From Hirudo medicinalis (lineage: Eukaryota; Annelida; Clitellata; Hirudinida; Hirudinidae): a stretch of 64,000 bases of DNA. Positions 1 to 64,000 of this stretch are shown here, piece by piece. Under the pieces are notes generated by a model that was not told the origin of the DNA, ran no database searches, and saw nothing but the letters and a program-made list of their open reading frames with translations. The number at the start of each line of letters is the position of its first letter. Position 1 is the stretch's first letter. The position numbers and the translations under genes were made by a program. The DNA lies in assembly GCA_011800805.1 (NCBI GenBank), contig MPNW01000027.1:14468-78467 (forward strand), given 5' to 3'.

Positions 1-603
1 GTTTTGCTTCATCCCTGGTGAGTCGACCACGTTGCCCACGAGCTGGTTCATCGCCTGTTAATCAGTATGTGGTCTAATGAGCATGATTATGCGCAGGTTC
101 TTGTTGCTCAACTTAAACCCAATAATAAATTATGCTCCCACTTCTGTTTGTTTTATTAAGGTAAGCATACGTTCCATGAGAATTAAATAAGTTTTGATTC
201 CAAATAATAAAATCTAGAATATAAGTGCTAATACAGCTTTATCTATAGTATTGTATTATATTACTTATAGTATTGTTTCTTTAAATGGCATGTCCCTCGC
301 AAGAAAATAAAAATGGGCCCCCATTTTTGAAATGGTTGTGAGAAATTTTCGTCTTTAATCATAGCATTAAAAAATTGAGGATAATTAATGCAAATGTAAA
401 AAAAAACGTTTAAATAAAAGCTGGATTTGTTAACTATTTTTTGTAACCTCTGCAAATTTCTTAATCAACTTATTAATTAACTTATCTTCAAAGAATCGCT
501 ATCATTTCTAATTTTCTGTAGCTACTGCTTCAAAAACCTCCTTATCTTTCAAATCTCGTGCTGCTGGATTTCCATTGTTCACCTTGAAAGTCTTCTCTGA
601 CAT
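1..603 (-). CDS. Unknown gene, first two coding exons (runs off left edge)
   Basis: Two short exons on the minus strand join in phase. The first runs from an ATG at 603 down to 526 and ends before a GTAGCT donor. The second begins at 54, after a TTAACAG acceptor, and is still open at base 1. Together they give 44 residues, beginning MSEKTFKVNNGNPAARDLKD and continuing through an EVFEAAMNQLVGNVVDSPGM stretch. I do not recognise the family. No signal peptide or membrane segment is visible in this part. The start lies about 750 bases from the start of the divergent myosin-rod gene, so the two may share a promoter region. Phase agreement and the polar, coding-like composition are the support; the exons are short, so this remains a modest call. 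Confidence 0.4.
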
Positions 604-1357
604 TTAACAGTTTCCTAATTTATGAAAATGTTTGACTAATTGACTTTTTATTTCGCTAAGTATTAAAATATCTGTAATAGCTTGGAGTACTAAAAATGAT
701 GAAAACTATACAAAAAGTTAATACTTGGAACGATTGAATTAAATAAATTATAATTGATGATATCGCTTCTGGAGCTTAGCTGTTCATATTTGGTTATATT
801 TCTTTCTATGCTTCCCAATTTCGTTGATTCCTTTGCTTGGTCGTTAAGACAAATAAATTGCGTGCCTGATTAGCTAATCTACTGGTGTGTCATTCTTTTG
901 TTGATTTCAAACTAAAAACTCTATCTGTATTCTTTGCCAACATCTCATGGAGTTGGGGATGATATTTATGGTGTTCTTTTGAAAAGTATTGGCAGCTCGA
1001 AATCGTCAATTTCACTGCCAACAGAAGTTTGACCACTTCGGACTTGTTGAGTCATCGATTTTCAGATGTCTCTGCAATCGTAAAGAAGTTCCAGTGGTCA
1101 GAATTACCTTCACCTGATGCAATTGTGAACGTAGCTCACTAACCACGCATTTTAAGGCTCCAACGAAAGCATGGATGCCCCAAGCAACAGCATTTACAAC
1201 TTGATGCACACCGCACTCAGTGGTGGCGCTTCGGCTCTTAAACACCTCGAAACTTCTTTCGATTTTTGATTCAAAATTTCTGTTCGTCTTTAACCAACAT
1301 CGACGAAGTCGGGACTTCTCAAAACTTTAAATTTTTGTTGAAATCATTTTCGGAACA
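604..1357. other. Intergenic stretch between divergent genes
   Basis: No coding exon recognisable by homology is seen on either strand. A minus-strand open frame at 1012-1245 has no recognisable similarity. The stretch separates the 5' ends of the unknown minus-strand gene and the myosin-rod gene, so promoters of both probably lie here. I cannot point to a specific element. Confidence 0.5.
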
Positions 1358-4300
1358 ATGACCGATATAGACGGAGTTTATCAGGTAATTTGTTTTGTTT
1401 TTAGTCTCCGTTATTTCTCTGAATCTACTGCTATTCTTAATAACAATTCTTCTTTATGGGGATATATAGGAGTACAAAATTATAAATTCCGTGTAAGAAA
1501 TATTTTTATCATAAAATCTTTCAGAAAAGAACGGAAGAATTGGAGGAAGAATTAAGAGCTGAAAGATCAGCAAGGAAATGGGTGAGAAATTTTGTCAAAC
1601 ATTTTACTTTTGAATTGTTTGATATTCAAAGAACGTCATTATCGTCATCAACTTGAATTGAGGACGACACGTGCACTTCTAAAATGTTAACTGTATTTAT
1701 TGAATGTTATTTGCACTGCGATTCTTAAACCCGAAGACTTTCTAAATATTTTTGAAAATCATCTACATAAAACTTAGAAGAACCCTTGATAATCGGTTAC
1801 TAACAGGCAGAAAAGCAAAAGGCAGAAATGCAACGAGAGTTGGAGATTTTGACAGAACATCTGGAAGAAACTGGTGGATTATCTCAGGCTCAGGCAGAAG
1901 CAAACAGGAAACGAGAAGTTGAACTTCAAAAACTTCAAAAGGAACTGGAAGAAGCGCATGCTCAGAACGAGTCTCAGTTGAATCTTTTCCGCAAAAAGCA
2001 GCAGGAAGCTTTGGCGGAGTGTGCCGAGCAAATAGATCTTCTGCAGAAAGCCAAACAAAAGTAATTATATCGATGGAAAGTGATATTATCTTTACATGTG
2101 TACTTGGAAATATTTAAATATTAAACATTGCTCGTTTGAAAATATATTAAGCTCTTTTCTAACATCTCGATAGTAACTTTGTTTCATGAATATTCATAAT
2201 CAGTGAATGATGATTCATAATCACAGGTCAGAAAAGGAAAAAGCTCTTCTGAAGAACGAAGTTTCAGAATTGTCTGCTCAACTGGAAGGATGCAACAAGC
2301 AACAGAAAGTCAGGATTTGCAGCTTGAATCAGAATTATTAAAATTTATTATTAAAGTCTTGGCGCATTTTTTTAAAGTCCAGGACATGTGATACACTTTG
2401 TAATTCGGCTTTATATATTTGATATCGAATTGTATGTTTTGATTTAACGTCACCTTTCATCTTCAGGCAGCAATCGATAAACTCACCCGCCAAGTCGACA
2501 CTCAAACGAGTGAATTTAACTCAAAAGTAAGTTTAAACTTTTGAATAAATCTCATTTATAAATAATTTTTATTTATTTATTTATTATAAGCATTTATAAA
2601 TAAATTTGATAGTAGCAAATAAACAACTTCAGATAAATGAACTGCAAAAAGAAGCAACAGACACAAGTCAACAGAAAAACAAACTTATGTCAACGAACTC
2701 TGAGCTCGTCAGAAGAAATGAAGAGTTGGAAAACCAGGTAGGAATCCAAAGAATGTCAACATTGTGACCTTCATGGTTTCATCGCAAACCTCGAATGTTC
2801 GACAGGTGAGTCAGCTGATAAGAACCAGACAGTCCTTGACGCAGCAAATCGAAGAAGCCAAGTTGGCAGCTGAAGACGAATCCCAACTCAGAAGCAAAGC
2901 GCAAGCAGAAGTCAGAGCCATTCAGGTTAGAACAAACTCCTGCTTTTTATGTCTCCATCTGACATTATATCAAGTCAAACAGTGTTGCCTATCAATTCAG
3001 TCATTACCATTTGAATTAAATATGTCCTAATAAAAAAATTTATTTGTTAAATAATGATTCTCTGGCCGACTATTCAACTTAACTAAACAATAACACAGTT
3101 AAACATTAACTTAATTAAAAGGCCACTATGGAGCAACTGAAAGAGAAAATTGAAGACGAACAAATCGGGAAGGCAGACCTTCAGAGGCAGTTGGTCAAAG
3201 CACAGAACGAAGTTTCAAGTCTCAAACAAAAACTTGAGCAGGCAGAAAGCAATGGAATTCAACCTGAAGAACTTGAAGACTTGAAGAGGAAGATGGGAGT
3301 GAAGATTCAAGACGGAGAGGCTCAGCTTGAGTCTGCCCTTTCCAAGCTGGTAGGATTGGATAAGTTAAAAACCAGACTGCAGATGGAGGTGGAAGCCCTG
3401 GCACTGGATTTGGAGAAGGTTATTTAGCTAAAAAAAAAGATATTTTATGATATAATATATTAATATTGCACAAAATTATTACAATTTCTAAACTAGTTTC
3501 AAAAATTCAGAAGTTTCATAAATCATTGATTTGAACAACTTTCAGTCCCAAGCTTTCAACATTCAAATGGAGAAAAAACTTCGTCAATGCGAGAAATCCA
3601 ACGATGAATGGAAGAAAAGAGTGTCAGAGATGCAGGCCGATCTGGACAAATTTCAGAAAGAAGACAAACAGCATGCTGCTGAGTACCAGAGGTTAAAATG
3701 GTTTAAAATGATATGTTACATTTCTGCCATGCTGTGGAATGGAACTTTGAGTCACCACAACTTTGAGACATTTCAGGCCTTCATGGAATAAGATGATTCT
3801 TTCAAGGTAATAAAGGTGATTAACTCTAGTTTAATTTCCTTTAGACTCAAATCAATTCTTGAAGAATCTCAAGACATGATGGAAAATTTGAAGAAGGAAA
3901 ACAAGAGACTCGTTGGTGAGTGACTTGTCCTCATCACCAACTTTAAATAAATAACTCCATGAAAACTTCCCTGAGCAGATGAAGTTCAAGACTTGACAGA
4001 TCAACTAGCAGAAAGTTTACGTCGGTTGGCAGAACAGGAAAAGTCAGTCAAGCGAAGCGAAACTGAAAGAGAAGAGCTGCTGGTCAAGTTGGAAGATTGT
4101 CATCTTTCGTTGCAGCAGGAAGTCAACAAATCACAGAGAGCACAAGCGGACATCGGCTCAGTAAAATCAGAAACGGATCGTAAATTAGCAGAGAAGGACG
4201 AAGAAATGGATACAATGAGGTCTCACTTGACACGATCCATAGCCTTATTGCAATATATTCTGTCTATATATTTATATAGTTCCTCATTTTCACATGGTGA

Positions 4301-6063
4301 CAGGAAAAATCACCAGAGAGCTTTGGATGAACTTCAAATGGGACTAGAGGCTGAATCCAGAGGCAGAGTTGAGGCGTTGCGATACAAAAAGAAGCTGGAA
4401 CAGGACATCGTTGAATTTGAAACTGCTCTGGAAGCAAGCAATAGAGCCAGATCAGAGGTGGAAAAAAACTTCAAGAGATTCCATCAACAAGTTAAAGAGC
4501 TTCAGCTGATGGTGGAAGAGGAACAACAGGTAAAAGTCATATAATTAATGATTCCATGTAATTGCCATCCATCATTTTTAACGTCACTATAAGGACAACT
4601 GCTGAGTAATTCAAAACCTAGTGAAGTGCTTATAACAAATGGGGGATATTGTAGGAGAGAAATTATTGCATAACCAAGCCAATCTCTAGGACACAAAACA
4701 ATTGACAAAATTTAAGAACAGAAATTTGGCTCATTCTTTGCACCCATTATTCTCTAACCGATCATGAGGTGCATCCGCTCAACAAGCAATACATAAAGCA
4801 AGTCGGAGTCCTGGTTTAAGCCGTAGCCTGGTGGTAATGATTTGCAGCTAACATTGCTCGATGTCGCAGAACACCCAGGAAGCACGAGCTGAACAAGCGG
4901 CCGCAGAGAGGAAGGCAGCGAGTTTAATGGTGGAAGTTGAAGACCTGAGGAGTCACTTGGAAGCTGCAGATAAGGAATTCAAGACCATCCAGGGTGAGTT
5001 GCAAGAAGCAATAGAAAGAGTTGCAGAGGCTTCGAACGCCAATGCCAGTCTGGCAGCTGCAAAGAGAAAAGCAGATGCAGAAGTCCAAGCTTTGAGCGTG
5101 AGTTTGCAAATATAATTCATTGTGCTTTGTGCAGCTAAATCACTTTTCTATTAGGCTGAGCTGACAGACAAGATAAATGAAGCAAAGAGTTTAGAAGATA
5201 AAGTGAAGAAGTCCGCAGGGGAAGCATCGAGATTGGCCGAAGAATTACGCCAGACACACGATCACGCCGAGCAAATGGAAAGATCCAGAAGGTCCGTGGA
5301 GAGTCACTTGAAGGAGATGCAAACAAGACTTGAGGAAACAGAAGCAGCTGCTATTCAAGGAGGTAATGCCTTGGAAGTATCGATCAATTTAACACCTAAA
5401 CTTCAAACAGATTTATTTATATACTCTTAATAAGTAATGCATTTACTGATAATTTAAAAAATAATCAAAACTGTTAGGTAAGAGGATAGCACAGAAAATG
5501 GAGCAGAGAGTCCATGAACTGGAATCAGATCTTGAAGCTGAGCAGCACAGACACAGTGAGACCGTGAAAGCCATGAGGAGACAGGAAAGACGGATGAAGG
5601 AGTTAGCAGTTCAGTTGGACGACGACAGACATAGTCAGGACAAGCTGCACGAGATTATTGAGAAGTTGCATGCCAAACTAAAAAGCTACAAGAGGCATGC
5701 TGAAGAAACAGTGAGTGTGATCACCTTCTTGGCAACAAGAGTGGTTGAACTAGTTGTAATTGTTGAGGTAATGCTTACAGCAAATGAACATTCTCCCACT
5801 CTTACTGGATTGATGTTAGATGTTTCATGAAGTTACAATTCTTGTTCTTGCAGGAAGAAGTTGCTGCATTAAATCTCAATAAATTTAAAAAACTTCAACA
5901 AGAGATGGAGGGAGCGATCGAGAGGGCGGACATGGCAGAAAACACTCTGGGCCTTCTCCGAGCCAGGAACAATAGCAGGTGTTCCTCCGTTGCCCCTGAT
6001 GGTGCCATGGCTCTGATGAGGGGGGCCAGGTCAGCAAGAGCTTCTTCAGAAGTCAACTATTGA
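1358..6063 (+). CDS. Headless myosin heavy-chain rod (tail-only protein)
   Basis: Sixteen exons join in phase to an 854-residue coiled coil: 1358-1384, 1525-1581, 1807-2060, 2227-2308, 2467-2526, 2633-2737, 2806-2925, 3122-3418, 3546-3691, 3845-3915, 3979-4219, 4304-4529, 4870-5097, 5155-5362, 5478-5710 and 5854-6063. From exon 2 onward the protein aligns end to end with the distal rod of muscle myosin II: EELEEELRAERSARKW, then RKLAEKDEEMDTMRKNHQRA, then AALNLNKFKKLQQEMEGAIE near the end. The last residues form a non-helical tailpiece ending ASSEVNY. No motor, IQ or S2-hinge sequence is present. Exon 1 supplies an ATG and nine residues, MTDIDGVYQ, unrelated to myosin. The expected product packs into or caps thick filaments but cannot bind ATP or actin. 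A possible ATTAAA poly(A) signal lies at 6212. The alternative, a full myosin whose head lies beyond the left edge, is made unlikely by the opposing gene at 1-603 and the lack of rod exons upstream. Confidence 0.8.
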
Positions 6064-6237
6064 CAAATATGTTTTCTCTTGTTGGACATTCTTCTTTCTG
6101 AACCAGCTTTTACATGGGGTTGTTTCATCTCCAAATTTTAAAGTGTGTTTGTGTTTTGTGACAGATCTCGTAAAATGTTGTAATGAGCACGAATTTTTCG
6201 ATTGTTGAATCATTAAACCTTCATGATAAAACTTTGT

Positions 6238-7574
6238 TCAGTCATTTATTACCACCAAAACGACGTTATCTCCCCTGAGGAAGAGCTGAGGGATGTGTCG
6301 AATGAGGTACTTCTCATTTGAGGAGGTCTCTAGCTTATCGCTTCTGTTTTCAATTCTTTGCTTGTGGAAGGTATTTAAATCTTTCTGAGTCATATTTGGA
6401 AGGCAGCCACCATCCAGATTGGGATTCTTGTCCAGAATGGATTCTGTACATTCTGATTTGTTTTTATTCTTGGCTTGATTTCCTTCATTGATGTTGTAAA
6501 GTGGATTTATAAAGACTTCATCAACATCTACCATTGCCTGATTGAATGACAAAATTTTGTTCACATTTTGATTCTGATTTGTGAAAAAAATTATTTTAAA
6601 AAAAAAACTAACCAAATTCCAGTGCTTGTCAAATGCAACAATATAACCAGTGCATATTCCTCTAATGTGACAACTTCCTCTTGTCCAGACTTTGACCTTC
6701 AACTTCTGCTCAACACATCTGCTAAGGACACCCAGAGGACCCTTGGACTTACCATGGTCTGAATAGAAACATGAAAACATTGACCTAAGCTAAGAAAATA
6801 TTGAAATTACATGCTGCTGGTGTTAAATCTGCAGTTTCGAATATTACTTAAGACCAGAGTATACAACTAAAAAATAAAGATGCTTAAATACCTTGTGACC
6901 CTAAACATTAAATTGCATAAACCTAATACTTAAAACTAATTGTTTACTTAGTACTCAAACTAATGTTAAGTTAGTTAATATAAATTCTATAGTTAAAGAA
7001 TAAAGTTAATAGAAAAGGAATCTCTTTGAAGTAAGCCACAAGTAGTTTTGTGACTCACAGCAAACTACATAACACCACAATTAATGTTGTCAGTGCTTAC
7101 TTGGTTTAGTTTGTTTAATTAGTTGGAATATTAAATAAAATATTAAAAAAGCCCTAAGTCTGCGCTACTTTCCAGCATTACTTCTAAATAAGCCACCGTG
7201 AACAGAGTTTAAAATCTTATATCCAATTTTTCAGTTCAATTTATTCCTGCTACTATATATAGCAAACCGGGATTATTCAGCCCCTAACTTCAGCTAAGTA
7301 TACCTTAAAATCTAAACAGCTATTGCGGCCCTTCAAACTCTGATTACTTTATAAAACAAAATAATTCGTGACTTCAATGATCATTTCGTGCAACCTTCCA
7401 TCCTTTTGAAGACATTTCTACTGCTTGTTAAACGTTTTTTTGTCGGAATTAAATCCACTTTCCTCACTTCGAAGAGACCACTTTCATTTTTAGTGTCCAT
7501 CTTTGACAAAAATCCAGCCACAGATAAGCTGATCAACCCGCTTGAAAGAGCAACATCGATGCTAAAATACATAT
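6238..7574 (-). CDS. LSM11: U7 snRNP Sm-like protein LSm11 (5' end uncertain)
   Basis: LSm11 replaces an Sm protein in the U7 snRNP ring and is needed for 3'-end processing of replication-dependent histone mRNAs. Three exons fit in phase: about 7574-7395, 6758-6613 and 6537-6238. The first ends with SSRNVFKRME, matching the short conserved segment just before the Sm fold of LSm11. The second carries Sm1 (GPLGVLSRCVEQKLKVKVWT, then RGICTGYIVAFDKHWNL). The third begins AMVDVDEV, completing the Sm1 loop, then has a polar spacer of about 60 residues and Sm2 (RHIPQLFLRGDNVVLVV). A spacer between Sm1 and Sm2 is characteristic of LSm11. The true start is unclear: the first exon may open at an acceptor near 7575 or contain the start (ATGs at 7581 and about 7500). 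Exon 2 has a damaged partner at 8505-8723. Confidence 0.8.
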
Positions 7575-7713
7575 AATACATTTAAATCTATTAATTTCGA
7601 TATATTTGCAAGCCTACAAAATAAAAAAAAACATGTAAACGTATTATTGCTGTTTAATATTTAATGTTATTTGTAAGCATAGTTTATTATTACTTTGGTT
7701 AATTTTTTTTTAA

Positions 7714-8057
7714 TTTTTAAATTCGTTTGACGTTGTTATAAAAAGTAAATTCCAAACATTATCTTAAGGTTAACATCGCAAGTAAAATGAAGTTTATAAA
7801 AAGAGTTCTACGAATAAAATATAAGATACATTACTTTTAATTCAAATTTCTATTCTAAGCATAATTTATTAAAACGGATATAAATATTTTGTTAGTTTAG
7901 TTTTTGTTAGATTAAACCATTGGTAATCGAAAAATTGATTTCGATTATTAGGACAGAATCTTCAAGATAACTGCATTTTTTAAGTGATCCTTTTACTTTG
8001 ACTTAAGCCAATCTTCAAGCAAAAAATAAACAGCTTGGCTGAATAATTTGAATTTAA
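7714..8057. repeat. Left copy of a local direct duplication (partner 8749-9180)
   Basis: This noncoding block upstream of LSM11 starts at AAATTCGTTTGACGTTGTTA and runs to AGCCAATCTTCAAGC and beyond. The same order of phrases recurs at 8749-9180 with scattered substitutions and small insertions, including the GTAATCGAA and TTACTTTGA segments. Together with the duplicated LSM11 exon it shows that one segment was copied in direct orientation. Confidence 0.75.
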
Positions 8058-8504
8058 TGTAATTAATGAATTAACCGTAATGGATTGAGTTTAAATAGTT
8101 TAAGCTTATATCGACAACGACGACGAAGGCGAGTTCGCTACAAAGTTTATTTACAACAACGGCAACAATGCTCCGACTGACAACATAACTGCTGGAGTAG
8201 CAGCGTAGCGACGTTCCCGGAAGAGTAGGAGAGAGTGAAGTGAAGAATGCCCTTCTTAAACGACTAATCGGGACAATGTCCACAAACAAAGGATGCGCGC
8301 TTGGTTAAGTAATCGCTGATAGGGTTAGGATCAGCACGAGATTATGCTGGATGTGCGATCCTCCAAGCTAAAGTCTTAGATTCGTCTATAACTTAGATGA
8401 TGGGAACTCTTGCGAGAGTTCTACTTGATGTATTTTTATGTTGCTAATGAAATATTACACACTTCCTCCAATAGACCCCCAATAAATAAATAAGTATGCA
8501 AATA

Positions 8505-8723
8505 TTGAATGACAAAATCTTACTCACATTTTGATATTTCTGATTTGCGAAAAAAATTATTTAAAAAAAAAAAAAACAAATTCCTGTGCTTGTCAAATGC
8601 AACAATATAACCAGTGCATATTCCTCTAATGTGACAACTTCCTCTTGTCCAGACTTTGACCTTCAACTTCTGCTCAACACATCTGCTAAGGACACCCAGA
8701 GGATCCTTGGACTTACCATGGTC
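8505..8723 (-). pseudogene. Duplicated, damaged LSM11 exon 2
   Basis: The stretch is almost identical to 6530-6760, covering LSM11 exon 2 with its downstream intron edge. Two coding changes are visible: the glycine in KSKGPLG is aspartate, and the conserved tryptophan in KHWNL is arginine (TGG to AGG). The donor that follows the exon in the functional copy (GTTAGT) is lost, replaced by a T-run on the coding strand. The duplicate lies 5' of the gene, and the first exon of LSM11 (7395-7574) has no counterpart in it. It therefore looks like a nonfunctional remnant rather than an alternative exon. Confidence 0.75.
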
Positions 8724-8748
8724 TTGCTTATTTAGTTAATATTGTTAT

Positions 8749-9180
8749 TTTTAAATTCGTTTGACGTTGTTAGTGGTTATAAATAGTAAATGTCAAACAC
8801 TATTTGACAGGTTCCCCTAGAAGGGAATTACATTCCTTATGATAAACCGTGAATTTTGGGTTTTTTGATTTTTTTTTCAGAATTTGATTCAGAAATAAAT
8901 CACTATCTTAAGGCTAATATCGCAAGTAAAATGAAGTTATGAAAATATAAGATACATTACTTTTGATCCGAATTTCTGTTCTAAGCATAGCTTATTAAAA
9001 CGTATATAAATATTTTTAGTTACGATTAAACTATTGGTAATCGAACAATTGATCTCGATTATTAAGACAGAGAGCCTTCAATATAACTGAATTTTGTAAG
9101 TGATCATCTTACTTTGATTTAGCCAATCTTCAAGCGAAAATAAACAACTTAGCGTCTGCTTATTTGAATTATTTAATGGA
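8749..9180. repeat. Right copy of the local direct duplication
   Basis: This is the partner of 7714-8057. It adjoins the damaged LSM11 exon copy, whereas in the left copy about 950 bases containing LSM11 exon 1 lie between the equivalent parts. About 110 extra bases near 8805-8905, including CAGGTTCCCCTAG, have no match in the left copy. Bases 9181-9603, to the right, hold no feature I can name. Confidence 0.7.
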
Positions 9181-9603
9181 TTAGCGCACGTTTAAGTCGC
9201 TAAAGTCTTATTTAAAAAAAAAAAGACTACGCACAGAACACAGACACTCAAGACGAATCTTATTTAAACCTCAAGCAAATACAAATGGTAACGCTGAAGC
9301 AATGAAGATCCCTTAGCTAAGTTTACTTTTACAAAACAAGAGGGTATGAATGTAAGCTGTACAGGAAAGCAACGGGTACTCTGAAGAACAATTACTTCAG
9401 CACGAGAGTAGTTAATTTGTGGAACAAGCTTGATGAGGAGACAATATATTCACATTCGGTGGAACTATTTAAAATAGGACTATCGAAATTTGGATATTGA
9501 ATTAAATAGGAGTGATTTATCACAGGCATTAGTCTACTTAAACCACTATAAATTAATGATGTGTTAAATAACATAAAAATTGACAAAATGTTTACAATTT
9601 TCT

Positions 9604-12600
9604 TCAGTATTCCTTAGCTAACCGAGCCTTCTTTGGCTTATCCTTGTGAGTGAGTGGAGGAGTTCTGCTAACGATTTCATGGCAGTTTCCAACCATCCTT
9701 GAGAAGGTGTCAGCCTCCAATACTTAAAGAGAATACACGATGATAACATGAGACTCGACCATTGCACTTACAATTAATTGATGCTGAGTTTCAGGGCTAA
9801 AAGGCGCTAACGAAAGATTGCATTTGAATACTTTGAAATAAAAGCAGATTCAATGACACAAATTATCGATGAGAAACCCACCCAAAACGTAAACATCTCC
9901 GACGGCAGTTACTGTGGAGGACCTGACGATCTCAGACAACAAAGCCAGTTCTATTGAATAAAATAGCAAGTTTAGTAATAGTCACCGACTTCATGTAGAT
10001 ATTTTGAGCAAACCTCCAAAATAGGCTCCTGATTCAATGAAGTCTTCCTTGCCCTTTGGATAGGTCTAATAAAAAAACACGTTATTCGCAACTGCTTAGC
10101 ATCCTCGTGATAAAATTATTAAAGCTGCTCAATCAACCGGGAATTAAGTATTTGTTTCTAACGTGAGACGATTAATTCAAAGCTCACCTCTGTGACAGTT
10201 GTCAGCAAAGCTCTACCATTTTCGATGATCATCAACGAGTCGGCTTTTTCTCCCTTAAACAATTTTTACTTACATGACTATTTAGTATACTAAATAATAT
10301 TTTATAGGAAATCGTCACGAGTAGATAAGAAAGAATCATAATATGTAGTAGAATTCATAATTTTCGAGATACAAAATTTTAGTTGATACTAAAGTTGATA
10401 CCCTCAGTACGAGTTTCCCCTACATTTCCCCTACGTTTACATCATATTCGCAATGATTCGTATAAGGTCTTATGTTCAACTATACAAATATTTACTTTAA
10501 ATTTGAGATGAAAAGCCAGTAATAAAAGAGGATAAATGTCAAGCACAAACATAGTTAAAAAGTATTCGTCACTTACTTGCTTAACAATTATTTCCTCGTT
10601 ATCAAAATGAACCAATCTCAAGGCATCTGCTGTCTTTTCAAATTCAGTATCCTAGAGAATACAATGATAATATGGGGATTACATATAATGCTCGACCTAA
10701 CATGATGTTTAAAGACTTAATGAAGAAAATATTGAATTGATAACCAGCTAATAGAAACTTTAATCAATCGTTGTCTAAAACAGTAATAAATTAATCAATA
10801 GACATTTATAAAAATACCGTCATGTTCTTGAAAATGTTGACTTTCTTCAACAACTCCACGTTGTTCCTCCTCGCTTGATGCTCGGATTTCGTAAGAATTT
10901 GTTTAAAATTCGACCGTTTCTGTGAAATGAAATCAAGCAGTTACATTCCGTCGCCTCGTAGTTACATTGAGTATGCTTGTAAATGGTAAACGTTTACTTA
11001 CCACGTACCACAACAAGCCATCAGTGGCAGCCTTCACGGTGTTCCTTCGTTGGACATTGTACATGAGCGCCATTTCTCCGAAATATCCAGAATCATCATG
11101 TGTTCCAACTTTCATGCCATTTGCAACCACCTCAAATTGTCCTCTGCAAGGAACTCGAGTTAAAGATATCTGATAGTAAAATAACAATATCGAAACGTAC
11201 TTCTTCACTATGTAGAACTCGTCACCCATATCTCCCTGGGTGTAAATGCTTTCATTGGCTGCCACCTGCAATGCAATATGATTAATTGAAATGCATTTAT
11301 GATTAGAATTCAAACTCTTCCTTGAGCTTCCGTCTCGAAACTTCAGAATGATTTTCCCCATCTCCGAAGGATCAGACCTTCTCGTCGAGGAACTTCATGT
11401 CTCCTGTTAACTCTTAATTTTCTGCTGGGGTTAATTACTAGAGGCGTAGCTAGAGGTTTCGCCCTCTTTACATCATTATTAACTTGGCGCTCGGGAAGAC
11501 GCCCCTTAGCTATGCCAATGTTTATTGCTTGTCATGTCACAAAATGAACTATGCACACCAGTATACAATACTCAGTGTTGACTCACGAAAAAGTAACACG
11601 ATTTAATAACATTCCCGTCATTAACATTTGTCAATGTTATCAACGAAACTTCCAAAACTAACTCACATGTCGCTCTAATAGACCATCAGCAATGGCAAAC
11701 AAGTGAGCCTATACAAATAATTGTCCGAATGCAATACTTAATAGGATAAGCAAAGAAATAAATGAAAAATACAAACTCTAGGCATGTGCTTGAGGAAGAA
11801 GATGTTCTTAATCTGGTTCACCACAAATTCTCTCTCAATTTCCGTCTTTTTCACTATGTCCTGACAACGATAAGAATGATCAGACTTTATGAGGTTAGAA
11901 ATCACAATAAATTTACATTCTCACCAAGAAAGAGTTCAGTTCGATGTCTTGAGGGTCATAACTCTCCGCTAAGACTGTTTTTTACGCAAATATTTAAATA
12001 TTTAAATATTAAAGTGATATGCTTTGTAGTTTATTACTCACTGGGCCTAAATTTATGTATATATATATATATATATAAATGTAGTCGAAGTACAATACAA
12101 CTCAAATTTAAAAAATGCATTGAAAGGCAGATTAGAAAACACGTTCTGTTGCGATTCAAAAGTTTTCTAACTTTAAAAATATTTTTGTAGTTTATACTAA
12201 CCACAATTGAAACACCAAATGACAACATAAATATTAATATTAAAATAACGTAACATAATGTAATGTGATGTGATGTAATGTAATGTTGCATAACTTAACA
12301 CAACGTAATACAATACTATACAAGCAAACCATGATTTCAGCAACGGGGAACAACAAACCTGCTCTTCTGAGGGCTTTCTTGTTTTCCTCTAAAAATGAAT
12401 CACAGTAGTCACCCCTACAGCAATTATCGTATATTACATCCTCTCGCTTAACCATCTTTCTATCGATCTTTAAACTATTATTCAAACCCTGCAATCTATG
12501 TTTTTATTGTTTTACTTCAACGATTTTTCTTGTTGTTTATGACGTCAACAAAAACTCTAATTAAGGTGTAGAGATTGTTTAAGCTAAACTGCTAAAGATG

Positions 12601-14316
12601 TCTAATATAACTGTTCGGATGATAGGCAGTACATATAATCATAATTTGATAGGTTTAATGTAACTATTAAAGCACTGTCAAATGGAACTGTACAATTGAA
12701 TATCTTTTGAACATGCAACATGACAACACGATTGAGAACTTACTTTCAGTGGCATCTTCCTCCCAATCTTTAGAGTTGATCATCATGAAGATGTCATGTC
12801 GGAATTTGACAACAATTCTTAAAATATCATCGAGAACTTTTCTCGCAAGAACCTCCTTGGTGACAGAGACTGCTATCTTTTCCACAATATTTTGCATGAA
12901 TACTACTTCAATATCTGAGGAGTTTAAAAAAACATGATTTAAATGTAAGAAATACTTTTTCTGTTACATATCGCAATTAAAGTCTGAGTGAGGCCAACCT
13001 CACCTGAATTAGGATCGGCCAAGTTATCAGAGTTATGCCATAAACTAAGATCAAAGAATAAGAAGCGATGTTTGCTATTGTTTTATTGGATAACATTCCA
13101 ATTATATTTCAAACCTTTTTCCTTGTCGTCGTAGAAATAATTTCCAGCCACCAAATCTCCGAACGTTGCTGAAATCAATCCTCCAACGTATCCCTCAGAA
13201 AAAGAAACGGCAGCGATTTTCTTCTCTAGGAGTTTTGAATGCTTCAATCTGCTAATTTCCTGTCTCAGTCTTTCCATCTGAATAGTACAATTTAGATGGA
13301 TTTTTGTCGATTTCAGTTTTTAGAACTGCGACCAACTTTTTCCTGTTTTATCCTTCTTTCTTGCTCTTCCAACCTTTGCTGCTCTTCAAACTCTGCATTC
13401 CTCAATTCCTCAAATATTCTCTGCTGTTCTCGCAGAGCTGCCAATTCTTCCTCTTCCTGTACTTCCAACAAGGCCTGTTCTACCAACTTACCCACGAGAA
13501 CCTCAAGCACCGGTTGGACTTCGACATCAAAATCGAAAAGCTACAACATTGGTTACAATATTAAGCGATATCGACATTTAGTTTGTTGTACGACATAACT
13601 TAAATAAAACAAATACTCACATCTCCGTCATAAATTTGCGTTTGTTTGTCCAATCCTATTTTCTCTGGAATAAAATAAGGAGTTGGTGGTCGTCCGATGA
13701 AGAGATCAGTTTGTGTGAAATTGTTTCTCTCATCTCGAAACTCTTTCAACTCTTCCAAGTACATCTCCGTCTGGATCTAAATAGGAAGTCGAACACATTA
13801 TTAATTTTAATGGATGGAATTTCTTGATCAATTTGAATACTTTTTGATGCAGACGACCATCAAGTGCAGGAGGGGTGAAGTTGGATCGATCATCGATGGG
13901 TGGAAGCTTTCTTTGGAGCAGACGTCGATTCTTGAGCTTTTCAAGTGCTCTTTTTTCTGCTTCTCTCAGCCTGTGGGTTTCGCACGTGGGGTCATAATAT
14001 CTTATTGGGGGGAGTGGCTGAGTGAGTTGAACAATCAACGAATTACAAGTTCAAGGATTGTTTAAGTTGGGTTTCTTACCTCAAACTTCAGAACAGCTTG
14101 AGGTCGGCAATTAAAATTGTTGTGAAGCGGCACAATTGGCTCTAAATTACAACTCCTGTGTACATATTTGGGCAAGGGTTACTTTATTAACGATAAAATT
14201 ATGTAATACCTAACTAATTCTTACTTTTTCTGTTTTACAACCTTTCGTTCGATGACATTAGGCTTTTTTGGTTTTAAAAAAATATGTCCAGGTTCAGAAC
14301 TAGACTTGCAATCCAT
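9604..14316 (-). CDS. Radial spoke protein 3 (AKAP) fused to PKA regulatory subunit domains
   Basis: Twenty exons form one phase-consistent chain of 648 codons. The RSPH3 part is 14316-14225, 14155-14080, 14017-13841, 13776-13621, 13540-13337, 13277-13115 and 12914-12744. It contains MYLEELKEF, FIGRPPTPYFIPEKIG and the helix LEVLVGKLVEQALLEVQEEE, then AGNYFYDD and a possible PKA-anchoring helix, VLARKVLDDILRIVVKF. The regulatory part is 12388-12359, 11974-11925, 11860-11777, 11708-11667, 11265-11201, 11143-11002, 10919-10818, 10651-10577, 10253-10188, 10065-10014, 9950-9882, 9783-9772 and 9722-9604. It opens with the inhibitor segment KKALRRAVLAESYDP and has two CNB domains (YFGEMALMYN and YFGELALLSE). 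No dimerisation/docking domain is seen. RSPH3 anchors PKA in ciliary radial spokes, so a covalent fusion would be meaningful. The alternative is two genes: RSPH3 could end through an 11-base exon (12488-12478, stop TAA), and a regulatory gene could start at ATG 12457. Both families are certain; the fusion is inference. Confidence 0.7.
11441..11517. mobile_element. Short MITE-like element with imperfect terminal inverted repeats
   Basis: The left end reads GGCGTAGCTAGAGG and the right end CCTTAGCTATGCC, whose complement GGCATAGCTAAGG matches the left end with few differences. The body is under 80 bases and noncoding. It sits in an intron of the PKA-regulatory part of the fusion gene. A loosely similar GGGGGGTGCC...GCTATGCCTCTGATC stretch occurs near 61300-61350. 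The family is unknown. Confidence 0.35.
12057..12077. repeat. (TA)n microsatellite
   Basis: About ten TA units lie in an intron of the fusion gene. A degenerate run of TGTAATG-like units follows at about 12250-12290. Confidence 0.8.
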
Positions 14317-15507
14317 TAAGAGTTCAAATGTTATTATATATTGAAAAATTGAAAATAATTGTCACAAATGGAATTGCCGAACAACGACTCGCCGACCACA
14401 ACTGGCATTGCTAATTTAAAAGAATTAAACACGAATGTAAACAAATGACGTTCGTCTGCTCTGTTACAAAAAAAGAATCAACAATTTATATTTTTAATGG
14501 CTTGGAATATATTAAGTTAGAACATTATTTTACTCAATATTTGCATTTTATTAATTTATAATGATCGTAAATAATTTATTAAAACCATTAAAAAAAAGTC
14601 GTGGAAAACATTCCTTTTACTATAACTTTAGTATGAAATTGATTTTTTTACATCATAAGTTAGTAAAAATATCTCTAAATAAACCTTTATCTCTGCCTCA
14701 TATTTTATCATTATCAGTTCCCAATCCATACAAATAGTTTCACAAGCGACTTAGTGAAGAAGATAATCTTTCAATTGTAATGCTTTTATAATATTTTAAT
14801 TTATTTTTTTTCTTTATTACTTCCGCTAGCGTTGCTGTCACCTCCCGCTTATCAACACAATCAACGCACAAAAGCAAGTGTTTTTTTATTTATTAGCACA
14901 TTCTTCAGCCTGTGAAGAACAAAAGGACGCTGTGTGTAGAAGTTTGGTAAATGATCAGACTATAAAAATATGTGTAAATAAGTTTATTCTTGAGTCGAAT
15001 GGTTGCTGTGATAAAAAAAAAGACTTAATTCATATTAGACATTTTCCAGTATATTTTTGCAAATATCATATATCATTTTAATAAAAAATCTTTAGCTATT
15101 GCCTATGTTATCAATGCGACCATTCATTTTGGAAGTAACAATTATTAATAATTAATGTTTCGAGGAAAAATATAATATAGAAAAAGTGTTCCTCAAAGGG
15201 CGATAGAACATTTTTATCAATTTCTAAACAGCTGTATTAACTGCCTAAGCTTTGTGTAATTATTTATTTAAAATTTTCTGAATTAAAATAAAGAAAATAT
15301 GAGAGTTTTAAATATTAGTTATTAAAATATTATTAAAATGTTGATATCAGTGAATTCAAACCAGCAATGAAGTGTCACTCAACAATCTTTTGAAATTCGA
15401 AACTCATTTAAAGATGATGTGATATCATTTTAATACTTTTAATACATAAATGAAACTGCAAATACAAAAGCGATCCATATAATAAAATATTTGTTACAAG
15501 TTCTTAT
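14317..15507. other. Intergenic, AT-rich
   Basis: This lies upstream of the RSPH3 start and downstream of the membrane-protein gene. I see no coding exon or structured repeat. The promoter of the fusion gene should lie near 14320-14500, but no clear element was recognised. Confidence 0.5.
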
Positions 15508-16578
15508 TCAATAAATTGTCAAATAATTTCCACCAGTCCGGCTGATTTTTCTTCTGTTCCTACGCGGATTATCACGTACTTCTGTGAAGTAGACAATGTC
15601 AACGTCATCAAACGACACTCTTCGTGGTTGTTTGTCTTCAGATTGCAGTCTCTGAATAAAAGGATTCACGATTGGTCTGGAAGATCGATCTGATGACGTA
15701 GATGACTGATGACCATCTGATAAAGGTTGAGGAAGCGAGATATGCTTCCCAGGATTTTGATTTAATTTTTTCTGTTGTCGGGGAATGAATTGTCTAGCAT
15801 TCCAATTGTTCTTCAAGATCGATTGGTATTTTGGATTGTGTGCTTGATCTTCGTAGTGGTGCCTCGAATGACGCTGTGAACCTTCTGAGAATGGAACAGC
15901 GCTCTTGTCTGGATTTTCGCTTGCTGGTGAGGTTAAAAGTTGCAAACCTTGATTCATATGCTTCTGAGAATGAATGAAACTCTCTGGCAGAATATGTTGA
16001 TGCTTATTTGCCTTTGAGACCACTAGGGGCTGGATACTTCCAACATTTATTTCATGATTTTCTTTGTCACTGACGAAGCCATTCTTTGGAGAACTTGAAA
16101 AGTTTGACCCGGGGGAACCCTGGTTCTAAAAGTATTCCTAATGGCTGGTTATTATTAGAATTTAAAGGAATTTAATAGTTCTTCTCTCACCGACGTTTGA
16201 AGACGATTGTTGTAATGGTGTGGCTTCACGTAGGTCCAAAATATACACGAAAGGATAAGTGGCAGAAAGCCGCATCCAATCATTACTGGGCCAGTGACAC
16301 AGAGTGCTCTGCTGTTATTCAAATATACTGTTAATTAATATGAACGTTTATTTAGCATTATTAATTCATAATAATTATTACTACCACTATAAATTAATAT
16401 TAAGATGAACTCACGATTTCGTGGAATGATGATCATCCCATTTTGCAGCGAAACCAATGGAAGTCACGATGACTCCAACAATGAACAGCGTGGTTCCAAA
16501 AGAACAAAATATCACAGACCACTTTGCTCTGAAGCACGTGACAGTTTCCAGCCACGCTTTCCATGACTTTTTGGCCAT
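15508..16578 (-). CDS. Two-helix membrane protein with a PP1-docking-like C-terminal motif
   Basis: Three exons (16578-16415, 16308-16191 and 16125-15508) join in phase to 299 residues. Residues about 24-44 form the first hydrophobic segment (FCSFGTTLFIVGVIVTSIGF). Residues about 58-80 form the second (TGPVMIGCGFLPLILSCIFW). The pair, a short loop followed by GPVMIGCGF, recalls small two-pass proteins of the TMEM200 type, but I cannot assign a family. The rest is a polar, basic, Ser/Gln-rich cytosolic-type tail. At residues 262-281 it carries RRVSFDDVDIVYFTEVRDNP. RVSF fits the RVxF docking motif of protein phosphatase 1, and the spacing to the following V and aromatic residues resembles the PP1-binding core of PPP1R15 (GADD34/CReP) proteins. 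RRVS is also a PKA consensus. The function is not established. Confidence 0.65.
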
Positions 16579-18857
16579 ACCTCTAATAAATCATTGATCA
16601 AGAGACCCAGGATTTTAATATTTATTTCAGTATTTGTTACATTTTATTAATTATGCACATGTTAGCGAGCCGAAATTGCTCGCCCAAAAATCGTACGCTG
16701 AAGTAGTTAGCTGAAGAACATTTTAAGCGGCGAAAAGTGTTTAAAGATATTTCTCTTAATCGACCTTTGAACATTTCGAAAGATAGCTAAACACTTAAGA
16801 TTCGCACATTTTTCAATGCATATTACAGGTATTGCAATTCAATTCTTATGATATGTAAACAAATTATTTTGTTTAAACAATTTTGATGCGGCAACAACAC
16901 GTTTTGAATATCGGGGACAGGAGAGGCAACCCTGAGGTAGTGATTATTACCATGCTCGTGGCCATCCACACTTCATCACTTTCATTTGTTGTACGACAGA
17001 AGCTGCATATTACCTTTCAAAAAAAAAGTCCAAAAATTGATGAATCTGCCCACAAATTCTCGACACCCTCCCACTTACTGGTTGACTTCATTTGTGCATG
17101 GCCCCTTAAATCTAAACTTATGGAATGACATATTATTTGTATTTACAAATGTATCAAATTACAAGCTGTGATTAGTTTTGATGAATTTTAAATATAGAAT
17201 GCTATGTGAATTCCAACAATGACCTCATCAGAAATATGAAACGAAACGACTCGTTAGCGCATCAATTGATAGCATTGTCGGAGTAACTTGAATGGAATCC
17301 ATGAACATTTTGTGCCCTATTCATTCAGCATGATGTCACATTTTTAAAACACTTCTTCCCCATGGTAGGAACCTTACAAATGTCGAAACAATGCTTGAAA
17401 CAGTTAACAGCCTGCTTCAAACCTAAAACACCACAATATGATTTCCAGCAACTTCAGATTTTCTTTCCAACATTCATTAAGAGTAGTGTAGAATTTAATA
17501 GCATTATCACTTAATAGAACTGGTTCCTACATTCAAAAGTTCCTATATTCCTTTCTGGTCATTGAATCTCCATGTTCACAAGTTTCATCAAGCTCAGTTT
17601 GGTCACTCCAGTTTGAAACATTTGAGTCTTTCACTAGATTAAGATGCAATGAATGAAATGTAGGAAATTTCTGCTGTGTAAATGTTTGCTTGGAAACCTA
17701 AGCAATAGCATGGGTCAAATTATGTTTATGAGGTATAGCTTGCCAAGTTCATAAAATACAAGATTTCACCAACTGGTAGCCACCACCTCGTCTTGCAACT
17801 GCCGTACACACAACTATGCAACACAAAAGCTTTTACATAGTTGAACTGTAAAGTCACTCAGATCAAAAGGTACAACCTTTTTGACACCAACCATTGTTTA
17901 GCCATCAGTGTCAAATTATCATTAAAAACATTTCAAAAGAATTAAAATAAACATCAAAATGTGTAATAAAAAATAAATTCAGCGCTCATTCATTAGAATT
18001 TAAATACAGAACACAAGCAAACCAAATCATCTCAAATCATACGAACTCATCTATGTACATCTCCCTAGAGCCCACCTCTAATAGGAAAACAATATAACAC
18101 AAGACAAAATGAAACATGCACATTTGTGCATAAACTGCACCAGCTAGAGAGTTCATGTTTTGGAAAACAAGCATGAGGAATAAAAGTACAGGTCGACCAG
18201 ATGTTATAATGACCGCCACTGAAAACAATAAATTTAAGCAGGCTGAAGAGTTAGTCGCCATCTTTGACATCCGGCAAGAAGATAGAATGTCTCGATGAAG
18301 CATAAAGAAGGAGCAATCACTCTGTTCAACGACACTATTGTGAAATGAATCTACAAGTTCCTGTCAACTGAGGATTTATTCTAGCTGTGCTTTTAAATAC
18401 AGTTTACATCCAAAATTCATGGCAGCAATTTTTTTTTTCGTGTCCCCCTAGCTTCCGAGCGTTCATCTGAAAAGCAAGATTTCTGAGTGTTCGACATGAG
18501 TTCCAACCAATCAAATTCAAACTTAGTCGGAAGAATTGACAAAGTGTGGAAACGAGATGCTATAATGAAGGTTTATAAGCATGATCAAGTCTCTAAAAAC
18601 TAAGATTGGCCAAATTAATTAGTTAACCAGCTGATGTTGAATAGAATTTAAAATGTAGTTTGTGAGAAGTAAACAATTTCTAAATTAGAACTTCCAAATG
18701 AATGCTTTGCAGCCATCATACAATCATTGCCACAGCTTTATTTGAGCAGGTTCATACGTATATATAAATGTGTAGATCAATGTTTACCTAAGAATTATCA
18801 TGAAAACAATAATCTCGGCATCTAGGTAGATATTCAACAACGTCACCAGCAGGAAGA
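16579..18857. other. Intergenic, with decayed repeat material
   Basis: About 2.3 kb separate the membrane-protein gene from CK1. Part is probably the CK1 3' UTR. At 17300-17720 there are transposase-like minus-strand fragments, listed separately. A minus-strand open frame at 18037-18303 encodes a hydrophobic peptide with no recognisable family. Confidence 0.45.
17400..17715 (-). mobile_element. Possible decayed pogo/Tigger-type transposase fragment
   Basis: On the minus strand, broken frames read NAIKFYTTLNECWKENLKLL and, just upstream, KDSNVSNWSDQTELDETCEH with stops around them. The TTLNxCWK pattern recalls the end of the DDE domain of pogo/Tigger transposases, where a conserved TLNxCWKKL phrase occurs. 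No terminal repeats were found and the frames are closed by stops. This is a weak assignment based on one short phrase. Confidence 0.25.
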
Positions 18858-20897
18858 TCAGTACCTTGCCACATCGCCGGCAAAAAATGCCTGAGTTTGC
18901 TGCTGATTGAGTCGTTCTGCAGCTTCTCTTGCCTTCCTTGCCTCCGATCGAGTGACCATGGTGGTTTTCGGAAAGTTCCTCGATTGGGCTTGCCTGTGAG
19001 GGCGTCCGGAGTGAGTGCCGGGCACGTCGTTGGCTCCCCCCGCACCGAGTCGTTGAGTGCGGATGGGACCTCCGCCGTTTTTGTTGTCGTCTGCAGCTTG
19101 CACGTTCCTCGAATTACGTACCGACGGGAGTGGATCTTCTATCCGGTTGACGGTGTTCCTGGCCGTGGTTTGGTTGCCTCCTCGGTTGCCTCTGTTTCTA
19201 GTGGCCGTCGTGGATTTCATTCTGTTGGTCACTACCGGTATGCGAGCTGAAGATATATTAAACGGGCTGTAAAATGCAAAATCAATTGCGAGCCGCTCGT
19301 ACGAACGGAGCAGATCCGAGGACTCACATAGAGATCGACGAGAAGTGCCCTGCTTGTTGTTGGCACCTGCCGGGTCTTCGGGCTTTTCCGTAACCATGAC
19401 AACATCGGGAGTGTACGGATCGATTTCATTTGGAACGGCCTCGTCGGCGGGAGGGGTGGGTTGACCAACATTTTTACTCAGCATAAGAGAATCTATTGAC
19501 TTTTGGCTCTGAAATTTTATTTGGGTTTTTAAATATATCAGTAAAATTGTTACAAGGATAAACATACCTTATAAATATTCCAATCAAAAACATAGTCATA
19601 AGTGTAAGACTGTCTGTAGAAAAGATTCCTAAACAGGTGTCGTAACTGGGAGTAGTCGGGTTTGTCGTCAAACTTGAGTGACCTGCAGATGGTCAAATAT
19701 GTGACAAACTCAGACGGGAAGTTTCTACATAATTCTTCTATCGGTGTCGACATTTTCTTCTCGCTGATCCTTTCATATTTTTGGTGTTTTGTGGCAGCTT
19801 TGAGGTTCTGCCATGGCAAACTGCCCCTCAGAAAGTACATGAAGATGTATCCTAGGGACTCCATGTCATCTCGTCGACTTTGTTCTGAATTAAAATAATC
19901 ATTAGCTTACTTTGATGAAATGAAAAATGTAATAAGTAAATGATTGTACAAACAGTAACATTTTTACCTCGACCCAAATGAGTGTTGATGCTTGCATATC
20001 TTGCTGTACCTGTGAGGTTCTTGTCCTCCCTGTAGGCTATGTGCTGGTGCGTGCGAGCATCTCGGTACTTTTTGGCAAGCCCAAAATCTATGGCGTAAAG
20101 AAGGCTTCCTTTTTTACCAACGCCCATAAGAAAGTTATCCGGCTTAACATCTCTGTGGATGTAGTTTTTAAGATGTACGTATTCTATGCGACTGATCTGT
20201 GAGGATGAAAGCAACCGATTATAAAGGGGTCAATGATTACTGTTCAATAGTTGAGATTAAATATAATAAACATGATTTTCTGACATCCAACAGACCATTT
20301 GATCTGCAAGAAGAAGAACAGTTTTCAGACTAAATTTCCTGGAACAGAAATTGAACAAGTCTTCCAAACTAGGACCTAGAAGTTCCAACACCATTACATT
20401 GTAGTCTCCTTCAGAACCAAAATACTTCAACACAGGGATACCAACTGAAAAGCAATATTTCTTTTAAAATGCTTAGAAAAGTACAACTACAAAAAATGTC
20501 AGATTACTTTATTTATTTATAAAAAATAAATCCTGATAAATATCAAGTGATGCTTATTTTATTTAATTGTTTAATTGTAAATCAAAACCTAATCTTGTTA
20601 TGATTTACATCTAATAACTTAATGGTGATTACTTCCTCCTTGAAGAGCTTTATATATTTTATTTTCAGCATGTAATGTCAGGTGTTTAGACTTTATGGAC
20701 TCTAGTTTAACAGCCACATCTTCAGATGTAGTTAAGTCTGTACCTGCAGTGATTATAGAAAACGTTTAGTGCATAATCCTTAAGAACAAAGCATCTCACT
20801 TTCATTGTAAATTACATTTACCCAGGTATATGTCTCCAAAGGATCCACTGCCAATCTTTTTTCCCAATCTGTATCTTTTATTAATTCTTAAGTCCAT
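18858..20897 (-). CDS. CSNK1D: Casein kinase 1 delta/epsilon
   Basis: Six exons (20897-20822, 20743-20633, 20444-20296, 20196-19968, 19884-19568 and 19508-18858) join in phase to 510 residues. This Ser/Thr kinase acts in circadian PERIOD phosphorylation, Wnt/Hedgehog signalling and ribosome maturation. The start [20 protein letters not shown] leads into the glycine loop. DVAVKLES holds the ATP-binding lysine, [14 protein letters not shown] the catalytic loop and [18 protein letters not shown] the activation segment. [13 protein letters not shown] and [15 protein letters not shown] follow. The choice of delta/epsilon over alpha rests on [12 protein letters not shown] and on [20 protein letters not shown]. 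The tail is about 210 residues, longer than in the human protein, with an FNISSARI patch matching the delta/epsilon tail and an Arg/Gly/Asn-rich end. Delta and epsilon are vertebrate paralogues, so the symbol stands for the invertebrate co-orthologue. A donor-like GTGAGT near 19320 would break the frame if used, so the last exon is read as continuous. Confidence 0.92.
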
Positions 20898-21291
20898 TTC
20901 CCTGGAACAATTATTATTTAAACTTGTGTTACATTTAATCCAAATGAAATTCAAATAATTATCCTAGGCGTGTTTAGTGAGACATAGTTGCAAGTACGTC
21001 ACTAACCAACAAGAAACAAATTTATCCGGAAACAGACTACTTTTGAATTAGATTTAGCAACTGTATACAAATATGTATTGTAAAATAATTAAGCAACAAA
21101 ACTCTGCATTACCGACATTATCCGACCACAGTCATTTTTAAAGCTCAATCAAAACACAGAATAAAGATTTTAATTAAAATATTTAAGCAATTTGGTGTAT
21201 TTGATTGACATTATATTCATTACGAATAAAATTAATAATTAAATAAAATGACAAAAATTTGTAATTGTTACTAACTTTGTAAACATTTCAA

Positions 21292-23549
21292 ATGGCGACT
21301 CACACGGTTCTCGATGAGGCCTTAGACCGCTGCAGATCACCACTTAAGCTAGATATTCACACTCGGTGTAAAACGCAGGAAGGTGTTTACAGTGTGATTT
21401 GTATGCTAGATTCTTCAAAGAATTTGAAAGGATCTATCAGTAACAGCGTTCAATCAAGTCAGTCTCTGAGTACAACGACGGTGAAGATTTCACGACCGCT
21501 GCAAGAGGGACTAGGAGATCTAGATAACCTGGCCTGTGATCTATTTTGTCTCAATTATGGCTATGAACTATTTGTGTATAAAGCTAATGCAAATTCGAAG
21601 GTATGGGGTGTTTCTTAATGAAGATGATAAATGATTTAACTTTTGTTTACCTTGTAGCCAGGAGACTTATTAAAACTTATTGACAGCAAGTCATTTCATA
21701 ATCAGAAAATTTATCCCACTAGTCATGATTTTCGTCCATTCCCTGCTAAACCAAAGTCTCAAAGTCTCCAATATTACAAACAGAGGAATGAAATACCTAA
21801 TTACGAGCTTCTAATTGGAATGAGCAATGGGCAGATTTATCTTGCTGATCAGAACTATGTTAAGAAGATATTCAATATGGATGTAAATGTTGCTTGTAGT
21901 AACCTTTTCTAATGTTTGTGAATAATAAAATGTTTAATCAAATGCAGCACCAGATTGAAGGTTCTAGAGTTACTTGCTTAAAGTGGGTACCTAGCAACAC
22001 AAACCATTTTGTAGTTGGTCATCAGAGCGGATTCTTGTACACGTACGATGTTGAGAAATCCTCGTCAACTCTCCCGTTGCCAGCTCGACCAATGTCTTTG
22101 TACCAATCATCATCCAATGCTCCTGGAAGGATTCCAGCCCAAGTTAACTCAGTGATGTATCAGATATTCAAGGCCAGCAAAGGTCTTCGTGTTTACAACA
22201 TCAAATCTTCCTTAAAGATTTCCTCGTCATCAGGACAGCAGCATATTAACCCTGTTTACAAATGGTGTTTTGATGCCAATTTGCCTATTAATGATCTGGT
22301 GTTTTCTCCTTGCAAGAAATATCTATCAGTGGCATGTCAGGATGGATATTTGAGAATTATTGACTATGACAAGCTGGAGATGAAATCTGCTCTCAGAAGT
22401 TATTTTGGAGGCCTTAGGTGTATTTCATGGTCTTCAGACAGCCATTATCTTGCAACAGGTGGTGATGATGATATGATCACCGTGTTTTCTTTGTTAAAAG
22501 ATACGGTCCTGTGTCGCTGTGTTGGTCACAAATCGAGAATAAATGCAGTGGTCTTTGATTCTTTTGTCATTTCAAATGGATTAAGTGTTAGAGATGCTGG
22601 CTCATTGCCTAATGGAAGAGATTGTAATTTCATCCCAAAAAATTTTCAGAAACCTCAAGAACTTTCAGGGAGCTTAAAAGATAACACGACAAGAAGTAAC
22701 TTTGACATAGGTGAATCAAAAGTTGCTAATAACTCTGCCACAATTTGCAATCACAAAAGTGGAATTATTGGATCACCATGTGGTCGACAAGATGAACCTG
22801 CTTCTGATTTCTATAGGTTGATTTCTGTGGCAGATGACACATTTGTCTGTTTCTGGGATTTAAATATTAATGAACTGAGTGGCTTTCAATTCAATCCAAC
22901 AGAGACTCAAATCAAGGAAAATCCAAACTTAGAACGTGAAACGAATATGCTTCCCATAAACTCAACATGTTCAGATGTACCTTGCAACGGCATCATCACT
23001 AAACATTTCTTTCCTCTTAAATTTAGTAAAATTGCTTCAAAAAAAGGTGTCAAACACAATCCTACCTGCAGTTCTTCGAATGGCACGTCAATGACATCTC
23101 GTGAAAGCCGCCCCTCGGTCGGTCGTGGAGATAAAAGACCTTCCAAAACACATCCACAGAAATTTGCTAGTCTCTCAATATTTGATCAAAGGAAGAGGGA
23201 CAAAGAAATGAAAAGGTCGACGTCTGCCGCTCCGCCGCAAAGGTTTGCGACCGTGACAGGATCCGAATTCGGTTTAAAGAACAGGATATCACCTCACACC
23301 AACTTGTCTTCGAACCTTAACAGTTCCACGGCCGTTTCTGCCCCGCCTTGCGATCCAATTTTGATATCGTTGGGATCTCGACATTGCCCCAGATTATCCG
23401 AAGTTCCGCTCGTCGAGCCTTTGGTGTGCAAAAAAGTCTCGCATGATCGTCTCATTTCTCTCTCATTGGATGCAGATCACATCTTCATGAGCAGCCAAGA
23501 TGGTTGCTTGTTTATATGGACAAGACCTATATTTGCAGTAAAGTTGTGA
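21292..23549 (+). CDS. WDR20: WD repeat protein 20
   Basis: Three exons (21292-21600, 21658-21882 and 21948-23549) join in phase to 711 residues. WDR20 is a beta-propeller cofactor that, with WDR48/UAF1, activates the deubiquitinases USP12 and USP46. Hallmarks are GSRVTCLKWVPSNTNHFVVG, then INDLVFSPCKKYLSVACQDG, SYFGGLRCISWSSDSHYLAT and GGDDDMITVFSL. After a polar linker come ISVADDTFVCFWDL, KFASLSIFDQRKR and, at the end, CPRLSEVPLVEPLVCKKVSH and a final WD unit. The length exceeds human WDR20 (about 570) because of the low-complexity linkers between blades. CK1 lies on the other strand, its ATG about 400 bases away, so the two genes are divergent and may share a promoter region. The ATG at 21292 follows an AT-rich leader with an upstream stop. 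Confidence 0.93.
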
Positions 23550-26500
23550 TTAGGTTGTGTATTAGATGGAAATTGATAGATTTTTTATTTTGTTTTGGAC
23601 GAAGCTGTCAATCTTCCCATTGAAACCGCATTTTTTCAGTGCAATGTTGAATCATATTATTTGTCATTGTAACACAAGTTTCTCACACATGCATTAAGAA
23701 AGAACATATTTGTTATTTGATAAATAATGTACACTAATATAATTGAGTGTAATTTTAACTGTGATTGCACTGTTGATGAAGTTTTGGTAAGATTGATAAG
23801 CTTCCATTTTGAGATTGGTTTATTTTTGAATGTGACAAATGTTACCATCCTCATTGGTGCCAGTTAGTCTTGAGTTTTGCTTTTGGACATTCCAAAGTTA
23901 TTTGCTGTGATAAAAATTGTGACTGAAAAATCTCAACATCTGTAAAAAGTTAATATCAATTATTGTTAATTCGATGAGAATACTCATCTGATAAAACGCC
24001 TTTATTCTTCTACGAATACGTCGCACAAACGTTATGTAGTTTCTTGCTTTACCTAATCATGCTATGGGTATTTGATATCGACAGGAGGTATTTAGGGTTC
24101 AATGTTTATTGAGAAACAATGGGGATTGAGAGGCGATGCATGGGTGGAGTGCCAACGTTTGAGGCCAGACCCTCCTGCGCAAACATAAAGCTAAACTTGA
24201 TTATCAGGGTTTCACTAGGAAGAATATTGCAATAAATTAATCAACTTAATTCTTACATTTATGTTATTCCAAACTATGGATGCTACAGTTACAAATTTGC
24301 TATCGTATCGTCCTTAAACTTCGTCCAAATGCGTGATGTGGGGCGATGAGTTTTTTGAAACATGAGATCGCTACTTCGTGACATAAGAAAGTAGAATTAA
24401 TAACATGTCCATTTATGTAGCGCCTTAAGCGTGAGCTGTTGCTTAAATTAGAAATAATTGATATTATTTTCCCATGACAGACTGGTGTTTTTAGTATGGT
24501 ACGACAAGGCTTTCTGGGTAAGTTATTCACGATTTGAATTTTCTTACAACCAACTGATTTGTAAGAGGAGAACCAGTTTAAAATAAATGAATATTTTCTT
24601 TGCACATGTAATTACAATCTAATCAATGTAAATATTAAAGCATTAAAGCAAATAAAAAAGCATCGGGAAATAAATGGTCCTAATTGAATGATCTCATTTT
24701 AACTTTTAATGTGTGAAGCATAAATAATTGCAAGTATTCCTTAAATGAAAATTAAATCTTTGAAAAATCTGGCAAAATAATGACTTCCTAAGATGAATTA
24801 ATACTTCATTTCTCGGAATGCATTATTATATTTCTTCAATAATATTCACCACTTATTCACTGATTAATTGTTAGTTGTGGTAGTAATTACAATCAAGCGG
24901 TAACCATCTTGACGTGTCACGAATGCGAAATGAGACCGAGGTTTGCACATGATGTTCATGGAACTTTCCTTCCTGGTCTTCATGGTGCATGATGCTTGGT
25001 GCATATTTAGAATTGGTTCATTATGGAGAAGAACGTATTCAGAATGCAAAACCACTGTTCGTTTCTTTTTGAACATGATTCTTATGCGAACAAGCAGATG
25101 GATTGCAATTTAATGTGATTGAAACGACATCGAAAACTTTTGATTGATATTCCGAATTCAATTTCAAGTTGGTTAATCGTTAGAAAGATTAATGAATAAT
25201 TTTTAGAAAGAAGAGCAGAGTAATAAACATCACCTGATGTCTGAGGCGCCACAAAGACGCAGGAATTATGTGTTCTCATTGACTACGTTTAAGAGATTTA
25301 TTTGTCTTCAAGTGACATTTGAAGAATCAAAAATGTCTTCGGCGAACAGACGTTCCAGACTCATGTGAAGAACTACGATTGACCTTGAGAGCAGTTTCTC
25401 GTAGGTGACTAACGGAAGATGATGGCGGTGATGATGATGATGTAGGTGATGCTGAATTTAGGTGTTTCGTAGGCGATGGACAGTGATGCAATGCTGCATG
25501 AACAATGAAGATGTTAACAAATGAGAGGTTTCATGACAATAATTAAACACCATTAAAACCCATCCACGTTGAAATAGCGATATTTTATTTTATTTTTACA
25601 CAGGATTATAAGAAGCTCAGTCAAAAATGAAATGGTTAAAAGGAACCGATAAAAATATTTAATCCCCATCTACGAAGATGTTAAACTTGCAGAAGTTATT
25701 GGTGTCGATAATGATAATAGGTGTGTGCCTGATAATAGGCACACAATGGGAGCTCTGACACACCTGGTATAAATGCTAATGTATTCACTCTTTGGTCTAA
25801 ATAGTTAGTGCTCGCTCAATAAATTTTAGTCGAATGTCTAATCTGATAAAATTGATTTGTTGAGCCTGCTTTGTTTGTTGAAGTTTTATTTGCAAATGTA
25901 ATTTAAATAATATAATAAAATAAGAAGGAATAAATATACTGGATTCTTCGACAACCAAACCGCAATGTGACTGTTTCGATAGTTGATCATTTCGAAAGAG
26001 GATTTATTAATGTTGCTCATTTTCTACGTCTGAAGAAGAAACCCTCAAAAGAAAATGGTTCGTTTCCATGTTATTTTTCGTTGCTTAGAATGTAACTTTG
26101 ATGCAATTGCGCACTGGAATGGTCAACAACTCAAATGTTTCTGTGTTCTCAATTATCGTAAGTGATACTTCGAACAGTCTGGAAGACATTTCCTGTGAGT
26201 CACCAGTGGAAGTTGAAGTTCGAAAACTGTTTAAAAGTTTTATGTAACAAAAGTCAACGAGCGTTTTTGAGCATATTGAATATTCATTCCACATTCAATT
26301 TTAAACTTATAATGCTACTTAAAGCGACTTTCGTCTGCCCACTAACTTATTAGTTAATAAAACTGATTTGCGAGGCAAGGATTTCTTATTGGTGCTTTAG
26401 AAGGGCACACAATTCATTACTCCTGAAAGCATTTCATTACCTATTTGTGTCACAATCTACTATCGATTTCACGATGCCGAGCAAACGTTAATTGGTTTCA

Positions 26501-26760
26501 GTTTTTATAGCACATTTTTAGGCTGTTTATTGAAGTCCTTAAATCAGCGTGACTTCTTTTGATTGAAGCACGAGAATTTCAAGCGTTCTTACAACTAGTT
26601 CGATTTTCAATGAATTGATTCGAAAATCACTTGATGCAATAAGATCAAACAATCATTGTCAAATATCCCTCGTCGAAGTGGTACAATTGTCGTTAATAAG
26701 TTATAATTCTGTACCTTGTAATGTTTCTGCACCTTTTGTGACAAGACATTTAACTGCTAT

Positions 26761-26762
<2 letters not shown>

Positions 26763-26800
<38 letters not shown>

Positions 26801-26838
26801 TGATGACGACGATGACGATGATGACGACGATAATAATA
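26763..26838. repeat. (AAT)n passing into (GAT/GAC)n
   Basis: About a dozen AAT units are followed by mixed GAT and GAC triplets and then AAT again. This is a simple, slippage-type sequence. Confidence 0.9.
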
Positions 26839-27825
26839 ATAGTGAGCCATAATATAATCAGTATAATAACACATAAGGATAATATAATTATGAGTCAGAA
26901 TATAATAATACGATATGAAATAAAATCTAAAAAAATATGGATTTAATAGTCAGAATGTCACACACGGTGTCAGGTCTTTGTGTTCAGAGAGACGATAAGC
27001 TTGATGAAGTAATTATTCCTAATGCAAATGACTGCTTAGACACTCATCAATGCTCTTTTGAACATTTGAACATCTTAAGGTGCCGCACAAGCCTCCATTG
27101 TTTATATTTTGTTTATATTTCTGTCTGAAACCAATTTGATTTCTTTTGTTAGAAGCGGAGGAATTTATTGAAATCAAATCTATTTCATTTTAAGTGCTAC
27201 GCGCTTCAGTTGCTTGTACTGATTTGTTGGAATTTCAAATCTGCTTTTTAATGTCGCATTAAACATTTTATTCTCAACTTCCGTTCGTTTTCAATTTGTC
27301 TCAGGCTGATAGAATGTTAACCACTTGAAGTGATTTGTTTGATCATTCGACCGCATCAAGGTATTTGAAATATCAATTAATTCTTTTAATGCGTGGAAAT
27401 ATTTGAGCAAAATGACTCTTAGAAAAGTTCTTATCACGAAATTAATCACAATCGAAGGCCACGCATCACCGAGCACGAAGTTTCTCGTTGTAAGATGTTA
27501 ATGCTTATTCAATATTTCTTATGAATTCTATTATTAACAGAAGTTAATATTAAGTAATAAATTGCTAAACATTTATACATCTTACTCGACTGCAAATTGT
27601 AACTCGACACAATTTCATTAAAAAATAAATTGCAAGAAAATAAATAAATTTCAGTTAATATGTTAGTTCTGACATTTCAAAGCGTTTTTAACCCTTACTT
27701 AATTGCATCATTATTTCAAGACTGCAATGAAAACGGAAATTCAATTTAACTAAATGACATTTTGTCTCAAAATAGTTATTTAAACGCAAACATAACCTCC
27801 TTAAGCGTCCTAGTGTTTATTTAAG

Positions 27826-27826
27826 C

Positions 27827-27859
<33 letters not shown>

Positions 27860-27880
27860 AATAATAATATTAATAATAAT

Positions 27881-27918
<38 letters not shown>

Positions 27919-27920
27919 TA

Positions 27921-27961
<41 letters not shown>

Positions 27962-28031
27962 TGATGATGAATGATGATGATGATGATGATGATAAATAAT
28001 AATAAANCATTGATGATAATAATAATAATAA

Positions 28032-28091
<60 letters not shown>

Positions 28092-28092
28092 G
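27826..28092. repeat. (CAA)n-(TAA)n-(GAT)n compound trinucleotide array
   Basis: CAA units (27826-27857) pass into long TAA runs broken by a GAT block. A single ambiguous base at 28007 suggests an unresolved assembly position. Peptides read across it are homopolymers of no coding value. Confidence 0.92.
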
Positions 28093-28606
28093 CAATAATA
28101 AGAAGTGATAAAGGGCTTGCAGTCACATGAGTTGCATCAGGAGTCATCATCTCCCAGGATCGCGCGACAACTAATTATCAATTTCTTGAAAACAACTCGA
28201 CATCGAGAACCTTGTCTGGTTGAGACGGGTTCCTACTGGTTCTTTCTGTTCTTCTCAAGATTTTCTAAAACTTTGCGAGACGACTTGTGGCTTGATTTGA
28301 CATCACTAATCGCAAATTTATGTTCAATTTCTAAGAACGATGATCATGACTTTCAGATTGCAATATTTTTAGTTCGAGAGGTTTGCTTTGGTTGATGCAT
28401 TACTTGTGACTTACATAACTACTCAGACAATCCATTTGTTGTTTAATACTTTGTGTTGCCCCAACACTAGAATCCTCGTTGTGAAGGAAACTCGATGACT
28501 GAGACGGATTGTCATTATACTTGCATGTAGAATTTGTCTTCCTTTGAAAGAAGTTAATTAAGTTGATTTTGAAATAATATATTTTATTCGATTTTTTCTA
28601 ATCCAG

Positions 28607-31600
28607 GCAAGTACAGTAACCAATTCCATTCCTTTACCATCAGTTGAAGGCACTCAGTTTCCAAACGGAGATTTGCCTCCAACAATTCTTTTATCTCCTG
28701 CCAACCTCCACTTGGATACTGGGTGGTACGACAGCAAAGATGCCAGCCAAAGTTACCTTCCTGGTCACCTTTCCAGGTCCAATAAGCCAGAAAAAGTAAG
28801 CCTTACAGATAAACTGAAGAAAGTATTCGGAAAGAAAGATCGCACTTCCCATTCGAGTGACAGATCTTTCAAAGTTCCTCCACGAGTTGAAGGTCACAGA
28901 CATTCAGAAACCTACTCCCCCTCCGTTGTTGAAGCTTTAAGAAATTCTTCCGCGGCAAAAATACAGAGACACTCTGACATTTACTACTCATCCAATAATG
29001 GTTCATCAGCGGTTCAACTTGGAGAAGTTGTTTCTGACAAAACAAATGTCCCTGGACTTCAAACGTTGAAAAGTGATTTAACGTGCAGTCCTGGCGAAGA
29101 TAACCAAGAGAAGAAGATTCTAAATGACGAGATTTTCGAGATACTACCTAATGCACAGGAATCCATACATTCCGCCGCTTCTTCTAATCTTTCTATTCCC
29201 GATTCTGTGAACTCTCCAGCTGAGAAGAGGAACTGTAGTTTTCTCAGTTACGGCAAAAATAAATTCAAATCCTCTTTGCAACTCTTTGCCAAATCTCTCA
29301 AGAAGGCAAAACATCATCATCGGGACAGACCTTTGTCCGAATGTCCAAGCAATGAAGCGAAGGAGGCAGACGGTCCATATTTTCAGATCAAAGGAAAGTA
29401 TTTCCATTACAACACTATTAATGCTGACGCCTACAAGGAAATATTTCAGAAGCAAGTTGATTCCACAGAAGGTTACCTTGCCACGATTTCACCAGGAAAT
29501 AAAGGCAACTTCAGACAAACTCTCGCTCCTCCCGTCGCGGAGAAGAAAAGTCGTTTCATCGTGAGCAGCACGAAAACTGACAAACAACCAAAGAACGTTG
29601 CATCTCGAAGATCAGGGCAGATGACGATAATGGCTCAGTTACTGAAGAAACCCGATGAGAACCACAACTATAACACCGTTGGACCACAGGACAACAGGGA
29701 CAGGAGACCATCAGTCACTCTCCAGGATTTCCTCGAGATGTACAAGGAGAAGAACCTCAGTGCTGCCGAGGCTTTTCGGAAGGCAAAAGCTGAGAGAAAA
29801 AGATCTGTGAGTATTTCAATGATAATCGCATTTTAAGAGAGCGGATATTGAAATCTGTTTAACAATATGCCCCAGTGCAAGTTGTCTTATAATTTTATAA
29901 ACTCATCTTGAAACCCTCATCTGTTAAGACGGCACATTATAGGAATGTTGACTTATAATACAGATTTGAAACTCTACAGATCTCTCAGTCGGAATCAGAA
30001 ACTTGCCCACACATTGGAAATCCCAAAAGTTACCACACGTGCAAACCATTTCCTTTCATAACTCCTGTCATCACCGTCACCTCTGATGAAGACCGAAACG
30101 AGACCGAGGTACCTCAGAACGTGTGCGCATGCGCAAAACAGACTAATGAAGGCACGTCTGATACCTCAAGTCCTGTGGAAGAGAAAAAGATCGGAGAGGC
30201 ACGGCACAGCATCCCTGAACATCGGGAGGTTCACCACGAAACTCAAACTGGATTTGGAACTTTTCTACCCCAGGGAAAAACAGCGCGACAAAACAGATTT
30301 CTGAACCGAGGGGCTGTTTGTGCCACCGATTGCAAGGCTCAAACACAGCACTGCAGGAGCACCTCTACGGAAGGCTGTTCCTCGCTGAACCCTCAAAGAG
30401 CAGCCCTGCTCCCTGCCTACGACCACAGTCTAACGGTTTCTGGGTATCCGAGAAGAGCATCCAGGTTGGCCGTGAAGAAATGTTGCAGGAGAATGTCTGA
30501 GCCAAATCCAAAGTATCAGAAGTGGCCAGAAATGAAGACAAACAATTCATCCTCAAATGATGAAGTAATTGATCTTCTAAAACGACATCAACAACAGTAA
30601 CAGATAATTTAAAATATTAACAACAGAATATCAAGTACCAGCTCAATGATAACATTGATCATAACTTCGAGAATTAAAAGATTTAATTTAAAAATTTAAT
30701 CAAACATTTAAATTCACAGCAACGGATTACTCCCAGCTACAGGAAAGTCTCAGCAAGTAATTGCTTTGTTTTTGACTACGTCAGGGGTACTTTCATCACA
30801 TCGTCATCGTCACCGTTATCACCACCACCATCGTCATCGTCATCAGTATCATAATTGTCCCCATAATCAACTCAGACAGCCTGGGCATCGACATTCCCAC
30901 GGATGAGTTTCACAACAAGCTGCTCGTGTGGATCGACAAGAGGAAAGGGACGCAAATACTTCCGGTATGGTCATGGTTACCGATGATGCTTCAAAACAAT
31001 TATTGAATTATTGAATCAAATTTTATCGTTTCAGCTTCCACACGACGGACAAGACGTTTGGAGTGAGAGTGAGTTTCAAACATGGCGCTCATAATCTGTG
31101 TTTGGATAAATTTGGTTAATTAATCACATTAATTTCTTATTTATTAGTTTTTAATAAATTAACGCGTAAGTAAGTTATTATTGTAAATAAATAAATGAAT
31201 TGGAATAAAGACAGAGATGAGAACTCAGGCATCTGCTTCCTTGCAAAGAGATACAAGTGCTACAACGTCATGCCGACCAGTGGCAAACTAGTTCTCTTCG
31301 ATTCTGAACTTCCGGTATGAAATGACTGAAATTGAGGAAATGCTATTATTGTGAACATAATACTGCTGTGTACTTCATTGGAATAACACATAATAATATA
31401 ATTATACAATAATATAACTAATAATTATAATAATTATAATATAACAACAAATATAATAATAATTATAATAATTATAATATAACAACAAATATAATAATAA
31501 GAATAATAATTATAATATAACAACAAATATAATAATAAGAATAATAATTGTAATATAACAACAAATATAATAATAAAAATAATAATTACAATATAACAAC

Positions 31601-34030
31601 AAATATAATAATAAAAATAATAATTATAATATAACAACAAATATAATAATAAGAATAATAATTACAATATAACAACAAATATAATAATAAAAATAATAAT
31701 TATAATATAACAACAAATATAATAATAAAAATAATAATTGTAATATAACAACAAATATAATAATAAAAATAATAATTATAATATAACAACAAGAATATGA
31801 TGCTTAGGTGACAGCAGCCTTTGAAGCGTTCACTTTCAACAGAGTGAGGAGTGCTCCTATCTGGGATGCCACAAAGAAACAACTGACAGGTTGTTTGTGA
31901 CATTTTAAACACTTAATTGGGGATGACATTTTGTTAATCTTAATGTAATTCAATTAATTATTGAGGATAACTTCTTATTCATTTATTTCACCAATTCATT
32001 GGAACGTGACTGTTAACATGTTTATGTTGAAAAGTTCGGATTATTATTCGGATGACTCAATTCTGTGTTGATTCAGAGGTTCATTTGTTCTTGCATCACG
32101 ATATAAATAATAATAATTATTATTATAATAATAATAAAAAATAATAATAACATCAAAATTAATTAGTGATGATGATGATGATGATGATGACAGTGACTTT
32201 CTTCCACAGGAATATTGACAATCTCCGATTTCATAGATGTCCTGCTGATTTGTGCTCAACAACCGGTAACCTTTGATATTTAAAATTAATATTTTAACCA
32301 ATTACGACATATGAAATACTAACGTGATTTTACTGTTGTTTGAATTATTTCTCATTTTATCCGTTGCATCCCATCTAAATTATTCTCTGCTTTTGTAGGA
32401 ATTATTTGAGAAGATCACAGAACAGAATATATCTGACTGGAAATGTAGGCATCATTGGCATCCTTAAGATGACACGATTCACATTAATTGAATCATTTAA
32501 AACCTTCATCAAATTCTTCAATCTTTCTTCTGCAGCTCTAAGCAATAAAGCCAAATTTGAGGCTAATGGGAGCTTGGATAACAGTGCCATCTGTGATTCA
32601 ACGGAACAAACTACCACTTCTTCCTCCAGTGAAAGCAATGGAGAATCAACAGACTTTGGAGATTCAAACACATACAACGTCGTTCCTTCCAGGGAAGTTA
32701 GGGAAGAATCAAAGTTTGAAGAGAGCAAGAGAAAAGCAACTCTGGAACTCAAGATCTCAGAGCTGGATAAATCATCTGCTGACTTATTCTCTACTGCTGC
32801 TTCAGATGACCACAAAACAGACAAGACTGACTCCAAGGAAATTTCGTCGGTTGACACCTCACCAGATGTCAGCCCTCAATCCAGCGTGAACAAGCGCCCA
32901 TTCCCAATGATCAGATCCTCTTCGCTGGAGCACGATAACGGCAGCATCAGTTTCGACACAGGACTCATAAGTGTCGAATCTGATGACACACTCTACGATG
33001 CTATTTCCGTGCTCAAGACGTTCGGCTTCCACAGGGTTCTTGTCATGGATTACTCTGACAACGATCCACTCTACATTCTGACCTACAAAAGGATTCTCTA
33101 CTTCATCTACGTTATGGTCAGTTGTCGAGGCACAATGGGCATTTATTATGTTGGGCTTTTCTTTGAATATCTTGAATATTGCTCTTGCAGATGGACACTG
33201 TCAACATTCCTCCATTCATGAACAGCTCCATTAAAGTTTTGAACGTTGGCACATTCACCAACTTAGTGACAGTGAGTTTACTTTCTTAGTATTCATCTCA
33301 CTAGTACAGTAATTGGATGATTGTTTGAAGATCACGTACGACACGACACTCAAGGAAGCTTTGTCACTTCTCCAATGGAGGTCCGTGTCTGCCATCCCTG
33401 TTCTCGACGCTGATGGAAAAGTGGTTGATTTGTACACCAAGGAAGATGTCATGGTTGGTCAATTTAGAATGACTGTCACTGAAGATCACATTTGACTTTC
33501 AACGTTTAGAATTTAAAAATCATATTTGTCGTTTTACTTTTAGAATTTAGTGTACAACAACAAGTTCACACAACTGAACAGCACCATCGAAGAAATTCTT
33601 CATGACAAGAGGCGGGTACGAATCGAACAATGTCTGACAATAAAATGCAGTTGTTTGAACTTTTTGTAAGCTAAATTCAGTAAACATTTAATTGCAGATA
33701 TTCGAGGGACTGTTCAAGTGCAAAGAAAGTGATTCTCTGATGGCTGTGGTGCAATATTTCATCAGTTCAAAGGTTTATTTCTTGATTTTTAATTCCCAGC
33801 ATTGGATTACATTGAATAAAACTCAACATAATTGAACAAAAACATTAAGCTGATAAAAGCTTCTTCGTCATTGAACTAAAGTGATTAATTATTATTTTCA
33901 GGCACATCGCCTCGTTGTCACCGGTGATGACAACAAACTTCAAGGAATAATTTCTCTTTCTGACGTCGTCAATTTCATGGTTTTGGGATGCCAACCGAAT
34001 GATGAAGGATTGCAACTGACCAGTGAATAA
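28607..34030 (+). CDS. PRKAG: AMP-activated protein kinase gamma subunit, extended form (5' end missing)
   Basis: AMPK gamma senses AMP, ADP and ATP through four CBS motifs and controls the kinase heterotrimer. Exons: 28607-29806, 29980 to about 30564, about 30876-30964, 31035-31068, 31211-31314, 31808-31889, 32210-32265, 32399-32444, 32536-33116, 33191-33271, 33331-33453, 33544-33615, 33698-33772 and 33902-34030. About 1085 residues are visible. The first 600 are an unshared, Ser-rich N-terminal extension with basic patches and RRPSVTLQDFLEMYKEK; long extensions are known in vertebrate gamma2 and gamma3. The CBS core begins at YKCYNVMPTSGKLVLFD. The nucleotide-contact phrases VRSAPIWD, FHRVLVMD, VSAIPVLD and AHRLVVTGDD are all present, as is SLSD near the end. 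Odd point: about 135 acidic, Ser-rich residues (32536-32943) are inserted between CBS1 and CBS2. The junction of the second and third exons is uncertain because the obvious donor and acceptor phases differ. The first coding exon was not found. Confidence 0.85.
31430..31793. repeat. AT-rich tandem repeat, unit about 37-38 bases
   Basis: Nine or so copies of a unit containing ATAATATAACAACAAATATA lie within an AMPK gamma intron. Copies differ mainly at one A/G site (ATAATAAG or ATAATAAA) and at TTATAA/TTGTAA/TTACAA. It is a noncoding minisatellite. Confidence 0.9.
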
Positions 34031-34419
34031 CTACATTTTCTTCGTACATGTATGATGTTGTTGCTGTTTATTATTTAATAGTCAAACAACAATTACTTCG
34101 ACCCAATCATCATTGTGTGCAAAATTTCCACGACAAATAAAAATAGTGTTTTGCAAATCCTAAATTGTTATTCAACATTTAATATATAATTTAAAGTATA
34201 CATCAATAATTCATGTAATGTTAAACTGCGGTCTGGCGACAATAATAATATTTCATTTCAGATGATAGCATCAACTAGACGAGTGAAGATGAACAAAAGC
34301 ACTAAAAATAAATTTATTTCTAAAAAATATAATTGCTATTCAATTTCTTATGACGATCTTACAAAACAAACTGCTTCTTTAATTGATTCAAGTGTCTGAC
34401 TAATAAAGGAATCAATCAA

Positions 34420-37400
34420 TCAAACGTTCAAAGTGAGACTGCAGTTGTTAACATTTTGACTGACGTAAACTTTTATTGGAACAATCCACTCCACACCTGA
34501 GGCTCTGTTTGTTATGGAGACCTGCACAAGAATTTGAATTTATAAATGCTTAAGCGAGGAACGTTTAAGTGCCGAAATACATTCACAGTGCAATAATTAT
34601 TACATTACATTAATAATACATTTATAATCAATACATACTATTCAACTGTCGTTATTTGATAACGAAGTAAAAGTAACGCAGCTTCAGTACTTCGACTTTT
34701 TACTTTTAAAGTAACTTTAAAATATCTTTTAATTTTACTTGAGTACATTTTAAAAAATATCTCTACTTTTACTTGAGTAAATTTTTTGAGGTATTGTTTG
34801 TACTTTTACTTAAGTGTTGGAGCGCAGTACTTTTCATAGCACTGCTATTATTCTAAACAATCCTCACGGAGTAAGAGCACCAAAACTGTGAGTGTAGTCA
34901 CCTTATTTGGTCTCCAAGCAGCATTCACTCCAGTGTTGTCGTGTTTCAGACTGGAAAAATTGGAAGGATGAAATGGTGAACGAAATTAATAAAATTAATG
35001 AATTAATGAATACAAGTATAAATGACTTGGACGTAATAGCATAACTGATGTACAACAGCGTCAATGACAAAATATGAATTTCATCACTTGATGGCAGTGA
35101 GGTTGCAAGGATCACCCAGGGTGAGTTGCTGGGTGTTGAAAAAGAACCTGTCCACTTGACCATTTTCGAAGAGATTGTATGAGTCGTTGGTGAGGGGAAA
35201 TACTTCTTGTATGGGTGGATGGTGAGGAAAGAGAGCGAAGTACAAGGTGAGGTTCACTTGGGCGTCCGTGGATGCCCCAGATATGGAACCAGTTTCTACT
35301 GCTATTTCAAGCGGCACGGGGTCTTCATTAAAATAACTTTCATTTATTTCAGTGCAGACCCCGTTTGTTTAATAAGTTTTTTATTTGAACTAATGATAAT
35401 GATGATGATGATGACGACGACGACGACGATGATGATGATGATAACGATAGTGATAATGATAATAATAATTATAGTGGTAATTATAATAATAATAATAATA
35501 ATAATAACAACAATTACATTAAAATAATAATAATTTGAAACGACTCTCTCGTGCATCTTCCGATCTGATTGATAGTTGTCCACAGCAACAATGATGCTGT
35601 CTGAATGTTAACTTTCCATTTATTTTATTTTATCTCGATTATATTTCAATATTGCTTTTATATTGTCGAATATATTTCAAAATTGTTTTAATTTAAATTT
35701 AGATCATTTATATAGCGCCATATACACAGCGACAGAGTCTTCTTATTAACCATTTATATAGCGCTCCTTCCAAAGGGAACTTGAGGCAGTGCAGGCTGGG
35801 TTTCGAACACGACACCTTACGACTGCTGGCATTACCGCCGTAATGTATGCAGGAATGTAATCGACTCGTTCAACCTGCACGACGTTGCCATGTTGTCGAA
35901 TAAATTTTAATGTAGTTATAATATTTTGTCGAATACATTTTAATGTAGTTACAATATTTTGTCGAATATATTTTTAAAAAGATTTAAGGCGTCCTTAATA
36001 ATATCATCGTTACGTACGTATGTGTCAGTAACACTTTCGTTAAAATACGAAATAAGAATTTAAAGACTAATTAATATTTTTATATTTATATTTGTGTTTT
36101 TTTTATTTAAACAATAACTGGCATTTTAAAGTAATCGTGATATTCATTTTCATAATGTTAGAACATTGAATAATGAATTATTGTATTGAAAGCTCCAGTC
36201 GCCGTCGTCATCATCATCATCATCATCATCACCGTCATCGTCATCATCAACAACATCGTCGTCGTCGTCGTCATCGTCGTTGTCATCATCATCATCATCA
36301 TCATCGTAGTCGTCGTCGTCATCATTATCACCACTGCCTGTTATCATCGCCATCGTCTGTCATCACAACTGGCTGTTGAGTTTGGAAATTTGNTAATAAG
36401 TTTTTTATTTGAACATAATGATAATGATGATGATGATGACGACGACGACGACGATGATGATGATGATAACGATAGTGATAATGATAATAATAATTATAGT
36501 GGTAATTATAATAATAATAATAATAATAATAAATATATTAATTCAGAATTGGCCTTTATTTATTTCTTTCGAAACTTATTCGAGATGTTCACTGAAGATT
36601 TATCAAATTAACCAAATCGTTACCGGCGTCGGCGTGATCTCATCGCGTGTGTTGTGTTCTCGGTTTATTCGTTATTTTGAAACTCTTGGATCACTGAGTG
36701 ATTTGAACTAATAACTGTTTCTGGACACTTTCAGTTACTGTTTTTATAAAGTTTTAAAAAGTTCTTTAAAAACAACTTGTCATCGCTTGCCCACATTTAA
36801 AGGATATCATCCGGTACTCCCGAGAAGAGCTCTTTTCATTTCTCCCCCCAAAGGATGATGTTAAGGTTGCCAGAGAGGTGAGAAAATGTTATTCACTCAC
36901 AAAATCTCGAACCCACACCAAGTTCGGTCCAGTGTGTACAATGAGTTCAATGGCAACAAAGACCAGGCCATTAGGCGCCAAGCCTAACTGTGAAACTTGG
37001 CCTATAAATGCGCGCTCAGCCTTAGACAAGGCCGCACTTATTCAGGACAGCCTATCCGACGGAGCTCTGGATATCTTTGTCTTGACCGAGACTCGGATAA
37101 CTTCCGACGCTCCTAGCTGCATCACAAACAGCCTCGCTCCAGACGGCTTCATCACCACCCACCAACATCGCGGCTCCTCCACCGACAAGCGCGGGGGCGG
37201 CATTGCAGTCATCCATCGCCATGATATAAAATCATCTAAAATAGTTCATGACTTCTCTGGATTTGGTAGATTCCCCAATTCCATACTAAAAAATACTCCC
37301 CTATCCTATCCCCATCCTCTCCAAACTCGCCAACCTTTCTTTCAGCACTGGTGTCTTTCCCTCCACCTTCAAGAGCGCTGGAGTCCTCCCCTTATTTAAA

Positions 37401-40304
37401 AAAAAACCAAGCCTCGGCCCCTAGCTCCCCTGCCAATTACAGACCTATCTCCAACCTTTCCATCATGTCGAAACTGCTAGAGAGACTCATTTTTCCCAGG
37501 ATTTGTCCTCATATTACTAACTCCCAAATTTCTCAACCTTGCAATCTGCCTATAGACCTGGTTTCTCAAATCTTCAACAATCTTTCCAACATATGTGGAA
37601 ATCGTAACTGTGCCGTCATGGTCGGCCTCGACCTCTCAGCGCCTTTGACACTATTAATCACCAAATATTGTTGGATAGACTCCACTCTGATTTTGGCATT
37701 GACAGTCTTGCCCTCTATTGGCTTCACTCCTACCTTTCTAACAGATCTCAGTACGTTAAGCTTGGCGATCACACTTCCATCTCTGCTGCAATTCTTGCTT
37801 GGGTTCCCCAGGGCTCTGTCCTAGGACCCCTGCTTTCCACGACCTACATCTCACTCCTGTCCGACATCGTTATGAACTTCGACGTGTCTTTTCACCAATA
37901 CGCGGACGACACGAGCCTTTACTCTGTCCTCTCCAACCACAGTGTCTCCGAACAACTTCACAATCTGCACAGTAAATGCACAGATGCCATGGACGACTGG
38001 CATCTCGTCAATTTTCTTCAACTCAACCTGCAGAAATCCGAAGTTATGTTTATCGGCACACCCACACACCTCAAGAATCTATCTCCCCATCTTCAATAAA
38101 CATCGCTGGTACTACTCTTCCTTCTTCTTCTACTACCCTAAAACTCCTCGGCGTCACCTTTCACTCCCACCTCAGCTTTAAACAGCACGCCACCTATATA
38201 ATTAAATCATGTAACCACCTCATCTGGGCTATCCGACATATCTGTCCGTTCCTCTCTGTCGACACAACTTCTGCTCTTGCAGTCTGGTCCTCTCTCGTCT
38301 GGACTACTGCAACTCCCATTTCTACTTCTGCCTCACTTATCCACTCCCTAAATAATCTAGCCAAGCTCGCTCTTCTCAATCCTAGCCTTAACAACTCTGA
38401 ATGCCTGAAGCAACTGCACTGGTTGCCGATAGACCTTCGCATCATCTTCAAAATCTCATTAATCACCTATCGCACTCTAGCCACATCCAACCCTCTCTAT
38501 CTCAACCATCTCATTCACCGTTGCCAAATCCCCGACCACCTTCGTTCATCCTCCGCAATTCATCTACATACCCTTTTGACCGGATGGCCAAGTATATAAA
38601 TTTTTAGACTAGTCGTGGGCCGGATTAACAATTTCACAACAAAAAAAAACAATAAAACACAAAATACCTCTTTATGATACATTTAAGCTAGAAGAGAAAG
38701 TCTTATAAGTTTATGCTTATGATCAGTTTAATGTGAAATCTGGCACTGCTTTTGTTTGCACAAGTAGTCTATGTCTGCTCCAACAGTAGAAGTCGCAATG
38801 CGCAATGATGTTGCAAAATGTTGGTCTGTAAGCAGAGATCTTAACTTCGATTTCATGTTTTTCATTCTAGAAAACAGTTGTTCGTACAGTAGGTGCTTCC
38901 GAAAAGAGCAGTGAACTTCCTGGCGTCCTGTGAGAGATTGGTATACTTATCTGATGGTAGAGGCTGTAAAAGTTCAGCAGATCATGCTCAGCTGTCATTC
39001 TAAATATGTCAATGAGTTCCAGCTGGTATTTATCAGCAGCATCCGTCGGATCGATTGAAAACGGATTACTGATTAGCTTCATGGTGCCAATGTGCCTTCT
39101 GAAATCCTGGAACCTTTTCTCGAAATCATCAGCAAGTTTAGTAACCAAGTCAGAGTACTTCTCATTTTGGACTGTATCAGTAGGCCTCGACGAAAGGACT
39201 GGGCAATGTACAGCCTTCTTCAGAACCAGCTGTGACTGAATTAGCTTCAACTTCTGAATGAACGTCACAACGAGTTCATACAACTTGTGCACCATTTTTT
39301 TTTGTTATTTAAATATAAAAATGTTTACAAAATCAGAGAAGCTTCGCGGGCCGTGTGTTGGACACCCCTGATCTAGACCAACCAGTCCATAGATCATTCA
39401 TCATCAATCGAAGTTTCACCTATGCCTCGCCTGCCGTCTGGAACGACCTTCCCCCATCCTTCGGTCTCAACCTACACTTGAACTCTTCAAGCGTCAGTTG
39501 AAGACCCATTTATTCAGGATGACATTAAACCAGGAATCAAGGCGCCTCTGACGCTATGCTTACGGCGCCATATAAATGTATTATTATTATTATTTATTAG
39601 CTTAATAAGAATATGAATATGAATATGAATAGCTATATTTGAAGACTGAAATGATTGATAACAGATTATTTAATGTTAATTTTTCATGAAACAACTTGTT
39701 TACACGAGCGATATTGCTATATTTAACAATAATAATAATCATTTTATCCATAAAATAAATGTAATAATATTATTATCAAAGTCAATAACTCAAGTTTTTT
39801 GTAGTCGTAGGTACTGTTGATGTTGTCGTCGGTAGTGTTGTTGGATCTACCCATGTGCAATCCTGTGACGGAAGTAATTATAAATAAACTATTATTTATT
39901 ATTAAATTATTAATACTATCATTATTAAATTATTAACACTATTTTTATTGAATTATTAATTAACCACAACAAGCACTCACCAAGTGACGTTCACTTGTTA
40001 CGTTGGTAAGATGAAATCCTCTCTGATATAAACTTATGCTCTTCAAGAGAATACATTGATACAGCGACTGATTGTTCGTTGTCCGAGGGTTGTTTGAGAT
40101 GGCGACAGAATCGAACCCAAAACAATCAGTTCCATCAGAACTGCATCTCACTGCGCAAGATATTGTTCTCCTGGGTACGATTTCCCCAGACTTTCTACAA
40201 AATGACCTTGAGGTTACTTGACCTTCAATGCTGGAAAAATGGAGCGATGGATTGGAAACAAAGCAGTAGCAGAATAGAGAAACTAAGTTGAAACTCTTCA
40301 TCAT
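34420..40304 (-). CDS. Secreted PAN/apple-PLAT domain protein
   Basis: Five exons (40304-39981, 39862-39790, 35322-35088, 34950-34902 and 34521-34420) join in phase to 260 residues. The N-terminus MMKSFNLVSLFCYCFV is a signal peptide. Residues about 35-85 are PAN/apple-like: FCRKSGEIV, SCAVRCSSDGTDCFGFD and YQCILL give the cysteine pattern. A Thr/Pro linker follows (TTLPTTTSTVPTTTK). Residues about 135-250 form a PLAT/LH2 beta-sandwich: VETGSISGASTDAQVNLTLY, YNLFENGQVDRFFFN and LKHDNTGVNAAW, the last being the HDNTG...W signature. PLAT domains bind lipids or protein partners, often with calcium; PAN domains bind proteins or sugars. No enzyme domain or membrane anchor is present. The second intron is 4.5 kb and holds most of the mobile elements of the region. 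The domain order is certain in outline; the exon 2-3 junction rests on phase. Confidence 0.7.
34640..34850. repeat. Degenerate ACTTTTACTTGAGTA-rich repeat
   Basis: Phrases related to ACTTTTACTTGAGTA recur several times, in both orders, for example TACTTTTAAAGTAAC, TTTTACTTGAGTACA and TACTTTTACTTAAGT. Self-similar elements of this kind are common as nonautonomous repeats in animal genomes. No terminal repeats or target duplication were identified. Confidence 0.45.
35369..35525. repeat. GAT/GAC array, first of two near-identical copies
   Basis: The block begins AATAAGTTTTTTATTTGAAC and runs through GATGAC triplets to a TAATAATAA tail. It recurs almost base for base at 36396-36531 in the same intron. 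Confidence 0.85.
35700..35900. repeat. SINE-like dispersed repeat, copy 1
   Basis: The block contains ATTTATATAGCGCTCC, GGCTGGGTTTCGAACACGAC and ATGTATGCAGGAATG, ending near TCAACCTGCACGAC. The same phrases in the same order occur at 59545-59705 inside PSME4. GGGTTTCGAACAC resembles the B box of a tRNA promoter, which suggests a tRNA-derived SINE. Confidence 0.5.
36396..36531. repeat. GAT/GAC array, second near-identical copy
   Basis: This matches 35369-35510 over more than 120 bases, including the irregular AACGATAGTGATAATG core. It begins three bases after an ambiguous base at 36393. A preceding CAT/CGT array at 36205-36330 is a separate simple repeat. Confidence 0.85.
36600..39590 (+). 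mobile_element. Non-LTR retrotransposon (LINE), decayed, L2/CR1-like
   Basis: Broken frames on the plus strand follow the LINE order. At 36950-37260 is the endonuclease (DIFVLTETRI and KRGGGIAVIHRHDI). At 37430-38100 is the reverse transcriptase (ANYRPISNLSIMSKLLER, then WVPQGSVLGPLLSTTY and the catalytic YADDTSLYSVLS). At 38100-38600 is the C-terminal part (LKQLHWLPIDLR). After an inserted hAT element, 39372-39560 resumes with TYASPAVWNDLPP and the 3' end, GGCGCCATATAAATG followed by an ATT run. A deletion joins the endonuclease to the RT near 37290, and frameshifts are present, so it cannot move. It lies inside an intron of the PAN-PLAT gene, opposite to that gene's strand. Confidence 0.85.
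38605..39371 (-). mobile_element. hAT transposon fragment inserted in the LINE
   Basis: The right end, read on the minus strand, is CAGGGGTGTCCAACACACGG followed by CCCGCGAAGC, a typical hAT terminal sequence. A minus-strand open frame of 142 codons (39295-38867) resembles the C-terminal half of hAT-derived proteins such as GTF2IRD2/ZBED types: DDFEKRFQDFRRHIGTMKLI, NPFSIDPTDAADKYQLELID and ISHRTPGSSLLFSEAPTVRT. The left side ends with CGTGGGCCGGATT, which echoes the inner terminal repeat but lacks the outer bases. The N-terminal half of the transposase is missing. LINE sequence continues on both sides. Confidence 0.75.
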
Positions 40305-41906
40305 CAGTGGATTCGAGATTTTAAGGAAGGCTGCATATAAAGTAGGATTAATTTAATGTAACTCTCATTTTAAATCGAAATAAAAGATTTTGAGTCGTTG
40401 AAACGTTTCCAATTCTACTTCTCCTTCATTTCTTGGCATCTTTTACAAAAACTCCGCCTCTAAGAATACATTCATCTTCCACCAACACTTCTTTTCTAAA
40501 ACTGATTCTATTCATGAACTGTTTTTCATACGTGAGTTTTAAAACATTTTAGAAGCTTTTTTAAACAAAATCTCTTCTGAGATCACGTGACTCGTGATTG
40601 TTTTATTGCTCATCGAATGAATGAAGGACATTCAATTGTCGACTGGAGCTCATGTTTAAGATTCCCGACGTGTTTGAAAGCTTAATTCAAATTATTTACC
40701 AAATTAATTACAACATTTATGTAAAATATCTGCTTATGAAATTACAAACAGCAGTCTCCCCTAATCAACTGAAAAACAGAAGTTCCAGCAAAATATTGCC
40801 ATACAATGTTTTAATGGTTTTCAGCTCGTTGTGTTTAATTGGAAGTACGTGTCACGAAGTAATTCGTTACTTGGAAACTTTTTGAAACACGCAAATCGAA
40901 CGCTTCTCCATTGTTGTGGAAAACATCAATTGCGGATGTCAACCTCTGTTGTTTCGATTTTTTGACATTTTTAAGAGTTTCAAAGAATTAAGAATGAAAT
41001 GATGTTGCATTCATTTGCATATTACAGATATTTTAATTATTTACAAATGATGTCATGGCCGTGTCTGACATGGTCCCGTTGGATGAAGAGCACGTCAGAC
41101 AAGTCAGAAAGTACGATGTATTCATGAGTGGATGCAGAACTCACCTTTCCAAGATGCAGGGTGAAGTTACTGCTTTTGCCTGCAATTGAAGAGGAGTGAT
41201 TCTTTTTTTGCTGTCGAACGGATGGGTCCACCTATTCAGTCCCATTTTGTGTGGTTTTTATTACGTTGCATGTTTCTTTTGGTCGGGAAAATAAAAGATT
41301 TAAAAAAATGATCGTATAAAATAATAATTTTTCGTTTTCAGCATTTGTTTAATGTACTGAACATTTTTTTATATTTGTTTTATCTTAAATTTGTTTATCG
41401 CAGTATTAACCGTAAGGATTAATTCTTAACAACATCAATTCATCACTGACACTTTCTTGTAGAGCAGAAATTTTAACGAATTTGACAACAAATGGCAGAT
41501 GAATTTTGACTTATTTCAATGAGATCAAACTCACTGCAATAAACAACGAAGAAATCGATTCCCATAAAACAAATAATTTGCATTTCTGCAAAGTAAGTTG
41601 CTTTTATCGGATAAAAAAAACTTGTCAAACCCGATTGATATCAGATTCAGGACAAATGATCACCTGGACCGTAATTAAGTCATAAATATTGCACCAATTT
41701 GAGTGGATAAACTCTGCAAATAAGACATCGCCTGACTAAAACATATCCATTTCAATGTCTAATTAATTTCGTTCAGAGAAACTAAAGGAGTCAAAGAGTA
41801 AGACTTTGTACCAGGTGGTGTGGAGTGGCTCCAACGGACTTTGTTTGGGAGTCCAAAAAGCAAACACAATTTTTCATAAATATTAATCAGTGTTAATTTC
41901 TTTGCA
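40305..41906. other. Between the PAN-PLAT and cadherin genes; no supported gene
   Basis: Both flanking genes are on the minus strand, so this should hold the PAN-PLAT promoter and the cadherin 3' UTR. A minus-strand open frame at 41037-41231 has possible splice sites but no clear family. No repeat array is seen. Confidence 0.5.
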
Positions 41907-44900
41907 TTAAACGATGAGTTGTTTGTCTATGTTTTCTGAACCGCAATTTCTGACAAAATAATTTTTTGGATTGAAAACTAAGACCACAGCCAGTACTACG
42001 GCAACCATGATGAAAAACAAAACAAGAGATAAAACAAGAACAAGATCACGACTTTCCAGGTAACTGTTGATCCAATGTTCCGTTTTCCTTTTTTCTTCCA
42101 TGGGCGGAATTAACGAACCCAGATCATGTTCAGGAGTGTTCACAGGTAACCATTGGTTTCTTAATTCATCCGAGGGAAGATTGTCAACATCCGAGTTGAT
42201 TCTGTGATTAGATATACTTTTATTTTCATCATTAATGGTATTTATTCGAACTCTACCAGAATTTGAAGCTGGATGAAAATGCTCGTCATTGGCGGGACTT
42301 TGTAGTTTTGCAAAATCTGTTTGCAAATTGAAAGACTCTAACATCGTCATCGTTTTCGTTTTGTTTTGATTTTTTCTGCTGACACTGTGATTGGGTTTTC
42401 GCCGAAATAACTAAAATTGTAACTTCTGAACTCAAACTTGGCCATCCCTGATCTGATGCCCTAACAACCAATTGGCAGACATGTTTTCGTTTTTGTCGCA
42501 ATGTCTCGTAGTCGTCTGCTTCGTGACTCGTGTTCCTGTCTGTACTGATGTCCGCGATGTATTCGCTGTTGTCGTTAATGGCAATTTCTTTGGCAATCTT
42601 CCTTAAAATCTCTGATTCTACGTAAACTCTTCCAGTTGAATGGTCTAACAGAAAGTTCTCTTCTGAGCACGTTTCGTGCGTCTTTCCGTCAATTTTGTTT
42701 TTATTTCGAGGACCGGAATGATAAATCAATTCCATTTTTACCGCTCCATTTCCAGATGCTGCATCGTCTGCATCCATTGCTGATGTCCTAAAGAGAGGCA
42801 CCCAGTTATGATTATGAGGAACATCCTTAACTATTAAATCAGTTCCGTAATTATTTTTAAAATAACATGAAGCCATCTTGTTTCCTGCACGCAGCGAACT
42901 CAAATGAATGAACAGTTTGATCCTTCTGAGTTCATTGTTTGACAAGGAGTCAGTTTTGTCCACTGGTTTCAAAACAAGACGCTTTTCAAGTCCAGGGCAG
43001 AATAATTCATCATCTGAAGATATTCTGCATGTGCATCACATCAACATCATGTTATTGCTTTGGCATTACATCATATTATCGCTAAATTGGTAAAAAGAGT
43101 CCGTGAAATAATTGGCAACAATATGAACGTTTCGATTATGTCATCAAATTGATGTCATATTAAATTATTCAAGTCGCACCATGAAACGCACCTGACCTAA
43201 TTTGAGGTCGATTGTCGTTAATGTCAAGGACATTGACTGTGAGAAAAGTCGTTGAGGTAAGGCTAGATGGGTGGCTCACCCCTGCCATGTCTTTGGCGAC
43301 GATACTAAGATGGTAAGTGGAAAGGACTTCACGATCCAACTGAGATTTTAGAGAAATCTGGAACAAATAACTTTTGAAAATCGTGGTTAATCACTTATAA
43401 AATGCTATAAAAGCAATACTTTTTTATATTTCATTAGATTTATTTATTTGTTTATTCATGAGTCGCTAGTGAGAAGTTAATATAAATTGTTACAATCAAC
43501 AGCAGCGTTTGCCTCCACAGAGATTTTATTGTCAAAGGCATATATTAAACAGATTAGAGACAATGCACCCAATTTATCACCGTGTTTCCCAAAAATACAA
43601 ATATTTATAATATTGGCCTGTGGTGCGCATGTGTGCATATTTATGAATTTGCTGATAACTAGAATCTAACAAAATGAATCACTAGTTGATAGGATGGATT
43701 TCTTTGTAATTATGAGTTGTATTTATTTATAATAAACTGTGTTTGTTACCTCCCCTGTCATATTGTTCATGGAGAATATTTCTCCAAACTTTGTCTCAGT
43801 CTCCTCACTGAATCCATAATTTATTTCGCCATTCAAACCTTCATCTTCATCGGTGGCCTTCACCTCAAAAATTGGTTCCAGCAGCGAGTGACCCTCTGAT
43901 ATTTCAACCTATCGAAAGTTTAAAGAACACTTATTTGCAATTATCTATTTTATGTGGCAATATGTGCAAAAGTTGTGGTTATTAAAATTAATAATTTCTC
44001 ACTTGGCTCGAATTGGTTTGGAAAAGTGGAAAGTTGTCGTTGGTGTCAGTGATTTGAACGTCGAGGTTCAAGCTTCCAGTCTTCGAAGGAATTCCAACAA
44101 ATTCATCACCAGCGTCGTAGGCGATTACCTTCAATTTATATGATGGAACCTAAGGGATAACCAAAAAATTGGTTTTGAAATTTCTTGAATACATTAGTTA
44201 ATCAAATCATGTCTGAATAATACAAACCACAAACATCCAGTAACTAAAAATTATTTCTCAGACAAAGAAATATTCTGAATATTTTCAAATATTTAAAGAT
44301 TTGCCTTTTCCCTGTCAAGTTTCTCTCTGAGGAGAAGTTTTATGAGGTTTGGAGGACCATTGGAAGGAAGCAGAAGAGATGAAAGACTGCTTTCCCTACC
44401 AACCAACAATTCGAAGGGAGTGAAAAATTCGCTGACGAGCAGATAAGTCTCCACCGAAAATCTCGGACTATCTCTATCCACAGCCAGAGGAAGACTGAAT
44501 CCTGTCCCTGCCTCAGCTGCTTCTGAGATTTTGAGGTTGATGTGAGCGGGTTGAAAGCTTCGAACATTTGAAAATATGTTTCTTAGTGTATTTGTATTTA
44601 AAATCAGTGACATTAGGTACATTAGTATATAGAGCCTAATCATCCTCACATTGGTTCGTGATCGTTTATGTCCAAGATCTCAACTCTGATTCTCGCCTGA
44701 CGAAAGACGTTGTGTTGAACTACAAATGCGATTACGTCAAAACTGACGTAACATGTGTCTTCACCTTTGGAGCAAATAAGTTCGCGGTCGACGTTAATTC
44801 TTGATTGAAGAATCCCATCACGAATCTGTTAGAAAAACATCGTTTATTTCAAACGAGACAAATACAATATTTACATGAAACCTCAAAGAATTGAGTTGCA

Positions 44901-45289
44901 TTGGAATTTCCAGAACTGAAACCAGAGAGATCAACCAAGGTGTATTCGAATTGTTCCAATGCACCGGAATTTCTTTCCAAACTTTGATTTTGAACGTCGG
45001 AACTGCTATGGAAACGATTGAATCTTCTACTTCGCGTCAAAGGATTTTCGATCCCTGGAGTGCTCAGATCAAGGTAAGAGAATCTGTAGGGACTTTCATG
45101 CATCTTCATGTCTTTAAAGAGGTTTGCGACAAACGTGCCAGAAGCTGTTTCTTCCAAAATTCTGTAAGCAAGATGGAAGAGAATAGGGCGGTTGGATGGA
45201 AGATGGTGGCCAGGTAGAATTGGAAAAGTGGTGACGGTTGTGGTGAATTGGGAAACGAGAAGGAATTGGTGGAAAAATTTTGACATCAT
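41907..45289 (-). CDS. Cadherin-family adhesion receptor with a very short cytoplasmic tail
   Basis: Eight exons (45289-44882, 44825-44650, 44557-44305, 44149-44003, 43893-43750, 43357-43192, 43013-42384 and 42316-41907) join in phase to 777 residues. Cadherins mediate calcium-dependent adhesion. Repeats are marked by YRILEETASGTFVANL, NVDREL...ILDINDHEP, KLDREK...QITDTNDNFP, ATDEDEGLNG...QLDREV...VLDINDNRP and SAMDADDAASGNGAV. These give about three to four repeats of protocadherin type. The transmembrane helix is LVLVLSLVLFFIMVAVVLAV near residue 740. Only about 20 residues follow, ending KQLIV, a possible class II PDZ ligand; there is no catenin-binding region. The start MMSKFFHQFLLVSQF is a weak signal peptide, so the 5' end may be incomplete. 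The intron after 44305 begins with GC (GCAAAT). A 67-base intron (42383-42317) is needed to keep the frame into the last exon. Confidence 0.8.
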
Positions 45290-46448
45290 TGGCGGTGGAT
45301 CACCGAGAAAAAGTCTGGAATTTAATGTGAACAATCTTCAACTGAAATATGAAATATTACATAGAATACTTATAGACAAACTTTTAACCTGGGTTAAAAT
45401 TCATACATTTATTATTAAATTAATGTAAAGAAATGATTATTCTACTTCAATAAATATTAGCAGATTATTGTATTTAATCACTATAAAATAAGATTGCATT
45501 TGTAGGATTTGAAAGCAGCGACATCCACAGAGTATCCCCAGTATGAAGAAACACAACATCCTCACTTGACTTTCGCTCCCTCGAATGAATCAGGGAAACG
45601 TAAAACTTCTTTATGTCTTCTTGTGACCGCGGCATCAGGTGTCTAATTAATAATCTTAATCAGCTCCCTCGACATCATCATCACCACCGTCGCAATCAAT
45701 GCCGTTAATTTCAGCTAGATGTGTCGCACGCATGCTTATTTCCATCCATGGCGCATCTTGGAACTTTCTTATTCCTTCCAGGTGCTTATCAACAAAAAGC
45801 AGGAAGAAACTGTTTCTATCTCGCTAAGCTACCTCAATTTGTCCATCCATCATTTTCTCTACTTTAAGAAGTCATAAATAAACATCTCATTTGTTGCCAT
45901 CAAATCCATCAAGCTCCATATGATATATTGAGATGAAGCGTCAATTTAAATCATTTTTTAAGACTTAATTAGGAGTTATTATCGAATGTAATGAGTGTAG
46001 TTTTATTTTTAAGCAATCTGTACTTCAATCTGCAGCAGTCGTTGTTACATCGTCGTGCTTCCTCTGTTTCCATTCCCGCTTTTCTTACCCTTGTAACATA
46101 AATATCTGAATCATGCCAACTTTTGCAACATTTATGTGAACTTTCTTAGGTACTTCATTTACAAAAAATTGTGTTATTACATTAGGAAATTGTTCCACAA
46201 ATTTGTGTAACTACGATACATTAATTTTTGATGCGTACATATTTTCGTTTCTAGAATCGCCATAAGAAATTTTGCTTTTCAATAGTGACTTTGCATTTTG
46301 AATTGAATAAGCATGACACATCCCTACTTTGCGTTAAAGTTATTGGTGTTGAGCCATAAGCTTCGAGTTTAAGCTGGGTTATTTGGCCAGCGATTGGGTT
46401 CCACGGTTTTTACTGACAAATTAATCAAATTGTTTATAGACTTGTATC
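45290..46448. other. Intergenic, between divergent cadherin and PSME4
   Basis: The region separates two 5' ends and probably contains both promoters. A minus-strand ATG at 45559 opens a short hydrophobic signal-like peptide, MLCFFILGILCGCRCF, but no donor in phase with the first cadherin exon follows it. Nothing else is recognised. Confidence 0.45.
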
Positions 46449-49400
46449 ATGGTTAAGCATCAGAGTGAGGAATTTGAAGGAAGCGTTAAAATATATAATC
46501 TTGAGGAGCGAGAAAGCGTTTTAGGATTCAGGCCCCAAAAAGAGATAATATATAACACTCTCCTTCCCTATGCCGACCGATTAGACGAAGAATCAAATTT
46601 CCAATTCGAGGAGATAAAATCGCAGATTGGCAGAGCCATTCTTTTGAGAGATGTGAAAGTTGCTGGGATTCATTGGATTGGTCAACTGTCAAAGTATTTG
46701 CATTGAAATGTGTGAATGGAATTCTTATGACAGAAGTGTTTACAATTACTTTTTAAGGTATATTCGGTTGTATGGAATGAAGTTTTCATTTGAAGATCAT
46801 GTGCAGCTTATCAAGCTGCTCTATGAAGTTCTGTTCATCCCAGATCTTCACTGTTCTCTTATTCAGAAATATGCCATCACTCTTACTACTCTTCTTAAGT
46901 AATTTGCATTTTTAGTACTTAATTTATTCCACAATAAATGTCAATATTAACTTCGCCCGTGTTCCGATTGCAACTGTGCTATGCCAGTTTTTCCATGTTC
47001 TCTATTTTTAATAATATATTTATATTTTGTTGACTATATCTCCAGTTAATGTGTCATTTATACTTATAACCTCAATTCGTGTAAACTTAAATAAAATTCA
47101 TTTAGCCCAACTGCATTATTAATGTTGAATCTAAAATGTATTAAAAAGCTAATCCAAGAGGAAATCAATGAAATTTAAGCTTTAAATTGCATTAAAGGCA
47201 ATTGTTAGCAATTTTTGACACTGAGGATGTTGTGTTGCTTATGAAATGTCAAGAAGATGAATGACAGTCATTTTCATGTTTACACTTTGGTGCACCTCTG
47301 ACATTATCGTTTTTATTAGTTTCCATATAATCTGATATATGTTATATTGATAAATCTAACAAAATGATTGGTTTGAGTAGGAACAGGTTTTTAAAGACAA
47401 TAAGTTCAATTGTCATTTGTTAAAAAATATGTTCCTCCGCTAAATTAGAGATCATTGCTTAAGTTAATAAGATGTTTATGCTGTGATGAGGATTGCATGT
47501 TAAAGGCTCGAGTGCCCTGACTTATTTAAGTTTTGGTAAGTCGTTTTATTACATCTAGAACTTGTCAAATAAATGCAGGAAAGCAGAACTGATTCCACGA
47601 AAATCTCTTGTGTTGCCGTGGAGACCGCTTTACCTTTTATATGACAGCATTGCCAACTCTCCATACGAGCACCATGGAATGGTGTACCTTCCTGAGTAAA
47701 TTTTACAACATGCTTAATTACATCATTAATGTGCATGAATGTTGCATACACAAATTTTAATATTAAGCTATTTAATAAATAAGGCTTAAGGCTGGAAAGT
47801 AGGCAAAGCATGTGAGTTTAAAAGCAATTTGAAAATTTCAGTAATATCGAGAGCACCTTGAAGAATCTGATCAGAGCATGCAGAGTGTGAGTTGACTTTC
47901 TATCTTGTCCTTTCTAAGATTGAAATTGAAATATTGTGCCTAATTATGTATTAAACCTGGCAGAAATGATGCAGTGAGATAAATCTGTAACAAAAACGTG
48001 TATTAAAACTCGTCGTTTGTGTCATGTTATGGTAATAAGTAATATTCAAGTATCTTGATTTTGTTATTTCCTCTGAGATACATTCCAATGGATTTGTTTT
48101 GAGTTTGTTAATGGTTTGTATCAGGTACTTTTCAGCCCAATCAACTCAGGAGATGTTGACCGAGTGGAGACCGCTCATGTGCCCGTTCGATGTAAAAATG
48201 ATGACAGCCATGTCCAACTATGAACACTTTCTTCCCACTCTTGTCTACAAAGAAGAACATGCTTCCTCCTACAAGTCGGTTTCGATCCTTTGATTGCAAC
48301 AATGAAGCCTATCTTTATTATTTTTGATACCACGTTTCAGACTCTGGTTTGGTGAATTTGTGTCCATTTACTGCACAACAGTCAATAGTCCTTCTTGGGA
48401 ACTGGTTTGTTTTTTTACTGATAAAACTTTTCTATCGATGTCTTATATTGTTATCCTAGAGGCTGCTTTATTTGTGAATATTCATGGTTCCAAATTATTT
48501 CCTAAATTCTCTATAAATCAATTCTTATGAAAGTTGATAAATAAGATTAAGTGCTATTTTCCAGAGTCTCGTGAACTTGTTTTCAAGACTTTCTCAGGAG
48601 TGTGTGGGTCACATCCACTGGAAGCCTTACCTGGACCAGGTTTGCCCAGCGTTTCTTTTATCTTTAACTTGTGAAAGTCATTCGTCTGCTGCTTGCGTTT
48701 CATTTAAATGTTTTGAGAGGTGTGCCATTAAAATTATTCTATCAATTTCCACGTGCAATATTTTGCTTCTCAAAGATTTTCACAAGAATCTTGAGAGAAT
48801 TTGATCTTCCCGTCGGTTCAAAGAGGCTGGACATGAGAAGGCGTTTGGATATTTGCGACGTCGGAGTTTCTGCCAAGTGGATTATTTACATGATCGTTAG
48901 TAACTCGAGGCAGTCTCTATGTACCAGTTACAATACTAAAATTAGTTAGTTAATCAAATATTAATGCCTTGTCAGATCTATTTCAAGTAATGCCTGAAGT
49001 TGTAGTAACAAAAACTTTTTTTTAAGTCACCCAAAAGTAAAGAGGTTCTGAGTTACACTTGCAAGTTGTTCAAAGCATTGGACTCCTTCTACCATCCTTC
49101 TAATTATGGGAAGTGGTCTGTAGGTATTCATTTTAACTGGGGGTTAACAAAACGTCTGCTCGTGAATGCTCATCAATTATTCATGAAATTTCAACAGAAC
49201 AAACTCTTGAAATTCCTTTCAAGGATGAGCTCTGAATTGGTGAAGAGACTCGAGAGGTTTGCTGTTTATCAACTTGCCAATGAATACTCATCAGTGTTGG
49301 GTCTCATTGTGTCCTGTTAATGTTACATGCCAGTTTGTTTTAAACTAACATTTATTGACCCGGTCGCGCGTTTGCTTCTGACGATGAAATGCCGATAAGT

Positions 49401-52400
49401 TCGCACGTGCGTTCACTACACGTCTCAATATCTCAGAGAAAAGTGGAAATCCACTAAGGAAAGCGATTCCGCATCCACGTCCGACCACGTCAAAGCGATG
49501 AAAACAAAGGATTGGAGGCCCGAAGTCCCTGCCGAGCACAGGTTGACCGAGGACATTTTGACCACGCTCGTCAACTGCATGTGTCCGGCCCTCATGTCCG
49601 CCATGTTCAGCAAAAGCGGAAGTTGCGAAGCGGCTACGACCTTCAAAAATCTTTCCACCATCAGACCCGAGATCGTCATCCCACCTCTCCTCGATTGGTA
49701 AGATTTTTGTGTTTTCGCTCGTTGATTTATTGTTGTTAATTTATGATACTTTGAAATAGTAACATAATGATAATAATAACATAGTAGCAATGTTACTACT
49801 ATTAGTTAGCATATTATATTATATTATTATAATTATATTTTGTAAATTATATCTTGTCTCAGGACTTATTCTGCCCTCGAGACATTGATAGAGCCGCACC
49901 GACTGACATCCTGCCTGCAGTGCACCGTTTCTGTTTTGAGGTCGATGGTGGTTCATTCTCATAGATATCCCGAGGGACCCCTGCACGTCATACCCCTGTT
50001 GCAGCTGAGTCTGCCAGGCATCGACCCCAATGACCTCAAGAAAAGCCTGGTTACATTTTGTTATGATCAGTCTTTTGTGCTGCTTTTTTCAATTTAGTTT
50101 AAGTATTTCAATAATTTAATTAGATCTTGTTATTTCAAGACTTTAAATGTTACTGTGAAACAATTTAAATGTAAGATTTCTCAAACAAAATGCCTAATAA
50201 AAGTTAAATAAGGGATTTCATGTAATTTCAGATGACCTTTCAGCTGATCACAACACTGACTTCTTTGATACCAATAGTTGATTGCTCAGAGGCACCACAA
50301 CATTACAAGGACCTCACAAAGGTAATTACTGTTCATTTATAAATTAAACCTGCATCAGATGAATGTTATACTTGAATATTCTTATATCTTACAGCATGAA
50401 AAACAGCTGTGTTCAGCCACTGCAGATTTTGAAGGAGTGATTTTACTTTATTTTGACAGGTCAGCTTGAAAAGTGATGTGCATATAGTCACTATATTTTA
50501 GTGCCATCATGTTAATTCATTGTAAATATTATTATAACCATTACAAATTCTCATTTTATAAGCACAATTTTTCAACAGTTTTTTAAGGTTTGATATCTTT
50601 CCAGAGTCATATCGATGATCGAGAACAGCTCCCATCACTACTCGAGGACGGACACGGCTACGTCCGACCGCATGTCCAACGAGGAGGTCATGCTCGAACT
50701 TTGTCTCCTTTCGAGCACAAACTCGCTCCTGCAACAAACTTCACTTTCAATCTTCCAAGCAAGTCGTTTATGTATTTTGGTATTTTTTAACATTAATTTA
50801 AATATGTAGTTATTTGGATTTATTTTAGAGTTCTCACTTTTGTAATAAAATAAGGCTTAATAAGATGAAACGAGTTTCAATGGTGATTTAATACTTGAAT
50901 TAATGAAAATCATTTGAAAATAAATTATAAACTAAATAATAGTAAATTTTCACTTATGATTTCAAATGCAGGAAGTTTTGAGAAAATTGATTACTTTTGC
51001 TTTTGGATCCTCTTTTGAAACGAGGGTTGCTGGAAGATTCACTTCGAAATTGATCAAAGCAGCTTCAAAGGTAAAACATTTGAGGCCATTTTTGATAATC
51101 CTGCATTTCTCTTGTATTTTATTATTTTATTTTTATTAGGGATAGTCTCCATTTAATCTTTGACAAGCTAATAATGTAAAAATACAAATTTTATTCAAAT
51201 GTTTGACATTTTTTGACAGGCTCGACCAGAATTAGTTTTACCTAAATTTGTACCACGATGTTGCGCCTTACTTACGAGAAGATTGCAAAGTTTGTACTGT
51301 TGATGATGTATAACTTAAAATATTGATGATGATATATAACTTAAAATATTGATGATGATATATAACTTAAAATATTGATGATGATATATAACTTAAAATA
51401 TTGATATGATTTCATGGAGATCTTTTGCTTGCCCTGAGGTGCATTTGGAATTAGTAGAAAAACTGTGGAGATTATAGTTATTAATTATAATTATTATCAA
51501 TTGTATAATTCTATTGTTATTACAATCTTGTTTTACAAGCTTTATTGGGTATACATTGGTATGTGTTGGGTATATATAATGGGCATTGGTTATGATACAG
51601 CCACTTTGTAATATCACCCTTAATAATAATACAAAATAAAATATACTCATTTTCTATAACAATAGTATTATTATTATTATTATTTATTAATCAATTATGT
51701 CTCTTTTGAATTACCAATAAAGAAAAGTTAATATTTGTTATGAAATACAAAGGTGAGGATCTGTGCAGAGATGAACATTTGGACAACGAAGTTCTATGGC
51801 TCTTGATGCTCCTATCAGAAGTATATATTTCACTGGATTGCATGAATTATTTACCTCCCGTCATAGATGTATATTTCACTTAATTTGTCAATCGGACTTT
51901 TTTATTATTGTTATTATTATTATTATATTATTATTATTATCATTATTATTATTATTATTATTATTGTTATTGTTATTGTTATTACATGATGCCCCTCTCC
52001 CAAAAATAAACCAACTCAAAGGGTCCAAATATTTGCATCACAAATTCAAAATATTTGTATCATAAATTCTAATGGCATGAAACTTGTTCAGTCATAACTT
52101 AACACAGTGTCCTGCAATTACTGTCAAAGCAGAGATATTTTTAAATGTTCCTCGCTCATATAAACAGTTGAAAAATATGAAACCCCGAACAAGGGAATAT
52201 GGCACCATTTCAGAATTAAATTAATTCTGATTATTTTAAAAATTATGTCATTAAATTAGATTCAGTTATGTTGCTAAATGTAATTTAAATGATTTAAACT
52301 CAAGAATATGAATGTGATTTTTCTCAATTCTACTATCATTTTAAGGTCGTGGCTTGTGACGGGTTGCACCTCGTCCCATTTGCCGGCGACCTCACGACCG

Positions 52401-55400
52401 TCCTCGAATTGACTCTCACCTTGAAATGCAAAGAGGCAGCAGAACTTTCTGGAACACTCTTAAAGAATATCTTGAGGGCAACATCTTCCATTTATGCCAC
52501 TGATTACAGGTCCACATCGAGAAACTTGGATTCTCCGATTTCAAAACATCTGCCCATAAGAGTCTGTCGATTCTTCGGTTGCTTTTACATATTCATATTA
52601 ATCGGTCGCCAACCTTCTTTTGCTTCCGACTAATCAATGATTAAACTTCAATTTATTAACAGTATTTAATTTATTAGCACTTGTTTAACTGCCTTGATGC
52701 TGAACATCAATTTTTTTATTTTACAATTTTATGATTTTGCATTTTGTTACAAAGGAGTGGGGTAAATCGTCAGACCCCTTCCACTTGAACATGAAATGGC
52801 ACATCCCTTCAACACAAGAAAAGGAATTTGTCGATGATCTGCTTGGCAAATTCCTGATTGAACAGTTGGACAAAATCAAACTTCACTGTGTGAAAAGCAA
52901 ATCAAATCCTCATGCCTTGGAGAGGTGAGCATGTTTGCAAGATGTACATCTGTAACTTCCTCAAAGGTATGATTAGTGTGCAAATGTATATTCACACTCA
53001 TTGTGGCATCTCTTCTGAGGTCAATGAGAATAGAATAACGCACGTGCAGCATCGGGCTTCTGGTTTGCCTGTGTTTTGAAATGGCTAACTCAAAAGCAGG
53101 ATTGCTCGTGGTGTGTTTGTTGTGTTAGTGCACCATTTTCTGTTATTCTGGAATTCAAGTTATTCCATAAGTTCTTTTGCAGGGAGGATCTGTGCAGACG
53201 ACTGAACATCATCCACCAGTGCTTGTTTGGAGCTTGTGCTCTTCTACCCATGTGGAATGAAGGTGCAGTCCAACTGTGAGCTTTCAATTTTGCTTGCTTT
53301 TATTGCAGAAATTATTGAAAAGTCGAGAGATTCATTGTAAAAACTATGTAATTTCTACATACAAATGCAGGGTTCGGAGTCCTGTTGCACTGAGCAGGTT
53401 TTCCCTGATTGTGGGACCAGATGATGAGGGTTTGTAGTGGATTCATGTGCTGTTAAGAGACCTGACTTCATCCATTTAATCTGAACATGATTTAATTTTA
53501 GAAATCATGCTGCAGGATAAGAATGTCAGGTTGTTGATTGCTGAGCACATGAAACTCTTACTTGGTGGGTGATCTCATATACCAACATTGTTTAATATTT
53601 CTGAATATGGCATTGTTTTTATTTGTCATTAAAAACATTGTGTGTTCAATAAATTGACTGCTATCTATAATATAAAACAGAAAGTGCATGTCTGTCTGTC
53701 TGTCCCAAGAAATCCTCCCAAGCGTTTAACAGTAGTGGCTTGAAATTTGCACAAGTCTATGCCGTGCCTAGCTCAACGGTGCTATTTTCAACTTTCAAGT
53801 TCTCCAACTTTCACCTTTTCCTAAATTGCATGCCAGCTTTACACTCGAGATCAACATGAAGCGAGGAGCATTGTGCTCCAGCTTGGTCTAAAATATAAAT
53901 ATATTTAAGACTTCGCCTCTCGCGAACGCAGCATGGGTTCGAATCCCTTTGCATGTGCACCGTCCTAATCGCCCAGTTCTTTGAGGGCGAGTGGCAGGCT
54001 GTATTTGAAGGATGCAAATAATGACGGAATGAATAAAATTAATTACAATGGACAAAAATGAGTTTGAATATTGGCAAAACCGGTTTTAAAAAGCTAGTAG
54101 TTTTATATTTTCCAATTGGCAGAGTTCATGCACGTCGATACTGAAGATGACACGAAGAGTCTCCACGTCATCATCAAGGTACTTTCAGCTACAGTTTCAC
54201 TTGTTTCCATTTATTACCACTTTTAATGGTTATTGATTTAATTAATAAAGACTCAACTTGGTGTCATGTTTGTGAAGCTTCTTATTCATCATGCAGATCA
54301 TCAATGCTCTTTTCCACACCTTCTCCTCTTCAAAGGAGGAATTTGATGGGAGGTGGAAGGCCAGGCATCACATTAAGCACTTCATGGCCAACAAGGTTGT
54401 TATAATTAATTATTATTAAATTTATTATTAAACTCAATTATTTAAATGAAACAACAATTGTAAACTATTTTTTGGATGCCATGTTCTTTCTATGTTAATG
54501 ATTGTGCTAAATGTCGTGAAGTTCGATGCTCGTCATTGTCGTTGAAGAGATATTGGTTGTCACTGAATTTCAGCTCATTGGCAAGAAAAAACATATCAGA
54601 TCACTTCTTGTGGACAGGATTCAACTTCAACACGATGTGGGTCACTTATAAATTATGTTTTAAACTTTTATGTCTTTCAGTTACTAGTAACTAATAATTA
54701 CTATAATATTAATTAACTAGTGGTAATAATAATAGCAACATACAATGAGGTAGTCATCAGATCTTAGGTTGTCCACAGTGTCAACCTCAGTTGGAAATTA
54801 TTTTAAATTGCTAATAAATTGCGATGATGATCACAAATTGGGCTTTTATGTTGTTCTTAATTCCTAATTTGCTCGGTTTTGCAAGATCTTTGTAATTTGA
54901 AGGGAGATTGTTGTCGTCGTCATCGTTGTTATTTATTAATTCAAAGGCAACTTTTTAATATCTTATTTGAATTTGGAAAGACAAGTATGTGACAAGTGTT
55001 TTATGTTTGCTTCTGAAGCTGAGATCCACGAACCAATCCACAAAATACTTCACCACCCTCCATCAGATGTTCTACAAACATCTCTTCCAATTGGCCACCA
55101 GTAGATACATGGAGGTAGTCACATATTACCTGCTTGTAAATATAATTATTTACACTTGTAAATATAATTATTTACACTTGTAAATATAAGTATTTGAACT
55201 TTGTTAATTTCATTTTCAGATCAGAAAGGCCGCACAATCTTCGCTAGCCATGTGCTTCCGAACGTACGCCTATTCGTACCAAGTGATAGTCGACGACATC
55301 CTTACGATACTCGGCAGGAAACATCGCAACGACTCTCTCGACCATCAGTTAAAGGTTTTGTAAAGTTGTTTTTAAATCATGACGTTGCATGTTATTAACA

Positions 55401-58400
55401 AGTTTCTTTTAAATTCCACGTTCGCACAGGGAACGTTGTATGTCATACTCGGGGAATCGAAACAGTCGCTGGCAACGAGAAGAAATTGGGAGTTGATGAA
55501 CAAGTTGTGGCCTGCGCTCGTTTTGACTCCGCATTGTGAGAAGACGTCGATCAACCTCATCCACGACGCGATCGTCGACAAGATCCACAAGGACATTGAA
55601 ACCGTTGAAATTGCTATGAAGGTTTCGTTTTTGTTAGACACGAGTAATGTTTGATGACGGTTTGTGATGATGCGAGTGCTTCATTGTTATTGTTATGATA
55701 TTTCTGTCTCTTTTGTGAACCAGACTCAACTAACTGCTGTTAAAAGTCTTTTGATTATTTGTTGCAATCTCATTCATCTCCAGGTCACTCTGTCGTGCAT
55801 TAATTTGGCCGAAGGTTTGTTGAGTCTCGGAAGGGGTGCGAAAGTTTCTTCTAAAATGCCTTCTCAGGAAGAGATGAACTCTGCTGAAGAAATGGAAAGA
55901 CAGAGAAATGATGCCAACCAAATGTCAGTTTGAAAATAAGTTCCAAGTTAAAATGGGATTCGATTGTTCTTCATTATTTACACGAATATGATGTTTATAA
56001 ATATTATTAGTACAAACACTTTATTACTTATTCTGATGCAGGAGTTATTACCAGTTGGTTGACAATCTTACAAATGTTGCACTCAAAGGAAATCTGTAAG
56101 TTTAATTGCTTATAAAAAAAAAAGCCAATATTCTTTATTGTGAAATAAACCAAATAGTTTTTGTTTGTTCCATTCCTTGCAACCAACATTCTAGCATCTC
56201 ATTTTTTCCAACCAATTGGACTTTTGTGTATTGTATTGTTCAGTTACTGGAGGTTCCAGCAAGTCTGCTTCGAGTTGTTGTCGTTGTTGATTCGACACGA
56301 CATTCCGATGCCCTGCTCGACGGTGCAGTTGTTTGTGACGAATATGAACAACACTATGATATCCATTAGGAAGGTAACATGTTATCTCCTCTCTTTTTCA
56401 TTTTCTCTTTCTCTGGACCGCACTTGCTTTAAACATTAACCCGCCCTCGTTCAGATATCGATCCACTCGGTCTCGGCTCTCTTGAAGCAACAGAAGAGGC
56501 CTCATCTCAAGACTTCCATCGAACCGAATTGCAGCACGTTGCCCTACGGAATCGCAAATTGCATCGAAGGTGCAAAGCCGGAGGTCGAGAAAGTTCCGCA
56601 AACACCGCTGGAAGAGTTCGACAAGGCAGAGAGCATTCACTCTGCCGGAAGCAAAAAGCACGATTCGATAAGCAAGGGCAGGACGAGGTCGCACGACTTT
56701 GACGAGACTCTCTACCGTCCGCCCCTAAATAATGGGTGGATGTTCTTCTGGAGTAAGGACGTTCCAAACACCGAGGAGGCTTGGAACGACTTCGTCTTCA
56801 TCAACAAGACTCACGTCGGATACTACGCATGGCCCAAGTTGGCTCAAACATTTAGTTTTTAATTTAAATCTATTAAATATTACATTAATATGTAATATGT
56901 TTTAATAATAGTAATATTTACTTTTAAAACATCTAATACTTGAACACAGGTGATTCATTTGATATTTTTCTTCCTTCAGACCTCTGATTGCTTACCAGCC
57001 AATTTCTGCTCAGCCAAAACTTGGTCGCGCCCGAGATGAACTCTCCGATTGCGAGAGACCAATTTACGACGCTTTCAACAACCCCAGCTTTGTGAACCAG
57101 TTCATCAAGTACATATCCTTGGAGGAGCACAAAGGAAAGGAGTCGTTCCATCCAAAATATTTCACCTTCTTCAAGGTGCAGAATTTCACATGGCTTTCAC
57201 ATGTGGTTATTGACAAGAATGATGGTTATGACTGACGACAATTGTGGTGATGATGATTATGATCAACAAGCATGATTAATGACAATGATGATGATTGTTC
57301 ATCTGTTGCAGGGTCTCTTTAGAAACTTTGACACTACAGTCCTCTCGTTTCTCAAGGAAGAGGTGGAGACATTGGTCTCGAAATCAACCCATGAGAACCA
57401 GGAATCCCATCACAGGTGTGCAGCTGAGATCATTGCAGGTCTTCTCAGAGGCAGCAAACATTGGACGTTCCAAAAGGTAACATTCTTATTATAGTCAGTT
57501 ATAATTAAAATGTCACTTGATCAATTTTTAGTTGTTAATAATGTTAAACAATGTTAATGACATCAAATAATGCTAACAGAGACAAGAAATGTGGCTCTGG
57601 TTGATACCCTTATTGGAAAAAGTCCTGCACAACCTCTCTGTTGAGAATGTCTACGATTGGGGAACTTGCATTGCCACAGCATCTGTGAGATCAGCTGACA
57701 ATGCGAGTGGATTTAACGGCTGATTTAGTTACAAACTCTTTTGGTTTTTAATTTCGACTCAGGAAAATCAGGACCCTCGGAAGTTGGCTCCTCTCTTTGA
57801 CTTGCTGATGGAAAATCCTTTAAGTGAAGTCGGAGGCTCTTTTGGAGATTCAAGGTTTTCATTTATTTAAATGATGTAATAGGATGTTAGGCTTTTAAAT
57901 CGGTCATTTAAATTGCTATTTGGAAAGTTGTACCAACGAACGAAGAAAAATGCATCGGTAGAATGTTTTTTAGAATTTTATCACAACAAGACCAGCTGTT
58001 AAAATTAACAAAGCAGCATGGCACTTCCTCGTGACATGAGATTAAGTTTCATCGAAATTTGAACCAAATATGATTCCAATATATAATACAAAATATGATG
58101 TTTCATTTATTTTAATTGTTATTTTGTTTAATAATATTTAATTACTCATCAGCCGGCTGTATCTGATCCAAGGCCTGTTGGCTCAGCAAGAATGGAGGGT
58201 GCCTGAACTGCTTCATAAGTTGCTCACCTTCCTCACTCTCCACCTCAAACATTTGTACAAAAACGTCAGAGACAGGATAGGAAGGTTGTTAAGCAACCAC
58301 TTATATTTATTATTAGCTGCTTTTAACTTGTTATTTTTAGTATCTGCCTTTACCTGGCAGTTAATTTCGCAGTCATTTTGTAGCCTTTTGGTGAACATTT

Positions 58401-60626
58401 TCCTCTTTGATGTCTCCTTCTACGTTGGTTTTCCTGCCACTCTGAATCCTCGATTGGATGTTTTTCTGGAACTTGTCATCCCCAAACTCCTCTTATTGAC
58501 ATACCTCGGAGACAAGGCACCAGCAGTGGCTAATCGAGACGTGTCTCCGCAGGAGCAGAAAGAAACTAAGAAAGAAACCAAAAATCAATCCGCAGATTCA
58601 AGGAAATCAACTCGGATTTTGAGCGTCCACAAACCAGAAATATTCCTTGCTTCAGAAGATGTGCAAAAAGGCACAATTAGATTTTTCAAGACATGTAAGT
58701 ATGATAACAATGTTTTAAAGCTTCTTTTGATAAGGAGATTAAACACTAAATTGTTGTTGATGCTTTGCCATCAGTCCTCAAAGGTTTGCAAGGTGTCTAC
58801 ACCAGAATATGTCAAACTGATCATCCTGATGTTTTGAAACTCTTACCAGTGGTTAGTAGACTTATCATCATTATTCCTGTTGCACTATGTGTGAACATTG
58901 TCGATGTGTGCATCAGATGGCATCACTGGAGAGCTACACCTTGGATGTCGAATTGGGCAGGGAATGCTCATTGACAATGCTAATCATGTCCCAGAGTCTG
59001 CTCCAAAACTCCATGGTCATTCCAATGTTGGAAGCCATAGAAGAGGTGAGTAATTTAATGTTACTTTTGTGTCTGAAATTACATTAAGCAATGGTCATAA
59101 TGATTTTTTATTTTATAATTTCTGGCATTGTTCTTTAGACTTCAAGAATGAGCTCCTGGCATGCCAGATCAGCCATTTTGACTTATCTTCAGAAACTGAC
59201 ATTTGGGAATCTCTTTCTCCTCCAAAAGCCTGAAATTGTTACAAGAATCACTTCCTTGCTTCTTGTCTTGGTGATGGATGACCAGATTGAGGTTGTAGAC
59301 TTTACAAATTTTTATATTTTGCACATAATCATCAAGTTTATGTGAAGTTTTGAAACTAGTAGAAGTTACCAAAATATTCTAATAAGAATTCAAGTAAAAA
59401 TGCAGGGAAATGCAGTAAAAAAACCAAAACAGGAATTATGTTAAAAGAAGATAACTTGTTCCTACCTTTGATCTGAATTTGTATTTAGCCGATCTTTTGA
59501 GTGCCTTATGTATATGAATGGGATGTGAAAGCACTTTTTAATCGATTTACCATTTACATAGCGCACGTACTGAGGGCGTTCCCTGGCGCTGACGGCTGGG
59601 TTGCAAACATGACGCATTACGAATTTTGTCGTTACGACTGCATGCAGGAAAGCATTCCTGTCCAGAAAGCATCTCTCAGTGGATCAACCTGCACAAACAA
59701 GAACTTCAAAACTTGTTCAAAACTTTGAACAAGATTCAAGACATAAATACGACCAATTAAATTGTTGCTTTTCATTGGATCAGGTGAGAGAATTGGCAGG
59801 TGTGACTCTGAGTGGTCTGTTCCAGTGCGGCTACATAGCTGTTGATGAGAAACTACTGGTTTGTTCATTCAAATTAGAATTATTTCTGCTTATGAATGTA
59901 CTTTCCTGCAATATGTATAAATTATGATATAATTGACATAATTTTATGCTGCACAATTAACAATGTAAATCTTAAAGTAAAATGTGGAAATTTTGTTTAT
60001 TTTTTTCACATTTGATGGTTTATTTCATGTCAGTTTTCAATCACAGAAACTATTCAGGGATTGGAGTTCAGCAAAAATAAGGAAGAGAACATTGAGTCGC
60101 AGGAGCCACGAAGAGGTACTTGATCGTGGCAAGCCCCTCCTGCTGTCTTTGACCAGTTCAACTCCACTTGTCGGCAAATTAAAGGCGGCGGATGAAGATT
60201 TCCAGGATGAGATGAGCATCCTGAAACGTCATGCTGGAGTGATTGGCATATGCGCCTGTGTTGCTGCTTCACCATACGACGTACCTCCCTACATGCCAGA
60301 ACTACTTGTTGAACTAAGTTACCACCTCAATGATCCACAGCCTATACAGGTGAGAATAGATTGTTGACAACAGGATCAATGCATCTATTTTCGTTAGCAT
60401 TGCACTTTGATGTCAAAGTTATTAAATTATAGCATGGTTAATAAGGTATTGGATTTATTTAAAATATCGTTAGATATGTAATTGTTTGAAGATGACAGTC
60501 AAGAGAACTTTGGGTGGCTTCAAGAGAACACACCATGAAAGTTGGCATGACCACAAGCAGAAGTTCACAGATGATCAACTTGCCATTCTGACAGAGCTTC
60601 TGGTTTCTCCAAATTATTATGCTTAG
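46449..60626 (+). CDS. PSME4: Proteasome activator PA200
   Basis: PA200 caps the 20S proteasome and promotes ubiquitin-independent breakdown, notably of acetylated histones during DNA repair and spermatogenesis. Forty-five exons from 46449-46693 to 60492-60626 join in phase to 1974 residues, against 1843 in human. Landmarks in order: [20 protein letters not shown] (exon 1), [13 protein letters not shown] (47579), [13 protein letters not shown] (48125), [12 protein letters not shown] (49027), [12 protein letters not shown] and [10 protein letters not shown] (49437), [13 protein letters not shown] (49863), [10 protein letters not shown] (50395), [10 protein letters not shown] (52755), HVGYYAWPK (56455), [14 protein letters not shown] (56980), [10 protein letters not shown] (57312), [18 protein letters not shown] (58153), [14 protein letters not shown] (59139), [20 protein letters not shown] (60047) and [18 protein letters not shown] (60492). 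The C-terminus SPNYYA keeps the tail that docks between proteasome alpha subunits. The fold is HEAT-like throughout. Extra length lies mainly in a Ser/Lys-rich insert at 56560-56720 and a linker at 58540-58640. One intron starts with GC (50759). Confidence 0.96.
51301..51401. repeat. 26-base tandem repeat, about four copies
   Basis: The unit TGATGATGATATATAACTTA plus AAATAT is repeated head to tail in a PSME4 intron. The first copy is three bases shorter. ATT microsatellites follow at 51664-51688 and about 51904-51970. Confidence 0.9.
53690..54030. repeat. SINE-like repeat with a tRNA B-box-like core
   Basis: In a PSME4 intron, GTCTGTCTGTCTGTCC opens a block that later contains GGGTTCGAATCCC (53936-53948), a good match to the B box of tRNA genes. 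It ends near an AATGAATAAA tail. A tRNA fold was not found, so a degenerate SINE is more likely than a tRNA gene. Confidence 0.45.
59545..59705. repeat. SINE-like dispersed repeat, copy 2
   Basis: In a PSME4 intron. It shares TTTACATAGCGC, GGCTGGGTTGCAAACATGAC, TTACGACTGCATGCAGGAA and TCAACCTGCAC, in the same order, with 35700-35900. The two copies differ by many substitutions, so insertion was not recent. Confidence 0.5.
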
Positions 60627-61663
60627 TTGAAATGGATGAATTCAATCGCGTATTTGGATCATCTATCAGATTAAAGGGATTTCGATCCCATTTTGGCAGG
60701 GAAGCTTCGCAATGACTTTCTGTTTCAGTTTCTTTGCTTTTTCTGCATGGATGTTTTCTTACACTTGGTTTTTTTTTTTTCTTATATTTCAAACCCTAGT
60801 GATGTTTGTGACCACCATTCTTTCTATAGGAAATTAATCATAAACAACAATTTATTTGCTTTGAGGATCTAGTTTACTCATTTAGCCCATAGTTTTAATT
60901 TCATAAATTTATTGTTCCTTCATGGTGTTTCCTTCTTATGAATTCTATGCTTATTTATTGATTTGCTTTCAAAGTTTGCATATTCCAAAAAAAAATGCCT
61001 TAAATTATTGGCATTGTTTGGGGGATCTTACCTCATGCTAAAGGTTGTGGTTTGATCAGACAGTTATCTGCTATATTAAAACCCAATCATAAGTCAGTCA
61101 TTGGTATCAAGAGCTGTCATGAAATGGGGGAGGGATGGCTAGAATTTAGAGGATGGATGTAGAATTTAGACTTTTTTGTCGTTTCCCGAATTTGCAGTAC
61201 TATTTACTGAGCAGCTTGGCTTACATTGCAGCAAAGCTTCGATCGATGGGTGCAGAAAAGGCGAGATATCGAATGGATTGATTTGTGGCAGTGGCAAAGC
61301 TGGGGGGGTGCCAAAATAATCAGTTGAAGCCCGTTGCTATGCCTCTGATCGGTGGATGGGTGCTGCTCACATTTGGCTAAAGAAAACTACGATTTTCTGG
61401 GCAAAATATATTTAAGTAGAAAGAATTACATTCCCCAGTCGGGATCTAGGCAACTTATGAACCAGAAATATTAGCATTCAAATGTAATAAATTTATAGTT
61501 ACCAAACTAATTAATTTTACATGAAAAATACGTTTTAAATTTTATAAAATAATTGTTTAACAAAAGTGTCAATGTATTTATCCATTCCTCCAACAATGTT
61601 TTGATTTACAGAATTTGGCGGCAAATATTACGGACGTTGGATTCCAGTCCGTTGAAGTTTGTT
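60627..61663. other. Intergenic, PSME4 3' end to MCM5 start
   Basis: Both flanking genes run on the plus strand. No exon is recognised. A G-rich stretch at 61290-61350 (GCTGGGGGGGTGCC...GTTGCTATGCCTCTGATC) looks like an eroded mobile-element end. Confidence 0.5.
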
Positions 61664-64000
61664 ATGGCTGGCTTTGACGATCCAGGAGTATTTTTTAGTG
61701 ACAATCTAAACGCCGATGATGTTCAGCAAAGTGACGAGAGGCAAATTAACAGACTTCAGATAAAAAACCGATTCAGAGAATTCATTCGACAGTTCTACGA
61801 AGGAAGTTACAATTACAAATACAGGTTTAATTTAATTTATTTGAGTTTCCTGCTCTGGATTTTTTAATAAGTGTATTTTTCTTCAGAGATCAACTAAAAA
61901 AGAATTACAATTTGAGAAATTATTTTCTGGAAGTAGATTTGGATGATTTGGCTCATTATGATCCGGATTTGAGCGAGAAGCTTTATAATTTCCCTTCAGA
62001 ACACTTGCCATTGGTTAAATATTTTTTTATCTATTTAAATTACATGTTAGAGTATCATATTTCGATTCTGGAGTATATAGTAAATTAATTAGAATATTCT
62101 CTTATCATTTACACATGGAGTTATATTTTCATTAAATGTAGTTTGAGGATGCAGCCAAAGAGGTAGCAGATGAGCTCACAAAACCTCGACCTGAAGGAGA
62201 AGAAGAGGTGCAGGACGTCCAAATAACCCTGACTTCCTCAGCAGTTCCTTCCTCTGTAAGAGATCTCAAGGTGAGAATATACTTGATGTTTATTGAAAAC
62301 ATTGGGCTTGGTGTTATGTTGTCTGCTAGCAGGAAGACTGATTGATTGCCTTGTGAGAAAATAATTGGCCCTACTTTATTTTACTTTTTGCAACGTTACA
62401 TGATTCATTACTTTGATAAAGCAAATCATGAACTTCAAGTCAATCAACCGCAACATCATCACTTAGTTTTGATGAGAATTTTGCGAAACTAATTTTTAGT
62501 CGGATCAAATGTCTCGCCTGGTGAAAATTCCAGGCATCATTATTGCCACTTCGTCTTCGAGAGCCAAAGCCACTCGAATCAGCATCCAGTGCAGGAGCTG
62601 CAGGAACTTCCTGAACAACATCCCCGTCAAACCGGGACTTGAAGGTTACACCCTGCCCAGGAAATGCCCCACGTTCGTCGATCTTATTCTCAACTGTTTT
62701 TGTTTCAGCATTTCTGATTCAACAATTTTTTTAGGGATCAAGCAGGCAGAGTTAAATGTCCGGTCGACCCTTTCTTCATTGTTCCTGAAAAATGCAAATG
62801 CGTCGACTATCAGGTTGGTCGACCTGATTCATGCAGCTGTCATCGAGAATTGAACTCCTTTGAGAACTGAGATGTCGTGTGCTAATTTCCAATTAATTTT
62901 CCAGGTACTGAAACTCCAGGAAGCACCTGAAGCCGTCCCAAATGGAGAACTTCCCCGTCACTTGCAACTCTATTGCGATCGATATTTGTGCGAAACTGTC
63001 GTGCCTGGCAATAGAGTGTCTGTCATTGGGATTTATTCCATCAAGAAGAGTGGAACTTCTGGAAAGGTTTGAGTACTTGGATAATCGTCAAGTTTGGGTA
63101 CTTGGACTTGAAAGGAATTTAATCCATCTCATTGCATGTGCTTTGTGTGTAACAAAACTGGAGTTCAGTTTTAAAACCCATTTTTGTAATTTCAAGTTTA
63201 GCTCTTATTTTGTGCAATTAAAATAATCAGATACTTAACTCTGAATTGAACGTGCATTTGAGACACCAACAATGTAACGGTTCATCATTATCCTCCACAA
63301 TTCCATAGAAAGGAGCCCGAGAAAAGATCAACGTCGGCGTGAGGATGCCCTACCTGAGAGTCCTTGGCATCAAAGTCAACACCAGCGGACCAGGGAGGCT
63401 GGGTTTTGGGGGAAGTTTGAGTTCGACCGATGAAAATGAGTTCATTAACCTTGCTGCCTCTGCCAACATTTACGAGATGATTGCCAGCAGCATTGCACCT
63501 TCCATATATGGATGCACGGACATGAAGAAAGCCATCGCTTGCATGCTCTTTGGAGGTTCCAGGAAAAAGTAACTTATTAGCAAGCATTTCTTTTCTTCTA
63601 ATGTTTGAAGATGTTTGATAATTTCTGTTGTTAATATAATAATATTAATTTAATGATTATTAGTATAGTAATAGTTTCACACATTTGTCTGCCATTTATT
63701 TACAATTTGATGGCAGACTTCCGGACGGTCTTGTGAGGAGAGGGGACATCAACCTGTTGCTGCTCGGAGACCCTGGAACTGCTAAGTCTCAGCTGCTAAA
63801 ATTTGTGGAGAACTGTGCTCCTATTGGGGTTGGTTATCCTACATTCATTGTTGATAACCATTGGCTTGACTTAACCATTGGCACTGCAGGTGTACACGTC
63901 TGGCAAAGGTAGCAGTGCTGCAGGCTTGACTGCTTCTGTCATCAGAGATCCTGGATCGGTGAGAATCCTTTAAAAACCATCCATCCATCCATTGGCTAGA
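61664..64000 (+). CDS. MCM5: Replication licensing helicase subunit MCM5 (N-terminal part; cut by right edge)
   Basis: MCM5 is one of six subunits of the MCM2-7 replicative helicase. Nine exons (61664-61824, 61887-62013, 62142-62270, 62500-62672, 62735-62813, 62905-63066, 63309-63568, 63717-63828 and 63890-63958) join in phase to 424 residues, of about 730 in the family. The start [15 protein letters not shown] is typical of MCM5. The zinc-binding region is CRSCRN ... [19 protein letters not shown] ... [28 protein letters not shown] follows in the N-terminal OB fold. The AAA+ core begins with [20 protein letters not shown], and Walker A is [14 protein letters not shown]. The last exon in the window reads [20 protein letters not shown] and ends at a GTGAGA donor at 63959. 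Walker B, the arginine finger and the C-terminal domain lie beyond the window. Confidence 0.96.

Follow-up and report, generated by a model that had tools for sequence, protein, structure and literature searches.

Within a 64-kb window (the whole stretch of leech DNA analysed here, 64,000 nucleotides), spliced models place on the minus strand a seven-exon RSPH3 paralogue (14316-12744) followed downstream by a PKA-regulatory-subunit-like (R-like) gene, raising the question of whether the two are read as one protein or as two (Table 1). The first-pass annotation had described RSPH3 exons followed closely by PKA-R exons on the same strand and had joined them in frame. Profile searches confirm the gene order (PF06098, E=1.6e-75; PF00027, E=2.3e-35), and the spacing is indeed short: the stretch that begins at donor 12743 and ends just before the acceptor exon at 12388 measures 355 bases. 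An open in-frame route also exists and one fused protein is possible, but two adjacent genes fit the sequence at least as well, and we consider two neighbouring, separately translated minus-strand genes to be the best reading and probably the correct one. Searches for tRNA and Rfam families returned no matches within the window.

Table 1. Features of the RSPH3 paralogue, the intervening sequence and the R-like gene (window coordinates).
Feature	Position	Strand	Basis
RSPH3 paralogue exon 1, ATG at 14316	14225..14316	-	spliced model
RSPH3 exon 2	14080..14155	-	spliced model
RSPH3 exon 3; PF06098 match starts here, residue 107	13841..14017	-	spliced model and profile
RSPH3 exon 4, inside PF06098 match	13621..13776	-	spliced model and profile
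RSPH3 exon 5, holds PVLEVLVGKLVEQALLEV	13337..13540	-	PF06098 match; alignment to Chlamydomonas RSP3
RSPH3 exon 6	13115..13277	-	spliced model
RSPH3 exon 7, end ...DWEEDATE, phase 1; donor AAA/GTAAGT at 12743, 9.3 bits	12744..12914	-	
Intergene interval: candidate RSPH3 terminal exons and AATAAA at 12508	12456..12743	-	
R-like exon 1, two-gene reading: ATG 12455, MVKREDVIYDNCCRGDYCDSFLEENKKALRRA	12359..12455	-	
R-like exon 1, fusion reading: 30 bases alone	12388-12359	-	
R-like exon 2, VLAESYDPQD, completes inhibitor site	11925..11974	-	spliced model and alignment
R-like exon 3	11777..11860	-	spliced model
R-like exon 4; best PF00027 stretch (residues 90-171) starts at exon end	11667..11708	-	
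R-like exon 5, cNMP-binding domain A	11201..11265	-	spliced model and profile
R-like exon 6, phosphate-binding cassette A, FGEMALMYNVQRRNTV	11002..11143	-	
R-like exon 7	10818..10919	-	spliced model
R-like exon 8, DTEFEKTADALRLVHFDNEEIIVKQ	10577..10651	-	spliced model and alignment
R-like exon 9	10188..10253	-	spliced model
R-like exon 10, start of cassette B	10014..10065	-	spliced model and alignment
R-like exon 11, most of phosphate-binding cassette B, FGELALLSEIVRSSTV	9882..9950	-	spliced model and alignment
R-like exon 12 and stop	9604..9722	-	spliced model

Pfam profile searches revealed that each half, taken alone, matches its own family across nearly the whole domain, and the family membership of both genes is well supported by homology. 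In the first gene, the match to Radial_spoke_3 (PF06098) spans profile positions 2-224 of 229 (253.9 bits), and PVLEVLVGKLVEQALLEV aligns with PILEVLVGKVLEQGLMEV of Chlamydomonas RSP3; this stretch, which we take to be the amphipathic AKAP helix, is common to the leech paralogue, Chlamydomonas RSP3 and the radial spoke head protein 3 homolog (8j07). The leech protein differs from its relatives in two respects: firstly, it is a divergent second copy, with 46-54% identity among the 12 best matches; secondly, its tail is very short, with 22 residues after the RIVV motif before any terminal exon, as compared to 36-180 (median 83) in 120 relatives, drawn from proteins of at least ~354 aa. Another RSPH3 gene lies on contig C150, which holds none of the 23 cNMP-binding matches. 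The joined chain had been described as 20 exons divisible by three; it is open, but comprises 19 exons (7+12), a model we prefer to the 20-exon chain because FYDDKEK-DIEVVF, the product of joining 13115 directly to 12914, can be aligned with other RSPH3 proteins. An extra exon at 13043-13004 was inspected by eye and dropped.

The second gene resembles the PKA regulatory subunits RI and RII in a number of ways: it contains two PF00027 (cNMP-binding) stretches; both phosphate-binding cassettes carry their Glu and Arg (E136/R145 and E259/R268), invariant across seven aligned sequences; its inhibitor site (L29-R30-R31-A32-V33) is of the alanine type and fits the RRxA/S-hydrophobic pattern in part, at P-2 (Arg), P0 (Ala) and P+1 (Val); and its best solved-structure match is the type II-alpha regulatory subunit (E=1.1e-44). 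It departs from them in having Leu at P-3, usually Arg, and in the residues that follow the cassette arginines, which are Arg in cassette A (Ala in four of six aligned relatives) and Ser in cassette B (Ala in five of six). This Ser is reminiscent of the Thr of PKG, and the cNMP domains are similar to those of the regulatory region of cGMP-dependent protein kinase, although the leech gene stops at 9604 and has no kinase domain. A further difference from RI and RII is that the R-like protein has no recognisable docking/dimerisation domain. As had been claimed, the RIIa domain (PF02197) is absent from the R-like model, and a whole-genome search placed none of its five PF02197 matches on the contig that carries this gene (C27), which speaks against a docking domain hidden upstream. 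R-like proteins with no docking domain listed among their precomputed domains occur elsewhere (for example P0004 of Fasciolopsis and P0007); they too have a short N-terminus before the inhibitor site and PF00027 alone, but differ from the leech protein in their leaders, and some may be incomplete predictions.

Can the two genes be joined? The first-pass annotation correctly found that donor 12743 and acceptor 12388 are compatible in phase, and joining them yields an open chain of 644 aa (74.7 kDa) with plausible splice sites. If this is a true gene fusion, one mRNA spliced from 12744 to 12388 would encode an RSPH3 scaffold with a C-terminal, cyclic-nucleotide-gated PKA inhibitor, and the kinase would be held on the spoke covalently rather than via a docking domain. 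Besides the fitting phase, this reading draws support from its 9.3-bit donor and from the acceptor, which at 5.7 bits scores highest of the 30 AGs scored between the genes (by a small splice model of 17 introns), as well as from the lack of a docking-domain match on the contig, the short RSPH3 tail and the very short gap between the genes. By contrast, chance alone would place an in-phase acceptor-like site within R exon 1 in ~8% of cases at a score of at least 5.7 bits and in 22% at 3 bits or more, so that the in-frame join only weakly exceeds chance. The fusion also requires a 30-base internal exon, where all other internal exons have at least 42 bases.

A separate start for the R-like gene is available. 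The annotation had placed this start at 12457, whereas the in-frame ATG begins at 12455; its context is good (A at position -3, G at +4). Among simulated introns, 17.7% contained an in-frame ATG in an open frame, and 1.2% one that also combined G at +4 with a purine at -3. Start context is not a strict rule here, since no purine occupies -3 at the RSPH3 start (14316). Nor does a separate RSPH3 gene depend on an 11-base terminal exon at 12488, as had been asserted: candidate terminal exons begin at 12687, 12610, 12591, 12588, 12556 and 12488, read-through would also end the protein, and the acceptors at 12588, 12591, 12687, 12556 and 12488 score 3.3-5.1 bits and end RSPH3 within 1-28 residues. 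Between the genes, an AATAAA at 12508 is followed by 11 bases, a CAG and a downstream GGTTTG; the AATAAA may be a chance occurrence in AT-rich DNA.

Codon usage is less favourable to separate genes. The codon model was small (2,100 codons in a first run and fewer in a second, the two differing a little). The longer RSPH3 ends look non-coding (scores of -14.25 from 12687 and -6.95 from 12610), as does the read-through (a score reached or undercut by only 4.6% of coding windows), and two genes therefore imply a very short RSPH3 end. The codon signal of the stand-alone R leader is likewise poor: scores this low occur in 8-10% of coding windows, and scores this high in 22-28% of non-coding open windows, while among windows of the two genes themselves, which were in the training set, 2 of 55 score as low. 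Its GC content (0.373, as compared to 0.316 in introns and 0.41-0.44 in exons) does not discriminate. These poorly coding alternatives count in favour of the fusion.

Comparison with other proteins and with the rest of the genome does not. The 644-aa query had 831 matches, and the 120 listed include no fused RSPH3-R homologue, all of them carrying PF06098 alone; this search scored 8000 candidates among proteins of ~354-1127 aa. The protein searches turned up no near relative for either gene, the best identities being 38% for the R-like protein (among proteins of ~176-560 aa) and 54% for RSPH3 (among the matches listed). The titles and abstract openings searched named no RSPH3-R fusion. A search for a second copy of the junction found that its 381-base stretch matches only itself, and matches to the R-like protein elsewhere do not exceed 46% identity. 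The RSPH3 query gave four pattern matches and no relatives in viral_contigs, and with the R query genome_contigs returned 20 relatives, all of them in records titled as bacteria; both results are uninformative. Also against the fusion, the RSPH3 side retains its AKAP helix sequence, and a docking-domain-bearing R-like exon (C287) and other docking-domain sequences are present elsewhere in the genome. On balance, we consider a true fusion unlikely.

Two further readings keep the genes distinct and connect their transcripts. In the first, separate products would be accompanied by a minor read-through or dicistronic mRNA that is sometimes joined in frame, with the 30-base exon skippable. The short gap and shared strand agree with this, as does the fact that splicing RSPH3 to the R-like gene stays in frame with or without exon 12388-12359. 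Against it, a study of Dimorphilus reports operons and trans-splicing to be absent, "similar to other annelids" (PMC7854359), although read-through needs neither; such conjoined transcription strikes us as rather improbable. The same report also counts, in a leech, against an operon resolved by spliced-leader trans-splicing, in which RSPH3 would end at the AATAAA and the AG before 12488 would accept a spliced leader for the R-like gene. The AATAAA, 11-base spacing, CAG and GGTTTG would suit this arrangement, which we nevertheless regard as very improbable.

Two neighbouring, separately translated genes are thus favoured because each half matches its own family and ATG 12455 lies in good context; because chance alone would supply an in-phase acceptor in 8-22% of cases and five other acceptors end RSPH3; because AATAAA, CAG and GGTTTG lie between the genes; because the fusion needs a 30-base exon and has no fused relative among the matches listed; and because the RSPH3 gene on C150 has no cNMP-binding match on its contig. 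This reading is weakened by the top score of acceptor 12388, by the poor codon signal of the R leader, by an RSPH3 end that is very short beside those of 120 relatives, and by a stop-to-start gap of less than 290 bases in a phylum reported to lack operons (PMC7854359). Under the two-gene reading, the first gene would be a second, divergent RSPH3 paralogue whose AKAP-helix sequence is kept, as the alignment shows, and which most likely serves as a scaffold in the spoke stalk, binding proteins with docking domains. The R-like protein, predicted to start at ATG 12455, would act as a monomer that inhibits a PKA-type catalytic subunit until released by cyclic nucleotides, neither dimerising nor docking classically on anchoring proteins, and the in-frame route would arise incidentally, from a strong donor in RSPH3 and an acceptor in R exon 1 that acts as a decoy.

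Whether RSPH3 anchors PKA at all, as the annotation had assumed, is disputed. According to PMC8339350, PKA never turned up in the spoke in proteomic screens, and RSP3 is now recognised as an anchor of RSP7-RSP11; on the other side, a 2025 study describes altered PKA subunit levels in Tetrahymena mutants of RSP3B and RSP3C (PMC12399478). If a natural RSPH3-R fusion were true, it would provide direct evidence for cyclic-nucleotide control at the spoke: a leech lineage would have joined a duplicated RSPH3 to a docking-less R, so that covalent attachment replaced anchoring and a kinase inhibitor gated by cyclic nucleotides became a fixed part of some radial spokes. If there are two genes, the duplicated RSPH3 and its neighbour, an R-like subunit without a recognisable docking domain, still form a compact setting in which a possible paralogue-specific regulator can be tested.

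The window occupies C27:14468-78467 (contig MPNW01000027.1) of a 133 Mb genome in 1,557 contigs; for three published leech assemblies, PMC10087013 gives 157.5-203.7 Mb and 18,106-20,430 genes. Homology identifies two consecutive minus-strand genes, RSPH3 and a PKA-regulatory-subunit-like gene (R), whose exon borders were placed by eye at GT/AG sites and then compared with relatives. The best solved relative of RSPH3 is Chlamydomonas radial spoke protein 3 (E=3e-62), and the R protein matches the type II-alpha regulatory subunit, a solved structure, at E=1.1e-44. As the first-pass annotation had stated in proposing an RSPH3-R fusion, R lacks its docking domain (PF02197).

Coordinates of the two genes, candidate RSPH3 terminal acceptors and docking-domain sequences elsewhere in the genome
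Feature	Position	Strand	Details
RSPH3 gene	14316 to 12744	minus	seven exons; PF06098, E=1.6e-75, profile 2-224 of 229
R-like gene	12455 (or 12388) to 9604	minus	twelve exons, 320 aa; two PF00027 stretches
Alternative RSPH3 terminal acceptors	12588, 12591, 12687, 12556, 12488	minus	splice model: 5.1, 4.0, 3.5, 3.3 and 3.3 bits, respectively
RII-like exon, docking domain and inhibitor site	contig C287		type assigned by eye
Further RII-type docking-domain sequence	contig C202		type assigned by eye
Another docking-domain sequence	contig C57		type assigned by eye

Splicing 12744 to 12388 yields an open chain of 644 residues plus stop (74.7 kDa), so the phase-compatible junction described earlier is real as a reading frame; divisibility of the chain by three has a one-in-three probability by chance. 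In a splice model trained on 17 introns of the two genes with the candidate junction excluded, donor 12743 scored 9.3 bits and acceptor 12388 scored 5.7 bits, the highest among 30 AGs scored between the genes (genuine acceptors, leave-one-out: -3.8 to 6.9 bits). By phase, eleven acceptors could lead into the R frame; four of these keep it open, the three besides 12388 scoring -0.4 bits or less. The join is a fair splice prediction. If the genes are separate, chance alone would place an in-phase acceptor within 80 bases of R exon 1 in 8% of cases at 5.7 bits or more and in 22% at 3 bits or more, both upper estimates because the underlying plus-strand rate (3.1 acceptor-like sites per kb at 5.7 bits or more) counts real plus-strand acceptors too.

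Two separate genes had been held to need an 11-base terminal RSPH3 exon; this does not follow, as other acceptors suffice and read-through past the donor also reaches a stop. The longer among these ends nevertheless look non-coding: terminal exons from 12687 and 12610 have coding scores of -14.25 and -6.95 (the latter acceptor weak, 0.3 bits), and the read-through scores at a level to which just 4.6% of coding windows fall. Therefore, separate genes imply a very short RSPH3 end. After the RIVV motif the window copy has 22 residues before any terminal exon, as compared to 36-180 (median 83) in 120 relatives, a sample of proteins of about 354 aa or more; this favours some continuation, perhaps into R. 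A second RSPH3 gene (C150:281907-282846, L033) has a longer acidic stretch past the domain and a longer tail than the window copy, and none of the genome's 23 cNMP-binding matches lies on its contig. By eye, the intron before its EIE motif sits at the same place as that before DIE in the window copy.

Under the fusion, ATG 12455 and the leader between it and 12388 would be intronic. Of 20,000 introns simulated at a length of 355 bases, 17.7% carried an in-frame ATG within an open frame ahead of the acceptor, 6.4% a frame open for at least 38 codons, and 1.2% such an ATG with G at +4 as well as a purine at -3. The leader's codon signal is weak and leans toward non-coding: equally low scores occur in 8-10% of coding windows and equally high ones in 22-28% of non-coding open windows, while 2/55 windows of RSPH3 and R, themselves part of the training set, score as low. 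The GC content of the leader, 0.373, is uninformative on this point.

Of 8000 candidate proteins scored against the joined protein, 831 were matches. A fused relative, if present, should rank near the top; none appeared in the best 120 of the 831, all 120 carrying PF06098 alone. Because neither gene has a near copy among its matches (best identity among those listed 54% for window RSPH3 and 66% for the second RSPH3; 38% across 39 proteins for R), the database is silent on near kin. The premise that RSPH3 anchors PKA through the R docking domain is disputed: according to PMC8339350, the spoke was formerly thought to hold PKA since RII binds RSP3 in overlay assays, but no proteomic screen ever found PKA in it, and RSP3 is now recognised as the anchor of RSP7-RSP11. 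In Tetrahymena, PMC12399478 reports altered levels of PKA subunits in RSP3B and RSP3C mutants, so RSP3 paralogues may be linked to PKA. For Dimorphilus, PMC7854359 reports operons and trans-splicing as absent, 'similar to other annelids'.

Weighing these items by judgement rather than as a computed posterior, we consider two products the probable main state. Fusion of RSPH3 and R into one protein is unlikely, and a minor joint RSPH3-R transcript is, if anything, slightly more so.

Several further ORFs were recognised by eye in the window: myosin heavy-chain tail-like (2722-5830, plus), U7 snRNP protein LSM11-like (6238-6789, minus), AMPK gamma subunit-like (32379-33221, plus) and reverse-transcriptase-like in several frames, resembling a decayed retroelement (36770-38599, plus). 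Casein kinase 1-like ORFs (19550-20229, minus) lie about 5-6 kb upstream of RSPH3 on the same strand; PMC12399478 describes a CK1-type enzyme near spoke RS3. Elsewhere, a COX1-like stretch on C456 (112 kb; L041:4137-5186) best matches Hirudo (85%), ahead of Haemopis (80%) and of Whitmania and Hirudinaria (both 79%); its reading of TGA as Trp and internally repeated segment make it probably a nuclear mitochondrial copy or misassembly. Judged from this one contig, the genome is probably that of a leech. The COX1 match at C459:20763-22199 (L038), nearly the whole profile in a stop-free frame of 639 codons, looks bacterial and is possibly from a symbiont or contaminant.

In a gap-free alignment, the R inhibitor site is of the alanine type with Leu at P-3 (L29-R30-R31-A32-V33). 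E136/R145 in one phosphate-binding cassette and E259/R268 in the other are invariant. The residues following the cassette arginines (11143-9882, minus) are Arg and Ser, where 4/6 and 5/6 aligned relatives have Ala. Ser at this position may permit cGMP, which we offer as no more than a lead; the replacement of the usual Ala may alter the cAMP/cGMP preference of this protein.
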